DNA of 64,000 nucleotides from Nitrosopumilus sp. (GTDB lineage: Archaea > Thermoproteota > Nitrososphaeria > Nitrososphaerales > Nitrosopumilaceae): assembly GCF_025698945.1 (NCBI RefSeq), contig NZ_JAILWM010000001.1, forward strand, positions 186,001 to 250,000. Direction: 5' to 3'. The translations under genes and the position numbers were made by a program. The notes under the pieces were generated by a model. It was not told where the DNA came from. It saw only the letters and a program-made list of their open reading frames with translations, and made no database searches. Of this stretch, positions 1 to 64,000 are shown in pieces; positions within the stretch are counted from its first letter, which is position 1; each line of letters begins with the position of its first letter.

Positions 1-45
1 ACGTTCTGCTTATATCTATTTTTGATTTACTCTCATTGAATAAAA

Positions 46-261
46 TTGCCTGATGAATCATGTCGAAAGTGTGGTGGAAAAATAAGAGAGAATACAAAAT
101 GTTCTCATTGCATGCAACCTAACAGCATGATTTGTTTGTCTTGTGCACATTGCACAATTGAGCAATTTCATTCCATTTGCAAGTATAAATCGACCAACCA
201 AACCAACGCTGTGCCAAAAGTCAAGTCTGGTAACTACCGCATGGTAGTTGCCATGGCTTGA
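46..261 (+). CDS. Small zinc-ribbon protein (hypothetical)
   Basis: A 71-residue protein with a TTG start. It has CxxC pairs (CRKCGG near residues 6-9, CSHC near 19-22, CLSCAHC near 30-35) that could bind one or two zinc ions. There is no signal peptide or membrane segment, so it is probably cytoplasmic. I do not recognise a specific function. The basis for calling it a gene is the Cys pattern and intact frame; the start codon is the weak point. Confidence 0.5.
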   Translation: MPDESCRKCGGKIRENTKCSHCMQPNSMICLSCAHCTIEQFHSICKYKSTNQTNAVPKVKSGNYRMVVAMA

Positions 262-336
262 TTTTTATAAAAAAAGAGCAGTTAGGTATCTTAGCTGCCT
301 AAATTTTATTAAAGATGAACAGGGGCTTTGATCTTT

Positions 337-3291
337 ATGGGGAAAATTCCGCTAGTTTTTAGCCTGATCTTTCTCCTGTTTATGCCTGTTTATGCTTCTG
401 CTCAAAGTTCTGATAGAATTACAATTCTTGATAATTTTGGTACTTATGATAATGGTGAACCCTTATTCCTTTTTGGAAAAGTCGCTAAAGTCTCAGATGA
501 TGCATTTCTGATAATGCAAATAATAAATCCCCAAGGTGATATGTGTCAAATTCAACAACTTATCCCATTGCCTGATGGTGATTTTATCACTGATACAATT
601 CCTCTAAAAGGTCGAATTTGTGGAATACCCGGAAATTATGAGATAAAATTATTCTATGGCGATAATTCTAAAACTACAAATTTTCAAGTCTCCGGTAACT
701 CCTTTACTGAAATTTCTGAAGAACAAAAAATCATTCTAGCAAAGCAGTTGCTAGAAAAACAATCATCAATTATTAATGATGCCTTTGACTTGTCATCTCC
801 TATAACAAACTCTACTGCAAATACTTTGCATGATTTGGAAAAAGAATATGTTGCTTTCTGGGATGAATTTTTCACAGATGAATTAATCTTCGAAATTAAT
901 CCAATAATTAGACCAGCAGTTTCATCTTCATTGGATACAGTTGAGAAATTATTAGAACAGGGTGAAATATCCTTTGATATTGCAAAGTCTATTGATAGAA
1001 CAATCTTTGCTGCAATATTTTATTATGAAATTGATGACAAATCTAAAGCAATTGATTTACTAACTGATGCATTTGTTGATATTAGAAATGTAAATCCAGA
1101 AAAAATTACTCAAAGAACTGCAACATTTGATGAATTAGAAGATACTCTTCTAAACTTGATGACTAAATCTGACACTGTGATGAGCAGACAAGTAAAGACT
1201 GAGGTTGGTTTTATTTTTGCAAGGGGAACTGCGCCTGTTTATGCTGATGAGATTACACAATTAATTGATTTACTTTCAAAGTCTAGATATCTCGATGTAA
1301 TATCAAGAAAGCAAAGTGATCTGTATAGGTTTGTTCAAAGTGATTGGGACTCCCTGAAGAGTTCTATGATGGACAAAGAATCCATTGAGGAATTATTAGA
1401 GTCTCATTCACGTGTATCTAAACTACATTCTGCATCATTGTTATTGCGAGAACTAGATACTGTTGAACGTTTTATTTCATCTAATTCTACTGATAATAGT
1501 GAATTAGCAAACATAATCATGCCTGACTGGCAGGACTTGGAAAATAATTTAGCACTGGCAACATCAGTTGATGATATTCTAGAGGCAGAATCTGAAATCA
1601 ATGTCATGTCTCAAGTCATTGATATTTCTGATAGGATAAACAAAAGCGTAGAAATTTCACAATCTACTGGTGTTAACTCTAGTCTTGTTTCTGATTGGAA
1701 TGAATTACTTGACAGAATAAAGAATGCTAACTCTGTAGATGAGATTTTGGTTATTGTCTCTGAATTTGATAAATCCATGACCGAACTAAGAGAAAAACGT
1801 AACCCATTGATCGTTTTAGAGTATCAATATCAAGCAATGAAGGAAAAAGCTGAACTACAAGCAGATTATCAAAACTTGTATTTGATTGATAATGCACTTC
1901 AAATTCTTGACACTGCTAAACAAATGGAATCTGGCAATCCTTCTATCACTCGAATAGATAGAATTGAAGTATTACTAACGTGGGTAAGTGAGAAAGCACC
2001 ACAAATAAAATTAGATCTTGATTCGTATGATAAAGACGCATTCAAAATACGTGCTAGTGATATTTTACAAAGAGCAAAATCAATTGAGAATCTAGTTGAG
2101 TTAAGCATAACAAAAAATAGATTCTTGCCAAATTATCTAGAGTTTACAGAAACATTTAATGAAAAAATTGACAAAGTTAGAGATCTTGTAATTCAAAATG
2201 AATTAGAAGATGCTGATGATCTTGTTAGGCAATTATTTGATGAATGGACTCAGGTATCTGATGCATATGCAAAGGATCCATATGGTTCTGATGTAGGATA
2301 TACTCCTGATGAAATAAAACGAATCGAATTCCGCAAGAAATTAGATGGATTCTCAAATATGGTATCGACATTTTATAATGCTGAATTTTCAGAACATGTT
2401 GATGAGTATAACAGACTGATTGATGAGGCCTATCGATTAATTGAGATTGCAAATTTTGTTGATGCTGAGGCTAAAATTACACAAATCGGGAAATTTTTGA
2501 GTGAACATCTAGTACTGAGTAATCCCAGCATCATCTATGATATTTCTTTTGCACCTGAGAAAAATATATGGGTAATTTCTGGTGCAACTGAAAAATCTCT
2601 CTTTGATAGGAGGGAGAATCTTTATGTCACTGTTTACAACATGGATGGTTCAAAACATAGTAGTTTAGAATTTACTGATACTAAACAAGGTGACTTTTTT
2701 ACACAGTGGATTGCACCCACAGATCCTGGTCTATATGTTGTAATGTTGCAATACAAAAATTCAAAGGCTACACAAATTGTTCACATTGAGGAAAAATTTG
2801 ATTTCAAATATGATAAAGCAAATTTGAACATGGTTGATTTAGCTCGTGACTTTGAGGAACTTGAATCATTTGCAAAAAGATTTGGCGGTGAAAATATTGA
2901 TGAAAATCCTAGATTCACAGATGTGATAAATGATATTGAAGCAGGATTTGCAAATAGGAATGTCGAAAATGTTAATGATAAACTTGATGAACTAAAATAT
3001 CTAATTGATAGATACCTTCCAATTCGTTCTCGTGTTGGAGTTATTGAAGCAAATTATGATGATGATAAATTGTTATTATCTGGAGCCGTTCAAAAGACCA
3101 TTGCGTTTAGAGAAGATCTATTTGTTGATGTTTTTAATCAAAAAGGTGAACATGTAGAAGAAATTGCACTAAAGGATAATTCTTCTGGATTATTCAATGA
3201 AGTTCTATCTCGTTCATTTGATTCAGGTGTATATGTCGTGCAATTACAATACCATGATGTTGTCGTGACTGACTTTTTTATTGTAAACTAG
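337..3291 (+). CDS. Large secreted protein with three beta-sandwich domains and a helical middle
   Basis: About 984 residues. A signal peptide ends near residue 22 (YASA-Q), so the protein is exported. An Ig-like beta domain follows (about 25-120, LFLFGKVAKV...), then a long acidic alpha-helical, probably coiled-coil region (about 130-725). Two further beta domains have the same layout (about 735-825 with WVISGATEKS...YVVMLQY; about 895-984 with LLLSGAVQKT...YVVQLQY), so the C-terminus is a tandem duplication. I see no C-terminal anchor. I chose the ATG at 337 over an in-frame TTG at 328 because it places the signal peptide at the N-terminus. This looks like a conserved thaumarchaeal surface or extracellular protein; no enzymatic motif is seen. 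Confidence 0.7.
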   Translation: MGKIPLVFSLIFLLFMPVYASAQSSDRITILDNFGTYDNGEPLFLFGKVAKVSDDAFLIMQIINPQGDMCQIQQLIPLPDGDFITDTIPLKGRICGIPGNYEIKLFYGDNSKTTNFQVSGNSFTEISEEQKIILAKQLLEKQSSIINDAFDLSSPITNSTANTLHDLEKEYVAFWDEFFTDELIFEINPIIRPAVSSSLDTVEKLLEQGEISFDIAKSIDRTIFAAIFYYEIDDKSKAIDLLTDAFVDIRNVNPEKITQRTATFDELEDTLLNLMTKSDTVMSRQVKTEVGFIFARGTAPVYADEITQLIDLLSKSRYLDVISRKQSDLYRFVQSDWDSLKSSMMDKESIEELLESHSRVSKLHSASLLLRELDTVERFISSNSTDNSELANIIMPDWQDLENNLALATSVDDILEAESEINVMSQVIDISDRINKSVEISQSTGVNSSLVSDWNELLDRIKNANSVDEILVIVSEFDKSMTELREKRNPLIVLEYQYQAMKEKAELQADYQNLYLIDNALQILDTAKQMESGNPSITRIDRIEVLLTWVSEKAPQIKLDLDSYDKDAFKIRASDILQRAKSIENLVELSITKNRFLPNYLEFTETFNEKIDKVRDLVIQNELEDADDLVRQLFDEWTQVSDAYAKDPYGSDVGYTPDEIKRIEFRKKLDGFSNMVSTFYNAEFSEHVDEYNRLIDEAYRLIEIANFVDAEAKITQIGKFLSEHLVLSNPSIIYDISFAPEKNIWVISGATEKSLFDRRENLYVTVYNMDGSKHSSLEFTDTKQGDFFTQWIAPTDPGLYVVMLQYKNSKATQIVHIEEKFDFKYDKANLNMVDLARDFEELESFAKRFGGENIDENPRFTDVINDIEAGFANRNVENVNDKLDELKYLIDRYLPIRSRVGVIEANYDDDKLLLSGAVQKTIAFREDLFVDVFNQKGEHVEEIALKDNSSGLFNEVLSRSFDSGVYVVQLQYHDVVVTDFFIVN

Positions 3292-3324
3292 TATTTTCTT
3301 AAAATTCTGATTCGTTTAATTATA

Positions 3325-4536
3325 CTACTTTCCTTTCACTAGATTAAACAACTGTCTAACTGCAAGCTTGGGATGATGTGTTGCAAGTTTTAACATGTTT
3401 GATAATCCAAAATCTGCTTTTATAAAATCAAGAAATTCTTCTGGCTTTAGTTCTTTGATTATGTCTAATTCCTTATCCCACTCTTTATCTGATAACCCAA
3501 TCCATCTGTTTTGAACTTTGCCTGCCGAATTTATTTTGGATTCTATCTCTTTTCTCCAATAATCTTCGTATGGATAAAGAGATTTTTCATCTGTGTTGTT
3601 ATTTTTTATTGCTTTTGATGCAACTTTACCTGCGATTCTTCCAAATCTAATTGCATATCTAATTCCTTCTAAAACTAATGGATTTGCTTGTCCTGCAGAA
3701 TCTCCAACCAACATCAAATTGTTAAAAACTGTTTTTCTTGATAGTCCGTCATTTGGTATTAATCCATAATGAAATTCTATTGGCGTGATATCTCCCAGTT
3801 TTTTTATTGGGCCTAATTTTTTCTCAATAATTTCTTTTAGTCTCTGTGTAGGATCTACATTTGATTCTGGTTTTCCAACACCAACCCCAACTCTTACAAC
3901 GTTATTGCCTAGTGGAAATATCCATGCATATCCTGCAGGAGAATATTCTTGTCCCACCATTAACCACCAAGTATCAGAATCTACATTTTCCACCTTGGCT
4001 TCGTATTCCGCACCTGCACCAAATCTTTCCCATTGAGTTGCAAATCCCATAGATTTACAAACAATGGATGGGAATCCACTTGCATCGATTACTACTTTGG
4101 AGTAAAAATCTACTTTTCCTTCAGGTGATGTTCCACTAACTCCTACAATATCTCCTTGATCATTTTTTATTACATCATTGATATTTACCTTGAGAAAAAT
4201 TTCAGTTCCTTCTTTTTTAGCCTGTTCTGCTAACCATCTGTAAGTTTTTCTAACATCTAAAACTGCAGCTCTTGCAATTGAATCATTTATTGTGACTTCA
4301 TTATTCGGTGAACAAAAGGAAAAATTCCTAATTGGATTATAACAATCATCTGGAATGCCAAACTCCTTGATACTCTGAATCCATGTAACGCCACTGGTTC
4401 TTACAGTTTCAGCAATTGAGTTTTCTTTTTCTAATAATGCCACTTTGATTCCACTTTTGGCTGCAGCATATGCTGCTGATGAACCTGCAGGCCCTCCGCC
4501 TACTATTACTAAATCATAATTGTATTTAGCATTCAT
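3325..4536 (-). CDS. Geranylgeranyl reductase family FAD-dependent oxidoreductase
   Basis: A 403-residue flavoprotein. The N-terminal Rossmann motif VIVGGGPAGSSAA (residues 10-22) binds FAD. The second FAD motif (LMLVGDSAGQANPLVLEGI) and the family signature around AGYAWIFPLGNNVVRVGVGV are both present. Members of this family reduce geranylgeranyl chains of archaeal membrane lipids or related isoprenoids. Length is normal for the family. Archaea often carry several paralogues with different substrates, so the assignment to digeranylgeranylglycerophospholipid reduction is not certain. It ends 34 nt from the convergent upstream gene. Confidence 0.8.
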   Translation of the reverse strand: MNAKYNYDLVIVGGGPAGSSAAYAAAKSGIKVALLEKENSIAETVRTSGVTWIQSIKEFGIPDDCYNPIRNFSFCSPNNEVTINDSIARAAVLDVRKTYRWLAEQAKKEGTEIFLKVNINDVIKNDQGDIVGVSGTSPEGKVDFYSKVVIDASGFPSIVCKSMGFATQWERFGAGAEYEAKVENVDSDTWWLMVGQEYSPAGYAWIFPLGNNVVRVGVGVGKPESNVDPTQRLKEIIEKKLGPIKKLGDITPIEFHYGLIPNDGLSRKTVFNNLMLVGDSAGQANPLVLEGIRYAIRFGRIAGKVASKAIKNNNTDEKSLYPYEDYWRKEIESKINSAGKVQNRWIGLSDKEWDKELDIIKELKPEEFLDFIKADFGLSNMLKLATHHPKLAVRQLFNLVKGK

Positions 4537-4587
4537 TTCAATTAAAATGAAAATTATCTAGGATATAATTTTGAGGAAGTGGATTGG

Positions 4588-4797
4588 TTATTTTTTTAAT
4601 ACTGGATTACCTGTTGTATCGTTCTCTCTTTCTGAATCAAATGTTTCCATATGTGCTGGGTCTCTATGCATAAAACTATGTGTTTCTCCTTCTTTTTTCC
4701 TACAAAACTTTGAATGAATTGTTTCCTCTATCTTTAAGGTGACCTCATTTTCATGAAATAGACGTTTTCCGCAGTCTGGACATATAATTTCAGGCAT
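4588..4797 (-). CDS. Small zinc-binding protein (hypothetical)
   Basis: A 69-residue protein with an N-terminal CPDC pair (IICPDCGKRL) and a later H-x(3)-C arrangement (IHSKFC), consistent with a zinc finger. The C-terminal half is polar and probably disordered. I use the ATG at 4797; a TTG 18 nt upstream would add six residues. No function is recognised. Confidence 0.5.
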   Translation of the reverse strand: MPEIICPDCGKRLFHENEVTLKIEETIHSKFCRKKEGETHSFMHRDPAHMETFDSERENDTTGNPVLKK

Positions 4798-4902
4798 AAT
4801 TCCGGTTTGTATCAAATCTATTTAGATGTTTCAAACTAAAAATACGTTATTTTCAAATGAATTAAACCCAAACTTTAGATGTTGAATAATTCATTATTTT
4901 TC

Positions 4903-5028
4903 ATGGATGAATCTGAAGTCTCATCTTTTTTAATCTGGTCTGGAATAACTGCAATCATAATGATTGTCTCAGGAATAACCTACCGTGCATACTTGAGGAA
5001 AAAGAACCATGAGATCTCTTCATCTTGA
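4903..5028 (+). CDS. Small single-pass membrane protein overlapping DUF99 gene
   Basis: A 41-residue reading frame starting MDESEVSSFL and ending in ISSS. It has one hydrophobic helix (about residues 9-26, IWSGITAIIMIVSGITY) followed by a basic RKKN tail, so the expected topology is N-out/C-in. Its last 20 nt overlap the start of the DUF99 gene at 5009, suggesting co-translation. The membrane helix plus basic flank and the ATG start are the support; homologues would settle it. Confidence 0.4.
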   Translation: MDESEVSSFLIWSGITAIIMIVSGITYRAYLRKKNHEISSS

Positions 5029-5590
5029 AAAAAAAGGATTGCGCGGTTTAGTCATTGCTGAAAGTTTTAAAGAAAATTCAAAAAAATCAATTTTTTCAGG
5101 AGTTGTAATGAGAAGGGATTTTTTAATCGATGGATTTGTTTTTGGAAGTTCTACATTAGAAGGTGATGATGCAACGGATGTAATTTTGAAAATGTTCTAT
5201 GATCTCAAAAGATCTGACATTAGCTATGTTTTGATATCTGGATTGATAGTTTCAATGTATAATGTCATTAACATAAAAAAATTAGCAGACACTCTACAAC
5301 TTCCTATTATTGGAATATCTTTTAATGACTCACATGGATTAGAAGATGCAATAAAACACCACTTTCCAAATTCTTATGAATCAAAAATAATTGCTTATAG
5401 AAACCTTGGAAAACGTGAAAAAATTCTTTTAGATAATTCTCATCTGTTGTATGTTAGGAAAGAAGGTTGTACTTTAAATGAAGTTAAACATCTTTTAAAC
5501 AATTTGACATTGTATGGTTCTATACCTGAACCAATTCGTGTATCAAAATTACTTGCAAAAACTTTACTTCAGAAAGGATTATCCTTCTGA
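5009..5590 (+). CDS. DUF99 (endonuclease V-like) family protein
   Basis: A 193-residue archaeal protein of the DUF99/UPF0215 family: an N-terminal GLRGLVIAESF segment, the FSGVVMRRD strand, a central ISGLIVSMYNVINIKKL stretch and a C-terminal PEPIRVSKLLAKTL region. The family has an endonuclease V-like RNase H fold, but its activity is unknown. It overlaps an upstream 41-residue membrane protein frame and converges on the SDR gene with a 12-nt overlap. Confidence 0.75.
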   Translation: MRSLHLEKKGLRGLVIAESFKENSKKSIFSGVVMRRDFLIDGFVFGSSTLEGDDATDVILKMFYDLKRSDISYVLISGLIVSMYNVINIKKLADTLQLPIIGISFNDSHGLEDAIKHHFPNSYESKIIAYRNLGKREKILLDNSHLLYVRKEGCTLNEVKHLLNNLTLYGSIPEPIRVSKLLAKTLLQKGLSF

Positions 5591-6340
5591 AGCTGTTTTA
5601 CCGCCGTCTACATTTAGTATGGTTCCCGTTACCCAATTAGCTTCATCAGAAGCTAAGTAAAGTGCCGCATTTGCTACATCAACAGGCTCTCCTATTCTTG
5701 CAAGAGGTAATCTTTCTTCTAGCACTTTTCTTGCTTGAGGATCATCTAGATATGGTTTGATCATTCCTGAATTAATAATTCCTGGATTAACACAATTGCA
5801 TCTGATATTTTTTCTTGCATATTCAACTGCAATTGATTTTGTAAACATTGAGATTGCAGCTTTGGTTGCTGAATATACTGCCAAGTGAACTCTTGGAATT
5901 GCTCTTTCGCTTGATATTGAACCTATATTTACAATCGCACCATTTTTTACATCAGACATTTTTGTAAGTACTGCTTTTGTCATGTGAAAAACTCCGAATA
6001 GGTTAATATCGATTAATTTCTTTATCTCTGAATCTTGCATATTATGAAAATGGACAGGATCATTAATTGCACCTGCATTATTTACTAGAATATCGATTTT
6101 TCCATATGTGTCCATGATTTGGTTTACTGTTTGTGATACTTGTGATTCATTTGTAAGATCACATGATATTGAAACTGTAGACTCCTCATTTCCTATCTCT
6201 TTTCTGGTTTTCTCTAAAACTTCCAAATTTCTTGCAATGAGAACCACCTTTGCACCTTCTTCAACAAATCTTTTAGCAATTCCTTTTCCAATGTCACTTG
6301 ATGCGCCAGTAACAATAGCTACTTTATCATTTAATCGCAT
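5579..6340 (-). CDS. SDR family NAD(P)-dependent oxidoreductase
   Basis: A 253-residue classical short-chain dehydrogenase. It has the nucleotide motif TGASSDIG (residues 11-18), NNAG, a catalytic Ser in IGSIS, and YSATK with catalytic Tyr and Lys. The second glycine of the canonical TGxxxGxG is Asp here. The C-terminal ILNVDGG is typical of FabG-like enzymes. The substrate cannot be told from sequence. The next gene on the same strand is a hydroxyacid dehydrogenase, suggesting loosely related oxidoreductase functions. Confidence 0.8.
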
Positions 6341-6401
6341 ATTTTGATATAATTATCATAGCTTATAGAATTTTTGTTGAATTTCATTCGTAAAATTATT
6401 T

Positions 6402-7277
6402 TTAATTTGTTTTGTTGATTTTTTTGATATATTCAATGATCCCTGTATAATCGATATCTCCAAATCCTTCCTTAATGGCATTCTCGTAAACCTCTTCTGC
6501 ACTTCTTAACATTGGTAATTCAATCCCCAAAGATTTTGCAGTGTTGGTCATAGTTGTGATGTCTTTTTTTAGATTTGATAGAGTAAACGTGGTCTCGTAT
6601 TTTCCCTCAATCATCTTGTAAGCCTTTTTCTCACTCATGCCTGTTTTAAAATAAGTAGAGTTTAGAATTTCAAGGAAAATTCTTGGATCTACATTTGCCT
6701 TTTTCACCAAGGTAATCCCTTCTGCTAATGACAAAGCTAACATGGTGATTTGAAAATTCATTGCAAGTTTTACTGTGTTTGCAACTCCGTTTTCTCCTAG
6801 AAAGAATACCTTATTTGCAATCTTTTCAAATAGATTTCTACATATTTCGAATGATTCTTTATCTCCCGATGCCATCATTACCAAGTCTCCTGAAATTGCA
6901 ACGTTAGGTCCGCCCATCACAGGAATATCTAATTTAGAAACTCCGTGTTTTTTAAAATTATTTGAAATGTCATTAGACTCGTTTGGAGAAATTGTACTCA
7001 TGTCTGCAACAATGGTTTTTTGATTTTTCCCTTCAACAATACCATCTTTTTCAAAAGATACTCTCTTTACTGCATCTGCATCTTTGACAATTGTAATTAC
7101 TATGTCTGAACATTCAGCGACCTCTTTTGGTGTTGATACAACCTTTGCACCTTTTTTTCCAACTTGTAATGTCTTTTCCTTTGTTCTATTGTAAACTGTC
7201 AATTCAAAACCTTCATCAAGTAAATTCAATGCAACTGCATTTCCAAGCATTCCAAGTCCAATTATTCCAACTTTCAT
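6402..7277 (-). CDS. NAD(P)-dependent beta-hydroxyacid dehydrogenase (3-hydroxyisobutyrate dehydrogenase family)
   Basis: A 291-residue enzyme. The N-terminal GIIGLGMLGNAVALNL motif is the Rossmann glycine loop. DIPVMGGP corresponds to the substrate-binding D-x-P-V-x-G-G signature. The catalytic lysine lies in NTVKLAMN. The family oxidises or reduces 3-hydroxyacids or small aldehydes (3-hydroxyisobutyrate, glyoxylate, succinic semialdehyde); the substrate is unresolved. It is in the same direction as the SDR gene and the small protein upstream. Confidence 0.8.
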   Translation of the reverse strand: MKVGIIGLGMLGNAVALNLLDEGFELTVYNRTKEKTLQVGKKGAKVVSTPKEVAECSDIVITIVKDADAVKRVSFEKDGIVEGKNQKTIVADMSTISPNESNDISNNFKKHGVSKLDIPVMGGPNVAISGDLVMMASGDKESFEICRNLFEKIANKVFFLGENGVANTVKLAMNFQITMLALSLAEGITLVKKANVDPRIFLEILNSTYFKTGMSEKKAYKMIEGKYETTFTLSNLKKDITTMTNTAKSLGIELPMLRSAEEVYENAIKEGFGDIDYTGIIEYIKKINKTN

Positions 7278-7306
7278 TACATCATTCCTCTCAAATTGAT
7301 TTTATA

Positions 7307-7690
7307 TTAATGGCGTTCCTCATCTTGAATTTCCCATTGACTACCAAATCTTGAAGATACAAATTCTATTTGCCCAATTGTTTTCTCCCCTCTCTTTACT
7401 TTTGCAAAATCAAATTTTTTCATTCTGAATACTTTTTCTTTTGGTTTGTAACCTCCTTCTATTACTTTAATCTTGAAACGTTTACTTGCTTTGATAATCA
7501 TCTTTCTTGCCATCTGAACATCTCCAATCCATGAGAACATCTCAAAGTCCCCAAAATTTTTTGTAGAAATAGCATAACCATATAGTCTAGCTTCCAATTT
7601 CATGCCTAGTTTTTTTGATTGCTCATTTAGCCATGTGATCACTTCTTCCCCATGCCCCTTTTCAACTCCAAATGTTTCAGAATCCCGCAT
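7307..7690 (-). CDS. Conserved hypothetical protein
   Basis: A 127-residue mixed alpha/beta protein without signal peptide or membrane helix, rich in basic residues (KASKRFKIKVIEGG, KPKEKVFRMKKFDFAKVKRGEK). No catalytic or metal-binding motif is obvious. It is 29 nt upstream of the hydroxyacid dehydrogenase on the same strand and could be cotranscribed. I do not recognise the family. Confidence 0.6.
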   Translation of the reverse strand: MRDSETFGVEKGHGEEVITWLNEQSKKLGMKLEARLYGYAISTKNFGDFEMFSWIGDVQMARKMIIKASKRFKIKVIEGGYKPKEKVFRMKKFDFAKVKRGEKTIGQIEFVSSRFGSQWEIQDEERH

Positions 7691-7769
7691 ATGTCAAAGT
7701 TCACCATTTAACAATAATAATCATTTTCAATTATGTTAGACTAAAATAATGATTTAGTCTCAAAACCTT

Positions 7770-8138
7770 ATGCTCACCATAGATTGCAAAGATGTAACAT
7801 CAATTCAAAATGAATTACTAGTTTATGTCGCTGATCAAGTTGCAGCAATTCCTACGCTGAAACATCATCAATTTACTTTATCTGCATTTGAGGATGATCA
7901 AAAAGTTGATAATACAACAGTGATTTCTGCGATCAAAGAATTTCTTGATTCCATTGGAGAGATTCATAATTTTGCCGTAATTTCAAACAATGATATGATC
8001 ACTATCAAATCTATTTCTGGTAAAATAATTGAAAGAGAATCCACTCCTCAAGATGAGATGTTTTCATGTACTCATTGTGGATTTGTTACAAGATACCAAG
8101 TGGAACTTAATACTCATATGAGAATTCATTATCTTTGA
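7770..8138 (+). CDS. Protein with C-terminal C2H2 zinc finger
   Basis: A 122-residue protein. The N-terminal about 90 residues form an alpha/beta domain of unknown fold (IDCKDVTSIQNELL...FAVISNNDMITIKSI). The C-terminus carries a classical finger: CTHCGFVTRYQVELNTHMRIH, i.e. C-x2-C-x12-H-x3-H. The whole protein resembles the one at 42988-43305 in layout, which suggests paralogues. It may be a nucleic-acid-binding or protein-binding adaptor. Confidence 0.65.
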   Translation: MLTIDCKDVTSIQNELLVYVADQVAAIPTLKHHQFTLSAFEDDQKVDNTTVISAIKEFLDSIGEIHNFAVISNNDMITIKSISGKIIERESTPQDEMFSCTHCGFVTRYQVELNTHMRIHYL

Positions 8139-8208
8139 ACATATACTGATATTTTAAAAAATGAATTTTAGACAGGATCTTTATAAGTACAAGTAATACA
8201 TGTGATTT

Positions 8209-8406
8209 GTGGAAAAATCATCTAAACACAAAGTAACAAAAGTCTATTGTGAAAAATGTAATATTGTCTTAGAATCAAGATCAAAATTTGAAAAGCATCT
8301 TCAAAGCCATTCATCTAACATAACTTGTGAAGTATGTCCTATTGATACTGTCATTTCTAAATTTACAAGTTTGTTTAAACGAAAATCTTCTAGGAATTTG
8401 GAATAA
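8209..8406 (+). CDS. Small C2H2 zinc-finger protein
   Basis: A 65-residue basic protein with a GTG start. It has a finger near the N-terminus: CEKCNIVLESRSKFEKHLQSH (C-x2-C-x12-H-x3-H) and a second Cys pair (ITCEVC) further on. It follows another C2H2 protein by about 70 nt. A DNA- or RNA-binding role is plausible but not demonstrated. Confidence 0.55.
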   Translation: MEKSSKHKVTKVYCEKCNIVLESRSKFEKHLQSHSSNITCEVCPIDTVISKFTSLFKRKSSRNLE

Positions 8407-8437
8407 GTTTTTTTAACTGCTTTTTCAAGTTTTATTA

Positions 8438-9097
8438 TTGAAAAAATTACCTCTAACTATTGGCGTCGTTGTAATTGCAATTATTATTGGTGTGGTTGCC
8501 TCATTGTCAGCCTCTACTGAAACTGTTAATTTGGATATGGGTAGGAGCCATGGAACAATTTCTACTGCAATGGGTTCTCCGATTCTAGGCGATCCTTCAG
8601 CTCCTATTACTATTGTTGAATTTGGAGATTATCAATGCCATCAATGCTATAATTGGTATCATAATACAAAACCTTCAATAACTCGTGATTATATTGAAAC
8701 TGGAAAAGCCAATCTTGTTTTCGTAGATCTTGCATTTTTGGGAAGAGATTCTCCAATTGCAGCTCAAGCTTCTTACTGTGCTGAAGATCAGGGCATGTAT
8801 TGGGATTATCATGATATGTTATACAATTCTCAAGAATCAAAAATTGATAATGGTTGGGCAAACTCTGAACGACTAAAGGCATTTGCATTTAGTCTAGGTC
8901 TTAATATGGATCTGTTTGAGAGTTGTCTGGATTCTGGAAAATATACAAAAAGAGTTCAATATAATATTCAACAAGCAAGGGAACATGGTGTCCAAGGAAC
9001 CCCTGGCTTCTTTATTGTTGGTCCAAATGGACAACAACAGATTGGTGGTGCACAACCATTCTCTGTGTTTAAGCAAATATTGGATCAAATGATCTAA
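8438..9097 (+). CDS. DsbA-like membrane-anchored thiol-disulfide oxidoreductase
   Basis: A 219-residue protein with a TTG start. An uncleaved N-terminal helix (about residues 5-25) anchors it outside the membrane. The thioredoxin fold contains the catalytic pair C67-H-Q-C70 (EFGDYQCHQCY) and the cis-Pro loop in GVQGTPGFFIVG. These are hallmarks of the DsbA/Com1 family, which forms or isomerises disulfides in exported proteins. It abuts the next gene (stop TAA immediately followed by ATG), which encodes a 4-TM protein with a CSC motif, so the two probably work together. The many Cys-rich secreted proteins further along are possible substrates. Confidence 0.85.
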   Translation: MKKLPLTIGVVVIAIIIGVVASLSASTETVNLDMGRSHGTISTAMGSPILGDPSAPITIVEFGDYQCHQCYNWYHNTKPSITRDYIETGKANLVFVDLAFLGRDSPIAAQASYCAEDQGMYWDYHDMLYNSQESKIDNGWANSERLKAFAFSLGLNMDLFESCLDSGKYTKRVQYNIQQAREHGVQGTPGFFIVGPNGQQQIGGAQPFSVFKQILDQMI

Positions 9098-9583
9098 ATG
9101 AATGAAGCAATAAAACTAGTATTTTCTAACATCCAATACCTTGTTTTGGCAATAAGCATTTTTACAATTATGGTTATTGGGCTGCTAATTATTTCAGAAT
9201 ACATCTTTTTAGAACCTTATTTTGTAGGCCACATTCCATCAGGAACTGAATTGGGATTTTTCTTAATTGTTATTCTTTCTGCTCTTTCTTCTTTGGTGAT
9301 TCCAATGAATATATTTAGAATTAATATGCTGAAAAACTCTAAACATAAAATGAGTGGCGGTATATTTGGATCTATTATTGGTGCAGCTGCTGGTGCATGC
9401 AGTTGTGGCCCTATTGGATTTGCAGTTATATCGACTTTTGGCTCTGTCGGTGCCACAGCAACTGCATTTCTAACAAATTATGAAATCCCCATTCGTATTG
9501 TTGCAATAGTTATCTTGACAATTACCTATTTTACCACAATTAAATCCCTCAAGATTGAGTGCAAATTAAATTCTAGTGCCTAG
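9098..9583 (+). CDS. Four-TM membrane protein with CSC motif, likely redox partner of DsbA-like protein
   Basis: A 161-residue integral membrane protein with about four helices (near 12-34, 48-68, 85-115, 125-150). The third helix has GAAAGACSCGPIGF with C101 and C103. It begins at the base after the DsbA-like stop codon, so it is translationally linked. By analogy with DsbB, VKOR or CcdA partners, the vicinal Cys could exchange electrons with the DsbA-like domain, but the sequence resembles none of these families clearly. Function is inferred from context. Confidence 0.6.
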   Translation: MNEAIKLVFSNIQYLVLAISIFTIMVIGLLIISEYIFLEPYFVGHIPSGTELGFFLIVILSALSSLVIPMNIFRINMLKNSKHKMSGGIFGSIIGAAAGACSCGPIGFAVISTFGSVGATATAFLTNYEIPIRIVAIVILTITYFTTIKSLKIECKLNSSA

Positions 9584-9703
9584 GCAGAGAATCTTACTTT
9601 TTTAGGAATAAATTAGAAAAATTTGCTATAATTTTTAGATCTTTGCAAAAATTGATCTCTTTCAAAATTTTATTAATGAGAATTTGTAACTAAAAGTGAT
9701 TAA

Positions 9704-9961
9704 ATGGCAAAAATAAGAGTAAGAAACGCAAGAGGTACTGGGTATATTGAAGTTGACAGTGAAGATGGAAAATGGCAAGGAGAAGAATTCAAAAAAGAAC
9801 AAGATGCCAGAAAGGCAGCATCCAAAGACAAGTATATCACAGTAGGTCGCGGAACAAGCAAAATAAAATTTGGTGATATTCAAAGTACACCAACCAAATC
9901 CACAAAAGGTTTGTGGGTTAGTTCTGGACGAGGTACTGGAAAAAGAAAATTAAGTAAATAG
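9704..9961 (+). CDS. Small basic protein (hypothetical)
   Basis: An 85-residue Lys/Arg/Gly-rich soluble protein. It contains two similar glycine segments (RNARGTGYIEV and SSGRGTGKRKL), and a third variant GRGTSKIKFG in between, suggesting an internal repeat. The high basic charge would fit nucleic-acid binding. It is flanked by convergent intergenic regions and appears monocistronic. Confidence 0.55.
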   Translation: MAKIRVRNARGTGYIEVDSEDGKWQGEEFKKEQDARKAASKDKYITVGRGTSKIKFGDIQSTPTKSTKGLWVSSGRGTGKRKLSK

Positions 9962-10041
9962 ATGTTGAGTATACCTCATCAAACTTTTTTAAAACAAACT
10001 TGATGATGATATTAATTGTAGAAAAAATAAAAGAGGTTTGC

Positions 10042-10389
10042 TCACTTGAAAGAACGAACCTTTCTTACTACTTTGTTATGATCTAATGATGCAGTAGTAG
10101 TGACATACAAAATATGATTTTTTCCTGCTGGAATAACTATGCGTTTTACCTTATCATATTCTGCCACTACATATTTGCATGGTCCAAGAGATTTTAGAAG
10201 CTTTTTTCTTAAGCTCCAATCTTTTGCAGCAGCCTTCAGTGATGCCAAACTCTGTTTTTTTGACACCAAAAGATTGACTTTCTTTGAACGTGCTGAAAAT
10301 ACCAATTTGCCTTTTAGATCGCACACACTGACAACTCTGACAGATGGGCTTACCTTCAAAACTTTTTCAACAGCTTCTTGAATTTCCAT
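10042..10389 (-). CDS. Conserved hypothetical protein, possibly roadblock/profilin-like
   Basis: A 115-residue alpha/beta protein. The pattern of an N-terminal helix (IQEAVEKVL) followed by VRVVSVCDLKGKLVFSA strands and C-terminal strands (RIVIPAGKNHILYVTTTA) resembles a roadblock/LC7-type domain. That is a judgement by eye. It has no membrane segment. Its role is unknown. Confidence 0.5.
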   Translation of the reverse strand: MEIQEAVEKVLKVSPSVRVVSVCDLKGKLVFSARSKKVNLLVSKKQSLASLKAAAKDWSLRKKLLKSLGPCKYVVAEYDKVKRIVIPAGKNHILYVTTTASLDHNKVVRKVRSFK

Positions 10390-10639
10390 AATTAAAAGAA
10401 ATCATTCTAGGTGATAAGATTTTCTAATGATCTTAAATATCATGTATTATTTTTGTAATTTTCATTTATTTCAAAAAATTCAAACCACTTGAAAATAAAT
10501 CAATTAATAGAAAGATGCTGATTCGATGATTTTCTTAACGAAAAAATGATGCCTGATTAATTTTTTGTATAAATTATACACTAAAAGGGCAAACTTTTAC
10601 AACCTTGGAATGTATCAGGAACCTTTTTGAAATGTTCTT

Positions 10640-10717
10640 GTGACTTACATCTATGTGCCAATAAGACCTAGTAGAAGAGATCCAGATGATGATGATCATG
10701 AAAACTCTGAAGATTAG
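10640..10717 (+). CDS. Possible very small acidic-tailed protein
   Basis: A 25-codon frame with GTG start: the N-terminus reads VTYIYVPIRPSRR and the C-terminus DPDDDDHENSED. The basic-then-acidic composition is unlike random AT-rich intergenic DNA. It lies alone in the 390-nt interval between 10390 and 10780, which otherwise holds only AT-rich DNA with TATA-like stretches. Support is weak; conservation would decide. Confidence 0.22.
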   Translation: MTYIYVPIRPSRRDPDDDDHENSED

Positions 10718-10804
10718 ACTTAATTTTGCATGATGCCCACAAATGGTATGTTTTAAAAATTCTAAAGTCGACCTATTTATTTGCCATATTTCTGGTTAAA
10801 TCAA

Positions 10805-11734
10805 ATGAAAAATTGGAATTTGATATTTGGAATTTTGATAATATCTAGTCCTATACTATTTTCAATGATTGCATTTCCTGATTCTATTGCGTGGAGTTGG
10901 AATGAAGGGCGAGGAGGATATTTCTTTGCACTAGTTTTTATCATTGCTGAATTAATCGGTCTGAAAATTGTTATTTCAAAAAAACGGCTCTTATCGGTAA
11001 TACCAATGGCAATAGCAACAATTGCATATCTTATTTCACTAGAGTACGGTTTACGAGAATACATTATTGCATCTGCAGAATCTTTTGATGTCCAATTAAT
11101 TTTTTCGTGGACATGGATGTGGGATTTTATAGTCATGGCTATTTTTACAGTAGCAACTTTGACTATATTTTTTGGAAAACGTTGGATTCGAATTGCACCT
11201 GCAGGTCCTATCTTTCTAACTGGTACTGCAATTATTTTATCACTAGATGCGTTTTTCCCATATGATACTTTGGGACCTCTTCAATACATTGTACCCTATT
11301 TTGTTCAAGCAAATGTTGGAATAATTACCATGTTGGATCTTGGAACTGCAGTTGCAAGAGATAATGTAATGTTCTTGAGAGGTGATCATGGGTCAATAGC
11401 TCTGCAAGTTTTCTGGCCATCTGCAGGCGTTCATAGCATCATAATCTTCTCTTTAGTAATTGGGGCATTTATGTTGAAAATGAACATCCCTAGAAACCGA
11501 AAAATCATTTATTTTATTTTAGGTATTATTGGAACAATTACTGTAAATCTAATCAGAATTTTTTCATTATCTTGGTATGCTCTCAAAGTAACAACAGATC
11601 CTGTCGCGTGGGAGGAATATCATAAAATTGCAGGCGAGATAATGTTTTTGCCATGGTTATTTGCCTTTATTTTGGTAGTCATTTTGATTGAATCCCGAAG
11701 ACTCAAGAAAATTGAATCTCAAAAACAAACTTAG
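10805..11734 (+). CDS. Archaeosortase/exosortase family protein (thaumarchaeal type)
   Basis: A polytopic membrane protein of about 309-317 residues (ATG at 10805; an in-frame TTG at 10781 would add eight residues). The C-terminal core matches the exosortase/archaeosortase fold: WPSAGVHSI, NLIRIFSL and EYHKIAGEIMF. Counted from 10781, the catalytic positions are Ser214, Arg259 and His281. In most relatives the first is Cys, so this is a Cys-to-Ser variant. These enzymes process C-terminal sorting signals of exported proteins. Several proteins downstream (47409, 56353) end in a hydrophobic helix plus RKRK-type tail and are conceivable substrates, although no sorting motif was established. Confidence 0.75.
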   Translation: MKNWNLIFGILIISSPILFSMIAFPDSIAWSWNEGRGGYFFALVFIIAELIGLKIVISKKRLLSVIPMAIATIAYLISLEYGLREYIIASAESFDVQLIFSWTWMWDFIVMAIFTVATLTIFFGKRWIRIAPAGPIFLTGTAIILSLDAFFPYDTLGPLQYIVPYFVQANVGIITMLDLGTAVARDNVMFLRGDHGSIALQVFWPSAGVHSIIIFSLVIGAFMLKMNIPRNRKIIYFILGIIGTITVNLIRIFSLSWYALKVTTDPVAWEEYHKIAGEIMFLPWLFAFILVVILIESRRLKKIESQKQT

Positions 11735-12828
11735 AAAAAACTTGTAATATCTCTTTGACCTTGAATTTCTGAAAGTTCGGCCACTTTTACTCCTAATCTT
11801 CTGATTGTAATGGTTTGATTTTCTAATGCTTCTTTTAGTAACTGGACTGCATTTTTTTGCAATTCCTCATAATTGGAAGTAGGATTTCTAAGCATTCTTG
11901 ATTTTGATTTATTTGATAAATCTGATTGAACAAAATGAATTCCTATTGATTTGAAAGTTTTATTATTTTTAATAACAACATCATGAACTTCCTTACATAA
12001 CTCAATTAAATTTTCTAGTAGAAAATCATAGTCTTTTGAATCTTTTTTTAGTGTAGTAATTTTGCTAAATTGAATACTTGGTTCTCTCTCCTTTACTGGT
12101 TCGTAATCTGTTCCTCTGACTGCATTGTAAATATAGGTGCCACTTTTTCTACCAAATTCCTTATGCAGAGTAAAAACATCCAACTTTTTTAAATCCTCGA
12201 TAGTCTCTAATTTCATTTCTGAAAACTTCTGTTCTGTTTTCTTTCCAATTCCAGGAATAGTTCTAATTGGTAATGCATCTAAAAAAACTTCAATCTTGTT
12301 TGGTGGTACAACTGTGAGACCGTCTGGTTTTTTATAATCTGAAGCAATTTTTGAAATTAATTTATTTGGAGAAATTCCAATTGAACAACTAAGTTTTACT
12401 TTGTCTCTGATAGAATTTTTTATTTGCTGTGCTAAATGCATAGCTTTATCAAAATTACTGTCAATTCTTTTTGTAACATCCAAGTAAGCCTCATCTTTTC
12501 CAACATATTCAAAAATATCTGCAAAGTCTTTCATGACCTGCATAGCTTTATCCGAAATTTCAATATAGTAATCAAAATCTACTGGCAAAAACACCGCATC
12601 GTTTCTTTCTTCTAGTCTTTTTTTGGCAAAAGCAATTGGCATTCCTGATTTAACACCGTACTTTCTAGCAGTATAATTTGCTGTAGCAATTGCTCCACTA
12701 TCTCCTCCTCTATCAGAATACACACAAACACATACTGGTTTTGATTTTAATTCTGGATTTCTAATTTCTTCACATTGTGCAAAAAAATAATCAAAATCTA
12801 TGTGGAAAATCACTCTTGATTCCAACAC
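11731..12828 (-). CDS. dinB: DNA polymerase IV, Y family (DinB/Dpo4)
   Basis: A 365-residue translesion DNA polymerase. The N-terminal HIDFDYFFAQCEE holds the first catalytic Asp; VGKDEAYLDVT holds the catalytic Asp-Glu pair; an HhH segment (ALPIRTIPGIGKKTEQKF) and a little-finger domain follow. The C-terminus is QRDITSFF, a good PCNA-interacting peptide (Q-x2-I-x2-F-F). It overlaps the archaeosortase stop by 4 nt (convergent). Function and family are clear. Confidence 0.93.
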   Translation of the reverse strand: MLESRVIFHIDFDYFFAQCEEIRNPELKSKPVCVCVYSDRGGDSGAIATANYTARKYGVKSGMPIAFAKKRLEERNDAVFLPVDFDYYIEISDKAMQVMKDFADIFEYVGKDEAYLDVTKRIDSNFDKAMHLAQQIKNSIRDKVKLSCSIGISPNKLISKIASDYKKPDGLTVVPPNKIEVFLDALPIRTIPGIGKKTEQKFSEMKLETIEDLKKLDVFTLHKEFGRKSGTYIYNAVRGTDYEPVKEREPSIQFSKITTLKKDSKDYDFLLENLIELCKEVHDVVIKNNKTFKSIGIHFVQSDLSNKSKSRMLRNPTSNYEELQKNAVQLLKEALENQTITIRRLGVKVAELSEIQGQRDITSFF

Positions 12829-12876
12829 TGATCAAAGCATTTTTGCTTATTACTATTTTACGTATTCATCTAAATA

Positions 12877-13146
12877 TTGAGTAGTATAACCTATCTTGTG
12901 GATTATCCAGTTTCAGTAGATGATAAGGGTATTAATTTGAAACCTGAAAAAATGGAAAAAGAAAAACTCTATCATTGTATTTTTAAAGAAAAAGCCATAT
13001 TGATTTTCAAAGATTCTCAGGACGTCTTGAATTGTTACGAAATTGAGGAAAAAGAACTAGTAGATAAAATTCGAATTTGTAATAATGAAGTCGATCTTGA
13101 AAAATTATTTGATGACTATCTCAAATCTCAGAACCTCAAAAATTAA
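12877..13146 (+). CDS. Conserved hypothetical protein
   Basis: An 89-residue acidic protein with TTG start, beginning MSSITYLVDYPV. It is made of alternating strands and helices (YHCIFKEKAILIFKDSQ) and a Leu/Asp-rich C-terminal helix. It is divergent from dinB and lies 41 nt before the Alba gene on the same strand. Family and function are not recognised. Confidence 0.5.
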   Translation: MSSITYLVDYPVSVDDKGINLKPEKMEKEKLYHCIFKEKAILIFKDSQDVLNCYEIEEKELVDKIRICNNEVDLEKLFDDYLKSQNLKN

Positions 13147-13187
13147 ATAAAAGCGAAAGAAAATTTTGTTGTAATAGGAATTCAAAA

Positions 13188-13748
13188 TTGAGCGACTCTA
13201 AAAAATCAAAAGATGCAGAAGATATTTTATCAGAATTTGATTCTAGAAAAAAATCAGAGTCTCAACCAGAACCACAATTAGATGCACCTGAACCAGAACC
13301 ACAATTAGATGCACCTGAACCAGAACCACAATTAGATGCACCTGAACCAGAACCACAATTAGATGCACCTGAACCAGAACCACAATTAGATGCACCTGAA
13401 CCAGAAAGCACTGAAGAATCTACAAAATCTCAATATGATAAAGCAAAATATTTTTCTGATTCACCACATTCTACAGAAGAACGTGATGTAATCTTTGTCG
13501 GTACCAAACCTATAATGACTTATGTCTCAGCAACATTAACTCAACTATCTACACAACCAACTGTTACCATCAAAGCACGTGGAAAAAGAATTACTCAAGC
13601 TGTGGATGTTTCACAAATGATTGTTAAAAGAATGGATTCTGTTGGATATGTAATCAGTGATGTAAGAATTTCATCAGATTCTCTTACATCTCAAGATGGA
13701 AAACAAAGAAATGTCTCTACAATGGAAATTGACATTTCAAAAAACTAA
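13188..13748 (+). CDS. Alba-family nucleic-acid-binding protein with repetitive acidic N-terminal tail
   Basis: A 186-residue protein with TTG start. Residues about 100-186 form an Alba domain (FVGTKPIMTYVSATLTQL, TIKARGKRITQAVDVSQMI, VSTMEIDISK), the archaeal chromatin/RNA-binding fold, usually about 90 residues long. It is preceded by an unusual tail of five exact PEPQLDAPE repeats (residues about 27-71) encoded by a perfect 27-nt tandem repeat. The acidic, Pro-rich tail should be disordered and could tune DNA affinity or contacts with other chromatin proteins. Confidence 0.85.
   Translation: MSDSKKSKDAEDILSEFDSRKKSESQPEPQLDAPEPEPQLDAPEPEPQLDAPEPEPQLDAPEPEPQLDAPEPESTEESTKSQYDKAKYFSDSPHSTEERDVIFVGTKPIMTYVSATLTQLSTQPTVTIKARGKRITQAVDVSQMIVKRMDSVGYVISDVRISSDSLTSQDGKQRNVSTMEIDISKN
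13266..13400 (+). repeat. Minisatellite: five exact 27-nt repeats inside the Alba-family gene
   Basis: The unit begins CCAGAACCACAATTAGATG and ends CACCTGAA. Five copies are identical at the base level (13266, 13293, 13320, 13347, 13374), and a sixth partial copy begins at 13401. The repeat is in frame and codes PEPQLDAPE. Absence of synonymous differences indicates recent expansion or ongoing homogenisation. Confidence 0.97.
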
Positions 13749-13968
13749 ATTAAGTTATTTTATTTTAATTGCAATTGGAATATTTTTTGTCGGTATTTTT
13801 GTTGGTTTTAGTGGATATTCATGTGGTGTTGAACATATGTTAATAATTAATGAAATTTCATTGTATGAAAAATCATTAGATCCAAATTTTTGTGAAGAGA
13901 TTATTGAAAAAATTGATTTATTTAATGATACTTGTGAACCTGAGATTGAAATTTTAGATTGTGGATGA
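13711..13968 (+). CDS. Small single-pass membrane protein with Cys-containing outer domain
   Basis: About 80-90 residues depending on start (ATG 13696, ATG 13711 or TTG 13729, all overlapping the end of the Alba gene in another frame). One hydrophobic helix (YFILIAIGIFFVGIFVGF) follows a basic N-terminus. The outer part contains four Cys (SCGVEH, FCEEI, TCEPE, DCG), likely two disulfides. The C-terminus overlaps the convergent LysE gene by 15 nt. Function unknown. Confidence 0.5.
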   Translation: MSLQWKLTFQKTKLSYFILIAIGIFFVGIFVGFSGYSCGVEHMLIINEISLYEKSLDPNFCEEIIEKIDLFNDTCEPEIEILDCG

Positions 13969-14595
13969 AGAAAAAACATCTTCTAAGTATGTGATTCCAA
14001 AATAAACTAACATTATGCTAAGCCCAACCATCAATATTTTATAATTTTTATTTGAAATAATTTTTCTACTTTTAGATGCCAAATATGAAACTGTCCCTAA
14101 CCAAACAAAGTCCATCCAAATATGTAAAACAAACAAAATAAAAATTCCAGCAAATGCCCAAATAAGCATTGCATCTGATATTAATTTGAATCCAATTGTA
14201 AGCCACCACATTATAAAAAATGGATTTAATGCACTAAGTGCAATTCCAACTATGATGGGGTCTCTTTTTGATTCTGAAAAAAACGATTTATCTTTTTTAA
14301 ATATTGTTTTAATTTGAAGAAATGCAAATACAAAAAGTGCTATTGCTCCAAAAATTGAAATTAAGTCTCTAAAATTATTTCCAATGGTAAAATTTTCTAA
14401 AGAAAATACTCCTATCCCTAACAATATTACTAATGGCAACTCTACAACTGTATGTCCAATTGCCATTTTGAGTCCTGTTTTAGTTCCTCCACGTAATCCG
14501 TATGATACATTTGCTGCAAATAATGGACCTGGAGCCATTACTCCCGAAGCAGAAATTACTATAACTGTTAATGCAAATTGAAATATTTGTTCCAT
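13954..14595 (-). CDS. LysE/RhtB family membrane transporter
   Basis: A 213-residue protein with about six TM helices. The N-terminus has the family signature SASGVMAPGPLFAANVSYGLRGG (PGP then G-x-R-G), and the second half has LSALNPFFIMWW. The family exports amino acids or related small molecules. Substrate cannot be predicted. It overlaps the convergent small membrane protein gene by 15 nt. Confidence 0.8.
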   Translation of the reverse strand: MEQIFQFALTVIVISASGVMAPGPLFAANVSYGLRGGTKTGLKMAIGHTVVELPLVILLGIGVFSLENFTIGNNFRDLISIFGAIALFVFAFLQIKTIFKKDKSFFSESKRDPIIVGIALSALNPFFIMWWLTIGFKLISDAMLIWAFAGIFILFVLHIWMDFVWLGTVSYLASKSRKIISNKNYKILMVGLSIMLVYFGITYLEDVFSSSTI

Positions 14596-14641
14596 AATTA
14601 ATTAATGATTTTGGTTATGAAATAAACTTGATTGAAATAAT

Positions 14642-15355
14642 TTACATGTACATTGAATCTTTGAGATTCCCTGCTTCCACTTGAGTTGCCTTCATGATTA
14701 GTTCAGCTTTCTCTGCTTCACTTTGTAATGCTGAAATATTGCATGATGCCCCTGGAATTAATTTAGACATTGCATTACAAAGATCTGCACTTGATTTGAA
14801 ATCAGGTCCACTACCGCTAGTGTGAAAAATAATCACTATTACATCCTGTCCTGTCATGATTCCTTCATTTAATAAAATTCCAGGTATGCCTGGAATAGTT
14901 CCATGTTCTAGTACCTTTAATCCTGCATCTTTGATTTTTTTTCTTGCAGAGTCAGTGTTTCCAACACCTATCATTTCTCCATCCCCATCTTTTGATTTTA
15001 TTGCAACACTGCTTAGAATTAATCCTATTTTGTGTTTAGTTGCCCACTTTAACATTGTTTTAGCTGCAATTCTATGAAATGATTGATCTAGCGTAAGATA
15101 TGACAGAAATACTCCGACTTTCAAATCATTATTCACAAAAATCCTTGTAGGATAACTTGGCATTCCATTTTTAACAATGCTAATGGGAGGGAAAAAATCC
15201 GAATCAATTACTGCAGCTACATCAAAATTTGATGTGTGAATCATCGATTCAGAAGCAATTGCACTGCTAAACCCAACTGATGGAAATCCATCGATTAGAT
15301 ATCCTCCTTCTAAATTCACTGGTTTAATTTCTCTGATTCTTATTCTAGGTAGCAA
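14642..15355 (-). CDS. PAC2 family protein (proteasome assembly chaperone-like)
   Basis: A 237-residue protein of the archaeal PAC2 family. Diagnostic parts are YLIDGFPSVGFSSAIAS near residues 20-36, the middle (FHRIAAKTMLKWATKHKIGLI) and GTIPGIPGILLNEG. Eukaryotic relatives assist 20S proteasome alpha-ring assembly; the archaeal role is less certain. It follows the deoxyhypusine synthase homologue on the same strand with a 44-nt gap, so the two may form an operon. Confidence 0.8.
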   Translation of the reverse strand: MLPRIRIREIKPVNLEGGYLIDGFPSVGFSSAIASESMIHTSNFDVAAVIDSDFFPPISIVKNGMPSYPTRIFVNNDLKVGVFLSYLTLDQSFHRIAAKTMLKWATKHKIGLILSSVAIKSKDGDGEMIGVGNTDSARKKIKDAGLKVLEHGTIPGIPGILLNEGIMTGQDVIVIIFHTSGSGPDFKSSADLCNAMSKLIPGASCNISALQSEAEKAELIMKATQVEAGNLKDSMYM

Positions 15356-15399
15356 TGAATTATTTTTACATCTACTGAATAATAGCTTTTATCTAATTT

Positions 15400-16344
15400 C
15401 TAATCTATTTTTAATTTTGAAAGTAAACCTGCATAAATAAATGGCAATATCGTGGTAACTTCTGCATGAAGTGTTGCTTGTTTAGCTTTCTGTGTGACTT
15501 TACCCCATGATATTGCTTCTCTTACTAGAGCACCACTCAAACTTCCATCAAATTCTTGTGCCGTGGTGATGTAAAATGCATAATCCAATCCTTCTCTGTA
15601 CTGATTCCACCATAATGTGTGATGTTTTGAAATTCCCCCACCAATCATAAAAGCTCCTGATTTTTCTGCTTTGAAAATTAATCCTGATAATAAATTAGCA
15701 TCACCAGTCATGTTTAGTTTAAAATCACTGTGTTTTTGCGAGAATAACCAAATCTGACTTCCTACCGCACCATCCATTATTCCTGGAACTATTACATTGA
15801 CATTGTTTTTGTATGCCCAAAAAAGAAATGAATCTTCTCCTAGATGCTTTCCAATCATCTTGCATATTTCTGCAGTTGTCATCTCTTTAACTCCATTTTG
15901 ATATTCTTCTTCTAAAAATGACTGCATCTTTTCTTCAATTAATGGACCGTAACTATCCATGGGAACAAGTATATTCCCTAATCTGTGAATGTTTTGATCA
16001 GCTAATTCCATATCATCCATTGTAAAGGATCCTTCTTTGTACTTTGAAAAATGTCTTGCAATGTCATGGTCTAGCGCACCACATGTAGTAATTACAACAT
16101 CAAACCACTTGTTTTTAATCATATTTTTTATAATTCCACGTAGCCCTGTAGATACCACTGCACCAACAAATGATACAAATTTGAGGCATTCTTTATCAGA
16201 AATCATTTCTGATAAAATTTCCAATCCGTCAGATAGATTTACTGACTCAAACCCTCCTGATTGAGACAATTCATCAAAAATTTTTTCAATTGATGTGTTA
16301 GCATCAATTTCTATATCCTTGACAGGACGACCTGGTTCTATCAT
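15400..16344 (-). CDS. Deoxyhypusine synthase homologue; catalytic Lys not evident
   Basis: A 314-residue member of the deoxyhypusine synthase family, which transfers the aminobutyl group of spermidine to a lysine of aIF5A. Family landmarks are VSTGLRGIIKNMI, the GALDHD segment, NVNVIVPGIMDGAVG, ISKHHTLWWNQYREGLDYAFYITTA and EFDGSLSGA. By eye against the human enzyme, the segment SWGKVTQKAKQATLHAE places Thr where the human nucleophile Lys329 (PVKVYAD) sits. It may therefore be a paralogue or use another lysine. Start is ATG 16344. Confidence 0.75.
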   Translation of the reverse strand: MIEPGRPVKDIEIDANTSIEKIFDELSQSGGFESVNLSDGLEILSEMISDKECLKFVSFVGAVVSTGLRGIIKNMIKNKWFDVVITTCGALDHDIARHFSKYKEGSFTMDDMELADQNIHRLGNILVPMDSYGPLIEEKMQSFLEEEYQNGVKEMTTAEICKMIGKHLGEDSFLFWAYKNNVNVIVPGIMDGAVGSQIWLFSQKHSDFKLNMTGDANLLSGLIFKAEKSGAFMIGGGISKHHTLWWNQYREGLDYAFYITTAQEFDGSLSGALVREAISWGKVTQKAKQATLHAEVTTILPFIYAGLLSKLKID

Positions 16345-16415
16345 AAATTTTCATCGTGGATGTCATGTATAAAATTCTGCCTTAATCTCAATAATTTTTT
16401 TAAGTACTAAGAAAA

Positions 16416-16422
16416 CTTTAAA
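16416..16422 (+). promoter_or_regulatory. Probable TATA box of ino1
   Basis: CTTTAAA about 26-32 nt before the ATG at 16448. This distance fits the archaeal pattern of a TATA box followed by a transcript with almost no 5' leader. Confidence 0.4.
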
Positions 16423-16447
16423 CCCGCCTAATAACACCAAATTTCGA

Positions 16448-17542
16448 ATGGTAGACCGAATTAAAGTTGGGTTGGTAGGGATTGGAAATTGTTTTTCTGG
16501 TTTGATTCAAGGAATTGAATACTATAGACAAAATCCTTCTCAACAAGTTATTGGAATTATTCATGAAAAATTAGCTGGTTATGGAATTCATGACATTGAT
16601 TTTGTTTGTGGATTTGATGTTGGCGAAAATAAAGTCGGTAAGCCGCTAATGGAAGCAATCTATGAATATCCAAACATGGTTGATTGGGTTCCTAAAGAAA
16701 CAATGCCAAAAACTGATGCCAAAGTCTATGAAAGCCCTGTGTTAGATGGGGTAGGGCTGTGGGTTGAAAATAGAGTCAAGCCTATTCAAAGTACTAAAAC
16801 AACAGAAGAAATCGCTGAAGAAGTTAAAAAAGTTCTAAAAGATACTGGTGCTGAAATTCTTGTATCTTATTTACCTGTAGGCTCTGATAAAGTTACAGAG
16901 TTTTGGGCTCAAATTTGTCTTGATACTAATACTGCATTTGTAAACTGTATTCCTTCCTTTATTGCATCTGATGAAAAATGGGCAAAGAAATTTGAAGAAA
17001 AAAATATTCCTTGTATAGGTGATGATATTAAAGGACAAGTAGGAGCTACAATTGTTCATAGAACCTTAGCAAAATTATGTAACGATAGAGGTACAAAAAT
17101 TGAAAAAACTTACCAAATCAACGTTGGTGGTAATACTGACTTTCTAAATATGAAAGAACAAGATAGATTGGTTTCAAAGAAAATTTCTAAAACGGAAAGT
17201 GTTCAAAGTCAACTTGATGAGAGACTTGATGATGATCAAATCTATGTCGGCCCTTCTGATTTTATTCCATTTTTAGGAAATACAAAACTCATGTTCATGA
17301 GAATAGAAGGTCGTCAATGGGCAAACATTCCATATAACATGGAAGTTCGTTTGGAGGTTGACGATAAAGCAAACTCTGCTGGCATTGTAATTGATGCTGT
17401 ACGATTAGCAAAAATTGCCCTTGATAGGGGAGTGGGCGGTCCAATAAAACCAGCTAGTGCTTATTTGATGAAACATCCAATAGAGCAAACATCTGATGTT
17501 GCTGCAAAAATTGCTTGCGAAAAATTTGTTGCTGGCGAATAA
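16448..17542 (+). CDS. ino1: myo-Inositol-1-phosphate synthase
   Basis: A 364-residue NAD-dependent isomerase converting glucose 6-phosphate to inositol 1-phosphate, used for inositol lipids. The N-terminal VGLVGIGNCFSGLIQGI motif binds NAD. The central ILVSYLPVGSDKVTEFWA and GDDIKGQVGATIVHRTLA, with NVGGNTDFLNM, are characteristic. Length fits the archaeal/actinobacterial short form. It is monocistronic, convergent with the nitrilase-family gene, whose stop directly adjoins its own. Confidence 0.92.
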   Translation: MVDRIKVGLVGIGNCFSGLIQGIEYYRQNPSQQVIGIIHEKLAGYGIHDIDFVCGFDVGENKVGKPLMEAIYEYPNMVDWVPKETMPKTDAKVYESPVLDGVGLWVENRVKPIQSTKTTEEIAEEVKKVLKDTGAEILVSYLPVGSDKVTEFWAQICLDTNTAFVNCIPSFIASDEKWAKKFEEKNIPCIGDDIKGQVGATIVHRTLAKLCNDRGTKIEKTYQINVGGNTDFLNMKEQDRLVSKKISKTESVQSQLDERLDDDQIYVGPSDFIPFLGNTKLMFMRIEGRQWANIPYNMEVRLEVDDKANSAGIVIDAVRLAKIALDRGVGGPIKPASAYLMKHPIEQTSDVAAKIACEKFVAGE

Positions 17543-18280
17543 TTACTGAAACTTTTTTGCGTCACTAAATCTAGTTTTTCTACTTTTCTCGTACTTTACT
17601 AAATTGAATTCTTTAGTAATGCCACATTCACCTTGAATTTTAGACATTTTTGTTGTTACTATTTTGTTATTTTCCTTCAAATCTATGATGATACTATTGC
17701 CTCCAAATCTTTGATTTTCTACATTTGCTGCTAGAATTGGAATTCGATTCTCAAGTGCTCTGACCTGTACATACATTTGCCATGGAGTGATGCCTCTCCT
17801 AACAATTCTGCTTGGTGAGAATAGGACTTGGGCTCCTTTTTTTACAAGTGTGTTTGCAACATTTGGAAAAACCATGTCATAACAAATTATCACTCCAAAT
17901 TTACAGGCTGTGTTGAAGATTTTAGCCTCATTTCCAGGCTTGATAATCTCTCGTTCATAGTCAAAAGGATGTATTTTCTCTTGCTTCCCAATAATTTCTC
18001 CCTCAGGCCCAATAATTGGCGAAACAATAGTTTTTGTGTTTTTTACAGACTCATAAAATGCCCCTGGAATGATAGTCATGGAATAATCTTTTGCAATTTT
18101 TTTAAAATCTGAAAATTCATCATCCAACGAAACGATCTCATTTTGTTTTAGCCATTGTTCTGGTAGGCACACAATATCTGTCTCTTTTTGTCCTAAATTT
18201 TTTAAAATCTTGGAGATTCTCAAAATCCCTTCCTTGTTTGTTTTGCATGATGATGTTTGAACTATTCCTAGTTTTACCAT
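17543..18280 (-). CDS. Carbon-nitrogen hydrolase (nitrilase superfamily amidase)
   Basis: A 245-residue enzyme. The Glu-Lys-Cys catalytic triad is visible: Glu in CLPEQW, Lys in GKQEKIHPFDYE and Cys in GVIICYDMVFP. The superfamily hydrolyses amides or nitriles; omega-amidase, deaminated glutathione amidase and others look alike, so the substrate is open. It is divergent from smc. Confidence 0.85.
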   Translation of the reverse strand: MVKLGIVQTSSCKTNKEGILRISKILKNLGQKETDIVCLPEQWLKQNEIVSLDDEFSDFKKIAKDYSMTIIPGAFYESVKNTKTIVSPIIGPEGEIIGKQEKIHPFDYEREIIKPGNEAKIFNTACKFGVIICYDMVFPNVANTLVKKGAQVLFSPSRIVRRGITPWQMYVQVRALENRIPILAANVENQRFGGNSIIIDLKENNKIVTTKMSKIQGECGITKEFNLVKYEKSRKTRFSDAKKFQ

Positions 18281-18460
18281 GAATTTACAACACCTGAATA
18301 GTAATTATAGGTAGGCTCCTTTTACGATCTTTTTTATTCATTAATAATTTTAACATCAACCGTTACGAAAAATTTGATACTAAAACAAGAAAAATTATGC
18401 AATTCTGTCAACTAAACTTGTTAATCATCGATTATCCTACCTATTGAGAAAACAATTCTA

Positions 18461-21400
18461 TTGGTTCATGTTAAAAAAGTAGAGATCTTTGGATTCAAGT
18501 CATTTGGTTTTAAGAATACCACTGTTCAGTTTGAACCCGGACTTGTATCGATCTCTGGTCCTAACGGTTCTGGTAAAAGTAACATTCTAGATGCCATTAT
18601 TTTTGCAATGGGTGAAAATAAACCCAAAGTTATGAGAGTTGACAAACTTAGATCATTAATTCATGATATTGAAGGAAATAGGCGGGGACCTAAAATGGCA
18701 AGATCTAGTGTTCACTTTGATAATTCTGATAGAAAAATTCCAGTTGATTCGGACATTGTAGAAATTACAAGAGAGATGGATGAAAATGGAGAGAATAACT
18801 ACTATCTGAATAAAAAGAAAACAAACCGAAGCCATATTTTAGATCTACTTGACATGGCAAATGCTGGATTGGGACAACTAAACGCCGTTCAACAGGGAAC
18901 CGTAACAAGAATTTCTGAATTTACTTCTGAAGAAAAAAGAAAAACTATTGAAGATTTGATTGGGCTATCTTACTTTGATGAAAAAAAGACAGAAGCTGTA
19001 AAACAACTAGATGAAGCAGATAGAAGATTAGAAATCGCACTTGCTAAAATGGGCGAAATTAAAAAACGAATTGATGAGCTAGAAGAAGAAAGAAATCAAA
19101 AATTGAGGCATGATATCTTAGAACGTGAACTAAATAGGTACAAAGCAATCTCTGCTGCTAATAAAATGAGGATCATTTCCGGTCAAAAATCCCTCAAAGA
19201 AGATAATTTGAAGACCATTACGGCTGAAATCGCCCAATTAGATACCGAACGTGATGCTATTAGAACAGAAATATCTGCTTTAGAATCTGAAAAATCTAAA
19301 TTAATGGCAGAAGCAAATGATTACACTCAAGCAAAAGCCTCCCTTGATGCAGAAATTAGTTCTGCTATGGAACAATATGAGATAGATAATTCTGCAATTT
19401 CAGCTTCAAAGAAACGAATTGAGCAAATCGATTTTAGAATTCCTGAAATAAAATCTGAATTAGAAGATGTCAATGCAGCAAGAACAGACATTGAAACACA
19501 AATTCAAAAAATCAAAGAATCGATTGAAGAAACTAACCAAAAGAAAAGTAAAATCAATTCTGATTTAGAAATTGTAGATGCACAAAGAAATAAAATTTTA
19601 ACTGAACAATCAGAAGCAGCTGCTAAAAGATCTGAAGTTGATAATAAAATCAAAATACTTGTTTCACAATTAAATGAAGCAAAATTAAAACTCTCAAAAG
19701 TTCAACATGAAAAAGATGAGTCTATAATTAAAATAAAAACAAACACTACAAAATTTAATGAATTAGAACAAGATATTGAAAAACTAACTGGTTACAAAAC
19801 TCAGTTAGAGAATATGGTGAAAAATCATGATGCATCAATTACTGAAATAAAATCTAGGATTTTAAAGTTACAAGAAAGAAAATCCAAAATTAACAATGAC
19901 ATGGATGAATTGGGATTGATACTGGAAAAATCTAGTACTGCTGCAACTCAATATGAATCAAAAATAAATACTGTGAAAGGTTTCATGCATGAGGATTACA
20001 CTGTTGCTAAATTAAAAGAAGATGCAGAAAAACTTGGCATAGAAGGATTAGTTTATGAAATGATATCTTGGGATAAACAATACGAACGTTCTGTTCTTGC
20101 TGTAAGTTCTGATTGGATTAAAGCGATTGTTGTAAAAGATTTTGCAACATTACTTACTATAGCAGAAGTCGCAAGAAGCAAAAAACTTCCTAAACTAAAG
20201 ATCATTCCATTAGATGCTATTCCAAAGTTTAAACTAACATTGCCAAAAGAAAAAGGTGTTCTGGGAATTCTGGCAGATTATGTGGAATGCAATCCTGCAT
20301 ATTTGGCACTCAAGACGTTCCTATTTGGGAACATTGTGCTAACTGAGACGCGTGAATCTGCATATAATGTATCGAATTTAGGCTACAAATCTGTGACTCT
20401 TGATGGTGAATTTTTTGAAGCCAAAGGCGGTACTGTCGTCATTGATATTAATTCAAAGATTTCAAAACTCACAAAATTAATCTCAATGAGTAGCGATATT
20501 GATGGACTATTTCAATCGATTAGTTTGATAAAAAAATACCTTCAAAAGAAAAAACACACATTAAAAAAACTTGAAGATTCCATCCAATCTTATGCAGATC
20601 GACTATCTATTTCTGAAAATTCACTTACATCCACAAATGAAAATTACTCTAATTTGAAATCAAGAATAACATCCGCAATAAATATGAAAGAACAACTTGC
20701 AAAAAGAATCTCTTCCTTAACCGAAAGAAACTCTTCTATAGAATCTGAAATATCCACAAATGAATCTCATATAGAATCCCTAAATCAAAGAATTTCTATA
20801 GTTGAGGAAAATTATGCTAGTGGAGAACAAGAACGTATTGCTAGCGAATTGTCTAGAATCAATAATAAGAAAGCAGAGATTGAAAAACTCTACACTACAA
20901 TAATGAATGAATATAGAGACAAATCATCACAATTAACTACATTACAAACACAAGATAACCGAGAACAATCTCAATCCAATAGACTCCATGATGAGGAAAA
21001 CTCATTGAATCTTGAACGCCAAGAATTAGAAACTAAGATCAGCGAATTAGAAATTCAAAAGGAATCCAAAACTGAAATTCTTGTAAAGCTAAGAGAAAAA
21101 GAACAAGAACTAATATCCACATCTGGTTCTTCCATAGGACAACTCAAAGAATTTGATGATAAACTCAAAGTTTTATCTGAAAAGGACAGAGAACTTACTA
21201 AGCAAATCAATACCCTAGAGCGTCAATCTGATTCTCTAAATCGTGATTTACATGATCTTAATGAAAATGAATCTAAATTGCAACAAATTCTTTCCACATT
21301 TGGATTCACAAAAGACATGGAGACATTTGATGTTGACTCTATCGTACAAGGATTAACTGCTGAATTGAACTCCCTTAACGCATTAAATGCAAAAGCACCA

Positions 21401-21985
21401 GAAACCTACCTTGAGGTTTCATATGGATACCGTTCCATGTCTACTCGAAAGAATTCTCTTGAAGAAGAAAGAAACTCCATTGTTAAATTTATTGAAGATA
21501 TTGAAAAAGACAAGCGTCAAACATTCTTAGATGCATTTGATAAAGTCGATAAAGAAATTAGATTAATTTTTAACAAAATGACTGGCGGTAATGCATGGTT
21601 AGAATTACAAAACGAAGATGATATATTTAATTCTGGAATTTCTTATCTAATTCAATTCCCAAACAAACCAAAAAGAGAATCTACATCTATCAGTGGCGGT
21701 GAAAAAACATTAGCTGCAATCGTATTTGTTCTTGCATTACAAAAACTAAAACCATCACCATTCTATCTCTTTGATGAAGTTGATGCTCATCTTGACGCAC
21801 CCAACTCTGAAAGATTGGCAAATATTTTAGAAGAACGTTCCAAAGAGAGTCAATTCATTATGGTGTCTCTAAAAGATTCAGTGGTACAACGTGCAAAACT
21901 AATCTATGGAGTTTTTCCAAAAAATGGGGTTTCAAATGTTGTCACATACAAAGATAAACGCATGCCTTCTGTTCGAACTTCCTAA
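18461..21985 (+). CDS. smc: Chromosome segregation protein SMC
   Basis: A 1174-residue SMC ATPase with TTG start. The N-terminal Walker A is GPNGSGKS at residues 33-40, followed by two long coiled coils separated by a hinge at about 520-660 (glycines in GVLGILADYV and EAKGGTVV). The C-terminal signature is SISGGEKTLAA, with Walker B FYLFDEVDAHLD. It organises and segregates chromosomes. No ScpA or ScpB homologue is seen next to it. It overlaps the convergent ABC ATPase by 4 nt. The TTG start is the only in-frame start that leaves the N-terminal strand intact. Confidence 0.95.
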   Translation: MVHVKKVEIFGFKSFGFKNTTVQFEPGLVSISGPNGSGKSNILDAIIFAMGENKPKVMRVDKLRSLIHDIEGNRRGPKMARSSVHFDNSDRKIPVDSDIVEITREMDENGENNYYLNKKKTNRSHILDLLDMANAGLGQLNAVQQGTVTRISEFTSEEKRKTIEDLIGLSYFDEKKTEAVKQLDEADRRLEIALAKMGEIKKRIDELEEERNQKLRHDILERELNRYKAISAANKMRIISGQKSLKEDNLKTITAEIAQLDTERDAIRTEISALESEKSKLMAEANDYTQAKASLDAEISSAMEQYEIDNSAISASKKRIEQIDFRIPEIKSELEDVNAARTDIETQIQKIKESIEETNQKKSKINSDLEIVDAQRNKILTEQSEAAAKRSEVDNKIKILVSQLNEAKLKLSKVQHEKDESIIKIKTNTTKFNELEQDIEKLTGYKTQLENMVKNHDASITEIKSRILKLQERKSKINNDMDELGLILEKSSTAATQYESKINTVKGFMHEDYTVAKLKEDAEKLGIEGLVYEMISWDKQYERSVLAVSSDWIKAIVVKDFATLLTIAEVARSKKLPKLKIIPLDAIPKFKLTLPKEKGVLGILADYVECNPAYLALKTFLFGNIVLTETRESAYNVSNLGYKSVTLDGEFFEAKGGTVVIDINSKISKLTKLISMSSDIDGLFQSISLIKKYLQKKKHTLKKLEDSIQSYADRLSISENSLTSTNENYSNLKSRITSAINMKEQLAKRISSLTERNSSIESEISTNESHIESLNQRISIVEENYASGEQERIASELSRINNKKAEIEKLYTTIMNEYRDKSSQLTTLQTQDNREQSQSNRLHDEENSLNLERQELETKISELEIQKESKTEILVKLREKEQELISTSGSSIGQLKEFDDKLKVLSEKDRELTKQINTLERQSDSLNRDLHDLNENESKLQQILSTFGFTKDMETFDVDSIVQGLTAELNSLNALNAKAPETYLEVSYGYRSMSTRKNSLEEERNSIVKFIEDIEKDKRQTFLDAFDKVDKEIRLIFNKMTGGNAWLELQNEDDIFNSGISYLIQFPNKPKRESTSISGGEKTLAAIVFVLALQKLKPSPFYLFDEVDAHLDAPNSERLANILEERSKESQFIMVSLKDSVVQRAKLIYGVFPKNGVSNVVTYKDKRMPSVRTS

Positions 21986-22950
21986 TCTAATTCTGCATAA
22001 CATGCACAAAAATGTCCGTCGGCAATTCTTTCTAATTTTGGTTCCACTTTACATTTGTCCATAAGATAAGGGCATCTTGATCTAAACCTGCATCCTTGAT
22101 ACACATCAATTTCAATTGGTTCGTTAATTCTAATTTTTTTTTCTTTGTGAAGATTAGATGGATCAGGTTCTGAAATTGCGTCAATTAATGCCTGTGTATA
22201 AGGATGCCTTGGTTTCAATAACACGTTGTTGATTGGTCCTATCTCTACAATTTTTCCAAGATACAAAATGGCAATTCTTTGTCCAAAATATCTTGCAGTT
22301 GCCAAATCATGCGTGATGTAGATAAATGATATCTGATATTTTTTCTGTAAATCGTGCATTAATTCAAGCATCTCTGCTCTTATTGACATATCAAGCATTG
22401 AGACAGGCTCATCGGCAATGATTATTTTTGGTTTTACTGATAGAGCCCTTGCTAAAACTACTCTCTGTCTTTGCCCTCCTGATAACATATGCGGATATTT
22501 TTTGATAATCTCATCTGAAGGTTCTAATTTTACTTCCTGCAATACCTCTCTTACTCTTTGCAACCTTTCATCTTTATTTCCTAAATTGTGAATTTCAAGC
22601 GGTTCTGCTATGATATCCCCAATTTTCATTCTAGGATTAATAGAATCATAAGGATCTTGATGTATCATTTGACAATTCATTCTAATTTTTTTAAGATTTT
22701 TTTCATCATTATCTATCTCTTGATTCTCAAAAATTATTTTACCAGAATCTGGTTGAATTGATTTTAAAATTAATTTGGCAATGGTTGATTTGCCTGAACC
22801 TGACTCTCCGGCCAAAACAAACACTTCTCCTTTATAAAGTGAAAATGTAATGTCATCTACTGCCTTGACAGTAGTAGTTTTTGAACCAAAAATTCCTTTC
22901 TTGATAAAATATTTTTTTAAATGCTCTACTTTGAGTAATTCACTCATCAA
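21982..22950 (-). CDS. Oligopeptide/dipeptide ABC transporter ATP-binding protein (OppF/DppF-like)
   Basis: A 322-residue ATPase: Walker A GESGSGKST, signature LSGGQRQR, Walker B IIIADEP. The C-terminal oligo_HPY region (KPRHPYTQALIDAI) and cysteines of CRFRSRCPYLMDKC...CACY match the Opp/Dpp family, where such cysteines can hold an Fe-S cluster. It energises import of peptides or other solutes. No permease, binding protein or second ATPase lies beside it, so the rest of the transporter must be elsewhere. Confidence 0.85.
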   Translation of the reverse strand: MMSELLKVEHLKKYFIKKGIFGSKTTTVKAVDDITFSLYKGEVFVLAGESGSGKSTIAKLILKSIQPDSGKIIFENQEIDNDEKNLKKIRMNCQMIHQDPYDSINPRMKIGDIIAEPLEIHNLGNKDERLQRVREVLQEVKLEPSDEIIKKYPHMLSGGQRQRVVLARALSVKPKIIIADEPVSMLDMSIRAEMLELMHDLQKKYQISFIYITHDLATARYFGQRIAILYLGKIVEIGPINNVLLKPRHPYTQALIDAISEPDPSNLHKEKKIRINEPIEIDVYQGCRFRSRCPYLMDKCKVEPKLERIADGHFCACYAELD

Positions 22951-23042
22951 TAATTAATGAATGACGAACTATATCAAGAAATATGATTTATGCGTAAAAT
23001 TTAGGATAAAGCATTTATGTAAAAGGATAACGAATTTAATAC

Positions 23043-24065
23043 TTGAGTGACACCATTCAAAAAAATCTAAATTACAAAAAATATGTAATAGATTCTAGAT
23101 TACAATATTTTAAACCTCATTCAACAAAAATTGAGAAGACTTTTGCTGAAGACATATCTTCAAGTTTGGATGGCACTCCTAAATTCATTAATCCAAAATA
23201 CTTTTACGACAAAAAAGGATCTGAATTATTTGAAAAGATATGTACCCTGCCTGAATATTATCCTACACGTACGGAAATCTCCATACTCAAAAACTTGCAA
23301 GATGAATTACCTGACTTTCTTGATCACAATTTCCGTTTAGTTGAATTAGGTAGTGGTTCGTCGACTAAAACCCGTTTGCTTTTGGATATTTTTACTAATT
23401 TTCAGAAAAAAATTGAATATTTCCCTATTGATATTTCTGAAATACTTACAGAAAGCTCTGAATTGTTATTGCAAGATTATGATAATTTACACATCACAGG
23501 TATTATCGATACATACGAGGGAGGTTTAGAATTTCTTAAAACATACGATGACAAGAAAAATCTGATAATTTTCTTAGGTTCAAGCTTTGGCAACTTTACG
23601 CCAAAAGATGGTTATCAATTTTTACAGAAAATTAATTCCACAATGAAACCTGGTGATCTATTTTTGATTGGACTGGATTTGGTAAAAGATAAAGATCTTT
23701 TAGAATCTGCTTATGATGATTCACAAGGAATCACGGCTGAATTCAATCTCAATGTTTTATCCCGAATCAATGATGAACTTGATGCTGATTTTGATTTGAA
23801 TAAATTTGCCCACCGTGCAATTTACAACGACAAAGATCAAAGAATAGAAATGTATCTTCAGTCTTTAGTCAATCAATCAGTTATTATATCAAAATCTAAT
23901 TTAACCTTGAATTTACAAAAGAACGAACTAATTCATACTGAATATTCACACAAATACCGTATATCTCAAATTCATGATTTTCTAACTAAAACAGGATTTA
24001 AAATTAAACATACTTGGTTAGATGATAATAATCATTTTTCATTAACTCTGGTCTCAAAAAATTAA
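23043..24065 (+). CDS. egtD: L-histidine N-alpha-methyltransferase (EgtD)
   Basis: A 340-residue SAM-dependent methyltransferase with TTG start. The N-terminal segment FFINPKYFYDKKGSELFE-like region (FINPKYFYDKKGSELFEKI), the EYYPTRTEISIL motif, SAM site VELGSGSSTKTRLLL and LGSSFGNFTP identify the EgtD family, which trimethylates histidine to hercynine in ergothioneine synthesis. It is convergent with egtB with a 4-nt overlap, so the two committed steps of the pathway are adjacent. Confidence 0.88.
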   Translation: MSDTIQKNLNYKKYVIDSRLQYFKPHSTKIEKTFAEDISSSLDGTPKFINPKYFYDKKGSELFEKICTLPEYYPTRTEISILKNLQDELPDFLDHNFRLVELGSGSSTKTRLLLDIFTNFQKKIEYFPIDISEILTESSELLLQDYDNLHITGIIDTYEGGLEFLKTYDDKKNLIIFLGSSFGNFTPKDGYQFLQKINSTMKPGDLFLIGLDLVKDKDLLESAYDDSQGITAEFNLNVLSRINDELDADFDLNKFAHRAIYNDKDQRIEMYLQSLVNQSVIISKSNLTLNLQKNELIHTEYSHKYRISQIHDFLTKTGFKIKHTWLDDNNHFSLTLVSKN

Positions 24066-25378
24066 ATGTCTTCTACACATCTAAAGCCTGAAAAAAGCCA
24101 TCTCTCGTCTAATCTGAAAAAATTTCTGTAACTTGCTCTAATTGACATTTGTGGTGTTGCAAATGAACCTCCTCTCAAAACTTTTTGATTTGTAAACCAT
24201 TTGTCATTATATTCATCAAAACCTGATTTGAATCCTGGATATCCCATAAACTCTGATGATGTCCATTCCCAAACATCGCCTATCATTTGGTTGCATCCTG
24301 TTGGACTTGCTCCGTTTGGATAAGCACCGATCTCTGAACACCCCCAATTATATGACTCAAGTAAGTTGCATCTATCATCTGTTGGTTGATCATTTCCCCA
24401 AGGATAGATTGTTTTTTCTTGTTTTTCCTCATTCCAACAAGCAGCTTTTTCCCATTCTGCTTCTGTTGGAAGTCTTTTACCTGCCCACTTGCAAAAAGCA
24501 TCTGCTTCGTAATAGCTTACATGACAAACTGGTTCATTGGGGTTTATTTTTCTTATTCCTAGGAAATCTCTGACATGCCAATCCCCATCAATTTTTTCCC
24601 AGTACATTGGTGCCTTCCAATTGTTACTTTCGACTTTCTCCCATCCGTCTGATAACCAATACTTGTATGTCTCATACCCGCCATCCTCAATAAATTTTAG
24701 ATATTCTTTATTCGTAATTGGAAAAATATCTATTTTAAAATCATCTAGGTATACTTTGTGTTCAGGTAATTCAATGTCATAGCAAAAATCTGCTCCATTG
24801 TAACCCATGGTGTATATCCCTCCTTTGATAAGAACAGATTTCTTTTCAATATGATTTGGTTTTGGAATTAAATTTTTAGTTACTGGTTTGTATTGTTCTG
24901 CAAGAAGATGCTGTAAATCATACACTAAAAGTTCTTGATGCTGACATTCATGATGAAAACCCATTACGATTAATCTAACTGCTTCCTTGGTAAGCGTTTG
25001 AGATTCAATAAATCGTTCCACTCTTTGATTAATTGTATTAAAGTACTGGAATATCTGATCAACTGTTGGTCTTGAAACAACCCCACGTAATCCTTTATCG
25101 TGGGGTTTTCCAAATTGTTGGTAATACGAATTTAGATATTCGGAAAATTCATTTGAATAAAATTCATAATTTTTATCTAATTTACTCATAATTGCTTCAT
25201 AAATCCAACTTACATGGCCAATATGCCACTTTGGAGGACTCATAAACGATGCAGTCTGAACCACAAAATCATCTTTTTCTAAAGTCTTAACTAAATTCAA
25301 AGTTCTGATCCTTGTTTCTCTAAATAATTCCAGCAATGACTTTTCTTCTTTTAATTCTGGATTGTTAGTCATATTCAC
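24062..25378 (-). CDS. egtB: Hercynine oxygenase / ergothioneine sulfoxide synthase (EgtB)
   Basis: A 438-residue two-domain enzyme. The N-terminal DinB-like domain has the iron ligands expected in WHIGHVSW and HHECQHQELLVYD. The C-terminal formylglycine-generating-enzyme-like domain begins at about GGIYTMGYNG and ends with SIRASYRNFFRLDERWLFSGFRC. EgtB joins hercynine to a thiol donor using non-haem iron and O2. Together with egtD this suggests ergothioneine or a related antioxidant thiol-histidine. No EgtC or EgtE is seen here; some EgtB variants use cysteine directly. Confidence 0.87.
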   Translation of the reverse strand: MNMTNNPELKEEKSLLELFRETRIRTLNLVKTLEKDDFVVQTASFMSPPKWHIGHVSWIYEAIMSKLDKNYEFYSNEFSEYLNSYYQQFGKPHDKGLRGVVSRPTVDQIFQYFNTINQRVERFIESQTLTKEAVRLIVMGFHHECQHQELLVYDLQHLLAEQYKPVTKNLIPKPNHIEKKSVLIKGGIYTMGYNGADFCYDIELPEHKVYLDDFKIDIFPITNKEYLKFIEDGGYETYKYWLSDGWEKVESNNWKAPMYWEKIDGDWHVRDFLGIRKINPNEPVCHVSYYEADAFCKWAGKRLPTEAEWEKAACWNEEKQEKTIYPWGNDQPTDDRCNLLESYNWGCSEIGAYPNGASPTGCNQMIGDVWEWTSSEFMGYPGFKSGFDEYNDKWFTNQKVLRGGSFATPQMSIRASYRNFFRLDERWLFSGFRCVEDI

Positions 25379-25467
25379 AATTAATTTTTTCCACTATTAT
25401 ATTTGATCCTGAATTCAACATTGAAAATCTAACCAGTCTTTTTATCATCTTGTTATTCATTACTCTC

Positions 25468-25836
25468 ATGTCAAATGATTCATTAAATGAAAAATGTGAA
25501 TTGTTATTACGCCAACCTGAAATCCGCTTTGCAGGATTTTTGGATATGATGGGAAATCTTATTGTTGGTTCATTTAGACCTGGAGTAGAACCTCTGAAAA
25601 ATGAGAATGATCGAAAAAAAATGTTCATTGAAGCAGTTTTGAGAATTCGCACAAGACAGGAGTTTGATGAGAATCTAGGACCTGTTGTTTATGCTGCAGC
25701 AAGACGAACTAATATTGTAACATTTACTTTCTTGATGAATAACAAAGTACTATTTGTCTCAGCAGAACCTGATGTGGATATTGATAAAACTGCTAACAAA
25801 ATAATGAATTTGTGCCCTTCGTCAGAGATTATCTAA
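25468..25836 (+). CDS. Conserved thaumarchaeal protein (DUF6659-like)
   Basis: A 122-residue protein (ATG 25468; an upstream TTG at 25450 would add six residues). It has the pattern CELLLRQPEIRFAGFLDMMGNLIVGSFR...RKKMFIEAVLRIRTRQEFD...TNIVTFTFLMNNKVLFVSAEPD, which I recognise as a profilin/roadblock-like small family common in Thaumarchaeota. Function is unknown. It overlaps the convergent proS gene by 4 nt. Confidence 0.65.
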   Translation: MSNDSLNEKCELLLRQPEIRFAGFLDMMGNLIVGSFRPGVEPLKNENDRKKMFIEAVLRIRTRQEFDENLGPVVYAAARRTNIVTFTFLMNNKVLFVSAEPDVDIDKTANKIMNLCPSSEII

Positions 25837-27287
25837 TACCCTCTGGCAAAAATTGGAACTGATACGCTTTGTTGCTGACAATAAATACATTTTTTGTCTG
25901 AATTTTCACTATCAAACGGAATCAATCTGATATCTGCTCCTGTCTCTTCCTTGATTTTTTCTTCACATTCTAATTTTCCACACCAAGGAGAATTGATGAA
26001 TCCACCTTTTTCAATTTTTGATTTAAAATCTGAATAATCTGCAATCTCTATGGTGTTTTGCATCGACTGTATTTTGGCACTCTTGAACATTTCATCTTGA
26101 ATTTCATCTAAAATTGATGGGATTTTTTCTATTTTAGAAAAATTTAGGCTTGATTTTTCTCGGGTATGGCGCTTTGCGATTACAATACTTTCTTTTTCAA
26201 TATCTTTTGGACCAATCTCTATTCGTAATGGAACTCCTTTTAATTCCCAATCATTGAATTTGAAACCAGGAGATAATCCTTCTCTGTCATCAACATGAAT
26301 TCTAATTTCTTGTAATTCTAAATTTGATTTGATCTCTTGAACTTTTTCAAAAACTTTTTCTTTACCTTCATCATTTTTGTATATTGGTACAATAACTACT
26401 TGTGTTGGTGCGACTTTTGGTGGTAAAACTAGACCTTTGTCATCTCCATGAACCATGATCATTGCTCCAATCAATCTCCATGAAACCCCCCAAGATGTTT
26501 GCCATGCAAAATGTTCTACATTATCCTTGTCTGCAAATTTTACTTCAAAGGGTTTTGAAAAATTCTGTCCTAGAAAATGAGATGTTCCCATTTGTAATGC
26601 CTTGCCGTCTGGCATAATTGATTCCATTGTAGTTGTATACACTGCACCTACAAATTTTTCTTTTTCACTTTTTTTACCCGTGATTACTGGAATGGCAAGT
26701 TCTTCCTCAACCGTATTTTTGTATATCTCTAGAATTTTCATTACCTCTTTTTCTGCCTCTTCTTGAGTTGTATGAACCGTATGCCCTTCTTGCCACAAAA
26801 ATTCCGATGTTCTAAGAAATGGTTTTGTAGCTTTGATTTCTGCTCTAAGTGCTGTATTCCAAAAATTAATTTTTAATGGTAAATCTCTCCAACTTTGAAT
26901 CCATTTTGAATACAATGTATATGCTAGTGTTTCAGAAGTTGGTCGTAGTGCTAATCTATCCCCTACTTCATTAGTACCAGAATGAGTTACCCAAAAAACT
27001 TCAGGATTAAAACCTGCAAAATGTTTTTGTTCTTTTCCAAGGAGCGACTCTGGAATTAAAATTGGAAGAAAACCGTTCCTAATACCATTTTTACTGAACT
27101 TTGAATCAAATGTACTTCGTAATGATTCCCATATGGAATACCCGTCAGGTCTTAGAACGATTAGTCCTTTAACAGGTGCATAATCTGCAAGTTTTGCCTT
27201 TAGCACAACTTGAGTGTACCATTCACTAAAATCCTCATTTTTTGTAACTGTAATTCCTACTTCCTCTTTACTCAAACTAAATTTCAA
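25833..27287 (-). CDS. proS: Prolyl-tRNA synthetase (archaeal/eukaryotic type)
   Basis: A 484-residue class II aminoacyl-tRNA synthetase. Motif 2 is FLRTSEFLWQEGHT; motif 3 includes WRLIGAMIMVHGDDKGLVLPP; the anticodon-binding domain starts at APTQVVIVPIY. The C-terminal zinc domain has four Cys (CGKLEC, CIYC), and the chain ends in Tyr, as in archaeal-type ProRS. Essential for translation. Confidence 0.95.
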   Translation of the reverse strand: MKFSLSKEEVGITVTKNEDFSEWYTQVVLKAKLADYAPVKGLIVLRPDGYSIWESLRSTFDSKFSKNGIRNGFLPILIPESLLGKEQKHFAGFNPEVFWVTHSGTNEVGDRLALRPTSETLAYTLYSKWIQSWRDLPLKINFWNTALRAEIKATKPFLRTSEFLWQEGHTVHTTQEEAEKEVMKILEIYKNTVEEELAIPVITGKKSEKEKFVGAVYTTTMESIMPDGKALQMGTSHFLGQNFSKPFEVKFADKDNVEHFAWQTSWGVSWRLIGAMIMVHGDDKGLVLPPKVAPTQVVIVPIYKNDEGKEKVFEKVQEIKSNLELQEIRIHVDDREGLSPGFKFNDWELKGVPLRIEIGPKDIEKESIVIAKRHTREKSSLNFSKIEKIPSILDEIQDEMFKSAKIQSMQNTIEIADYSDFKSKIEKGGFINSPWCGKLECEEKIKEETGADIRLIPFDSENSDKKCIYCQQQSVSVPIFARGY

Positions 27288-27334
27288 AAACTAATTTAAC
27301 TAATGAGCCTTTCGTGACTAATTTTGTTTTAAAA

Positions 27335-27622
27335 TTATTTTAATGGATCCCCTTTGCAGAGAACTTTTCCCATTACCCTACTTTGAAAATTTGGACAAAC
27401 AAAACACTGGATAAAGTGAATGTCTTCTTTCAAAACTGGACATTCTACGAATTCTTGTTTCATTTTTTTGAGCATTTTTGGGCTTACACCTTTCAACTTT
27501 AACTTGCCTTTTTCATCCATCATTCCTGATGCTTTTAGTTCGTCTTTTACGTCGTCTGGAAGCTTTTGTCTTCCTTCTCTTTCTTTAATCTCCACTTCGT
27601 ATTTGTGTTCCAATTCTGCCAT
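27335..27622 (-). CDS. Small Cys-containing hypothetical protein
   Basis: A 95-residue, highly charged protein. Its C-terminal half has CPVLKEDIHFIQCFVCPNF and a final Cys (LCKGD), compatible with a metal site. It sits just upstream of proS on the same strand. No family is recognised. Confidence 0.55.
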   Translation of the reverse strand: MAELEHKYEVEIKEREGRQKLPDDVKDELKASGMMDEKGKLKLKGVSPKMLKKMKQEFVECPVLKEDIHFIQCFVCPNFQSRVMGKVLCKGDPLK

Positions 27623-27726
27623 ATGCTATACAATAACACTCGGTGATTTATTACTAGCGTTTTTTGGATCCCAAAACAGTTTAAACTTTAATATAATTAG
27701 CATTTTTTTTGCAAATTAGATTTCAA

Positions 27727-28377
27727 TTGCTAATAATTTTTGATGTTGAGGGAGTTTTATACGATGAAGAATACCTTCCAATCCTTGCAGAGAAACTCCA
27801 TAAAGAAGATGAAATTTGGGAAATAACAAAACAAGGAATTCAAGGAAAAATTAACTGGGAAGATGGATTGAAAACTAGAGTAGCAGCTCTAAAGGGATTG
27901 GATGAAAAAATTTGTCAAGACGTAGCTGATTCTCTACCTATAATGACTGGAGCAAAAGAGGCATGTCGTGTTCTAAAGGCAGCTGGATGGAAACTAATGG
28001 CTGTTTCTGGAGGGTTTACTTTGATGATGGATAGATTAAAACAAGAATTAGGGTTGGATTATGTTTATTCAAATGAATTGATTTTCAAAGATGGAAAATT
28101 AGATGGCGTTAAAATTATTGTTGATTCTGATAAATCAAAATCCGCAAAAATCAAAATTGCTGAGTGGGGTGAAAAAAAAGAAGACATTGTTTGTGTTGTA
28201 GATGGGGCAAATGATGTCAAACTATTTGATATTTGTGGACTAGGCATTGCTTATAGAGCACAAGATATTGTAAAAGATTTGGCAACTACAACACTTGAGG
28301 AAAAAGATCTATCTAAGATACTGGATATTATTAATAGACACTACAAATTAGAGTTAGAAACTACAGCAGCCACATAA
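27727..28377 (+). CDS. HAD superfamily phosphatase, SerB-like, with altered motif I
   Basis: A 216-residue (TTG 27727; in-frame TTG at 27709 adds six) HAD hydrolase. Motif I reads FDVEGVLYD instead of DxDxT, keeping the nucleophile Asp but replacing the general-acid Asp by Glu. Motif II Ser is in MAVSGGF, the Lys motif in DSDKSKSAKIK, and motif IV is VVDGANDVKLFD. Overall it resembles phosphoserine phosphatase, a step of serine biosynthesis, but the motif change leaves the substrate open. Confidence 0.72.
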   Translation: MLIIFDVEGVLYDEEYLPILAEKLHKEDEIWEITKQGIQGKINWEDGLKTRVAALKGLDEKICQDVADSLPIMTGAKEACRVLKAAGWKLMAVSGGFTLMMDRLKQELGLDYVYSNELIFKDGKLDGVKIIVDSDKSKSAKIKIAEWGEKKEDIVCVVDGANDVKLFDICGLGIAYRAQDIVKDLATTTLEEKDLSKILDIINRHYKLELETTAAT

Positions 28378-28411
28378 ACAATTTTTTACTCCCATACTTG
28401 AGATAAGTAGT

Positions 28412-29137
28412 TTGCAAATCATCCCACTTCATTTGGATAAAGAAATTGATACATCTGATGATGTATCAGAAATAATTCTGAATCTCTCTGAAATAAGTGA
28501 TGGTGATATTTTGGTCATAGCACAAAAAATTATCTCAAAACAAGAAGGAAGAATTGTTAATTTGGATACAGTATCCCCATCTTTGTTGGCCAGTGGAATT
28601 GGCTCTCAATATCAAAAAGATCCTAGGATAATTGAATTGATTTTATCTGAAACAAAACGTATTGTTCGAATGAAAAATGGAATAATCATTGTAAGAACAA
28701 ATGATGATTTTATTTGTGCCAACGCTGGTGTTGATGAAAGTAATGTGAAGAATGGATTTGCCACGCTACTTCCACTTAATTCAGATGAATCTGCATATCG
28801 TATACGAAAGAAAATTTATGAAAAAACTAAAAAAAATGTTGGAGTGATAATTACTGATACATTTGGACGCCCATTTCGTATGGGTCAGACCAACTGTGCA
28901 ATAGGAGTTTCCGGACTCCTACCAATCCTTGATTATGCTGGAATGAAAGATTCATTTGGAAAAATTATGCGTGTTTCGGCAATTGCTGTAGCTGATGAAA
29001 TTTCTTCTGCAGCAGAATTGGTTATGGGTAAAGTTTCAAAATGCCCTATTGCTATTGTTCGTGGTTACTCTTTTAACGAATCTGACAATTCATCTAAAGA
29101 ATTGATACGACCAGAAAATGAAGATCTCTTTAGATGA
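28412..29137 (+). CDS. cofE: Coenzyme F420-0:L-glutamate ligase (CofE)
   Basis: A 241-residue protein with TTG start. CofE-family features are DGDILVIAQKIISKQEG near residues 30-47, ICANAGVDESN, GVIITDTFGRPFRMGQTNCAIGVSG and the C-terminal SAAELVMGK. It adds glutamate to F420-0. It follows the HAD gene on the same strand by about 30 nt. Presence implies F420 cofactor synthesis. Confidence 0.9.
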   Translation: MQIIPLHLDKEIDTSDDVSEIILNLSEISDGDILVIAQKIISKQEGRIVNLDTVSPSLLASGIGSQYQKDPRIIELILSETKRIVRMKNGIIIVRTNDDFICANAGVDESNVKNGFATLLPLNSDESAYRIRKKIYEKTKKNVGVIITDTFGRPFRMGQTNCAIGVSGLLPILDYAGMKDSFGKIMRVSAIAVADEISSAAELVMGKVSKCPIAIVRGYSFNESDNSSKELIRPENEDLFR

Positions 29138-29189
29138 ACTTACTTTTTTCAATAGGATTATAATCTAAAGAAGAAAATTTCATGTGAAA

Positions 29190-30104
29190 ATGCCAATTAA
29201 AGCTGAACTGCACTGTCATAACTCTTTTTCAAATTTCCATGTAGGTGATGATGAGCCTCCCTATGATTGTAATATTTCTATAAGAGAACAACTTGAAAGA
29301 TCCTATAATTTAGGATTAGATGCAATTTTTGTTACAAATCATAACACGCTTGATGGATATCATCAATTATTAGAATACAAAAACGATCACCAGAAATTCA
29401 AAAACATTGATGTTTTCCCTGCAGAAGAAATCACAACAAATACTGGCGCACATGTACTTGCTTATGGAATACATGAAGCTATTTCTCCTGGACTCTCTCT
29501 TGATGAAATAATAGACGAGGTGAGAAAACAGGGAGGTGTTTCATCTGCTCCTCATCCGTTTAGCCTCCTTGATGCTTTAAGAAATGATGCAAAAAAATGT
29601 GACATGGTTGAAGTTTTCAATAGTAATAATGTTGATGTTCTCTCAAATGCCAAGGCCACAGAATTTGCATTGGATAATAAAATGATTCAAGTAGCAGGAA
29701 GTGATTCTCATGTACTATCCACCTTAGGCAGATGTGTGAATGTAATTGATTCAGAAAATAATCTAGATGATATTTTATATTCCATGAAGCGAGGAAAAAT
29801 CGAAATTTCTCAGACTGGGTATGCTTTACAAAATGAGACACTTGATCATCTCAAATACAAAATAAATAATTCTAAAGAATATCTTGTAGATTATATCTCT
29901 GAACATTACCCAAATGCTAAATGGCTTTTGACATTGATGTTGAGAATCTACGATTCAAATCAAAACAGTCATGTCTGGTCTTTGTTTTATAAAATTGCAA
30001 TTTATTTAATGAAAAGAATTTCCAAAAAAATAAACTTTCAAAATCATGATCCTAGTTTTATGAAAGACAGAAATTTAGCTACTATGTTCAAAATGGCTTT
30101 ATAA
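29190..30104 (+). CDS. PHP-domain metal-dependent phosphoesterase
   Basis: About 304 residues (ATG 29190; in-frame GTG at 29184). The N-terminal PHP domain has metal-binding motifs ELHCHNSFS, VTNHNT, PAEEIT, SAPHPFS and AGSDSH. Similar stand-alone PHP proteins hydrolyse nucleotide or nucleic-acid phosphoesters, but the substrate is unknown here. The C-terminal 90 residues are a helical extension ending KDRNLATMFKMAL. Confidence 0.8.
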   Translation: MPIKAELHCHNSFSNFHVGDDEPPYDCNISIREQLERSYNLGLDAIFVTNHNTLDGYHQLLEYKNDHQKFKNIDVFPAEEITTNTGAHVLAYGIHEAISPGLSLDEIIDEVRKQGGVSSAPHPFSLLDALRNDAKKCDMVEVFNSNNVDVLSNAKATEFALDNKMIQVAGSDSHVLSTLGRCVNVIDSENNLDDILYSMKRGKIEISQTGYALQNETLDHLKYKINNSKEYLVDYISEHYPNAKWLLTLMLRIYDSNQNSHVWSLFYKIAIYLMKRISKKINFQNHDPSFMKDRNLATMFKMAL

Positions 30105-30133
30105 TTTCAAGTAGGACAAGCTAAACTCGAATA

Positions 30134-30145
30134 GCTTTTAATATG
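30134..30145 (+). promoter_or_regulatory. Probable TATA box of tusA-cysM operon
   Basis: GCTTTTAATATG about 30-40 nt before the ATG at 30174. It is the only strongly AT-rich stretch at the expected distance. Confidence 0.35.
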
Positions 30146-30173
30146 ACAAAACGGCCTTCTTGAATTAGATACT

Positions 30174-30410
30174 ATGTCTGAATCAGCTGAAAAAAAATTA
30201 GATGCAACAGGATTATTTTGTCCTGAACCTGTCTTTAGAACAAAAATTGAAATCGAACGGATGCAAGTTGGTGAAACACTTACTGTGTCTGCCGATGATC
30301 CAGCTGCTGAAGATGATATTTCTAGATGGGTTACAAGAAATGGTCATGAATTACTTGATATGTCTAAAAATGGCGAAGTGATTACATTCAAAATTAAAAA
30401 GGTGAGATAG
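30174..30410 (+). CDS. TusA/SirA-family sulfurtransferase
   Basis: A 78-residue protein with the signature LDATGLFCPEPV, the catalytic sulfur carrier being Cys16 in the CPxP motif. TusA-like proteins carry persulfide sulfur. The stop is 8 nt before the cysteine synthase gene, so they form an operon; a role in sulfur transfer linked to cysteine metabolism is likely. Confidence 0.88.
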   Translation: MSESAEKKLDATGLFCPEPVFRTKIEIERMQVGETLTVSADDPAAEDDISRWVTRNGHELLDMSKNGEVITFKIKKVR

Positions 30411-30418
30411 TCAACATT

Positions 30419-31411
30419 ATGACTACTGTTGCTGATACTGATGTTTTAAATCGAGTTGGAAACACTCCTTTAGTCAAATTAGATTCTTTATCGCATAATT
30501 CCACTGAATTCTTTGCAAAATTGGAAGGTCACAATCCATTTGGTTCTGTTAAAGATAGAGCTGCATACTGGATGATTAAAGATGGTGAAGAAAGAGGAAT
30601 TTTAACTAAAGGTAAAAGTATCATAATTGAACCAACTTCTGGAAACACCGGAATTGCCTTAACTGGAATTGCCAATGTATTAGGATACAAAGTTGAGATA
30701 GTAATTCCAGAAAAAGCTAGTAATGAAACTAAAGAAATCATTAGAAATCTTGGCGCAAAAGTTTTTGAAACCAGCGATGATTTATGTCCAAAAGTTGGTG
30801 CAGGAACTGATCAGAGTATAGCCTTAGCTACATCCATTGCATCTTCAAGACCTGACACATATTATTCTCCAAACCAATATGCCAATGAGGCAAATTTTAA
30901 GGGGCATTATGTTGGTACTGGTCCTGAAATATGGAAACAAACAGAAGGTAAGGTCACTCACTTTTTTACTGGAGTTGGTACTGGAGGAACCATAACTGGA
31001 ATTGGAACTTTTCTAAAAGAAAAAAATCCTAATATCAAAATAATTGGATGTCAACCACAACAAAATCATCTCATTCAAGGTTGGAGAAATTTTGAAGAAT
31101 CTGCAAAACCTGATCTATTTTTAAAAAGAGAATCTGTTGTTGATGATTGGATTTCTGTAGATAATTCAGAAGCATTTTCAGTGGTTAAGGAAGTTTTTGA
31201 AAAAGACAGACTTCTGATCAGCCCTTCATCTGCAGCAGTATATGCCTGCATGAAAAAGTATTTCATAGATGGAGATGCATGTGTAGTGGGAATTTTTGCT
31301 GATGATGGAAGGAAATTCAAAAGTGTTTATGATACACAAAATATCATGACTGAAGACGAATTTGAAAATGCTCTAAAAGAAGCAAAACACATGTCTGAGT
31401 TAGCCTATTAG
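30419..31411 (+). CDS. Cysteine synthase family protein (CysK/CysM)
   Basis: A 330-residue PLP enzyme. The PLP lysine is in NPFGSVKDRAA, the substrate loop is PTSGNTGIAL and the phosphate loop GVGTGGTITG. It makes cysteine from an activated serine and sulfide or another sulfur donor. Pairing with a TusA-like protein suggests a protein-bound sulfur source is possible. The C-terminus overlaps the convergent gene by 4 nt. Confidence 0.87.
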   Translation: MTTVADTDVLNRVGNTPLVKLDSLSHNSTEFFAKLEGHNPFGSVKDRAAYWMIKDGEERGILTKGKSIIIEPTSGNTGIALTGIANVLGYKVEIVIPEKASNETKEIIRNLGAKVFETSDDLCPKVGAGTDQSIALATSIASSRPDTYYSPNQYANEANFKGHYVGTGPEIWKQTEGKVTHFFTGVGTGGTITGIGTFLKEKNPNIKIIGCQPQQNHLIQGWRNFEESAKPDLFLKRESVVDDWISVDNSEAFSVVKEVFEKDRLLISPSSAAVYACMKKYFIDGDACVVGIFADDGRKFKSVYDTQNIMTEDEFENALKEAKHMSELAY

Positions 31412-31944
31412 TTTTGATTCTCAATTAATTTTTTAAGATTTTTTTCATAAAATTCTCTAAAAAATGTATTCATATCCATTTCATGATGAAGACATTTGTT
31501 ACTTTGCTCTTTGATCTGATTTCTAATTTCTTTACTCCATTGACTTTGTTGTTTGTCTTTAGAATTTATTACAGATGGAGTTTCTTTGATTTTCTCCATT
31601 ATTTCTATTAATGATAATCCTAGTTGACGAAATTTACTTGTGCGTAATAAGAAAATTTGTGATTCTTCTTTATTTACTAAATTCATTAATGTGTATACTT
31701 GATTATAGTATTCCATTCCTTTTTCATTATATTTTTTGAAATCTTGAATTCTTTTTTCCCAGTATTCTTTGGATGTTTTTTCTTCTACTCTATAACTAAA
31801 CTGAATTTCACCTAACTCCATTCCTAATTTGGCAAGTTTTTCACTGTATTTTCTAGCCTCGTTTTTTAACTCATTTGGATCTTGGCTCACAATTTCTAAT
31901 TTTTCTTCCAACAATAAAGAGTTTAGATCTGTGATTTTTTCCAA
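31408..31944 (-). CDS. Coiled-coil hypothetical protein
   Basis: A 178-residue, Glu/Lys/Asn-rich protein that is almost entirely helical and likely coiled coil. There is no signal peptide. It overlaps the upstream zinc-binding gene by 22 nt, which in turn overlaps trxB, so the three form one transcription unit. Function unknown. Confidence 0.6.
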   Translation of the reverse strand: MEKITDLNSLLLEEKLEIVSQDPNELKNEARKYSEKLAKLGMELGEIQFSYRVEEKTSKEYWEKRIQDFKKYNEKGMEYYNQVYTLMNLVNKEESQIFLLRTSKFRQLGLSLIEIMEKIKETPSVINSKDKQQSQWSKEIRNQIKEQSNKCLHHEMDMNTFFREFYEKNLKKLIENQN

Positions 31945-32138
31945 AAATTCAATGATTTTTCCCCAAGTTCATTAATGCATTTTTCACATAATGAATCCCA
32001 TTCGTCTATTCCAATCTTTTCAAAATAATCTAATGACCACCTGTAAGTCGGAATTTTTCTATATTGAAATTGTTGTATTGTATAGATTTCTTTTTCTTTA
32101 AAATTCATCGAACATTTTTTGCATTGCGCATTCTTCAT
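31923..32138 (-). CDS. Small zinc-binding protein (hypothetical)
   Basis: A 71-residue protein with two Cys pairs, CKKC near residue 6 and CEKC near residue 50, separated by an aromatic-rich middle. This would bind one zinc. Its ATG overlaps the trxB stop (ATGA) and its end overlaps the coiled-coil gene, so it belongs to the trxB operon. Confidence 0.6.
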   Translation of the reverse strand: MKNAQCKKCSMNFKEKEIYTIQQFQYRKIPTYRWSLDYFEKIGIDEWDSLCEKCINELGEKSLNFWKKSQI

Positions 32139-33139
32139 TCTTTCTTATCTGAACTTTCAGTAAGATACTTGTCTAAATCAATTGCAGCCATGCATCCGTA
32201 TCCTGCTGCAGTAATTGCCTGTCTGTAATTTCTATCATGAACATCTCCGGCTGCAAAAACACCTTCTACATTTGTATGGGTTTTATTTTTAAGAACTATG
32301 TATCCTTCATCATCTAAGTCAATTTGACTTTTGAATAATTTTGTGTTTGGTTCATGACCAATTGCTACAAACAATCCTCCTACATCGAGAGTTGATTCTT
32401 CATTAGTTTTTAGATTTTTTAAAACTGCTTTTTGCATTTTTTGATCTCCTTTAATATCTACTACTGCTGAATCCCAGTGAAATTTTATTTTTTCATTATT
32501 GAATGCTCTTTCTTGCATCACTTTACTTGCTCTTAATTCATCTCTTCTATGAACAAGGTGAACCGTAGTTGCAAACTTTGTAAGAAAAGTAGCTTCTTCA
32601 ATTGCAGAATCTCCTCCGCCAACTACAACTAGTTCTTGATTTCTAAAAAATGGACCATCACATGTGGCACAATAAGATACTCCTTTCCCTGCAAAGGTTT
32701 TCTCGCCTTCTAAACCGATTTTTCGAGGATTTGCGCCCGTGGCAATAATTATTGCACGTCCTTCATACTCTTCTGAAGCTGTTAACACTTTGAATGGCTT
32801 GTGTCTGAAATCAACATCTACTGCCTCATCATCTACAATCGTTGTTCCCATTCTTTGAGACTGTTTTCGCATTTCAATCATTAAATCAGGACCCATGATC
32901 CCCTGCTCAAATCCCGGGTAATTTTCAACTTCAGTTGTATTTACTAACTGTCCTCCTGGAAGTATTCCTGACAAAATTAAAGTATCATATCCTGCTCTTG
33001 AACAATAAATTCCTGCGGTGTATCCTGCTGGTCCTGCGCCAATTATTACTACATCAAATTTTGTTTTCTTTTTATCTGGCATTTTTGGATTATCGTCATT
33101 AGTTTCTAGAACTACTGCTCCACTGTCTGCTGCCATCAT
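32135..33139 (-). CDS. trxB: Thioredoxin reductase
   Basis: A 334-residue flavoprotein. FAD motif VVIIGAGPAGYTAG (about 30-43), redox pair CATC in GVSYCATCDGPFF, NAD(P)H motif VVVGGGDSAIEEA with HRRDELRAS, and C-terminal FAD motif GVFAAGDVHD. It keeps thioredoxins reduced. There is a roughly 20-residue N-terminal extension; an internal Met (MPDKKK, residue 20) could be the true start. It leads an operon with two small proteins. Confidence 0.93.
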   Translation of the reverse strand: MMAADSGAVVLETNDDNPKMPDKKKTKFDVVIIGAGPAGYTAGIYCSRAGYDTLILSGILPGGQLVNTTEVENYPGFEQGIMGPDLMIEMRKQSQRMGTTIVDDEAVDVDFRHKPFKVLTASEEYEGRAIIIATGANPRKIGLEGEKTFAGKGVSYCATCDGPFFRNQELVVVGGGDSAIEEATFLTKFATTVHLVHRRDELRASKVMQERAFNNEKIKFHWDSAVVDIKGDQKMQKAVLKNLKTNEESTLDVGGLFVAIGHEPNTKLFKSQIDLDDEGYIVLKNKTHTNVEGVFAAGDVHDRNYRQAITAAGYGCMAAIDLDKYLTESSDKKE

Positions 33140-33186
33140 GATGATAAATCTCTTAAATTCAATAATTTAAGTGAATATCTTTTTAA

Positions 33187-33624
33187 TTACTTGTCTTTCA
33201 TTCTCAATAGTATCTGATCACAGACTCTTCGCATTTGTGAATCTGATCCTAGACTAGAAATTCTTACAATATCTGTTGTCGTAATTATTCCTATTATTTT
33301 TTCATCCTCTAATACTGGAAGTTTATGAATTGTTTTTTGTTTCATCATTTCAGATGCTTCCCAAATTGTTTCTTCTTGATCAATTGTTATTAACGGGGAT
33401 GACATAACCTCTGAAATTTCAGTAAATAATGGCCTTCCTTCGGCAGCCACTTTTGTAACAAAGTCTCTTTCTGTAACAATCCCTACTGGTTTTAAGTCAT
33501 CAGTGACAACTACACACCCTACATTGGATTTGTGCATTTTTTCTGCCGCCTCTTGAATTGATGTTGATTTATCTACAGTAAGTACATTTTTACTCATAAC
33601 TTGATTCACAAATGTACTATCCAT
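33187..33624 (-). CDS. CBS-domain pair protein
   Basis: A 145-residue protein of two CBS domains (VMSKNVLTVDKSTSIQEAAEKM... and VMSSPLITIDQEETIWEASEMM...). Such pairs bind adenosine nucleotides and sense energy state. It lies in a stress block with universal stress proteins and a four-CBS protein, suggesting regulation by nucleotide level. Confidence 0.88.
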   Translation of the reverse strand: MDSTFVNQVMSKNVLTVDKSTSIQEAAEKMHKSNVGCVVVTDDLKPVGIVTERDFVTKVAAEGRPLFTEISEVMSSPLITIDQEETIWEASEMMKQKTIHKLPVLEDEKIIGIITTTDIVRISSLGSDSQMRRVCDQILLRMKDK

Positions 33625-33704
33625 GAATACAATCTGGGAATCAATTATTTGAGATAAATTCTAAATTATCACTAGTGAAAATCAATTAAGATAATCATTG
33701 TAGC

Positions 33705-33712
33705 CTTTAAAG
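33705..33712 (+). promoter_or_regulatory. Probable TATA box of first uspA gene
   Basis: CTTTAAAG located 23-30 nt before the ATG at 33735, the usual distance for a leaderless archaeal transcript. Confidence 0.35.
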
Positions 33713-33734
33713 TTAAAACTTGATTAATTAATGC

Positions 33735-34166
33735 ATGGCAATTAAAACTAAAAAAATTCTGGTTCCACTTGATGGTTCAAAAAACTGTTTGAGAGGATTG
33801 GACATGGCTATCCATATAGCAAGGCAATCTCATGGTGTAATTATTGGATTAGCAGTAAAATCAGTGCCTGGAATATATGCCCTTCATCCTCTTGGTTTTC
33901 TTGATTTCAACTCTATGAAAGAAATCAAAAAAATAATAGAGCAAGCAAAAGTCAAGGCTGCGAAAAAAGGTATTCAACTTACAGGCAAAGTAATCGCTGG
34001 AGATCCTGGATATGATATTGCTAGATTTGCAAACAATTCTAAAAACGGAATAGATATGATAGTTATTGGCGCTAGAGGACGAGGCTCTGCAAAAGAATTT
34101 TTCTTGGGAAGTGTATCAAACTATGTTTTACATAAATCTAAAAAACCGGTATTAATTGTAAAATGA
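33735..34166 (+). CDS. Universal stress protein (UspA family)
   Basis: A 143-residue UspA domain: KILVPLDGSKN at the N-terminus and the ATP-binding loop GARGRGSAKEFFLGSVSNYV followed by PVLIVK at the C-terminus. It overlaps the next usp gene by 4 nt (ATGA). These proteins bind ATP and act in stress survival. Confidence 0.9.
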   Translation: MAIKTKKILVPLDGSKNCLRGLDMAIHIARQSHGVIIGLAVKSVPGIYALHPLGFLDFNSMKEIKKIIEQAKVKAAKKGIQLTGKVIAGDPGYDIARFANNSKNGIDMIVIGARGRGSAKEFFLGSVSNYVLHKSKKPVLIVK

Positions 34167-34600
34167 ATAGTTCCTCAAAAAATTCTTTTAAAAAAATTCT
34201 GGTTCCGCTTGATGGTTCAAAATATTCTATTAAAGCATTAAAACGCGCATGTGATTTTGTAAATTCCTTTGATTCCAAACTAGTTTTGATTTATGTTGTA
34301 GAAAAGTCATTATCCATTAATTTGCTTGATAGAAAAGAATATCTTGAAATTCTGAGAAAATTTGGAAAAAAAACCCTTGATCATGCAAATGATATTTTAT
34401 TGAAAAAAGGAATTCATGCTAAATCTATCTTAAAAGAAGGAAATATCGCACATGAAATAGACAAAGTTGCAAAAAATGAAAAATGTGATTTAATTATAGT
34501 TGGAAATAAAGGATTGAGCTCTGTAAGTCGATTCTTCTTGGGAAGTGTATCAAATAAACTGGCACAATCATCTTCAGTTTCTGTTTTGATTGTAAAGTGA
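34163..34600 (+). CDS. Universal stress protein (UspA family)
   Basis: A 145-residue UspA domain translationally coupled to the preceding usp. The N-terminus KKILVPLDGSKYSIKAL is nearly the same as its neighbour at DNA level, so these are a tandem duplication. The nucleotide loop is GNKGLSSVSRFFLGSVSNKL, ending VLIVK. Confidence 0.9.
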   Translation: MNSSSKNSFKKILVPLDGSKYSIKALKRACDFVNSFDSKLVLIYVVEKSLSINLLDRKEYLEILRKFGKKTLDHANDILLKKGIHAKSILKEGNIAHEIDKVAKNEKCDLIIVGNKGLSSVSRFFLGSVSNKLAQSSSVSVLIVK

Positions 34601-34602
34601 TC

Positions 34603-35457
34603 TTATTCTGCTAATGATCTTACGATATCTGATTTTGTGATTATTCCTACAAGTCTTGAGTTTTTTACAACTGGTAACCCGCTAATATTGTGTTTCATCA
34701 TTAACGTGACTGCTTTTTTTACATCCTCATCTGCTTCGACGGTAATTGGATTAGATGACATAATGTCTGTTGCATGAAATGGAAACAAGTAACTCATTTG
34801 ATTAGCGTGAGATTCTGCTAATCCTTTTTTAAATTTGTAATCTTGCACTTCTTTAGGATCGGCTGAATCTGCTATCCACTGAGGAATCTTTGCAGGCACA
34901 AAATCCCTAAAAGTTATGATTCCAACAGGTTTATGATTTCTTTTAATAATCACCCTTGAGATCCCATATTTTAGCAGTAAATTCTCAACTAATAGAACTG
35001 GATCACTGGGTTCTGCTGTAATTAATTTTGTTTGCATTAATTTTGAGACTTTGTTTGATTGAACTTTTTTTGTAATGAAAACTCTCACAAGGTCTGTCTC
35101 AGTTACAATCCCCTCAAGAGTTTTATCTTTATTCAAAATTATCACGAGGCTAATCCTGTGTTTTTTCATCATTTTTGCACATTCTTGTACTGAATTGTCT
35201 CTCGTTAGTGTATACAATCTTTTTTGGATGAAATTTTTTGCTTTTACAGATTTAATGGGAACTGTTCCTAACTCATAAATTTTTTTTGCAATGTCTTTTT
35301 CTGTAATGACTCCAATCGGGATCTTTTTTTCTACAATGACAACTCGTTTAACTTTATTTTTTAATAAAATCTCACGTGTTTTTAAAAGTGATGTGTTAGG
35401 ACCAACTGTAATTGGCAATGTAATTAATTCTGATATTTTTAAATTCTTAAAATCCAC
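34603..35457 (-). CDS. Protein with four CBS domains
   Basis: A 284-residue protein built of four CBS motifs (LITLPITVGPNTSL; RLYTLTRDNSVQECAK; KLITAEPSDPVLLVE; IMSSNPITVEADEDVKKAV). It would bind up to four adenine nucleotides. It lies 2 nt from the end of the convergent usp gene. It has no attached effector domain. Confidence 0.85.
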   Translation of the reverse strand: MDFKNLKISELITLPITVGPNTSLLKTREILLKNKVKRVVIVEKKIPIGVITEKDIAKKIYELGTVPIKSVKAKNFIQKRLYTLTRDNSVQECAKMMKKHRISLVIILNKDKTLEGIVTETDLVRVFITKKVQSNKVSKLMQTKLITAEPSDPVLLVENLLLKYGISRVIIKRNHKPVGIITFRDFVPAKIPQWIADSADPKEVQDYKFKKGLAESHANQMSYLFPFHATDIMSSNPITVEADEDVKKAVTLMMKHNISGLPVVKNSRLVGIITKSDIVRSLAE

Positions 35458-35568
35458 AAAAATTCTATATTAATGTCTGATAAATATATCATTAGTAATT
35501 TCAGTGTTGAAAATCATGTTTGGTAATTGTTGTGTTGCTTTTTAATTCAAATTTTGTATAATTTTGTT

Positions 35569-35913
35569 ATGGGAGACAAAATACCTTTGTATGTTATAGG
35601 TTTGTCAAAGGATGAGCCTTCTAGTGAATACCTAATGTCCAAAATTGGCGCTGTGTTGGAAAAAACACAAAAAACAATCCCAAATATTATAGAGGCAAAA
35701 ATTTCAGTAGAGTCGCAAAACACCGAAGGAACAAGAACTAATTACGATGTAACTGCTAACATTAATACTTCAAAACATCATCTGATTTTTACAGAATCTG
35801 GATGGGATATTTTTAAAATCTCTGATGAATTGTGTAGGAAAATTGAACGAGAGCTTTTCAAAGATGATAATAAACGTCAACGAGAGAGTATTCGTAAAAA
35901 AGGTGAATTTTAA
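35569..35913 (+). CDS. Ribosome hibernation factor-like (HPF/RaiA-type) protein
   Basis: A 114-residue protein; I use the ATG at 35569 (MGDKIPLYVIGL) instead of a TTG 42 nt upstream. The layout of a two-stranded start, helix (MSKIGAVLEKTQ), three strands (IIEAKISVESQ; NYDVTANINTS; HLIFTESG) and final basic helix (ELCRKIERELFK) resembles the short HPF/RaiA fold that inactivates ribosomes during stress. It precedes a usp gene by 2 nt, which fits a stress role. The match is by eye. Confidence 0.5.
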   Translation: MGDKIPLYVIGLSKDEPSSEYLMSKIGAVLEKTQKTIPNIIEAKISVESQNTEGTRTNYDVTANINTSKHHLIFTESGWDIFKISDELCRKIERELFKDDNKRQRESIRKKGEF

Positions 35914-35915
35914 AA

Positions 35916-36347
35916 TTGTTTCAAAACATTCTAGTGCCTTTTGATTTATCAAGTCAATCTACACGTGCTTTCAAAGTAGCTTTGGATATTGCAAAAAAAT
36001 ATGGTTCTAAAATTACAACTCTGACTTGCCTTGAGGGTGATTCTTGGCATCACAAATATTATGATTCTAGAGCAGATGCTGAACTTATAAAAAAACAAAA
36101 CAAAGCTTCTAAAAAATACATTGAGCAATTGGAATCTCTTGCTAGAAAAAACAGTGTTTCTATGAAATCCAACATTATAAAATCTAAATCCGTTGTAAAT
36201 GATATTGTGATTTTTGCAAAATCTAGAAAACATGACCTTATAGTAATGGGTTCTCATGGAAGAACTGGTTTTGATAAAATGTTATTGGGAAGTGTTGCAA
36301 ACGGTGTTTCCCAAAAAACTAAATGCCCTGTTCTTATTGTAAAATAA
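35916..36347 (+). CDS. Universal stress protein (UspA family)
   Basis: A 143-residue UspA protein with TTG start directly after the HPF-like gene. N-terminus NILVPFDLSSQSTRAFKVAL; nucleotide loop GSHGRTGFDKMLLGSVANGV; C-terminus CPVLIVK. Third usp in a 2.6-kb stretch and probably cotranscribed with the HPF-like and MDH-like genes. Confidence 0.9.
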   Translation: MFQNILVPFDLSSQSTRAFKVALDIAKKYGSKITTLTCLEGDSWHHKYYDSRADAELIKKQNKASKKYIEQLESLARKNSVSMKSNIIKSKSVVNDIVIFAKSRKHDLIVMGSHGRTGFDKMLLGSVANGVSQKTKCPVLIVK

Positions 36348-36354
36348 GTAAAAT

Positions 36355-37272
36355 GTGGTATCTTTGATTTCAATTATCGGTAGCGGTCAAGTAGGATCCT
36401 CTATTGCATTTCTGTGCATGTCAAATGAAATTGATAATGTATTGTTGGTTAATAGAACCGAAGAAAAAGCAATTGGTGAGGCATTGGATATATCAAATTC
36501 AATTCCTTCCAGTTCAAAATTTTCTATTCGTGGTACATCTGATTATTCAAAATTGGTCGGCTCTGATATTGTAGTTGTTACTGCTAGTGTTGTTGGCTAT
36601 CAAAAAGATAGAACAGAAAATATAAGATCTCAGGTAAACATGATTAAAGAAATTGCAAAAAATGTTAAAGAGTTCTGTCCTTCTGCAATTGTTCTTATTG
36701 TTTCAAATCCTTTGGATGTTTTAACATATTATTTTCAAATCGAATCATGTTTTTCTCGATTTCGTGTTATTGGTATTGCATCTAGTCTTGATTCAAGTCG
36801 ATTTAGATATTTTATTTCAGAAAAATTTTCTGTTCCTCAATCCTCAGTTAGTAACGCATTGGTTCTTGGTGAACATGGTGATACAATGGTGCCTATTTTT
36901 TCTAAAGCTAAAGTCAGTGGTCGTAATCTCCTAGAACAAATAGATGAAACTGAAAGATCTTCTATTACTGGCAAGGTGAGAAATTATTGGAAACTATTAA
37001 GAAATTACAAGAGCAGATCTCAATTTGGAATAGCTAAAAATACCTATGATGTCATATCTGCAATAATTCATAAAAATGAATTAAAAATCCCTGCATCTAT
37101 CGTCTTAGAAGGGGAGTATGGAGTAAATAATGTCTCAATGGGGATTCCAGTAAAAATTAATCATACCGGAGTTGTTGAAATAGAAAAGATTGCACTTGAT
37201 AATTCTGAATCAGAACTATTAGCACTTTCTGCTAAAAAAATTCAGGATGATATTAAATCTGTCAAAATCTAG
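36355..37272 (+). CDS. Malate/lactate dehydrogenase family protein
   Basis: A 305-residue NAD-dependent 2-hydroxyacid dehydrogenase with GTG start. NAD motif IIGSGQVGSSIA, catalytic Asp/Arg helix SLDSSRFRYF and catalytic His in LGEHGDTMVP are present. The substrate loop reads VVGYQKDRTENIRSQ where MDHs usually have RKPGMxRxD, so the first substrate Arg is missing and the loop is shorter. Malate dehydrogenase is the likeliest function but specificity is uncertain. Confidence 0.78.
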   Translation: MVSLISIIGSGQVGSSIAFLCMSNEIDNVLLVNRTEEKAIGEALDISNSIPSSSKFSIRGTSDYSKLVGSDIVVVTASVVGYQKDRTENIRSQVNMIKEIAKNVKEFCPSAIVLIVSNPLDVLTYYFQIESCFSRFRVIGIASSLDSSRFRYFISEKFSVPQSSVSNALVLGEHGDTMVPIFSKAKVSGRNLLEQIDETERSSITGKVRNYWKLLRNYKSRSQFGIAKNTYDVISAIIHKNELKIPASIVLEGEYGVNNVSMGIPVKINHTGVVEIEKIALDNSESELLALSAKKIQDDIKSVKI

Positions 37273-38036
37273 TTTTGAAATTTTTTTAGGATGTTTTGAT
37301 GTTTTGCACAAAACTGTTTATTTTCTATTTGGGAGTACAAAAGATCTTTTTGCCAATGTGCATTAAATAATCTGCAATGATTTTGATTACAAAATGCCTC
37401 TCCTGTTTCATGATAGAAAATTGCTTGTAGCAGATATCCCTCAACAATTTCAGATAAGCGTGAATCGTGATATTCTAGAAATTCTCCTGCGTACTTTTTC
37501 TTTATTTCATCAATTTTATCATTGGAAAAATTAGTCATTAATTCTAAATAGTATTTTTTTGGTTTTGCAGGAGCTTCTATTATCCCAGTTGTTGAAATTA
37601 TGGCTGGATTTGACCCGATTAAAGCTCTTGCATGATATCTGAAATCATTCTCGTCAAATGTACATGTTAATTTGTTTGTTAAAATAATATGCAAAGTCTC
37701 AAAATTCATTTCATTGATAGGAATTTGCCCCAAAACATTTTTTTGTAATTCGTATCCATCATACAGTGTCATCTCTTCTAAATTCGACATGTCTTTATTT
37801 TGAATTTCAATAAGCATGTCATTTTTTGCTGGCATATGTGGTGTAAATGGTTTTTTTAAATCAAAAATTCTTGTTTGAGCTATTTTTTCATACATTTTTT
37901 CATCCCCTGAATCAAAGAAATTTTTCCTAGTTTCAATGGTTATGGGAAAAGTTTCCTTAAGGAATTTTTTGAGCGATTCTAGTTTAATTTCTGGAACGGT
38001 AGGCTCATCATATAATATAATTTTTGAAATTTGCAC
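37269..38036 (-). CDS. Putative metallopeptidase (DUF6775-like)
   Basis: A 255-residue protein with GTG start. The C-terminal region has FYHETGEAFCNQNHC...AHWQKDLL...FCAKH, a Cys/His-rich pattern that I associate with the archaeal DUF6775 family, annotated as putative metallopeptidases related to archaemetzincins. The classical HExxH is not evident, so activity is uncertain. It overlaps the convergent MDH-like gene by 4 nt. Confidence 0.55.
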   Translation of the reverse strand: MQISKIILYDEPTVPEIKLESLKKFLKETFPITIETRKNFFDSGDEKMYEKIAQTRIFDLKKPFTPHMPAKNDMLIEIQNKDMSNLEEMTLYDGYELQKNVLGQIPINEMNFETLHIILTNKLTCTFDENDFRYHARALIGSNPAIISTTGIIEAPAKPKKYYLELMTNFSNDKIDEIKKKYAGEFLEYHDSRLSEIVEGYLLQAIFYHETGEAFCNQNHCRLFNAHWQKDLLYSQIENKQFCAKHQNILKKFQN

Positions 38037-38058
38037 AGCAAAATTATGATATTATTGC

Positions 38059-38092
38059 TTATCTTTTTAACGTTAGAATTTTTTAAAGGATT
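38059..38092 (+). repeat. 34-nt dispersed repeat, copy A
   Basis: Core ATCTTTTTAACGTTAGAA then TTTTTTAAAG. It matches 30 of 34 positions with 40479-40512. It lies 23 nt before the GTG start of the minus-strand DUF6775-like gene. It includes the palindrome AACGTT and a TTTAAA box that on the minus strand could serve as a TATA element. Confidence 0.6.
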
Positions 38093-38149
38093 AGTGATAT
38101 TTCCTAGATGTAATCTGATCTCTTTTAGGTGCTTACCACAAGTAAAAAC

Positions 38150-38686
38150 TTATTCTAAAATTTTTGATTTGATTTCTAACAAAATAGAATTTTCAGTATA
38201 TTCTGATTGAATATTTGCACCCATTTCAAAAAACACTGTATTGTAATAAGTTTCAAAAAATAAAGACCATTTTTCCCCCATATCATGATACATGACTAAT
38301 CTTATTGTATCTCTTTCTTGATACTCTTTAAGAGTGAAACCTGATGATTTTGCTCTGTTTTTTAAAATAGATATCCATTCAATAACATTATATTTTCCTC
38401 GCATTGATAATGCGATTTCTTTTGAACCACTCTCTGCCGCATTTTTTGCAATTTGAGAAATTTTTTCATTATCTAAATTTTTAATGATTTCTTTTGATAC
38501 TGATTTCAACATAACAACCCATCCTACTTCGGGTGCAAAAAGATCCCAGTTTAAATGAGAATCTAAAATACGATTAACATAAGTATTGAGACTAAGATGC
38601 TCTTCTCTTGAAACTTCCTTTAGTGATTCAAGGATTTTTTTGTTTATTCTGAAACTTGCATGTTCAGTTGGGAGTTTCTTTGGCAT
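38150..38686 (-). CDS. Ribbon-helix-helix-like N-terminal domain protein, possible regulator
   Basis: About 178 residues from ATG 38686 (further in-frame ATGs at 38695 and 38716). The N-terminus HASFRINKKILESLKEVSREEHLSLNTYVNRIL has the strand-helix-helix pattern of ribbon-helix-helix DNA-binding domains. The remaining about 130 residues are an alpha/beta domain of unknown type ending in FFEMGANIQSEYTENSILLEI. A DNA-binding regulator is plausible; target unknown. Confidence 0.6.
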   Translation of the reverse strand: MPKKLPTEHASFRINKKILESLKEVSREEHLSLNTYVNRILDSHLNWDLFAPEVGWVVMLKSVSKEIIKNLDNEKISQIAKNAAESGSKEIALSMRGKYNVIEWISILKNRAKSSGFTLKEYQERDTIRLVMYHDMGEKWSLFFETYYNTVFFEMGANIQSEYTENSILLEIKSKILE

Positions 38687-38923
38687 ATTTTTCATAATTG
38701 TTTTTGAGAATATCATAAATTTTAATCTACATAAAAAACCGATTTTTTGTTACTTGTAAATATAGTATTGTGCAACAATGTGGCACAAGGTATACGCATT
38801 AATTATATTCATTAAATGTGTCTAGAATTTATGCTCATGTACAGTTTTGGACAAATTCAAAATTATGATTTCAAAAACATCAGATCCGACTCCCGATATT
38901 TAAAAAAACCTTTTCAGCAAACC

Positions 38924-38928
38924 AGGTG
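38924..38928 (+). promoter_or_regulatory. Shine-Dalgarno-like AGGTG before TFB
   Basis: AGGTG sits 6 nt before the ATG at 38935. It supports that ATG over the in-frame GTG at 38926, which would itself be part of this site. Confidence 0.45.
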
Positions 38929-38934
38929 AAAAAA

Positions 38935-39888
38935 ATGAATAGTAATGTACTATTAAATTCCAATTTTAAATTTGGATGTCCAAGATGTGGAAAAAAAGAA
39001 ATTGTTACTGATTTAAATTCAGCAGAAATTTTTTGTGTATATTGTGGATTTGTAATTGATGAAAAACTTAAAAATTTTGGGTATGAATCATTTTTCACAG
39101 ATTCTCAAAAAGATACACGTAGAACAGGAATGTCTAGAACTTTGTCTAGGAATGATTTTGGTCTTTCAACTGTGATTGGTTCTAAAAATAAAGATGTTCA
39201 TGGAAACTCTCTCTCTTTTGTAATGTCTTCAACAATTAAACGGATACGAATTCAAGATAATAGAAGTCAATTATCAAAATATTCGGATACCAATTTCAAA
39301 GTCGCATTTGAATTTCTTGAACGAATTCAAGATAAACTAGGTGTATCTGATAGCGTTAAAGAAACTGCTGCATATATCTACAGAAAGGCAGTAGAACAAA
39401 AAATTACTGCAGGAAGACAAATCTACTCCGTAATTGCGGCATCTATGTATATTGCATGTAGAAACACAATGACTCTTCGAAATCTAAATGACGTTTCAAA
39501 AGCTGCAGATATAAAAAGAAAAAATCTCTCTCAAAGCTATCGTGCAATAGTAAAACAACTTGATTTGAAAATACCATTAGTAAATCAAACAAATTATGTC
39601 TCTAAAATTTCAAACACCCTCAAAATATCATCTAGTACAAAAAATCTTGCATTACAAATTCTCAAAAAAGCAGTTGAACTAGATATGATGGCAGGAAGAG
39701 ATCCTGTTGGTATGGCAGCTGCTGCCGTATATTATTCTGGTGTGATAAGAGGGGATGGGGTTTCACAAATTCAAGTAGCTGATGCGTCGGGGATTACTTC
39801 TGTAACAGTTAGAAACCGATTTCATGAATTGAAGAAAGTCATTCAAATTCCAAAAAATAAGACAACTAAAAACACAATTACAAAGTGA
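38935..39888 (+). CDS. tfb: Transcription initiation factor IIB (TFB)
   Basis: About 317 residues. The N-terminal zinc ribbon has C15, C18, C34, C37 (CPRCGK and CVYCGF). The B-reader/linker contains SRTLSRNDFGLSTVIG. Two cyclin-fold repeats follow (about 115-205 with AAYIYRKAVEQKITAGRQIYSVIAA and 215-305 with MAGRDPVGMAAAAVYYSG). TFB recruits RNA polymerase to TBP-bound promoters. Thaumarchaea carry several copies. It is 7 nt before a RAM-domain protein gene. Confidence 0.95.
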   Translation: MNSNVLLNSNFKFGCPRCGKKEIVTDLNSAEIFCVYCGFVIDEKLKNFGYESFFTDSQKDTRRTGMSRTLSRNDFGLSTVIGSKNKDVHGNSLSFVMSSTIKRIRIQDNRSQLSKYSDTNFKVAFEFLERIQDKLGVSDSVKETAAYIYRKAVEQKITAGRQIYSVIAASMYIACRNTMTLRNLNDVSKAADIKRKNLSQSYRAIVKQLDLKIPLVNQTNYVSKISNTLKISSSTKNLALQILKKAVELDMMAGRDPVGMAAAAVYYSGVIRGDGVSQIQVADASGITSVTVRNRFHELKKVIQIPKNKTTKNTITK

Positions 39889-39895
39889 AATCGAT

Positions 39896-40141
39896 ATGAC
39901 AGAATTATCTAGTGTTGCATTTGTGTTAATAATGTGTGACTCTAAATTTGTGATTGATATTTTGAAAAAATGTGATGAAATAGATATTGTAACAGAAATT
40001 ATTCATGTAGATGGGCCTTGGAAAATTTTACTAAAATTGGAATCATCACTAATGGATAAGATTAGAGATGTTGTCAGATGGAAACTAAGAAAGATGGAAG
40101 GAATTGAATCCACATTAACATTAGTTCAACACATGACATAA
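39896..40141 (+). CDS. Lrp/AsnC ligand-binding-like (RAM) domain protein
   Basis: An 81-residue single-domain protein (VAFVLIMCDSKFVIDILKKC...GPWKILLKLESS...EGIESTLTLVQHM) with the beta-alpha-beta pattern of the Lrp effector domain, without a DNA-binding part. It follows TFB by 7 nt, so it may modulate that factor or a partner regulator by hetero-oligomerisation; this is inference. Confidence 0.65.
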   Translation: MTELSSVAFVLIMCDSKFVIDILKKCDEIDIVTEIIHVDGPWKILLKLESSLMDKIRDVVRWKLRKMEGIESTLTLVQHMT

Positions 40142-40193
40142 ATGGATGAGAAAAACTATGACGAAAAACTATGAGAAATTCAATAATGTGATA

Positions 40194-40200
40194 AAGGAGT
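40194..40200 (+). promoter_or_regulatory. Shine-Dalgarno site AAAGGAG
   Basis: A strong ribosome-binding match 10 nt before the TTG at 40211. It supports the tiny zinc-binding protein that begins there. Confidence 0.5.
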
Positions 40201-40210
40201 CATACATACA

Positions 40211-40300
40211 TTGAGAACTTGTGTTGTATGCGGTAAAAAATTTGAACATTGGTGTGATGATGTCTGTTCCACAGAGTGTTTTAATGAATTAGGTGATTGA
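40211..40300 (+). CDS. Tiny zinc-ribbon protein (29 aa)
   Basis: TTG start with a good Shine-Dalgarno site. The peptide has four Cys in two pairs (CVVCGKKFEHW and CSTECF) and would bind one zinc. This pattern resembles small archaeal zinc-finger proteins. It ends 2 nt before the YHS-like gene. Confidence 0.5.
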   Translation: MRTCVVCGKKFEHWCDDVCSTECFNELGD

Positions 40301-40302
40301 AA

Positions 40303-40458
40303 ATGAAAGATTTAGTTTGTGGGAGGGAGATAGGGAATAAAGGAGAAATCACTATACACAATGGAAAACTGTATCAAGTTTGCAGTGTGGGGTGTAGATG
40401 GGCTTTTGAAATGAATCCAGAACAATTTCTGAAAAAAGATAAAAAACTTGAAAAATAA
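40303..40458 (+). CDS. Small YHS/TRASH-like metal-binding protein
   Basis: A 51-residue protein. Pattern LVCGREI...GKLYQVCSVGCRWAFEMNPEQFLKK matches the YHS/TRASH family (C near the start, then CS-x2-C and F-x2-NP), which binds metals such as copper or zinc. It follows another tiny Cys protein and lies downstream of TFB and the RAM protein in one direction. Confidence 0.6.
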   Translation: MKDLVCGREIGNKGEITIHNGKLYQVCSVGCRWAFEMNPEQFLKKDKKLEK

Positions 40459-40478
40459 ATCCGTAAAATCTTTTCTGA

Positions 40479-40512
40479 TTATCTTTCTAACGTTGGAATT
40501 TTTTAAAGATTT
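40479..40512 (+). repeat. 34-nt dispersed repeat, copy B
   Basis: Core ATCTTTCTAACGTTGGAA then TTTTTTAAAG, 30 of 34 identical to 38059-38092. It follows the YHS-like gene by 20 nt, where a terminator or a promoter is equally possible. Confidence 0.6.
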
Positions 40513-40618
40513 ATGCCGATTTTGATATATAAATGACTGATAATTTCACAAAAAATCTCTACAACAGTGGATTTTGGTATTGCAAATATTTTATAAAAAA
40601 TATTCTTGAATTGAACAT

Positions 40619-40645
40619 AAAACATCAGAAGCACTTTTCAATGAC
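40619..40645 (+). promoter_or_regulatory. 27-nt conserved upstream element, copy 1
   Basis: Starts AAAACATCAGAAGCAC and ends TTTTCAATGAC. It lies 21 nt before the ATG at 40667. Copies 2-4 are at 50607, 57571 and 59025, always 20-23 nt before a secreted-protein gene starting MK(Y/V)-type. Likely a promoter, operator or 5'-leader element. Confidence 0.7.
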
Positions 40646-40666
40646 TAGTTATGGATTCCATATAGT

Positions 40667-41185
40667 ATGAAATATCTCGTAATCCTTTTGGCTTTAATTG
40701 GCATTATGGGGAATTCTGATTCTTTTGCAGTACCCCCAATAGAGAGAGTGCCTTTACAGAATCTTGTAATTCAGGGCGCAGATGACTCTATGCCCATAAA
40801 ATCAAATCACCAATATACAATCCGAACTGATTACCAATCAAATTTTCCTAATACTGAATATGTAATACTGTATCAGATAACTAATGAAAAAAACCAAGTT
40901 GTGTTGCTAAGTTGGCTTGAAGGATTCCAACAAAAATTAACTGATCAACCTGGCTCTTTTGTGTGTGGGGATAAAATATGCTACAATGAATGGACTTATT
41001 CTGAGCCATATGTTTGCGGAGATAAGATATGTGAAGGAAAATTTTATGCACAAAAGTTTGTGGAAACCTCTTGGCTTCCTACAGAACCTGGAAAATATAG
41101 GATAACAGCTTTTGCTTGGGAGAGTGTAGATAATCCAACTGCGTTATCACCTCCAATATCTACTGAAGTCTTTGTTCAAGATTAG
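40667..41185 (+). CDS. Secreted protein with duplicated CGDKIC motif
   Basis: A 172-residue exported protein: signal peptide about 1-22 (ending DSFA-V). The mature part looks like an Ig-type beta domain (strands YVILYQIT, GKYRITAFAWE) interrupted by two copies of V-C-G-D-K-I-C, probably disulfide-bonded loops. It is preceded by the 27-nt element and opens the surface-protein array. Function unknown. Confidence 0.65.
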   Translation: MKYLVILLALIGIMGNSDSFAVPPIERVPLQNLVIQGADDSMPIKSNHQYTIRTDYQSNFPNTEYVILYQITNEKNQVVLLSWLEGFQQKLTDQPGSFVCGDKICYNEWTYSEPYVCGDKICEGKFYAQKFVETSWLPTEPGKYRITAFAWESVDNPTALSPPISTEVFVQD

Positions 41186-41188
41186 AAA

Positions 41189-41593
41189 ATGAAGACTAGG
41201 AATCTTGCTATTTTAATTGCAGTGATTGGAATTATTGTGGCATTAATCATTGGAGTAAACTATGAATCAAGTAATGATCCTGCGTTTCCATCAGACTATC
41301 CACTAATTTCTCAAAATGACATGTTTTGTTGGACACAGTGGTACATGCAAAGTACAGTAATTGATGAAAAGAAATTAATTTCATCCATAAGATCTGCAAT
41401 CTCAATGTTTGGTTCTGATTTTGATATTCCAAATAGAGAAATTACAATATCTCACAATGAGGAGGAAACTATAATCTCAATTGGCGGTTCATGGACAAAA
41501 GATAAAGCCAATCATGAAAAACTAACAGCGGTAATTAAAAATCATATTGGTGATTCTGAATTAATCCGAGACGACATTGTTTTGTGTACTTGA
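41189..41593 (+). CDS. Small membrane-anchored exported protein
   Basis: A 134-residue protein starting MKTRNLAIL with an N-terminal anchor helix (about 5-26) and an extracellular alpha/beta domain with Cys in MFCWTQW and the C-terminal VLCT. Its start shares the recurrent GAAAATGAA(G)ACTAG junction of the array and follows the previous gene by 3 nt. Function unknown. Confidence 0.6.
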   Translation: MKTRNLAILIAVIGIIVALIIGVNYESSNDPAFPSDYPLISQNDMFCWTQWYMQSTVIDEKKLISSIRSAISMFGSDFDIPNREITISHNEEETIISIGGSWTKDKANHEKLTAVIKNHIGDSELIRDDIVLCT

Positions 41594-41595
41594 AA

Positions 41596-42267
41596 ATGAA
41601 ACTAGAATATAGAATAATAGTGTCTGTTGGAGTTTTAGCATGCATATCTGTGGGACTGATTTTCATTGAGCCAAATACAATTCCACATTGGGAATCATTG
41701 CTTGACATAAAACAATTCCATGACATTGGATGTGACAAAGAATGCCAATTAAAATGGGAAGCAGATGGATTTTCTTGTGCTGAAACTACAAAAAATGAAT
41801 ATGTTTGTAGACCCCCTAGAGGGATTTTTTATCCTGACAGAGAAGTACAGATGCGTACTGCATTTCCCTCAGAATATGGTGAGTTTTTGTATTTTCCAGA
41901 TGGTCTTACGACTGATGATGGACGACTCTTTGATATTGACAAAGTTGATTTGATCCATTCTGACACTAAGCAAATTAGAATAAAATTTGCAAATCATAAC
42001 ATGAATCCACCAGAACCTCAGTTTGAATACTTTGCAAATCTTGTTCCGGGTCAAACATTTGTGTCTCATTGTACCGGAACTGATAGAAAAATGGCTCATG
42101 TAGTAGAATATCTTGATACATTTGAAATGGAAGGAAGAACATACATTGAATTCTGGGGAAGTCATGTTAAGATGCCTGACGCATTGCTTCCATGTGAAGT
42201 TCCTGATATCATAGAACACTCCATTTCATATGACTTGAGTTTGGGGATAAATTTTGAGAGGAATTAG
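41596..42267 (+). CDS. Membrane-anchored exported Cys-containing protein
   Basis: A 223-residue protein from ATG 41596 (stop of the previous gene 2 nt earlier). The N-terminus MKLEYRIIVSVGVLAC is an anchor almost identical to that of the protein at 52279 although the rest differs. The exported part has Cys in IGCDKECQ, FSCAET, YVCRPP, SHCTG and LPCEVP. Function unknown. Confidence 0.6.
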   Translation: MKLEYRIIVSVGVLACISVGLIFIEPNTIPHWESLLDIKQFHDIGCDKECQLKWEADGFSCAETTKNEYVCRPPRGIFYPDREVQMRTAFPSEYGEFLYFPDGLTTDDGRLFDIDKVDLIHSDTKQIRIKFANHNMNPPEPQFEYFANLVPGQTFVSHCTGTDRKMAHVVEYLDTFEMEGRTYIEFWGSHVKMPDALLPCEVPDIIEHSISYDLSLGINFERN

Positions 42268-42270
42268 AAA

Positions 42271-42720
42271 ATGAAAACTATCTTCCCTGGAATAATATCT
42301 GCAATTGTTGTTTTCTTTTTGATTCAAACTGTCATGCCATTTCCTTACGGGTTGATTTTGGGCATTGTGCTTGCTGTCGCAATTTTATGGTATACAAAAA
42401 AACATGCTTCTAGAGATAAAGACTCTCTTTTGAATTACAGACGGATAGATCCAATTAATGAATATGAAAAAGAACAAAACGATGAGGCCCTGAGAATATT
42501 AGAAAAAAAGTACATTGAAGAAAAAATCACCAAAGAAGAATATCTGAAAAGGAAAAAAGAATTTGAAGACTTGGAATACAATCCAAGAAGATGCAAGTTC
42601 TGTGGTTCTGAAGAGTTTGAGTTTATTCCCAAAGAACAAACTGGAGATACAAACGAATCTCACTCTGAATATGGATATTATGAATGCAAGAAATGTGGAA
42701 AAAAAGAAAATGAAAACTAG
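42271..42720 (+). CDS. Membrane protein with SHOCT domain and zinc ribbon
   Basis: A 149-residue protein. Two N-terminal helices (about 5-22, 27-43) end in a basic KKHASRDK loop, placing the rest in the cytoplasm. A SHOCT domain (LEKKYIEEKITKEEYLKRKKEFE) precedes a C-terminal zinc ribbon with CKFC and CKKC pairs. It ends KENEN-stop inside the next gene's start, an 11-nt overlap. Function unknown. Confidence 0.65.
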   Translation: MKTIFPGIISAIVVFFLIQTVMPFPYGLILGIVLAVAILWYTKKHASRDKDSLLNYRRIDPINEYEKEQNDEALRILEKKYIEEKITKEEYLKRKKEFEDLEYNPRRCKFCGSEEFEFIPKEQTGDTNESHSEYGYYECKKCGKKENEN

Positions 42721-42937
42721 ACTCTTGATAATAATATTGGTAATCGTTGCATTTGTTCTTATTTCATTTGCAATGCCAAATCTATCCAAAGTTTATGGTA
42801 GTTGTGAAATGACTAAAAATGGAACATTACAATTTGCCATAGGTTATCAATGGGCTAACGGCCTTCTTTACATTGATAATGCTGAATGTACTTGGAAGTT
42901 ATTTGGTGTAATTCCTATAGCAAAACTATTTTCTTAA
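42710..42937 (+). CDS. Small exported protein with N-terminal anchor
   Basis: A 75-residue protein starting MKTRLLIIILVIVAF: hydrophobic anchor or signal (about 4-22), then a short outer part with two Cys (YGSCEMT, AECTWK). It begins within the last codons of the SHOCT gene. Function unknown. Confidence 0.55.
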   Translation: MKTRLLIIILVIVAFVLISFAMPNLSKVYGSCEMTKNGTLQFAIGYQWANGLLYIDNAECTWKLFGVIPIAKLFS

Positions 42938-42987
42938 GAGTAATAAATGCGAAGTACTTATGAATGAAAAAATGTGGTGTTAATTAA

Positions 42988-43305
42988 ATGACAAAAATTG
43001 ACTGTGCACAAAATACTGAACTTGCAAAAGAATTGATAAAATTCCTTTGGGAAAAAAATTGCCATGTAAAACAAGAAAACGAATTGTTGATTGTAGATGA
43101 AAAAATACCCAAATCTTTACTGGAGACATTTCTTGAAGATACGAGTAGAACTAGACATAAAATCACCCTTACTGAACCTGACTCTTTTCTGATTTCTATT
43201 CCTGTTAGTATGGAGGAAATCGGATTGGAAACATGTGAATTTTGTGGATATACCAGTCATCATGACCTGGTTCAAGTTCATAGAAGAACACATCAGGCAT
43301 TATAG
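42988..43305 (+). CDS. Protein with C-terminal C2H2 zinc finger
   Basis: A 105-residue soluble protein. The C-terminal finger is CEFCGYTSHHDLVQVHRRTH (C-x2-C-x12-H-x3-H). The N-terminal about 80 residues resemble the protein at 7770 in layout (IDC near the start, a helix, FLISI strand before the finger), pointing to paralogues. It is the only clearly cytoplasmic nucleic-acid-binding candidate on the plus strand of the array. Confidence 0.62.
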   Translation: MTKIDCAQNTELAKELIKFLWEKNCHVKQENELLIVDEKIPKSLLETFLEDTSRTRHKITLTEPDSFLISIPVSMEEIGLETCEFCGYTSHHDLVQVHRRTHQAL

Positions 43306-43308
43306 AAA

Positions 43309-43536
43309 ATGAAAACTAGGATTTTGAAAAAACCATCCTTATCTACATGTTTGATCATCTTTGGCTCTGGGTTGTTATTCACTTTCTCTGTTGTTTTTCA
43401 ATTAATTGATGTTCGTTTGATACCTTACAATGATGTCATCCCTATGATTATTTTGTATGGAGGGTGGTTACTGTTAGGAGTAGGTATTGCAAAAAGATTC
43501 TATCGTCGAATGATGCTCAAAAATATTTGGAAATAA
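43309..43536 (+). CDS. Small two-TM membrane protein
   Basis: A 75-residue protein starting MKTRILKKPSLS with two hydrophobic helices (about 12-33 and 43-60) and a very basic tail (KRFYRRMMLKN). It starts 3 nt after the zinc-finger gene with the array's GAAAATGAAAACTAGG junction. Function unknown. Confidence 0.5.
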   Translation: MKTRILKKPSLSTCLIIFGSGLLFTFSVVFQLIDVRLIPYNDVIPMIILYGGWLLLGVGIAKRFYRRMMLKNIWK

Positions 43537-43588
43537 AATGAATTTTATGATATTAGTAGGATCAATAATGACAAGATTCACGTAAGTC

Positions 43589-43702
43589 ATGTCAGAACAG
43601 GGTTCTGTCAGAAATGACTCTTTGTCAAGGCGTGACTTTTTGAAACTTTTTGGTGTAGAAACATATGTGATTCTAAACCTAATGTGTTTTGGACTAGTCT
43701 AA
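43589..43702 (+). CDS. Short twin-arginine signal peptide-like ORF
   Basis: A 37-residue frame with the motif SRRDFLKLFG (residues 13-22), a textbook Tat signal, followed by a hydrophobic stretch ending at a stop codon. It could be a small Tat-dependent or membrane peptide, or the remnant of a longer Tat substrate gene. It overlaps the convergent gene end by 4 nt. I see no in-frame continuation after the stop. Confidence 0.35.
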   Translation: MSEQGSVRNDSLSRRDFLKLFGVETYVILNLMCFGLV

Positions 43703-44766
43703 AATCTACTATCTACAAGTGATTTCATTCTACTCTGACATGATTTTTTTAAACTATTATCTAATCCATTGCAAAATTCTTCTGCCTTTTGGTCTGATAC
43801 AAATCTTGTAAGTGACTCTATTGCGCCAATTACGCATTGCTCTTGATATTTTAGAGGAGTTGAATTGCACATTAAAAGTGCCTTATCTACAGCATCAAAA
43901 CTATCTTTTGTCAAATGTGCAGCTACTCCCTTGTAACATATTGCAATGTATCTGGTATCTTCAATTCCAGAACACAGCGAGTATGTCTCTTGCAAGTTAT
44001 AGTCTGTCTGAATCAGAAAATAATTTGCCTGATATCTGTGGCATAGTGTTGCAGCCTCTTTGTTTTCTGTGCCGTTAATTTGGTTGCATGGATAGTAAAT
44101 ATCTGATTTCTTAAAATCTCCACCTTTCTTTTTGGCATATTCTGCCATGTTTTGCATAAACAAGCCTCCGTTACACATGTAAATTTCGCTCCAGTCATCA
44201 AACTCATTGCATCTCTCAAGTGCCTTTGTGGTGTTGTAGTTGTAAATTTTAACAAGACTATGCCCCATTCCGTGTATGCATTCTTTTTTTGCCTCATCAC
44301 CTAATGCGCTACTTACAATCTCACATGATTCTTTAATGCCCACTGATTCTATTGATTTCCCATCAAGCATGTTTTCAATCTGAATGGTATTCTCAAGCAG
44401 GCCATGCATGATTCCTGCGGCACATCTGTGATCAGAGAGTTCAGCTGCTTTTTGAAGATCTCTGTTTACGTACCCAAAAAGAAATTCCCCTACATGATGT
44501 GCTGATGGATGGCAGTAAAAATCTGATTCAACATACAAGTCTATCAACTCATCCAGCGTCAAAAATACTGTTTCTGTTGAATTGTTTTTTGATAATTCAT
44601 ACAATTTGTCAATAGTGCATTCATCATCATCGTAACATGTTTCAAATATGGAATCCGCATATGACACAGGTTTTGCTTGTATTTGATTAATCGATGATGA
44701 TCCAATAATGCATATTACAATTATGACAATTACACTCACTATTGCTAAATTTAACTTGGTCTTCAT
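43699..44766 (-). CDS. Cys/His-rich secreted repeat protein
   Basis: A 355-residue protein starting MKTKLNLAIVSV with a signal/anchor helix (about 6-28). The mature part has many Cys and repeated C...HG units: CHPSAHHVGEFL, CAAGIMHGLLE, CIHGMGHSL, CNGGLFMQNM, CHRYQAN, CYKGVAAHL. These look like helical repeats, each with conserved Cys/His/Gly. It might bind metal or haem or only form disulfides. It is the last gene of a three-gene minus-strand operon joined by ATGA overlaps. Confidence 0.6.
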   Translation of the reverse strand: MKTKLNLAIVSVIVIIVICIIGSSSINQIQAKPVSYADSIFETCYDDDECTIDKLYELSKNNSTETVFLTLDELIDLYVESDFYCHPSAHHVGEFLFGYVNRDLQKAAELSDHRCAAGIMHGLLENTIQIENMLDGKSIESVGIKESCEIVSSALGDEAKKECIHGMGHSLVKIYNYNTTKALERCNEFDDWSEIYMCNGGLFMQNMAEYAKKKGGDFKKSDIYYPCNQINGTENKEAATLCHRYQANYFLIQTDYNLQETYSLCSGIEDTRYIAICYKGVAAHLTKDSFDAVDKALLMCNSTPLKYQEQCVIGAIESLTRFVSDQKAEEFCNGLDNSLKKSCQSRMKSLVDSRF

Positions 44767-44963
44767 ATTCGTGCTATTTCTGATTCTAATCTTCTTTTGT
44801 TTGAACGAGTTGAATGCCTGACTCGAGTATTACAGCAAGGACATCGCAAGAATCTTTTTTTGAAATAATAATCACAAATTTTGCAGTAACATCCTCCTGT
44901 ATGATATGCAACATGTCTAGTAGTTGATTCTGATTTTGTGCATCTGCCTTTGCACAGTGTCAT
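44763..44963 (-). CDS. Zinc-ribbon basic protein
   Basis: A 66-residue protein starting at ATG 44963, which overlaps the stop of the regulator gene (ATGA); a longer frame to 45011 exists but is less likely. It has CYCKICDYYF and LRCPCCNTRVRH, i.e. two Cys pairs of a zinc ribbon, and a basic Arg-rich C-terminus. It may bind nucleic acid. It is coupled at both ends to its neighbours. Confidence 0.6.
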   Translation of the reverse strand: MTLCKGRCTKSESTTRHVAYHTGGCYCKICDYYFKKRFLRCPCCNTRVRHSTRSNKRRLESEIARI

Positions 44964-45811
44964 TTTGCATGTCCTCTTGATTTTTTGTTTTCTTTTCTTT
45001 TGGTAAACCAATACGTTAGAATTCTCTCTAAGATTATTCCTCCAGCAATAATGCCCAGCGAAATAATGATTGCAAAAATTAATTGCTCTGTAGTATCACC
45101 GTTTACTCCTTCAAATGGCTGTGGATACACAGTCCTATCCAAAGAAACAGAACCTGTGTTAGTTGCGTCTGTATCTGCTGAAAAATCAAAATACTCTGTT
45201 CCAGAATGACTTGGTTCTGGTTGGGGTTCTGGCTCAGGTTCCGGTATTGGTTCCATTTGAGGTTCAGGTTCAACTATTGTGGATTCTCCTGTTCTTACTT
45301 CTAAATTGACTTCTGGATTTGATTCTGGTGGTATGTCTTTTGTAAATTGTTCTTCACTTGTGCTTGATTCAATTCCTGGTGTATGTGGCTGTCCTTCATA
45401 GTTTGCATTGTTTGGTTTTAATGTAATCCATGATACAAATCCTGCCAACCCAATTGCTGCAAATTTTGAGAATTTCTTTAGTGATTCAATTACAGAACTA
45501 TTTGATTTTTCAGGTGTTATGAGAAATGTTTGGTTTGTAGAAACATAGTATTTCATTTCTTGACCCTTTGCAGATATTCCTGTTTTTGATACTTTGATCA
45601 TTCCAGCTGTCTGCATTCTTTTGAGATGATGTATTGCCAATGCCAAAGACATGTTGCTTTCTTGTGCAATTTCATTTGCAGTCATCTCGTTGCCATCTGA
45701 GATCAGCTTTAATATTTTCCTGCTAGAGTCATTGCTGAATATTTCGCCGATAAGCTTTATCTTGTCATCATCAGTTGAAATGATTTCTATCTCATCGTCT
45801 TCACTATTCAC
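44960..45811 (-). CDS. Membrane-tethered winged-helix regulator
   Basis: A 283-residue protein. Residues about 15-95 form an ArsR-like winged helix (SSRKILKLISDGNEMTANEIAQES...LAIHHLKRMQTAGMIKV...KYYVS). A hydrophobic helix at about 115-131 (FAAIGLAGFVSWITL) is followed by a Pro/Glu-rich outer segment (EPEPEPQPEP) and a second helix at about 240-263, with a Lys/Arg tail inside. This is a plausible sensor-regulator controlled from the cell surface. It heads an operon with a zinc-ribbon and a Cys/His-rich secreted protein. Confidence 0.75.
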   Translation of the reverse strand: MNSEDDEIEIISTDDDKIKLIGEIFSNDSSRKILKLISDGNEMTANEIAQESNMSLALAIHHLKRMQTAGMIKVSKTGISAKGQEMKYYVSTNQTFLITPEKSNSSVIESLKKFSKFAAIGLAGFVSWITLKPNNANYEGQPHTPGIESSTSEEQFTKDIPPESNPEVNLEVRTGESTIVEPEPQMEPIPEPEPEPQPEPSHSGTEYFDFSADTDATNTGSVSLDRTVYPQPFEGVNGDTTEQLIFAIIISLGIIAGGIILERILTYWFTKRKENKKSRGHAK

Positions 45812-45959
45812 AGTAAATACAGGTTTTATTATTTTATGAATTAAATGTTCGGTAAAATTGAAATTTAATCAAACGTTATAACCTTGATATTTTATAATTG
45901 GACAATGACTGTATCCTTAATACGAATCTTTTATTTACGTTGAGGAAAACCACAAAGAA

Positions 45960-47381
45960 ATGAAAACCAAAACAGGCATTTCGTTTCTAGTTGCCATATC
46001 TTCTATTTTGTTGATTTTTGTATTTCCTCTACAGGGACTTTCTGCAGATTCTGTCTTTAGTTTTGTAAATGATCTTTCACGAACTCAAACCACTACTATC
46101 AAAGTTACAGGTCAGGGTTCTCTTGATATTCCGCCTGATGCTGTATTTGTAAGATTGGATGTGAGAAGCACTCCTTCTGAGGATCTTGCCAAAGTTTTAG
46201 ATGATCAACAATATCTTGTAGCTGAACTGTTTGAATCCTTGGGTGAAACAGGAGAAAGCCTAGATGACTTTCAGGTGAGTAGGACCAATAATGGACGAAT
46301 CTATGCACAACAACACAGAATGTCCGATCCTTCACAGTCAAGCTATTTGGTAGATTTTAGAACTCATCTAAAAGTTCCATATGATCAAACTCATTCAATA
46401 TTCAAAGATCTTTCAAGTAATGGATTTGTTGTGGAAGGTGTAAGAATTGTACAAGAAAAAGATAATTCTGAAGCAATAGAGCCAACAAACTCTGCAACAA
46501 TTAGCATTCCTCATGGAACTGCTATTCCATCATGTGAGGAATCAAACTCTTGCTATGTTCCTTATGAGATTGTAATATCCCCTGGTACTAAGGTTACATG
46601 GACAAATGACGATGATGCAGCTCATACTGTAACTAGTGGTTCTCCAGATGGTGGTCCTGATGGAATATTTGATAGTGCTTTGTTTATGGCAGGTGAATCC
46701 TTCTCTCATTCCTTTTTACACTCTGGAAGTTTTGAATATTTTTGTATGGTCCATCCTTGGATGCTAGGTAAAGTTACTGTCTCTGGAAACACTGGTGATG
46801 CAACTTCCTCATATGGATTGTTTGCAGAGTTTGATGTTTTTTCACAATCAGCTCCTGACACTTTTGATAATACCATTTCAGAATATGATGAATCTATGGC
46901 AACATTGAGATCTATCCTGGAAAAACATGGAGTTGATTCAAAGAGTCTAAATGATCGTCCAATTAGAATTGATGAGCGTTATAGTGGGTATGGTGATCCT
47001 TACTATTATGAAAGCAGAGATACTATAATGATTAGAACATCAATTGAGAATATAATTACCGTACTTGATGTTGCGATGAATCACAATATACGAATTCAAG
47101 AAATCACTCCTACATATCTTCCATCAACATTAGAGAACGCAAGAACAACACTTGCTAAACTTGCATTAGATGATGCCAAATCCACCATTATGGATTTAGT
47201 TGGACCTGATGGACTTGAAGTAAAAGGTGTCAAATCTATTGAGATAAACACTTCCCAGCAAATTAATCCTCAATACGAAGGAATTGTGATTAGTGGCGTT
47301 GGAGTCAATCTTGATAGAAATTATTATGATTTATCTCCTCTCTTCACTAAAGTTCAAGTAGAGTTTGAAGTTGGACGTTAA
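45960..47381 (+). CDS. SIMPL (DUF541) domain protein with inserted plastocyanin-like domain
   Basis: A 473-residue exported protein (signal peptide about 1-29, ending GLSA-D). The SIMPL domain starts TIKVTGQGSLDIPPDAVFVRLDV, is interrupted at about 175-275 by a cupredoxin, and resumes (FAEFDVFSQSAPD ... GIVISGVGVNLD). Copper ligands are His222, Cys262, His265 and Met268 (CMVHPWM). SIMPL proteins are usually periplasmic or surface proteins of unclear role. The insertion suggests redox or copper sensing at the cell surface. It is divergent from the regulator operon. Confidence 0.82.
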   Translation: MKTKTGISFLVAISSILLIFVFPLQGLSADSVFSFVNDLSRTQTTTIKVTGQGSLDIPPDAVFVRLDVRSTPSEDLAKVLDDQQYLVAELFESLGETGESLDDFQVSRTNNGRIYAQQHRMSDPSQSSYLVDFRTHLKVPYDQTHSIFKDLSSNGFVVEGVRIVQEKDNSEAIEPTNSATISIPHGTAIPSCEESNSCYVPYEIVISPGTKVTWTNDDDAAHTVTSGSPDGGPDGIFDSALFMAGESFSHSFLHSGSFEYFCMVHPWMLGKVTVSGNTGDATSSYGLFAEFDVFSQSAPDTFDNTISEYDESMATLRSILEKHGVDSKSLNDRPIRIDERYSGYGDPYYYESRDTIMIRTSIENIITVLDVAMNHNIRIQEITPTYLPSTLENARTTLAKLALDDAKSTIMDLVGPDGLEVKGVKSIEINTSQQINPQYEGIVISGVGVNLDRNYYDLSPLFTKVQVEFEVGR

Positions 47382-47408
47382 CTGTTTCTTGACTCTGTTT
47401 TACTAAAA

Positions 47409-48446
47409 ATGAAATCTATCTTTTTGATGATAACTCTGTTTGCATTAACTCCTTTGGTTATTCCTAATGTCTCAGCTATGTGTGCTGCAGAAATAAATTA
47501 TGATAATGTATTAAAAGAATCTGAATTAGCATTTACAGGGACTGTTACACGTCTTGATAATTATGATGGACCACAAAAAGTCACATTCCTTATTCATGGT
47601 GTAGTTAAAGGAGAAGTTAATCTTCCAAAACATATTTTTGAAAATAATGGAATGATGTTTCTTGAAAATGATACTGTTACAAGTTCTTCTGTTGATGTAG
47701 ATTATAAAATTGGAAAGACCTACAAAGTATACGTTATTGATGGTGAGACAAGTTCGTGTACTACAAAGATTACTGCTTCACCTGAAGGATACATGTGGGA
47801 ACCAGGACCTGAGGATGGGAATTATTATTCAGAGAATTCAGTATATGTAGATCCTTGTGATGAGGGATATGGATTATCTGACGGCGTTTGTGTTACTTTT
47901 GAAGAAATGAATAAGGATCTTTCTTCCTGTGATCCAAATCCAAATCATGACTTTGGAAAATGCAAAAAGAATACAGAAGAACCAGACAATAAACTGCAAG
48001 ACGTTTTGGATAATTGTACCTGCCAAGAATCTGGACAGGATTGCATAGAGCCTTTACTTAGATGGTGGAATACAACTCATTTTATTGATAACACTGACTG
48101 TGAATTTATAGACAGAGTTGAGGGTTCTCCAACATATGCCAAACCATTTAGTGATGATATTACAAAAATTCCTGAACCTGAACCAGAACAAAACCCTCTG
48201 GAATATGAGACCTGTGGTCCTGGAACAACGCTGCAAGATGGTGTATGTGTAGTAAACTCAGAAAATGAAAATGTTGAGACTGGAGTGAAATGGGGATCTG
48301 TTTATGAAAAATTACCTGCTCCGGATTTGGAACCTATACTCGATTATGATTATGAACTCATCTATTTGACAATTTTTGTAATTGTGGTAATTATTGGTGT
48401 GGCTGTAGGAAGTGTTATTTTTGTAATTAGGAGAAAGAGAAAATGA
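47409..48446 (+). CDS. Surface protein with N-terminal TIMP/netrin-like domain and C-terminal anchor
   Basis: A 345-residue protein: signal peptide about 1-24 (NVSA-M), mature MCAAEINYDNVLKESELAFTGTVTRL, i.e. a Cys near the N-terminus and the aFxGxV strand of the TIMP/netrin OB family, with strand YKVYVIDG and a further Cys (SSCTTK). A Cys-rich middle follows (CDEGYG, CVTF, CKKN, CTCQESGQDC). C-terminus is a membrane helix (about 316-339) with RRKRK. It overlaps the next gene by 4 nt. Function unknown; an inhibitor- or adhesion-like role is possible. Confidence 0.6.
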   Translation: MKSIFLMITLFALTPLVIPNVSAMCAAEINYDNVLKESELAFTGTVTRLDNYDGPQKVTFLIHGVVKGEVNLPKHIFENNGMMFLENDTVTSSSVDVDYKIGKTYKVYVIDGETSSCTTKITASPEGYMWEPGPEDGNYYSENSVYVDPCDEGYGLSDGVCVTFEEMNKDLSSCDPNPNHDFGKCKKNTEEPDNKLQDVLDNCTCQESGQDCIEPLLRWWNTTHFIDNTDCEFIDRVEGSPTYAKPFSDDITKIPEPEPEQNPLEYETCGPGTTLQDGVCVVNSENENVETGVKWGSVYEKLPAPDLEPILDYDYELIYLTIFVIVVIIGVAVGSVIFVIRRKRK

Positions 48447-49285
48447 AAACCAAATACAGCATTCCAATTATCTGCATTGCTGTTTTTGTTGCATCTAGTA
48501 TTATAATCACTGCATACACATATCCTGAATTATTTGGCTTGACGAAACCCTACTCTGAAATTGGCGAATATGATGGTATGATTTCAGAAATTGAATTAAT
48601 GATTAGTGCACAATGCTCAAACAAAACCAAATTCAGTGATTATCCTTTTGCTAAAACATCAAACGGTTATTACTATATTGATAATGTGATATGTGAGCGA
48701 ATCAATGTAGAACAAGGTGGATGTCTAGACCCGTTTAGCAAAGGATATCCTGATGAAACCTGTAAGAATCGTGTAACCTTTGATTATCCATATGGCGAAA
48801 CAGGGCCAGAAATAAGTAAGGAATTCTGCAATCATGTAAACTATGAATCTCCAATTTTTACTAACACTGAAAAGAACAAGCGACTGTATGATGAATATCT
48901 TCACATATGCACAATTCGCGGCTTAATAGATGATACTCCGTTGCACGACATTTCACAAATAATGAATTATCAAGGAAAAAACTGTAATACGTACAGATTT
49001 GGCAGTGTTGATTGTTTTGCTAATTCATTTGACAAATGTGTTCCCGCAAAAATCGAGAATACTCATTTTACTGTGGAAGGTGATCCGATTACAATCATTG
49101 CAATGATACACACTGACTCTTGCTCAATTGATGTATTTCATGATTCAACACAAGACAAATTTGGAAAGCAAGAAATTACAAAGTATTCTTGTCCTGAAAT
49201 TAAATTAGATGAGAATTATCTTCATCTAGTTTCATGCACAAGTGAATACGATGAATGGGAATATGGGTTTTCGATTAGAAAATGA
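48443..49285 (+). CDS. Membrane-anchored Cys-rich surface protein
   Basis: A 280-residue protein starting MKTKYSIPIICIAVF with anchor helix (about 5-27). Around 15 Cys are spread over the outer part. The C-terminal domain VDCFANSFDKCVPAKIENTHFTVEGDP...CPEIKLDE is shared with the protein at 60941 (YECFRDAFSNCYNAIVNPEIYTIEGDP). It overlaps the previous gene by 4 nt and ends in a junction with a vestigial start. Function unknown. Confidence 0.6.
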   Translation: MKTKYSIPIICIAVFVASSIIITAYTYPELFGLTKPYSEIGEYDGMISEIELMISAQCSNKTKFSDYPFAKTSNGYYYIDNVICERINVEQGGCLDPFSKGYPDETCKNRVTFDYPYGETGPEISKEFCNHVNYESPIFTNTEKNKRLYDEYLHICTIRGLIDDTPLHDISQIMNYQGKNCNTYRFGSVDCFANSFDKCVPAKIENTHFTVEGDPITIIAMIHTDSCSIDVFHDSTQDKFGKQEITKYSCPEIKLDENYLHLVSCTSEYDEWEYGFSIRK

Positions 49286-49317
49286 AAACTAGACTTTTGA
49301 TAATTATTGGTGAATAA
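49282..49317 (+). pseudogene. Vestigial signal-peptide cassette (11 codons)
   Basis: The array's usual start sequence encodes MKTRLLIIIGE and then stops. The DNA matches the starts of 55114 and 42710 for about 20 bases, so it appears to be a leftover of a duplicated signal cassette or a disrupted gene leading into 49307-49551. Confidence 0.4.
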
Positions 49318-49551
49318 ATTGGAGATTTATTGGTATGTTCTGATTGGTGCAGGAATATTTCTGGGAATGTGGATTCTGCCAACCTTGCCAATATATGGAG
49401 AACCAGAACTTTGTGACATTGGTTTTGACTCCAAGTTCTTTGGTTATTGTTATACTAGAACCCCTTTCCATTTCTTATGTCTCTGTTGATTGGTATTTTT
49501 GTTCCAATTATGATTGAATGTCAAAAAAGGAAACTAGAAAATGAAAACTAA
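49307..49551 (+). pseudogene. Two-TM small protein gene, apparent frameshift
   Basis: Frame 1 (49307-49489) encodes a helix (YWYVLIGAGIFLGMWIL) and an outer loop with two Cys, ending abruptly at TPFHFLCLC-stop. A second frame (49477-49551) encodes MSLLIGIFVPIMIECQKRKLENEN-stop, a second helix with the KLENEN ending that characterises 11-nt junctions of this array. Together they would make a normal two-helix protein if one base were gained or lost near 49470-49490. Either a genuine frameshift or a sequencing error. Confidence 0.5.
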
Positions 49552-50551
49552 ACCCTTTATAATTATTGTAATGATTATGGTCTCTTTGTTTAGTTATGTC
49601 CCACCTGTTGATGCCACCAATCTTACTGCAAACATAAACCCTCAAAGTTCTGAAATAAAGTTCACAATACAATACCAAACAACAGTTCACATTGAATACG
49701 AAAATGGTGGAAATCTAAAAGAACTATTAGACGACACAAACTGGACAATTCAAAAAACTCTCCTCTCCACACATCCTGACAGCATGAAACTTGCCAGTCA
49801 ACTAAACCAAAAAATTTCCAACGATGGAACAAATGCCAAGATAACTGATTTGTCTGTGCAATACAACGCAATACTTTCAGGCAAAAATAACAATGCCTCA
49901 ATTGACTATCAAATAATCTTAACTGGAATAATGTCTGATTTTATCATACGTTCTGATTCATCTAAATTAATACTTGATATGAATTGGAGAGGTCTGAGTA
50001 CAGATGACTCTGTTTTGATTGATGGATATGACATCAATTTTCCAATGTCTGCAATTGCCGAAGAAGAACCTAAAGTCTACTCGTTAATGAAACAATATCC
50101 AGATGTGGTTGAACTGCTTTCACAACCACTAATTAATGCAGACGATATCATGCAAAAACCACTATTTGACTGGTATTTCTTATTTGATCCAACAGCCACA
50201 CATCAAAATCCGTCAGGTGTTGCAACCACCCAATACTCCTTTACTAGATCTTATGAAACACAGGTGCCAAAAAATACCGAGTCAAAACCATTTTCGTCTG
50301 ATTCTGATTATGTAATTAGGCTTGTACAACATGCCGATTCAGCAACCATACGCGTTGCAGGATTTGCAGCGTTGGATGTTTTAGATGGCCATGAAATTCT
50401 TGGAGTTACTCCAATGCCTCCTGACGGGTTTGCAGTGACTACAACTAGTGAAGTGCCTTTTGTTGTATCTTATGGACTGCCAATATTCTTTACAGTTGCA
50501 GCTGCAATCATTGGATACTTTTTGTTTAAAAAAGGAACTACATTTTTTTAG
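49541..50551 (+). CDS. Secreted surface protein with C-terminal TM anchor
   Basis: A 336-residue protein: signal peptide about 1-25 (VDA-T), a mostly beta mature part without Cys, and a C-terminal helix (about 308-329) with KKGTTFF tail. Contains FDWYFLFDPTA and YETQVPKNTE. I know similar sequences only as thaumarchaeal conserved surface proteins. It begins inside the ENEN end of the upstream frame (11-nt overlap). Confidence 0.6.
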   Translation: MKTKPFIIIVMIMVSLFSYVPPVDATNLTANINPQSSEIKFTIQYQTTVHIEYENGGNLKELLDDTNWTIQKTLLSTHPDSMKLASQLNQKISNDGTNAKITDLSVQYNAILSGKNNNASIDYQIILTGIMSDFIIRSDSSKLILDMNWRGLSTDDSVLIDGYDINFPMSAIAEEEPKVYSLMKQYPDVVELLSQPLINADDIMQKPLFDWYFLFDPTATHQNPSGVATTQYSFTRSYETQVPKNTESKPFSSDSDYVIRLVQHADSATIRVAGFAALDVLDGHEILGVTPMPPDGFAVTTTSEVPFVVSYGLPIFFTVAAAIIGYFLFKKGTTFF

Positions 50552-50606
50552 TAAAAAACACTGTGCATCTTCGGTAAACTGCTTCAAACCTTTATGGATT
50601 CAATGC

Positions 50607-50633
50607 AAAACATCAGAAGCACTTTTCAATGAC
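50607..50633 (+). promoter_or_regulatory. 27-nt conserved upstream element, copy 2
   Basis: Identical to copy 1 over 27 bases (AAAACATCAGAAGCAC...TTTTCAATGAC), 20 nt before the ATG at 50654. Confidence 0.7.
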
Positions 50634-50653
50634 AGAATGGGATTTCATATTGT

Positions 50654-51829
50654 ATGAAGTATTTTTTGATTTTCATTATTTTGATTGGTTTTTTGATTCC
50701 TTCAATTACATTTGCACAATATCTGGGAGATGTTGAATTTTACCACCTTCCTTTGACCGTAGAGTCAAAACAATACTCTATTCTAGCTCAATCCAATACC
50801 AACCACTTCACTGATGTGGTATATGACAGCAAAGCACACTCTTTAATTTTTTTAACGTCCTTATCTGAGGATTTTATCGACACTTATACTATAACCATGA
50901 ATGTACAGACATTTTCAGAAGTACTTGCCACAGATTATGCAAAAACTTCTGACTCTATGGTGGTGCTGGTAAATGGCGTGGATCAACCCTACAAAACCAT
51001 TGAAGACAATGAAATTATTTCATGGATCTTTTATGCACCAATATCATCTGATGAAGTAGAATTACTTCCTTCTAGTCCTAGATTTGGTACTGGTACATAC
51101 AAATTTGATAAAATTCCAAATGGATCTCCTAAAATTTATCCTCCATTAAAACAAGATCATGTTGGAATTGCTACTGAAAACATCCAATGCAAAGACGAAT
51201 TGCTTTTACTCCAAAAATATGATGGTTCTCCTGCATGTGTAAAACCAGAGTCAATTAACATTCTTGTTCATAGAGGATGGGCTGATGAAAAATTCCGAAC
51301 TCTGCCAATAATCGACTTTCAAAACCCAGATAGGATTTTTCGTGAGGTTGGGTATTTGGGATTGATGATGCTTCTTCCACACATAGAAGAAAACCAGACT
51401 GTAGCAATATCGCTTGAAGGTAAACCAAACATGATTTTACCGATTATTCAATACTATGAAATAGAAATTTTATCAGAAAAAACCAATACAAAAGAATCTT
51501 TTTCAAGCGTTTTTGGAAAAATTACCAAATCAAACCTCCAAAAATTCTTTGAGGAAAATCCAATGAATCTTTTTGTTAAACGTGGGGTACTAATGACATC
51601 ATTAGGGGGATATCAAGACAATATTGGAACCTATGGACCATTCAACCAATTTCTTACCGATAACGAGTCTCAGATAATTGGGGATGCTTTGACTTATTAT
51701 GAAAACAAGAGAACAAATGGAGAGGATGTACACTTTGATGATTTTGTCAAATGGCCAACCGGTAAACTCAACGAGTCATTTCTTCAAAAATCAAAACTGC
51801 TGGATATTGCCCGGATTGGAACTCCGTAA
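50654..51829 (+). CDS. Secreted protein with Cys-x15-Cys...RGW motif
   Basis: A 391-residue exported protein: signal peptide about 1-21 (ITFA-Q), an N-terminal Ig-like beta domain, then the array-wide motif CKDELLLLQKYDGSPACV ending in HRGW, and a C-terminal alpha/beta domain. Upstream sits the 27-nt element. Function unknown; the motif recurs at 57621, 59073 and 62228. Confidence 0.65.
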   Translation: MKYFLIFIILIGFLIPSITFAQYLGDVEFYHLPLTVESKQYSILAQSNTNHFTDVVYDSKAHSLIFLTSLSEDFIDTYTITMNVQTFSEVLATDYAKTSDSMVVLVNGVDQPYKTIEDNEIISWIFYAPISSDEVELLPSSPRFGTGTYKFDKIPNGSPKIYPPLKQDHVGIATENIQCKDELLLLQKYDGSPACVKPESINILVHRGWADEKFRTLPIIDFQNPDRIFREVGYLGLMMLLPHIEENQTVAISLEGKPNMILPIIQYYEIEILSEKTNTKESFSSVFGKITKSNLQKFFEENPMNLFVKRGVLMTSLGGYQDNIGTYGPFNQFLTDNESQIIGDALTYYENKRTNGEDVHFDDFVKWPTGKLNESFLQKSKLLDIARIGTP

Positions 51830-51955
51830 ATCTTTGGGATTAGATGATCCAACAGCTGCATGTCTTTAGATTTATGTAAAAATATAGTTCAAACTATTCG
51901 TGATTTGGATTAAAGATTCGAAGTCCTTATGAGCATCATATGTAAAATTTGATTA

Positions 51956-52189
51956 ATGCAAGTATATGTTCGCAAAGAAGTTCAAGCCTTTGAATATGTC
52001 TCTTTTACTGAATTTAAAAATGAAAGTGAATTAGACTTTTGCTGTGACAAACTAAGGAAATACGTATCAAGTGTAAGTGCTTGGAGCGGAAAAATTGGAA
52101 AATTCTGTATTGTGGAAAAAGATGTTCTGACCCCAATTGATTATTGTCCTTTTTGTGGTGAAAAAATAGAGTATGTATCTGTGGAGTAG
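51956..52189 (+). CDS. Small zinc-ribbon protein (hypothetical)
   Basis: A 77-residue soluble protein. Cys in DFCCDKL and CPFCGEKIEYV suggest a zinc site at the C-terminus. It is the first gene of a run leading to 52279. Function unknown. Confidence 0.5.
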   Translation: MQVYVRKEVQAFEYVSFTEFKNESELDFCCDKLRKYVSSVSAWSGKIGKFCIVEKDVLTPIDYCPFCGEKIEYVSVE

Positions 52190-52192
52190 AAT

Positions 52193-52282
52193 GTGAAAAT
52201 TGAATATGGAATTATTATAATAACTGGAATATCATTGATTGTTGTTGGAACACTTTACGTATTATGGAGATTAGAAACATGA
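52193..52282 (+). CDS. Tiny single-TM protein (29 aa)
   Basis: GTG start, MKIEYGIIII then one membrane helix (about 6-24) and WRLET. It begins 3 nt after the zinc-ribbon stop and overlaps the next ATG (ATGA at 52279). The N-terminus resembles the MKLEY signals of 41596 and 52279, so it may be a leftover signal cassette or a genuine small membrane protein. Confidence 0.4.
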   Translation: MKIEYGIIIITGISLIVVGTLYVLWRLET

Positions 52283-53223
52283 AACTAGAATACGTAATAA
52301 TTGCAGCAGTAGGAGTTTTGGCTTTTGTATCTCTTGGGTTGATTGCAAATGATCCAAATGACGTTGTCTCTTTTTCTGGTCTTGAAAAGATAAACCAAGA
52401 TGCACAAGATGCAAAGGCATCAGAAAATCAAGATCTTCTTGACAAAAACAGATTAAAAATGAAAAAACATCTAGAAACAGTTACATCATCATCTCTTGGG
52501 GTGGATATAGACTCGATATATCTCAAAGAGGATTGGAATTTCCCATTTCGGGATTCATCTGAAGTAAAACACACTCTAGAAGAATACGAATCAACTCCTA
52601 TCTGCAACATACTGCCAAACCTTTCTCTTCATCTCCAAAACATTCGCCAAACAGAACTTTTTCAAATGTATGGCGAAAAGTACCAGAACTATTTCATAGA
52701 ACTTGACATTGCCGATGAGCGATACTATAATTCTACAGTTCATTATGGGTTTTCAGCCAAGTCTGGAAACAACCATGCATCAACTCACTTTCATGTGGAT
52801 TCTTGCACTGGTCAGACATCTGACTATCTTTACCTTCGTTGTCATAACCCTGTGCTTGGAAACGGCACGGGAAGCAACTATCGCAACGAGGTCATTACCA
52901 GCCTTCAGAGCGATGAGTTTTGTAAAATTATTTTGGAGCCTTGGAAGGAAAAACTTGCAAAATACAATGAAAAAATCTCAAATGATGTTGACACCTATCT
53001 CGTAAAGATACAGCAACAAGACAGTAATAGTCCTGAGGATATGATTCCGATTACAAAGGATCTGCATCGATTAAACCAACTTGATAACATGGTGCGTCTT
53101 GCAATGGATGGCAATCATGATGGTGCAGAATTTTCTGAAAAAATGAAAAAATATGAACTACGGTATGGCTCTCTGCCTGATGAATTCTTGGAATTACTTG
53201 GAGAAATAGAAAATGAAAATTAG
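52279..53223 (+). CDS. Membrane-anchored exported protein
   Basis: A 314-residue protein from ATG 52279 (the longer frame to 52264 would ignore the ATGA coupling). MKLEYVIIAAVGVLAFVSLGLIANDPN is an anchor nearly shared with 41596. The outer part is mainly helical with Cys in TPICNIL, DSCTGQ, LRCHNP and EFCKII. It ends IENEN-stop inside the next gene's start (11-nt overlap). Function unknown. Confidence 0.6.
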   Translation: MKLEYVIIAAVGVLAFVSLGLIANDPNDVVSFSGLEKINQDAQDAKASENQDLLDKNRLKMKKHLETVTSSSLGVDIDSIYLKEDWNFPFRDSSEVKHTLEEYESTPICNILPNLSLHLQNIRQTELFQMYGEKYQNYFIELDIADERYYNSTVHYGFSAKSGNNHASTHFHVDSCTGQTSDYLYLRCHNPVLGNGTGSNYRNEVITSLQSDEFCKIILEPWKEKLAKYNEKISNDVDTYLVKIQQQDSNSPEDMIPITKDLHRLNQLDNMVRLAMDGNHDGAEFSEKMKKYELRYGSLPDEFLELLGEIENEN

Positions 53224-54205
53224 ATTTTTGATAATAGTCGGAATTTCTATATCTGTAGGTGTGATTTTGTTGTCTAGCTTTTCGATACAAAAAGACGAAC
53301 AAGCGTATGTTTTGTTTTGTAATCACTGGATATTTTCTGACCGCATCACCTGCGATGTGTTATGGAGCGAGTCAGACCGTAACACACCAGTAATGAAATA
53401 CGACATCTCTGAAGAACCCTGGGAAAATCTTTTGTCTCATCCAAGAGAAGAATCCCTCAAAGAACTCCAAAAAATATTTGATGAGAACGGAAAGTTTTTC
53501 ATGGATGTTAAAATCATTGGTTTGAAAGATTACTATGTTCTAGGCGAAAAACTGGCATTCACTGTTGTAGAAGCAGGTTATGGAATTCCGTGTACTCATC
53601 CAAAAATTATGGTTTCTAGAGATGGAGATGATAAACCTCATTGGGACTATAACTTTGTACATTCATGTCCTTTCTTCAAAGAAGGCCATCCGATTCTATC
53701 ATACGTGAATGTTCCCCACAACAACAGAGTAATGCCTCCGATAACAGAGTCAGGACAATACACAATCACTGCATCATCTAGCTATGATTCGTTTACATCA
53801 AGACAATTTGCAGTATTGGAGTCTGATTTTGTTTATGATTATGATATATCTTACACTAAAAGTGGAAACAACACTGGATATACTTCATTGAACATTGATT
53901 TGAATAATGGCAACTATGTACTTGATCAAAATTCTAAACTAACCCGTGATGTATTATTTGATGAGGAATTAGAAGAATTAAAACAACTTGTTGATGAAAA
54001 TGACTTGTTACGAGGACTCTCAAGTGTTTCTCACGATAGAGATCCTGCATGCAAAACCTGTATCAATTATGAGATGAGAATCTCTCTTGGTGATTATACG
54101 CATTTTGTACAGTGGCAAAATGATAAAGATCGTCTAAGAGAAAAACACATCTTTGTGATCGAAATGCTTGAAGAATTACTGGAAACCATGGGAGGTAGAA
54201 AATGA
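53213..54205 (+). CDS. Membrane-anchored exported protein, shares domain with 60941
   Basis: A 330-residue protein starting MKIRFLIIVGISIS with anchor helix (about 4-24). An outer domain (IIGLKDYYVLGEKLAF...GIPCTHPKIMVSRDG...FVHSCP...GQYTITA) corresponds to one in the protein at 60941 (MITDLKDELEQDE...WCIMPSILVYHQD...IVHTCP...GQYTIWG). The C-terminal part (DPACKTCINYEM...) has a CxxC pair. Overlaps 11 nt upstream and 4 nt downstream. Function unknown. Confidence 0.6.
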   Translation: MKIRFLIIVGISISVGVILLSSFSIQKDEQAYVLFCNHWIFSDRITCDVLWSESDRNTPVMKYDISEEPWENLLSHPREESLKELQKIFDENGKFFMDVKIIGLKDYYVLGEKLAFTVVEAGYGIPCTHPKIMVSRDGDDKPHWDYNFVHSCPFFKEGHPILSYVNVPHNNRVMPPITESGQYTITASSSYDSFTSRQFAVLESDFVYDYDISYTKSGNNTGYTSLNIDLNNGNYVLDQNSKLTRDVLFDEELEELKQLVDENDLLRGLSSVSHDRDPACKTCINYEMRISLGDYTHFVQWQNDKDRLREKHIFVIEMLEELLETMGGRK

Positions 54206-54630
54206 ATACTAGATACAAAATAATTATAATTGCTGTAATAATTGTAGCTTCTATTCCTGGAATTATTATTTTTGGAGCTGTGCCTTTGATGATTGTAACA
54301 AATGCATATTCAGGTTTTATTATGTTTTCAACTTCTGATAAAGCATTTGAAGAAGATTTTGCAAAAATACCTGAAGTAAAGATCTTCATTGAAAAATATC
54401 CAAACTACACTACACACCATTCGGCAGATTTTCTGGGATGGAAAGTGATTTACTATGAAGCAATTGAAAATGAAAAAATTCTACATCTGTATGTCAAAAA
54501 GAGTGTTTTACATCACGGTGTTAAGATTAGTGCAGGATGTTCAAATCTTGGAAGCTATAGCTATGGATATGATATTTTAGATGAACAAGTTATGGATTAT
54601 ATAAAAAATGACCGGTGTGTGGGAAAATGA
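54202..54630 (+). CDS. Small membrane-anchored exported protein
   Basis: A 142-residue protein starting MNTRYKIIIIAVIIV, anchor helix (about 5-35) and outer alpha/beta domain with two Cys (SAGCSNLG, DRCVGK). It is coupled by ATGA at both ends. Function unknown. Confidence 0.55.
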   Translation: MNTRYKIIIIAVIIVASIPGIIIFGAVPLMIVTNAYSGFIMFSTSDKAFEEDFAKIPEVKIFIEKYPNYTTHHSADFLGWKVIYYEAIENEKILHLYVKKSVLHHGVKISAGCSNLGSYSYGYDILDEQVMDYIKNDRCVGK

Positions 54631-55124
54631 AAACTAGGCTCTTGATGTTAATTGTAGTTGTTATTGGATTGTCAACATTTGTTGTATTTTCAATAATACT
54701 TCATTATGTTCAACCTTCTAAAACAGATAAAATTGAAGTAGATTCGATATATGGATTTGCCATAGATGATGAATTTGGAAATGTAAGACATTATCCTATA
54801 GGTGAGTTAGATATTATGCCCTGTGAAGATTTTATCTCAATTTGGGATCCAGTATTCCTTGAACTAAATGAGGCAGACATGTTAAATGAAAAATTGTCTA
54901 GTTGTAGGGCCTCACTATTGGAAGTTATTCATGCAAATACAGTATGTTCACAATATTGGAGAGTAGAATTAATGGAAATGAATCAGGATCCAAAATATGA
55001 TTTCCTAAATGATCCTATCTACCAAGAATGTTCAGAAGTATTGAATATGAAGAATCTATGTGAAGCAAATGGTGACACTTGGATTCGTGAGAAACTAGAG
55101 TGTGTAAAAGAAAATGAAAACTAG
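54627..55124 (+). CDS. Small membrane-anchored exported Cys protein
   Basis: A 165-residue protein from ATG 54627: MKTRLLMLIVVVIGL anchor (about 4-26), outer helical domain with Cys in MPCEDF, SSCRAS, TVCSQYW, QECSEVL, NLCEANG and LECVKE. It ends KENEN-stop inside the serpin start (11-nt overlap). Function unknown, but it is directly coupled to the serpin. Confidence 0.58.
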   Translation: MKTRLLMLIVVVIGLSTFVVFSIILHYVQPSKTDKIEVDSIYGFAIDDEFGNVRHYPIGELDIMPCEDFISIWDPVFLELNEADMLNEKLSSCRASLLEVIHANTVCSQYWRVELMEMNQDPKYDFLNDPIYQECSEVLNMKNLCEANGDTWIREKLECVKENEN

Positions 55125-56349
55125 ACTTTTGATAATTGGATTTGTTGTCCTGGCCGGTACAGTGTTTGGTACGTTATTCCTCTATAATGGTTTACCCCAA
55201 GACAAAACGATGAATGGAAATTCTATAGACAATGCAACTGTAAACAAGGATGATTTTGTCTTTTCATTGTATCACCAGATAGCCAAAGACAACAATACAT
55301 CAAACTTCTTTTTCTCGCCATTTAGCATCTCGACTGCATTTTCTATGGTATATGAAGGTGCACGCGGAGACACTGCAACCCAGATAATGGATGCATTTGA
55401 CTTTCCACAAGATGACAGAGAACGTTGGAATGGCATGTCAAATACTATGAAAAGACTAAACCATGAAAAAGGATTCTATGCCTTGAATGTTGCAAACGGC
55501 ATATGGTTATCTGATGTACATGAAACAAAACCAGAATATGTTGATGTCGTGACAACCCACTATGACGGAACAGCAGAATCCGTCGACTTTGCTAGCAACG
55601 ATGGTGTAGATAAGATAAACCAGTGGGCAAAAGAAAAGACAAGAGGCAAGATACAAAAAATACTAGAACATGGTTCTACTGATGATCTTACTTTGCTTGT
55701 CCTTACAAACTCAATATACTTTAACGGAGAGTGGGCCAACAAGTTTAGTCCAAGAAATACCAGCGAAGAACCATTCTGGACAGGCAATGGTAAATCAGTA
55801 AATTCACAGATGATGAAGATTCCAGCCGACGTGTTTAACTATGCAGAGACAGATACACTCCAGATTCTTGAGATGCCCTACCTTGGAAATGAAATATCCA
55901 TGCTTGTGTTGCTTCCAAAAGACAAGAACGGACTGGATCCTCTTGAAGATTCTCTTAACTCAGACAAGCTAAACGATGTCAGAAACACAATGAAAAAGCA
56001 GCCTCTTACAGTTCACATCCCAAAGTTTGGATTTGAGAGCGATTATGACCTTATTCCTTTACTACAAAAACTTGGAGTACTTGATGCATTTGATGAGAAA
56101 AAAGCAAACTTTGCTGGAATGACAGACCAGCAGGCATTTTTGAGCAAGGCAAAACACAAGGCATTTGTTGATGTTCATGAAAAGGGAACAGAGGCGGCTG
56201 CAGTAACAGTAGCCATTGGTCAGTTGGAGAGCGGACCTCCTGAACCAAGACATGAATTCATTGCAGATCATCCTTTCATGTTTGTAATACAGGAAAAATC
56301 ATCTAGAGAGATACTTTTCATTGGCCATGTAATGGATCCTACAAGTTAG
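55114..56349 (+). CDS. Membrane-anchored serpin (serine/cysteine protease inhibitor)
   Basis: A 411-residue serpin with N-terminal anchor MKTRLLIIGFVVLAGTVFG. Serpin landmarks: FFFSPFSISTAFSMVYEGARGDT, NVANGIWL, INQWAKEKTRGKIQKIL, LLVLTNSIYFNGEWANKF, HIPKFGFESDYDL, and HPFMFVIQEKSSREILFIGHVMDP. The reactive loop (358-379) starts GTEAAAVTV, with small hinge residues expected in inhibitory serpins. Aligned without gaps to alpha-1-antitrypsin, P1 is Glu372 and P1' Ser373. It is somewhat more GC-rich in codons than neighbours. It is 3 nt before a TIMP-like gene. Confidence 0.93.
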   Translation: MKTRLLIIGFVVLAGTVFGTLFLYNGLPQDKTMNGNSIDNATVNKDDFVFSLYHQIAKDNNTSNFFFSPFSISTAFSMVYEGARGDTATQIMDAFDFPQDDRERWNGMSNTMKRLNHEKGFYALNVANGIWLSDVHETKPEYVDVVTTHYDGTAESVDFASNDGVDKINQWAKEKTRGKIQKILEHGSTDDLTLLVLTNSIYFNGEWANKFSPRNTSEEPFWTGNGKSVNSQMMKIPADVFNYAETDTLQILEMPYLGNEISMLVLLPKDKNGLDPLEDSLNSDKLNDVRNTMKKQPLTVHIPKFGFESDYDLIPLLQKLGVLDAFDEKKANFAGMTDQQAFLSKAKHKAFVDVHEKGTEAAAVTVAIGQLESGPPEPRHEFIADHPFMFVIQEKSSREILFIGHVMDPTS

Positions 56350-56352
56350 AAC

Positions 56353-56874
56353 ATGAAAACTAGACTCTTGATAGTAATTGGATTGGGTCTTATGTCATTT
56401 TTAACATTTATTCCACATAATGCATATGCTTGCTCTTGTGATGGGTATCCTGATTATTTGCGACTTTTAATGGAATATGATACTGCATTTCAGGGAACTG
56501 TTACAAAAATAATACAAAATGATCACAATCAAGAAATCCATTTTGATGTTACTCTTCCACAAAAAAACATATCTCAAACCAATGAGTTTGTTCTTGAACA
56601 ATCATTGTGGAACAGTTGTATTGTAAATTATAACGTTGGTGAAACCTATCAGGTCTTTGTTTATGGTGATTCAACAATCGGTAAAACAAACATGTGCAGC
56701 ACAAAACAAATTACTGGATTTCATGAATATTCTCATGAAGATGAGAATGGTCAAATAGAACATTTCAGAGAAGATTATAACATTTTAACTCAATACAATC
56801 TTGGAACAATAATACTTCCCATAATAACTGCAATGATAATACCAAGCATTATTGTTTGGAGAAAGAGAAAATGA
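56353..56874 (+). CDS. TIMP/netrin-like surface protein with Cys-x-Cys mature N-terminus
   Basis: A 173-residue protein: signal peptide 1-26 (NAYA), mature N-terminus C27-S-C29, then DTAFQGTVTKI (OB-fold strand), C89 and C115, and a C-terminal membrane helix (about 149-169) with RKRK. In TIMPs, Cys1 and Cys3 pair with later cysteines and the free alpha-amino group of Cys1 binds the protease zinc; the spacing here (1, 3, 63, 89) is similar to TIMP (1, 3, 70, 99). It directly follows the serpin. An alternative is a non-inhibitory netrin-like adhesion module. Confidence 0.62.
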   Translation: MKTRLLIVIGLGLMSFLTFIPHNAYACSCDGYPDYLRLLMEYDTAFQGTVTKIIQNDHNQEIHFDVTLPQKNISQTNEFVLEQSLWNSCIVNYNVGETYQVFVYGDSTIGKTNMCSTKQITGFHEYSHEDENGQIEHFREDYNILTQYNLGTIILPIITAMIIPSIIVWRKRK

Positions 56875-56912
56875 GAACTAGAATTAAAAACACAACTCAT
56901 CAGAAGAATTAA
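56871..56912 (+). pseudogene. Vestigial signal-peptide cassette (13 codons)
   Basis: Starts MRTRIKN with the array junction GAAAATGAGAACTAGA, overlapping the TIMP-like stop by 4 nt, and stops after 13 codons. Reads as a remnant of the usual next gene at the end of an array segment. Confidence 0.35.
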
Positions 56913-56952
56913 TCAATTATGAAATAATCCACATGTTTGATTGATGTTGTTC

Positions 56953-56960
56953 TTATATAT
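56953..56960 (+). promoter_or_regulatory. TATA-like box TTATATAT
   Basis: Lies 21-28 nt before the ATG at 56981, suitable for the small ORF there. Confidence 0.35.
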
Positions 56961-56980
56961 CTCAAAAAGGATGAACAGGT

Positions 56981-57064
56981 ATGAGTCCTGAACATGAGAA
57001 AATCACTGATGAACTCATCGAGAAATATTCCAAACTCTTAGATGATCTTGCTACTGATGATTGA
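56981..57064 (+). CDS. Small helical protein (27 aa)
   Basis: MSPEHEKITDELIEKYSKLL ending in DDLATDD. It has a TATA-like box and AGGT just before the ATG. It would be a single amphipathic helix. It is the only coding candidate in the 364-nt gap 56875-57237; the remainder (57065-57237) is AT-rich with no further ORF that I can support. Confidence 0.4.
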   Translation: MSPEHEKITDELIEKYSKLLDDLATDD

Positions 57065-57237
57065 TTTCTAAATTCTCGTTTAGGGGTTTATTCAATTTTT
57101 GAATCCTTATACCGGCAATAATGTAAGTTCTCTACAATAACTTAAATTATTGAGTTAGGGTTAAACCATTAACTTTTTGTGCGTGTTTTGGAACTTAGTA
57201 GAATGATTTATCTTGTTTAGTTCTAAATTAAATTAAG

Positions 57238-57552
57238 ATGAATTCACTTGCCACCAAATATTCAAACTGGCAGATTTACGGATTTTTTTCATTATTTATT
57301 AGCAATTCAATATGGACTTATTACGCACTAGTTATAGTAAAGGCAACTCCATTCCAAAATAACATTGTTGATTATTTGTATGAGACACTACCATTCCTTG
57401 GAATCTATGTTGGAATCCCACTGTTAGTTTCATTTTTGATTGGATATAGAATGTACAAAAAGACTATGTTGACAAAGAAAGATTATTCAGTTTTAATGAT
57501 TATGGGGTTTGTAGTTAGCTTGTCAGCTGCTGTAATTGAAACTCTATTATAA
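57238..57552 (+). CDS. Three-TM membrane protein (hypothetical)
   Basis: A 104-residue protein with three hydrophobic helices (about 14-33, 48-68, 83-102) and a basic inner loop (YRMYKKTMLTKKD). No homologous family recognised. Confidence 0.55.
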   Translation: MNSLATKYSNWQIYGFFSLFISNSIWTYYALVIVKATPFQNNIVDYLYETLPFLGIYVGIPLLVSFLIGYRMYKKTMLTKKDYSVLMIMGFVVSLSAAVIETLL

Positions 57553-57570
57553 AAATTGAAAACCAAATAC

Positions 57571-57597
57571 AAAACATCAGAAGCACTTTTCAATGAC
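57571..57597 (+). promoter_or_regulatory. 27-nt conserved upstream element, copy 3
   Basis: Identical to copies 1 and 2 over 27 bases, 23 nt before the ATG at 57621. Confidence 0.7.
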
Positions 57598-57620
57598 GGA
57601 ATAACTCATACTGTCATATA

Positions 57621-58754
57621 ATGAAAGTTTTAGTGATTTTTGCAATAGCGTCTATAATCATGCTATCTGGACTCGTGCGACCTGTATCATCTCAAATGAT
57701 GTGCGCAGGGGGTGATGAAGCGTTTCATTTTACTGTAAGTGACATAGTATTAATCGGAACCGTTACTGAAATCAATCCCTCTACTAATACAGAAAGATAT
57801 GATTACATTACTTTTGATGTCAAATATCCATTGAAGGGATTAGGTAATGTAACGGATTTTACCGTGGCTACATATCAGGGTGGAAGTTATTCTTATGATT
57901 TTAAAATTAATTCAGAATATCTAGTACATGCAAACGAAAGAAAAGGAGTACAATATTTTACAGATCTTTGTAGTGCAAACCAGTTACTAAAAACTGAAAA
58001 AGACGTAGAAGATATGAAGGACAAACTGCTTGAAATAAACACACCTCCTCCATTAAAACAAAAACAATACGGTCTTGCCTTACATGCAATCAAATGCAAA
58101 GAAAATCTAGTTTTAATCCAAAAGTATGATGGAACACCAGCTTGTGTAACGGAATCGACCAAACAGAAACTGATTGAGAGAGGATGGACTTCAAAAGATA
58201 ATTCGATATTAAAGATTGGTACTAGTACAAACTGTATGACACTTGAACAAAGTAAGGAAACTGCACCATTTTTCAAAATTCCAACTTATTTGCCTGAAGG
58301 ATATGAAAATGTATGCTCACAGTCGGGAACACCCTCTGAGTCGTACATAGTGTATCATTATCAAGGAATTCCGTACTGGAATATACCTGAATTGATAAGT
58401 GATGGTGCAATTTTCATTTATCAGGTAGATGAAAAAAATATTGTACCGGCAGAAAAGTTGGAAACCCTTGGAACTGCAGAGCAACGAACCCAAGAAACTT
58501 ATGATGATGTAATGAACAGAAATCCTTCACTATATCCACAACTGATCAGAATTAACGGAATACTAGCATATGCAGTTGACTCGTGTCCTGATTGTGGGAT
58601 ACAGACTGCAAACTTTACTGACGGAACATTTGTTCAAAAATCAACTTCTACAGAAACGAAAATCAAATTTATTGATGAAAATGGAGTTAATTACATGCTT
58701 AAAACGACCTTACCGTTAGACGAATTAATTTTGGTAGCAGAATCACTTCAGTGA
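57621..58754 (+). CDS. Secreted protein with NTR-like domain and Cys...RGW motif
   Basis: A 377-residue exported protein: signal peptide about 1-24, mature start QMMCAGGDEAFHFTVSDIVLIGTVTEI resembling a TIMP/netrin-like N-domain (Cys near start, then a V-x2-G-T-V strand, later DLCSANQLL). Then the motif CKENLVLIQKYDGTPACV...IERGW, and a C-terminal domain with CMTLEQSKETAPFFKIPTYLPEGYENVC. Upstream lies the 27-nt element. Function unknown. Confidence 0.62.
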   Translation: MKVLVIFAIASIIMLSGLVRPVSSQMMCAGGDEAFHFTVSDIVLIGTVTEINPSTNTERYDYITFDVKYPLKGLGNVTDFTVATYQGGSYSYDFKINSEYLVHANERKGVQYFTDLCSANQLLKTEKDVEDMKDKLLEINTPPPLKQKQYGLALHAIKCKENLVLIQKYDGTPACVTESTKQKLIERGWTSKDNSILKIGTSTNCMTLEQSKETAPFFKIPTYLPEGYENVCSQSGTPSESYIVYHYQGIPYWNIPELISDGAIFIYQVDEKNIVPAEKLETLGTAEQRTQETYDDVMNRNPSLYPQLIRINGILAYAVDSCPDCGIQTANFTDGTFVQKSTSTETKIKFIDENGVNYMLKTTLPLDELILVAESLQ

Positions 58755-58773
58755 TGTTTTGGAGAAATAAAAG

Positions 58774-59013
58774 ATGAAGTCTAGACTTATCATTGGGATA
58801 GTTATGATGATTTTAGGAACAACACTAATTCCATTTCTATCATTTTACTCGATCTTTGTTTCCATTCCAATAGTCATTACTGGAATCTGTATATTTGCAT
58901 CTGGAAAAATCAAATTGTCACTAAGTAGAATTATCGTGGGAACTTCTTCTATTCTTGGTGTATATTATTTGGGGGTGTATTTGCTTCTTGTTTCAACACA
59001 CGCCATAACTTAA
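58774..59013 (+). CDS. Small multi-TM membrane protein
   Basis: A 79-residue protein starting MKSRLIIGIVMM with about three hydrophobic helices and a short basic loop (SGKIKLSLSR). Its start uses a diverged version of the array junction (ATGAAGTCTAGACTTAT). Function unknown. Confidence 0.5.
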   Translation: MKSRLIIGIVMMILGTTLIPFLSFYSIFVSIPIVITGICIFASGKIKLSLSRIIVGTSSILGVYYLGVYLLLVSTHAIT

Positions 59014-59024
59014 TTGTAATTTAC

Positions 59025-59051
59025 AAAACATCAGAAGCATTTTTCAATGAC
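59025..59051 (+). promoter_or_regulatory. 27-nt conserved upstream element, copy 4
   Basis: One substitution (C to T, GAAGCATTTTTC) relative to copies 1-3; 21 nt before the ATG at 59073. Confidence 0.7.
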
Positions 59052-59072
59052 TAGAATCAATTTTCATACATT

Positions 59073-60944
59073 ATGAAATATCTTGTAATGTTTCTTGTGG
59101 TATGTTCTTTTTTTACGGCAAGTACTGCTTATGGGATATGGCTTCCACAATCACCTGAAGAACTGTTGGAAAAAAGTCAAGTAATCTTTGTTGGAACCAT
59201 TATGTCTGTAGACAAGTTGGAACTCGAACAACCGGTACATGATGAGAATTTTCCATTGATTCTTGATGAATATACTGTATCTGTAGAAGAATCTATCAAA
59301 GACACACAAATTCCTGAAACCATTACTGTAAGACAACCAACAGTAAGCACTCCTGGTAGGCTTTTGCCGTATGAAGGATTTGAAGTGGGAGACAGGGTTT
59401 TGTTTTACATTGAATCATTTGATGGCATCAATACATATTCAAAAGAATCATTTCTGATTCCAGAACAGTGTAACACACGCTCTGTACTTGCAAAACCCCG
59501 CATGATTGGATCTGATTATACCGTGGTGCAAGACGGAATTGAAAAACAAGATAACTTTACTGCAAACTCTCCAATACAATTTACAGCTAAAAGAGACATG
59601 GGTACATTGTTTGGTGCAAGCTTGGAGTATGATGTGTTTATCAGCAAACAAGTAGGAAAAACATACAACAACATTGTGTTGAATCAAACCATTACTGCAG
59701 ACTCACAACCATGTGAATGGTTGTCTGTAGCTGAATGGGAGTTTACACCTGATGCTGGAAACTATCTTCTAAATGGCAGAGTCTTCAAAGTAATGTCGAA
59801 TTTCTCTATTAGCAATCAGTTCTTTTCTGTACTGGCGGAATCTCCATTAAAGCAGTTCAAGTCAGGTGTTTCTTTTGATGAAACACAATGCAAAGACAAC
59901 TTGGTTTTAATCCAAAAATATGATGGTTCTCCTGCATGTGTAACTCTGCAAACAAAAGAAAAATTGATTGAGAGAGGATGGATTAACATCAATATTTCAG
60001 AAAACAAAAACGATTCTGAAAATGATACCTTGACAACTCAAATAGTTATTGATCCCTCAAACCATTTTTATTTTTCAGGTGATGAGATAGTTATTCGTGG
60101 CAATGTCTGGGATTCTGAAAAAACAGATCTGCAAAAAATTCCTGTTCTGGTCCAAATTTATTTTGGTGATGAATTAGTTGACGCTGTACATGCACAATTA
60201 TCTGATGATGGCATCTTTTCACACAGTGTAATGGCCTTAGGGCCACTATGGCAGCAAAGTGGCATTTACACAATCACTGCATCATATGATTCTGAAACTG
60301 TTGCTCAGAATAAATTTGGTTTCTCAGCATACTATCAGAATACCTCTGAGCGATATTTTGTAAATTCTGATACTGATGATTATGAAGAACTGTGCGGATA
60401 CCCTGTAACCCATGAGATGAGGAGAGACATTGTTGAATCACTAAAACATGCAGATGATAGAATTCCTCTTGTGGAATTGAACCAAGGGGTTTTCACACAT
60501 GTGGAACGTTCTTTGTACTTGACAGACATGCCTCGTTTACAATATTGGTATGACATAAAAGATGAAAGACAGATGTACTTTGAGATTGAAGCATGTGCAT
60601 TTGATGACTCTTTTATTATACACTATGTATATCCTGGTCCAAACCATGAGGAATCACAAGACATTGTTATTGACGGAGTTTATCACAAGATACTTTCAGC
60701 ACCTGGCTCTCCCTTAATTTACAAAGATTCTCTTCTTCCTGTACTAGACGTTGATAATTGCAAAAGAGTTGCAGATAATTATACAAAAAAAGAAAGACAG
60801 GACTTGTATACACGTGAAAATGCACACCCTGAAGCATCTTGGAACAACCAGATATTTCTTTTAATGGATTACTGTACTACTATTGGAAATTTTGAGATGA
60901 CAACTGTTGATGGACAAATTAATTGGATTTTTACAGAAAAATGA
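59073..60944 (+). CDS. Large secreted multidomain surface protein
   Basis: A 623-residue exported protein: signal peptide about 1-20 (AYG-I). N-terminal NTR-like domain (SQVIFVGTIMSVDKL...GDRVLFYIESFDG), a second beta domain, the motif CKDNLVLIQKYDGSPACV...IERGW (near residues 273-303), an Ig-like domain (FSGDEIVIRGNVWD...GIYTITASYDS), and a C-terminal Cys-containing domain (ELCGYPV, EACAFDD, DNCKRVAD, DYCTTIG). Preceded by the 27-nt element and coupled to the next gene by ATGA. Function unknown. Confidence 0.65.
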   Translation: MKYLVMFLVVCSFFTASTAYGIWLPQSPEELLEKSQVIFVGTIMSVDKLELEQPVHDENFPLILDEYTVSVEESIKDTQIPETITVRQPTVSTPGRLLPYEGFEVGDRVLFYIESFDGINTYSKESFLIPEQCNTRSVLAKPRMIGSDYTVVQDGIEKQDNFTANSPIQFTAKRDMGTLFGASLEYDVFISKQVGKTYNNIVLNQTITADSQPCEWLSVAEWEFTPDAGNYLLNGRVFKVMSNFSISNQFFSVLAESPLKQFKSGVSFDETQCKDNLVLIQKYDGSPACVTLQTKEKLIERGWININISENKNDSENDTLTTQIVIDPSNHFYFSGDEIVIRGNVWDSEKTDLQKIPVLVQIYFGDELVDAVHAQLSDDGIFSHSVMALGPLWQQSGIYTITASYDSETVAQNKFGFSAYYQNTSERYFVNSDTDDYEELCGYPVTHEMRRDIVESLKHADDRIPLVELNQGVFTHVERSLYLTDMPRLQYWYDIKDERQMYFEIEACAFDDSFIIHYVYPGPNHEESQDIVIDGVYHKILSAPGSPLIYKDSLLPVLDVDNCKRVADNYTKKERQDLYTRENAHPEASWNNQIFLLMDYCTTIGNFEMTTVDGQINWIFTEK

Positions 60945-62224
60945 AAACTAGCCTTTTGATAATTGCAGTTTTGATTTTGCTTGGACTCTTTGTGGCTTCA
61001 TTTTTTATTGTATCTAGTGAAGGGATTTTTTTGCCACTTCGAATATTCATAGATGGCATGCTGTCTGATTATGATGACTCTGTACGAAAGGCAAATTATG
61101 ATGCATCAGATGTATTGGATTGCAATGACGAAAAAAATCCCTACAATGAATACGAATGTTTCAGAGATGCATTCTCTAATTGCTATAATGCTATAGTCAA
61201 TCCTGAAATCTATACAATAGAAGGAGATCCTATCTACACCACTTTGAAAATCACACCTGAATGTACAATTCAAGGAACAGCAGATACAAGCACTGACAGA
61301 TTTGCCGTTCCTGAAATTATTACAACTGAATGTTTGTCTGTAGGAAGAGGGGGTTACACGTGGTCTGTTGGAGCCTGTGATGCCAAAAATCTGCCTGAGA
61401 TGCAGTTTAATTTTGAGATGCAATTGTATCCACTACATATTCTAGAGTCAGAGTCTGCAAAAGAAATTGCAATTGAAAACATCAAAGAATCTATTTTGAC
61501 TGATACATCTTACGAACAATGGAGGCAAACTATCCAAAAAGAAGTAGATGAAAAAAACTTGGGATATTTTTCTCAAATGATGATTACTGATTTGAAAGAC
61601 GAGTTGGAACAAGACGAAATCCCATCGTTTAGTCTGATTACATTTGGGTATCGCGATTGGTGTATAATGCCAAGCATCTTGGTTTATCATCAAGACCATG
61701 AAGAGCCTATCTATGAACATCAAATAGTACACACATGTCCTGCTCCTGATGGCAATCCAAACCCATACATCAGCATACGAGATGAAAGTGATTTTGGAAC
61801 GTTTCCTTTATGCCAATTTGAAGGACAATACACCATTTGGGGAAAATCTTTTGAATTTGGACCTAAAGCAATAGGATCGTTTTACTGTAACAGTTCAGAG
61901 AAATTCAGGGCGCCTGAAACTTTTGAAATAATAATTCCTCAAGGCTCATCTAATTTGGATGTTAAAAATAACTTTGTTCCTTCTGAATTAGAGATCAGGT
62001 ATGGAGATTCTCTCAAAATAACCAACAAAGACAATTCAATACATGATGTAATTTTGTTTATCAATAAACATGACGACACTGCCGTTTTTGGAATTCGTGT
62101 CAATCCTGGTGAAAGTTTTGTGGAAACTGTCTATCGTTTTGGAACTTTTGAATTAATAAGCTGGGATGAAAACGAGAAAGAATATCCTTGGATGCATGGA
62201 GTTGTAAGTGTCACGGAGAAATAG
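60941..62224 (+). CDS. Membrane-anchored mosaic surface protein with degenerate cupredoxin domain
   Basis: A 427-residue protein from ATG 60941: MKTSLLIIAVLILLGLF anchor. Domain A (YECFRDAFSNCYNAIVNPEIYTIEGDP) matches the end of 48443. Domain B (WCIMPSILVYHQD...IVHTCP...GQYTIWG) matches 53213. The C-terminal about 100 residues have a cupredoxin layout (FVPSELEIRYGDSLKITNKDNSIHDV...GTFELISWDENEKEYPWMHGVVSV), but the Cys and second His of the copper site are replaced. It is thus built of modules found in other array genes. Confidence 0.65.
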   Translation: MKTSLLIIAVLILLGLFVASFFIVSSEGIFLPLRIFIDGMLSDYDDSVRKANYDASDVLDCNDEKNPYNEYECFRDAFSNCYNAIVNPEIYTIEGDPIYTTLKITPECTIQGTADTSTDRFAVPEIITTECLSVGRGGYTWSVGACDAKNLPEMQFNFEMQLYPLHILESESAKEIAIENIKESILTDTSYEQWRQTIQKEVDEKNLGYFSQMMITDLKDELEQDEIPSFSLITFGYRDWCIMPSILVYHQDHEEPIYEHQIVHTCPAPDGNPNPYISIRDESDFGTFPLCQFEGQYTIWGKSFEFGPKAIGSFYCNSSEKFRAPETFEIIIPQGSSNLDVKNNFVPSELEIRYGDSLKITNKDNSIHDVILFINKHDDTAVFGIRVNPGESFVETVYRFGTFELISWDENEKEYPWMHGVVSVTEK

Positions 62225-62227
62225 AAA

Positions 62228-63418
62228 ATGAAAATTCAACTTTTAATAATTATTGGAATGATTGGACTGGGCATTATCGCGATAAATACGACATATGCTC
62301 AGTGTGTCCCTGATCCTGAAAACACACGTGCTCCATGCTATGACAATCCTACCACATTAATCATTAAACCACATGAAGCTAAAATTGAAAATATCGACGG
62401 ACAATTGTTTTATGCCATAGGCCCTTTTTCATTACAAAAAGAGTCTGAGGATAGAATTCGTTTGAATGACGTGACTTTTACCTATCCTTCATATCCAAAT
62501 CCTCCAGTGCCTGGAGGACCTGTATCTATCACAGTAACATTTGATGATGGAACAAGATATCATATTTCTAAAGTCGGCACACCTTTACCATTTGTTGAAT
62601 TTAGAGAACATCAAGACCAACAGGCAGGAGTTAGGCGTAATACAGATGGCACTTTTAATTTTCTGCTAAGTGCTGACAAACAATCCCTATCTCCACTAAA
62701 ACAAATCAAATCAGGGGTTCCATTAGTTGATGTTCAATGCTCAGATGGAAAACATGCTGTTTACAAATACAATAGAATGAGAGTTGCATGCGTAACAGAA
62801 GAGACACAAAGTGAATTGTGGAATAGGGGATGGGCAACAATGAGATTTTACACAGAAGAAAATACTTCGGCACATGCATTATGCAACAACTTTGAAGGAA
62901 AATGGCATCCCGAAAATAGAGGATGTCGAAATATTTCTGATCATCAGTGTTCTTTGATGGGGGGAGAATTTGTTCATGATGTAAGTATTTATTCCGCTGG
63001 CATATATTCTCCCAAAATTGTTTCTATGTGTGTAACCATGGATGCTTACGATGATGAAGATTTTAGTTTTTATCGTCTTTTGATGTCAGGTGAATCTTTA
63101 GCTGTGAATGCATCAAATTCTGATTTTATAGAAATACCATACAAAATTGAAAATGGCAAATTAAAACAAATGAAACATGAAGATGTCTCTTCATTGATAC
63201 TGGATATTGATTCAGAGTATGGTGGAAATCTGACTATGGTCATTCCATTTGGAATAATTGATAGAATTCCAGAGGATGCACATCTAAGCATAATGGTTTT
63301 AGTAAATGGTGAGGAGATAGATTATCAAATATCAGAGTATAGATCTGGCGCACGTTCTATCTATATTGAATTTACTCAAGCAAATCCACAAATTGAGATC
63401 ATAGGTGCTTGGTGGTAA
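62228..63418 (+). CDS. Secreted protein with Cys...RGW motif
   Basis: A 396-residue exported protein: signal peptide about 1-24 (TYA-Q), N-terminal beta domain with FTYPSYPNPPVPGGPVSITVTFDDG, then the motif CSDGKHAVYKYNRMRVACV...WNRGW. A Cys-rich segment follows (LCNNFEGKWHPENRGC...QCSLMGGEF...SMCVTMD), and a C-terminal beta domain (YGGNLTMVIPFGIID). Starts 3 nt after the previous gene with a diverged array junction. Function unknown. Confidence 0.62.
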   Translation: MKIQLLIIIGMIGLGIIAINTTYAQCVPDPENTRAPCYDNPTTLIIKPHEAKIENIDGQLFYAIGPFSLQKESEDRIRLNDVTFTYPSYPNPPVPGGPVSITVTFDDGTRYHISKVGTPLPFVEFREHQDQQAGVRRNTDGTFNFLLSADKQSLSPLKQIKSGVPLVDVQCSDGKHAVYKYNRMRVACVTEETQSELWNRGWATMRFYTEENTSAHALCNNFEGKWHPENRGCRNISDHQCSLMGGEFVHDVSIYSAGIYSPKIVSMCVTMDAYDDEDFSFYRLLMSGESLAVNASNSDFIEIPYKIENGKLKQMKHEDVSSLILDIDSEYGGNLTMVIPFGIIDRIPEDAHLSIMVLVNGEEIDYQISEYRSGARSIYIEFTQANPQIEIIGAWW

Positions 63419-63441
63419 TAATTCAAAAACTAAAACCAAAT

Positions 63442-63465
63442 GTTCAAACCTATTGGGATTTGAAC
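63442..63465. repeat. Perfect 7-bp inverted repeat
   Basis: GTTCAAA, 10-nt spacer, TTTGAAC. It lies 24 nt after the 62228 gene and 42 nt before the next start at 63508. It may be an operator for that gene or a hairpin; the half sites look like the T-arm of a tRNA but no tRNA surrounds them. Confidence 0.5.
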
Positions 63466-63507
63466 TCAAGCAAACATAAAATGAATCCATCACACATTAA
63501 ATGATAC

Positions 63508-64000
63508 ATGACACTTGATTTGAAAATATTATCTACGGGAATAGGTTTGAATTTTGGGAAGTTCTTTTCTTATGATGAATTCACATATGCATTAAAAAAT
63601 GAAGGATTTGACCAGAAATTTTACACTATTGGTAGAATGATTGGAACAGACCCTCAAGGAAGACGACTCAAACAAAATTTAGAAAAAAACAATCTAGAGC
63701 AATCATCTGATAAATATAATATGATTGGAAAATATTGCTTAGCTCATACCTATGGAGACATGCTGTTTGTAGGTCAAAATTTTACTCAAGACGGTGGTCT
63801 AGAAATGAAGATAATTCCAAATCTTACAAATGAAATGCTGTTTGTTATCAACACATTTTGGAATACTGTAAAGATTTCCAAAGAAAGTATTACAGAAGGA
63901 ACGTTACTGGCTGCCATAACCGTTTCAGATAATGAAAAACACTTGTTGTCAAATAGTGAAAATTCTGAATATGACTTCGAAGACATGAAAATAGAAAAAT
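63508..64000 (+). CDS. Hypothetical protein, truncated by window end
   Basis: An open frame from ATG 63508 to the window edge (164 codons so far): MTLDLKILSTGIGLNFGKFF ... YDEFTYALKNEGFDQKF ... IGKYCLAHTYGDMLFV ... MKIIPNLTNEMLFVINTFWN. It is soluble, with no signal peptide, so it differs from the exported proteins before it. The stop lies outside the window. Function not recognised. Confidence 0.65.
   Translation, partial: MTLDLKILSTGIGLNFGKFFSYDEFTYALKNEGFDQKFYTIGRMIGTDPQGRRLKQNLEKNNLEQSSDKYNMIGKYCLAHTYGDMLFVGQNFTQDGGLEMKIIPNLTNEMLFVINTFWNTVKISKESITEGTLLAAITVSDNEKHLLSNSENSEYDFEDMKIEK

Follow-up and report, generated by a model that had tools for sequence, protein, structure and literature searches.

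A tandem SIMPL protein with a predicted type-1 copper domain between its repeats in Nitrosopumilus

The gene at positions 45,960 to 47,381 of the forward strand in a 64,000-nucleotide stretch of the genome of a Nitrosopumilus, an ammonia-oxidising archaeon (contig NZ_JAILWM010000001.1, positions 186,001 to 250,000; here called the window), very probably encodes a tandem SIMPL protein that carries a type-1 copper domain in the linker joining its two repeats, as judged from profile matches and structure models. SIMPL (DUF541) proteins are a widespread and little-understood family, and this gene is the single SIMPL gene in the window. The best overall explanation is that of an exported tandem SIMPL protein whose linker cupredoxin would have a stress-linked copper redox role, under the control of a membrane-anchored winged-helix regulator (mHTH) and an intergenic DNA element; this reading as a whole is given a probability of about 0.55.

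The open reading frame call returned the predicted gene exactly, with a product of 473 amino acids (aa). A hydropathy scan places a signal peptide or hydrophobic N-terminus at aa 1–30 (46,049 being its last nucleotide and 45,960 its first), with the hydrophobic peak at aa 6–24. The original prediction spoke of a surface protein, and the evidence for this reaches as far as the signal peptide. The Pfam SIMPL profile PF04402 scores 46.4 bits on the whole protein against a gathering cut-off of 25.2, in two stretches, and between them lies a match of 34.4 bits to Copper-bind PF00127 (cut-off 21.2) at aa 198–274, so the expectation of SIMPL sequence on either side of a copper domain was borne out. 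Taken together with the models, these matches delimit an N-terminal repeat at aa 47–163 (46,098–46,448; profile positions 1–117), a cupredoxin domain at aa 180–275 (46,497–46,784) and a C-terminal repeat at aa 286–473 (46,815–47,378; profile positions 31–165), all on the plus strand. An artefact of assembly was considered and rejected, as the identical build is found in the single-contig genome G233 and in other genomes.

The PF00127 score, the modelled fold and the ligand set agree on a complete, amicyanin-like predicted type-1 copper domain. The putative ligands are His222 (46,623–46,625), Cys262 (46,743–46,745), His265 (46,752–46,754) and Met268 (46,761–46,763), the same four residues that had been named beforehand, and both ligand motifs are kept in all eight cupredoxin-bearing fusion genes. 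In Foldseek, the cupredoxin matches 5fc9 (E 6e-9, TMt 0.84), and the nearest solved cupredoxins by sequence, 9cck and 5fc9, are both from Nitrosopumilus maritimus. The fold is that of these thaumarchaeal proteins (the purple cupredoxin 5fc9 and the C-terminal domain of 9cck), and other cupredoxins of the Nitrosopumilaceae reach 62–65% identity to the window domain; the difference is that the latter is embedded in a SIMPL protein, and also that 5fc9 aligns an Arg with the axial Met268. The His-Cys-His-Met ligands are those of amicyanin and plastocyanin (PF00127, TIGR02657), and the short C-x2-H-x2-M loop is presumably of the amicyanin type, but with 33.8 bits against an equivalog cut-off of 110.2 the domain falls outside the amicyanin equivalog TIGR02657. 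The proposed tie between a type-1 copper site and an exported SIMPL protein, in an archaeon that depends on copper, is supported.

That the copper domain interrupts one SIMPL domain, as was originally proposed, is a different matter. Scanned alone, the N-terminal flank covers positions 1–117 of the 205 in the PF04402 profile (24.0 bits, slightly below the Pfam cut-off of 25.2) and the C-terminal flank positions 31–165 (27.2 bits), instead of a single complete domain over positions 1–205. Positions 31–117, 87 in all, are matched by both flanks, and because an interrupted domain would give complementary parts, their double use argues for two SIMPL copies. The N repeats also align with the C repeats in hhalign (probability 98.4, E 5.7e-15, 98 columns), and two PF04402 stretches are present in nine of the nine full-length tandem relatives scanned with Pfam, the frameshifted L001 having one in its open piece. 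The window reading frame is missed at E 1 by a SIMPL profile built on 29 single-domain sequences of thaumarchaea, but matched by the Pfam profile; against the PDB by sequence, the profile of single-domain SIMPLs found a SIMPL structure and the C-repeat profile found none.

The structure predictions that were called for have been run, and they differ in quality. The full-length AlphaFold model is poor (pLDDT 51, pTM 0.27), and Foldseek returned only cupredoxin-fold proteins for it among the 50 matches listed. In its N-terminal flank, strands at aa 61–68, 105–109, 133–140 and 156–167 and helices at aa 76–96 and 141–153 are placed with low confidence, in the same order as in the model of the C-terminal flank. 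The latter, 194 aa modelled alone from a three-row alignment, reached pLDDT 64 and pTM 0.59 with the topology E-H-E-E-H-E-H-E-E, and its only Foldseek matches below 0.001 were the solved SIMPL structures 7c50 (SIMPL-like, E 2e-5) and 4hvz (BP26, E 5e-4). In VIA, 7c50 was again best (Z 10.6, 98 aligned, 2.5 Å), with the next unrelated rows at Z 9.5; as this margin of about one unit over ribosomal ferredoxin-like proteins is small, the claim of a SIMPL fold for the C repeat rests on the Foldseek ranking together with the sequence. The C repeat is accordingly a predicted SIMPL fold, and the N repeat is judged from its sequence and the poor full-length model. A single SIMPL domain formed by both flanks thus largely fails on the sequence and on the C-flank model.

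The ends of the repeats add a further aspect. In the repeat alignment, the first strand is found only in the N repeat, the C repeats starting about 16 residues into a single-domain SIMPL, while the third helix and last strands are found only in the C repeat, the N repeats stopping before that helix; the core is thus present twice in the tandem protein, the first strand and the C-terminal helix-hairpin once each. The same partial ends (C repeats lacking the first strand, N repeats lacking the third helix) are seen in tandem relatives that have no cupredoxin. Such ends would fit a composite shell in which the two cores join into a single, larger SIMPL unit, with its only first strand from the N repeat, its only third helix and last strands from the C repeat and the cupredoxin projecting mid-way, and half of the nested picture would then hold. 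The C repeat alone, however, models as a SIMPL fold and the core of the profile is present in both flanks, and we consider such packing somewhat unlikely. Of the original nesting, what stands is a type-1 copper site within an exported SIMPL protein with unshared terminal elements at its two ends; the interruption of a single domain does not.

Compared with known members of the family (PF04402; YggE, BP26 in 4hvz and the Campylobacter protein in 7c50), the window protein has the same core of beta-alpha-beta-beta-alpha-beta and a signal peptide, but it differs in that a foreign domain separates two repeats, both of which are incomplete at one end; the solved members that were found are single-domain proteins. 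BP26 is a barrel-like hexadecamer, as described in PMC6884894, and by analogy the SIMPL repeats may assemble an envelope oligomer. The copper domain would give this assembly a one-electron copper redox capacity, and could pass electrons to and from the copper-containing carriers that abound in these cells, or buffer copper, the capacity serving envelope or oxidative stress defence. A stress role is suggested by NCBIfam naming and by one observation in Haloferax, where a SIMPL protein rises under oxidative stress according to a table entry in PMC12482152. The window protein is not among the matches listed for the NCBIfam model of YggE oxidative stress defense, NF008299 (equivalog cut-off 249 bits); for two relatives this model is the best SIMPL-side match, with scores of 34.7 and 38.5 bits that lie far below the cut-off. 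An envelope or oxidative stress protein with copper redox capacity is a tentative proposal. The built-in copper site would offer a spectroscopic handle on the SIMPL family.

Upstream of the fusion gene, and divergent from it at a distance of 148 bp, lies the gene of the mHTH regulator (44,960–45,811, minus strand; 283 aa), an ArsR-like winged-helix protein (Pfam HTH_24/HTH_5; mHTH profile E 7e-42) with hydrophobic segments at aa 113–131 (weak) and 243–261. It is accompanied by a conserved neighbour, the gene of a 355-aa exported protein with no Pfam match (43,699–44,766, minus strand). Of 83 loci rows, 35 have a member of the mHTH family directly upstream of a single-domain SIMPL gene. These comprise 21 of the 30 loci with the highest scores, 6 of 13 further ones (of which four repeat loci of the first set) and 8 of 40 chosen across genera; none of the 18 among these 40 that lie outside the Nitrosopumilaceae shows the arrangement. 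Because 12 of the SIMPL-linked regulators served to train the mHTH profile, their presence at those 12 loci is no independent evidence; such regulators were also found by blastp, with the window mHTH and two others as queries. The window mHTH is a paralogue of the regulator that faces single-domain SIMPLs. In genomes G149 and G059, the mHTH is 57% and 50% identical and the 355-aa neighbour 73–75% identical, and the divergent gene is a different one, which means that the slot opposite the mHTH is variable. For the same reason, the idea suggested by the promoter element, that the fusion replaced a single-domain SIMPL at its own locus, was rejected: the orthologous locus in G149 and G059 has a different divergent gene, and the single-domain SIMPL of G149 lies elsewhere. 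The pair of mHTH and 355-aa protein with its variable divergent gene can be seen in L257 (7590–9639) and L258 (7331–9465), as well as in the window.

Between the mHTH and fusion genes is a conserved element of 44 bp (45,839–45,882, plus strand). The window shares it with the stretches between the genes of 17 divergent pairs; its sequence is approximately ATTAAGACTTCTGGTTAAATTGAAATTTAATCAAACCTTATCTT and contains an inverted TTAA core. A position weight matrix (PWM) made from seven non-redundant sites, with ten near-copies dropped and the window site excluded, gives the window site a score of 34.4; the next best in the window is 11.9 (the same site on the other strand), and the maximum in 20 shuffled 64-kb sequences is 17.5. 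The element is unique in its own genome at up to three mismatches. A 28-bp form of it has 144 sites in 78 genomes among the 250 searched, versus one control match. Just under half of these sites (71 of 144) have a listed SIMPL domain 148–230 bp downstream, as do all ten exact sites. The other 73 are not near a listed SIMPL, and some precede genes of other exported proteins and of mHTH paralogues (20 stretches inspected), so that at two to three mismatches the element is not SIMPL-specific. It may contain ordinary promoter boxes. Other fusions do not have it at their own start, with best scores of 6.1 (L181), 13.0 (L182), 2.9 (L183), 2.3 (L186) and −0.3 (L180); in L179 (49.4) and L184 (32.5), the site precedes a neighbouring gene and not the fusion.

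In the preferred reading, the divergent mHTH, acting on this element, would set the expression of the fusion gene. The close divergent arrangement, the conserved element and the recurrent pairing of mHTH relatives with single-domain SIMPLs would also suit a bolder scheme, in which the fusion protein is the extracytoplasmic copper or redox sensor of the mHTH and the two form a one-component signalling pair. The mHTH and its 355-aa companion nevertheless face different genes in G149 and G059, other fusions are without the element at their own promoter, and the element precedes many other exported-protein genes; since the partners vary and the element occurs elsewhere, plain promoter control could be sufficient, and the sensor scheme is unlikely. 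A shade less likely still is its fullest form, in which the fusion would report the outside copper or redox state to a two-TM ArsR-type regulator that binds the element, the pairs of regulator and single-domain SIMPL being the copper-free version. If such a sensing module existed, SIMPL/DUF541 proteins in these archaea would be partners of membrane-bound transcription factors. That SIMPL genes are repeatedly paired with an mHTH and a shared DNA element in the Nitrosopumilaceae is itself a testable lead on their control.

Several observations were made in passing on these neighbourhoods. Paralogues of the mHTH face or adjoin other exported proteins, as at L234 (2116–3293, contig C2 of the same genome as the window), L241, L242, L243 and L244, and several of these loci carry a similar intergenic element, which suggests a family of regulator and exported-protein pairs. 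Beside the fusion of L001/G054, a 697-aa exported protein (L184, 7655–9788), which by eye we take to be serpin-like, has a SIMPL-type element just upstream. A Cys-pair motif, C-x(10-16)-..CVK..-GW, recurs in exported proteins near fusions: in the window (50,654–51,829, a protein with no Pfam match), in L179 (4391–5710) and in L184 (3906–5684, 7698–9788 and 9792–11408).

A search for the same architecture had been recommended, and it found seven further genes with the same domain order, well beyond chance. The C-repeat profile was run against 250 genomes of the Nitrosopumilaceae and the best rows were inspected; a second search covered 400 genomes of the order, a set that overlaps the first. 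Rows weaker than about 1e-14 were called single-domain from the length of the open frame, three of them being read (L152, L154 and L158). With the window's own, the order SIMPL-cupredoxin-SIMPL is present in at least eight genes of at least seven genomes. At least six of these genomes are in the family set (G000, G146, G056, G233, G113 and G054), where G146 carries two fusion genes, one of which runs off its contig, and where the G054 fusion is frameshifted, its contig being the same sequence as that of L001 from Candidatus Nitrosotalea. The order set adds one more among the matches listed (contig C10 of G660, L171). Tandem SIMPLs without a cupredoxin number at least five, one in the family (G196) and the others in another family of the order (G575, G646, G648 and contig C2 of G660), and their linker is short and without a domain match. 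Among the matches listed, 398 genomes of the phylum had no tandem SIMPL outside those two families, and viral contigs had no relative of either SIMPL profile. A SIMPL match occurs in 160 of the 250 family genomes, most of those listed being single-domain matches of about 270 aa. In the literature on SIMPL, YggE and BP26, on thaumarchaeal plastocyanin fusions and on cupredoxins and membrane regulators of ammonia-oxidising archaea, the architecture was not found in titles and abstract openings.

A tree of 44 SIMPL units puts all 11 N repeats in one group (SH-aLRT 98), all 11 C repeats in another (80) and all 22 single-domain SIMPLs in a third (98), with the reservation that the shorter length of the N rows could favour their grouping. 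As the N repeats cluster and the C repeats cluster, the duplication predates the present variety; a single SIMPL duplication is older than the difference between forms with and without a cupredoxin. With repeats that group as paralogues, relatives whose linker lacks a cupredoxin and flank profile ranges that overlap at 31–117, a strict single SIMPL domain split by the cupredoxin is rejected as very improbable, even though the copper domain has SIMPL sequence before and after it.

In a tree of 131 cupredoxins, made by a quick method, those of G000, G146, G056 and G233 share one fork (91) with three non-fusion rows, and those of G113, L001 and G660 are placed elsewhere on long branches. The fusion cupredoxins are not one clade: five label changes are needed, of which at least two are forced by well-supported branches. 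This scatter means that the copper part may have been gained more than once, exchanged or lost. The build is rare but recurrent, and suggests an older SIMPL scaffold to which copper chemistry was joined later. Two further loci deserve mention: in L187 (6031–8542, genome G660), a cupredoxin-less tandem SIMPL gene adjoins a divergent gene with a separate cupredoxin domain, and in L154 (973–2283, genome G049), a single-domain SIMPL has long extensions at both ends that are rich in Met, His, Asp, Gly and Tyr and are possibly metal-binding.

Follow-up and report, generated by a model that had tools for sequence, protein, structure and literature searches.

Adjacent genes for a serpin and a predicted membrane-tethered N-TIMP-like protein in an exported-protein array of Nitrosopumilus

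In a stretch of 64,000 nucleotides from Nitrosopumilus sp. (positions 186,001 to 250,000 of contig NZ_JAILWM010000001.1, hereafter the window) we found a serpin gene followed on the forward strand by a gene for a second membrane protein. Predicted structure and family profiles together give good support for the second protein as an N-TIMP-like domain of the NTR superfamily. This fold call is the interesting result, and both folds that the first-pass annotation had named were right. We consider the locus best explained, with reasonable probability, as coding for two inhibitor-type proteins that are tethered at the cell surface and lie next to each other within an array of exported proteins. What the serpin and the N-TIMP-like protein do is something we infer. 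As an operon the two genes are not conserved, and each of them is patchily distributed.

The host genome is complete (1.75 Mb), and the window is part of its contig 1. Both genes are located in tandem arrays of genes for exported proteins. In the ORF coordinates the annotated adjacency is seen directly: the stop codon of the serpin is followed by three bases (AAC) and then by the start of the N-TIMP-like ORF, both on the forward strand. According to the ORF list, at least six genes for exported or membrane proteins, these two included, follow one another in the same direction (52264-56874), and their junctions are overlaps of 11, 4, 4 and 11 nt and finally the 3-nt gap. The four upstream genes, joined by start-to-stop overlaps (52264..55124, +; 52264-53223, 53213-54205, 54202-54630 and 54627-55124), gave no protease-inhibitor match in Pfam. 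It had been claimed that the serpin and its neighbour sit in one transcription unit. The co-directional run agrees with this, but the two genes do not form a unit of their own, as at least six genes are joined.

The serpin gene (55114..56349, +) encodes 411 aa from ATG to TAG and is present as a single copy in the host genome. Its annotated identity was confirmed along the whole length by Pfam, where residues 45-409 aligned to positions 3-370 of the 370 positions of the PF00079 profile with E 1.3e-115, i.e. a full-length serpin domain of the family that MEROPS lists as I4. The best relative in the PDB was conserpin (E 3.2e-71). A hydrophobic segment at approx. residues 6-24 (55129..55185, +), with a hydropathy peak of 2.27 at residue 6, suggests a membrane anchor or a signal peptide, as judged by hydropathy only. 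The serpin contains no Cys, hence no lipobox Cys. The hinge and reactive-centre loop EKGTEAAAVTVAIGQLE/SGPPEPRHEFIAD (56179..56268, +; the slash marks the predicted scissile bond) were assigned by motif and counting. When 17 residues are counted on from the Glu of the hinge, P1 is Glu372 and P1' is Ser; Leu371 is the alternative P1. The hinge, EKGTEAAAVT, has small residues at P15-P9, and GTEAAA was invariant in alignment A3. Many serpins of ammonia-oxidising archaea (AOA) share the hinge and the P1' Ser, the P1-P1' pair being T-S, Q-S or E-S elsewhere. With its hinge intact, the serpin is by its sequence of the inhibitory type. Conserpin, Pnserpin, Tkserpin and other prokaryote-type serpins likewise combine a full serpin domain with an inhibitory hinge; the serpin described here differs from these in its predicted N-terminal membrane segment and, by counting, in a Glu at P1. 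We propose that the N-terminal segment would hold the serpin outside the membrane, where it would trap serine proteases that cut in the QLE/SG loop, for example subtilases.

The protein encoded 3 nt downstream (56353..56874, +; 173 aa) was assigned as N-TIMP-like and membrane-tethered from AF2 models and from fold and profile matches to the PDB. Residues 1-26 (56353..56430, +) form a signal peptide with a predicted signal-peptidase-I site, AYA/C27, placed by alignment A1 and the -3/-1 rule; the Ala at -1 was invariant in ten relatives. The mature NTR/N-TIMP-like domain comprises residues 27-133 (56431..56751, +), as delimited by the predicted model and VIA, and contains Cys 27, 29, 89 and 115. 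It is followed by a C-terminal transmembrane helix (approx. 151-169; hydropathy 2.16) and a cytosolic RKRK (56803..56871, +). A hydrophobic C-terminal segment with a basic end was common to the relatives. Both sequence features noted at first pass, a predicted mature N-terminus Cys-Ser-Cys and a strand of the FxGxV type, were present: the hydrophobic N-terminus ends in AYA/CSC, and the strand reads AFQGTV. Its homologues are exported domains in which Cys residues cluster at the N-terminus and an [FIV]xGxV strand and a C-terminal Cys are present, and position 2 of the C-x-C motif varies among them (S, Q, L or E). The protein is thus predicted from its sequence to be exported and tethered at its C-terminus, and for both proteins we infer, in agreement with the first-pass annotation, exposure at the surface.

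Three other readings of the sequence were rejected. Anchoring as a lipoprotein via Cys27 was not retained, because the preceding AYA fits signal peptidase I and not a lipobox. A zinc-protease look-alike, HEYSH, was dropped, as relatives vary at this place (HEYSH, SEYSH, EEYSH, DEYSH). The TIMP-like match of several short MKTR proteins was signal-peptide similarity only and was lost on masking of the first 18 residues.

Searched alone, the 173-aa protein had no relevant match in Pfam, NCBIfam or the PDB sequences, and a contig scan with this single protein found no relatives; only family profiles were useful. The whole-protein AF2 model (pLDDT 65) matched NTR domains best, namely those of PCOLCE, meteorin, C345C, agrin NtA and TIMP. 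A model of the mature domain built from 17 relatives of the CxC type reached pLDDT 78.5 and pTM 0.70. The best three of 350,542 chains in Foldseek were TIMP-3, TIMP-1 and TIMP-2 (E 1.2e-3 to 2.2e-3), and VIA-align superposed the model on N-TIMP-3 with Z 11.1 over 98 residues at 3.0 A, residue 1 falling on residue 1. The first-pass annotation had put its OB/TIMP fold at risk of a predicted structure that is not an OB fold; the model is one, with TIMPs ranked first. The NTR/OB fold, the N-terminal Cys and the profile similarity found here are those of the NTR superfamily.

The profile of the 17 relatives (A5) had TIMP-2 as its best PDB sequence (E 0.0054), with the four Cys collinear. Three of the 17 matched Pfam TIMP (E <=1; best 3.1e-5) and four matched Pfam NtA (best 1e-4), and one relative scored 20.5 bits against the TIMP cut-off of 23.1 (PF00965). 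The N-TIMP-like protein itself had no PF00965 match at the curated cut-off. In TIMP N-domains, disulfides join Cys1 to Cys70 and Cys3 to Cys99. Among 58 archaeal domains the middle Cys was present in 19/19 with C-x-C and in only 3/39 without it, one of these three being a fragment with its N-terminus lost. Such covariation of Cys1 and the middle Cys is what the two TIMP disulfides predict, and we regard the TIMP cysteine pattern as borne out, the disulfides being matched by position and covariation. The third N-domain disulfide and the six-Cys C-terminal domain of TIMPs are absent from the protein, which has four Cys and, at its C-terminus, a membrane helix. As these two elements and an own Pfam match are missing, we named it an N-TIMP-like NTR domain and not a TIMP. 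It is thus like the N-domain of animal TIMPs (PF00965) in its NTR/OB fold, predicted mature C-x-C, two disulfide positions and residue-1 register, but differs in its C-terminal membrane anchor, and its inhibition is putative. A literature search on prokaryotic TIMP-like proteins gave no relevant paper in the collection searched.

TIMPs are known from animals as inhibitors of animal metalloproteases, with Cys1 chelating the catalytic zinc. By analogy, cleavage at AYA/C would leave a free N-terminal Cys1 on the archaeal domain, exported via its signal peptide and anchored by its C-terminal helix, and this Cys1 might chelate the catalytic zinc of metzincins; we hold this as a minority bet. The alternative is that the domain is a plain binding module, serving adhesion or binding at the S-layer surface with no inhibitor role and with a serpin as its neighbour by coincidence, and we give this nearly even chances. 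NTR folds include non-inhibitors such as agrin NtA, which binds laminin, and complement C345C. These share the fold and matched the domain almost as well as TIMPs did, and the wider A4 profile ranked agrin NtA first (E 2.5e-4). Several NTR-like domains are present in the genome, mostly without Cys1 and some in long multidomain proteins. However, for the CxC subfamily TIMPs ranked first both in the profile search and in the model comparison, and in contrast to NtA and C345C it has the pair of Cys1 and middle Cys, for which a domain that only binds would have no need.

Within the window, a paralogous NTR-like domain without Cys1 and its partner are encoded at 47409..48446 (+; 36% identity, E 6.5e-7, alignment A2). 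NTR-like domain proteins are also found at 57621..58754 (+; Cys1-less; profile match E 6.7e-27) and at 59073..60944 (+; N-terminal cysteines absent; profile match E 7.4e-24). Directly 3' of the N-TIMP-like gene there is a short open frame, MRTRIKNTTHQKN-stop (56871-56912), that resembles the leftover of another MKTR-type gene. A short recurrent domain, xxLVLIQKYDGSPACVTxxTxxKLIERGW, occurs at 50654-51829, 57621-58754, 59073-60944 and 62228-63418; it was seen in many exported proteins of the arrays and also N-terminal to some AOA serpins.

The serpin and the TIMP-like gene had been put forward as a pair, and a conserved pair was not what we found. No serpin lies within approx. 6 kb of the three closest relatives of the TIMP-like protein (73, 65 and 49% identical), and other exported proteins are encoded upstream of them. 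An NTR-like gene was at distance <=1 from the serpin in 3/35 loci against a null mean of 3.9, and at distance <=2 in 8/35 loci against 5.9 (P 0.15), where the null placed the serpin at other gene positions within its locus and the gene calls came from our own ORF filter. Adjacency no greater than chance follows from the density of NTR-like genes in such islands, and it also agrees with the binding-module alternative. Direct joins of serpin and NTR-like domain (the L093 fusion and G121, see below) are no commoner than expected. Outside the ammonia oxidisers, NTR profiles detected no NTR-like gene in the examined flanks of serpin loci. Under our preferred explanation the adjacency would reflect lineage-specific ordering of exported-protein arrays.

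At the level of genomes the picture is different in part. Within the genus, a serpin was present in 8/11 genomes with a CxC-type gene and in 8/84 others (Fisher p 1.3e-5, kinship ignored). Among large complete genomes p was 0.003, and on permutation within strata of genome size and of array size, kinship again ignored, it was 0.08; for NTR genes not of the CxC type against serpins p was 0.36. The nearest CxC gene was 3 nt to approx. 10 kb from the serpin in four of the eight co-occurring genomes, where the two may only share islands. For co-occurrence in relatives, which the first-pass annotation had proposed as a check, the genome counts point to an association that is weaker in the stratified test, and adjacency does not exceed chance. 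We concluded that conserved linkage does not show the two to be paired inhibitors, and that genome-level co-occurrence leaves this as a possibility.

Regarding what the proteins might act on, the host genome has two S8 proteases and seven Peptidase_M10 matches. The motif HELGHSIGLTH...IMYP, which combines the zinc site of metzincins with their Met-turn, lies in an open frame of 480 codons that also has TPR repeats, and a further metzincin motif of the genome reads HELGHTLGLKH. Matrixin-like matches were at G000:C1:516746, 614461, 371768, 309709, 739294 and 734109 of this genome, one with TPR repeats. In the genus, matrixin-type matches were found in 83/95 genomes, so that an internal target exists. 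The CxC-type gene was found in 11/95 genomes; matrixins being far commoner than this, the gene is dispensed with in most relatives. NTR-like genes are present in all five genomes whose matrixin matches were strongest (E < 1e-22; G128, G054, G016, G015, G059), a coincidence seen post hoc that serves as a lead only. Under our preferred explanation the targets would likely be secreted subtilases and matrixins, of the archaeon itself or of its neighbours. The cell's own subtilases and matrixins are as good a class of candidate target as proteases of grazers, bacteria or viruses, against which the first-pass annotation had suggested a defence.

A housekeeping role, in which the inhibitors restrain the cell's own secreted subtilases and matrixins at the membrane, appears to us conceivable though rather doubtful. 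The proteases just described for the same genome speak for it, and so does a published case of a sponge AOA in which serpins and S8 peptidases co-localise and for which the authors suggest control of own or host proteases (PMC6790972). Yet when the predicted proteins of the window and of the following 28 kb were scanned for motifs, neither an S8 nor a metzincin motif was found, and the proteases have a far broader distribution than the inhibitors. Still less likely is an archaeal TIMP-matrixin system, in which tethered Cys1 domains control the matrixins of the same or of neighbouring Nitrosopumilus and were acquired along with surface serpins. If it were true, TIMP-type inhibition would predate or parallel the animal form. 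A tethered archaeal N-TIMP-like domain next to near-universal matrixins makes zinc chelation by an N-terminal Cys testable outside animals. A functional antiprotease pair that shields the surface from serine and metalloproteases of grazers, hosts and neighbours is improbable: the CxC/serpin co-occurrence (not seen for other NTR genes) and the four genomes with a nearby CxC gene would fit it, but adjacency is at chance level, the stratified p is 0.08 and half of the serpin genomes of the genus lack a CxC gene.

At the serpin start we noticed a junction word, AAATGAAAACTAGA (55112..55125, +; genome-wide pattern search), which also encodes the end of the upstream gene (ENEN-stop). The host genome has 13 matches to the word, eight within 43 kb, and 0 to the reversed word; in 95 genomes of the genus there were approx. 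193 exact matches against 16. At its matches the word overlaps the upstream stop as ENEN-stop or RKRK-stop. At twelve MKTR starts the Thr codon was always ACT, compared with 37% in the window, which argues that the DNA word is kept and not the signal peptide alone. It is possible that AAATGAAAACTAGA is a cassette junction, and shuffling of gene cassettes at the word would explain the changing neighbours. The word and near variants were also observed at the starts of exported-protein genes at 41189, 42710, 54627, 55114 and 56353 of the window and in G000:C1:228-272 kb.

According to the serpin passages of PMC6790972 and PMC7848895, sponge-associated AOA have secreted serpins, proposed to act on own or host proteases, and serpins were described there for sponge symbionts and for one non-sponge AOA, Nitrosotenuis chungbukensis; these passages do not mention a TIMP-like neighbour. 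As described there, the sponge-associated proteins are like the serpin presented here in being secreted archaeal serpins of ammonia oxidisers. We found serpins in 34/250 Nitrosopumilaceae genomes and in 13/22 genera, carriers including Nitrosopumilus sp. SuakinDeep_MAG45_8 and HKST02. AOA serpins are thus more widespread than the published picture of sponge symbionts. One 722-aa exported protein of an uncultured Nitrosopumilus (G022; L093:9347-11515) is a fusion in which a Cys1-less NTR-like domain precedes the serpin, and in G121 the serpin starts three bases after the end of an NTR-like gene. The serpins at L089 and L090 (G276 and G275) are 800-860 aa long with long N-terminal extensions, and the extension at L089 resembles NHL-type repeats.
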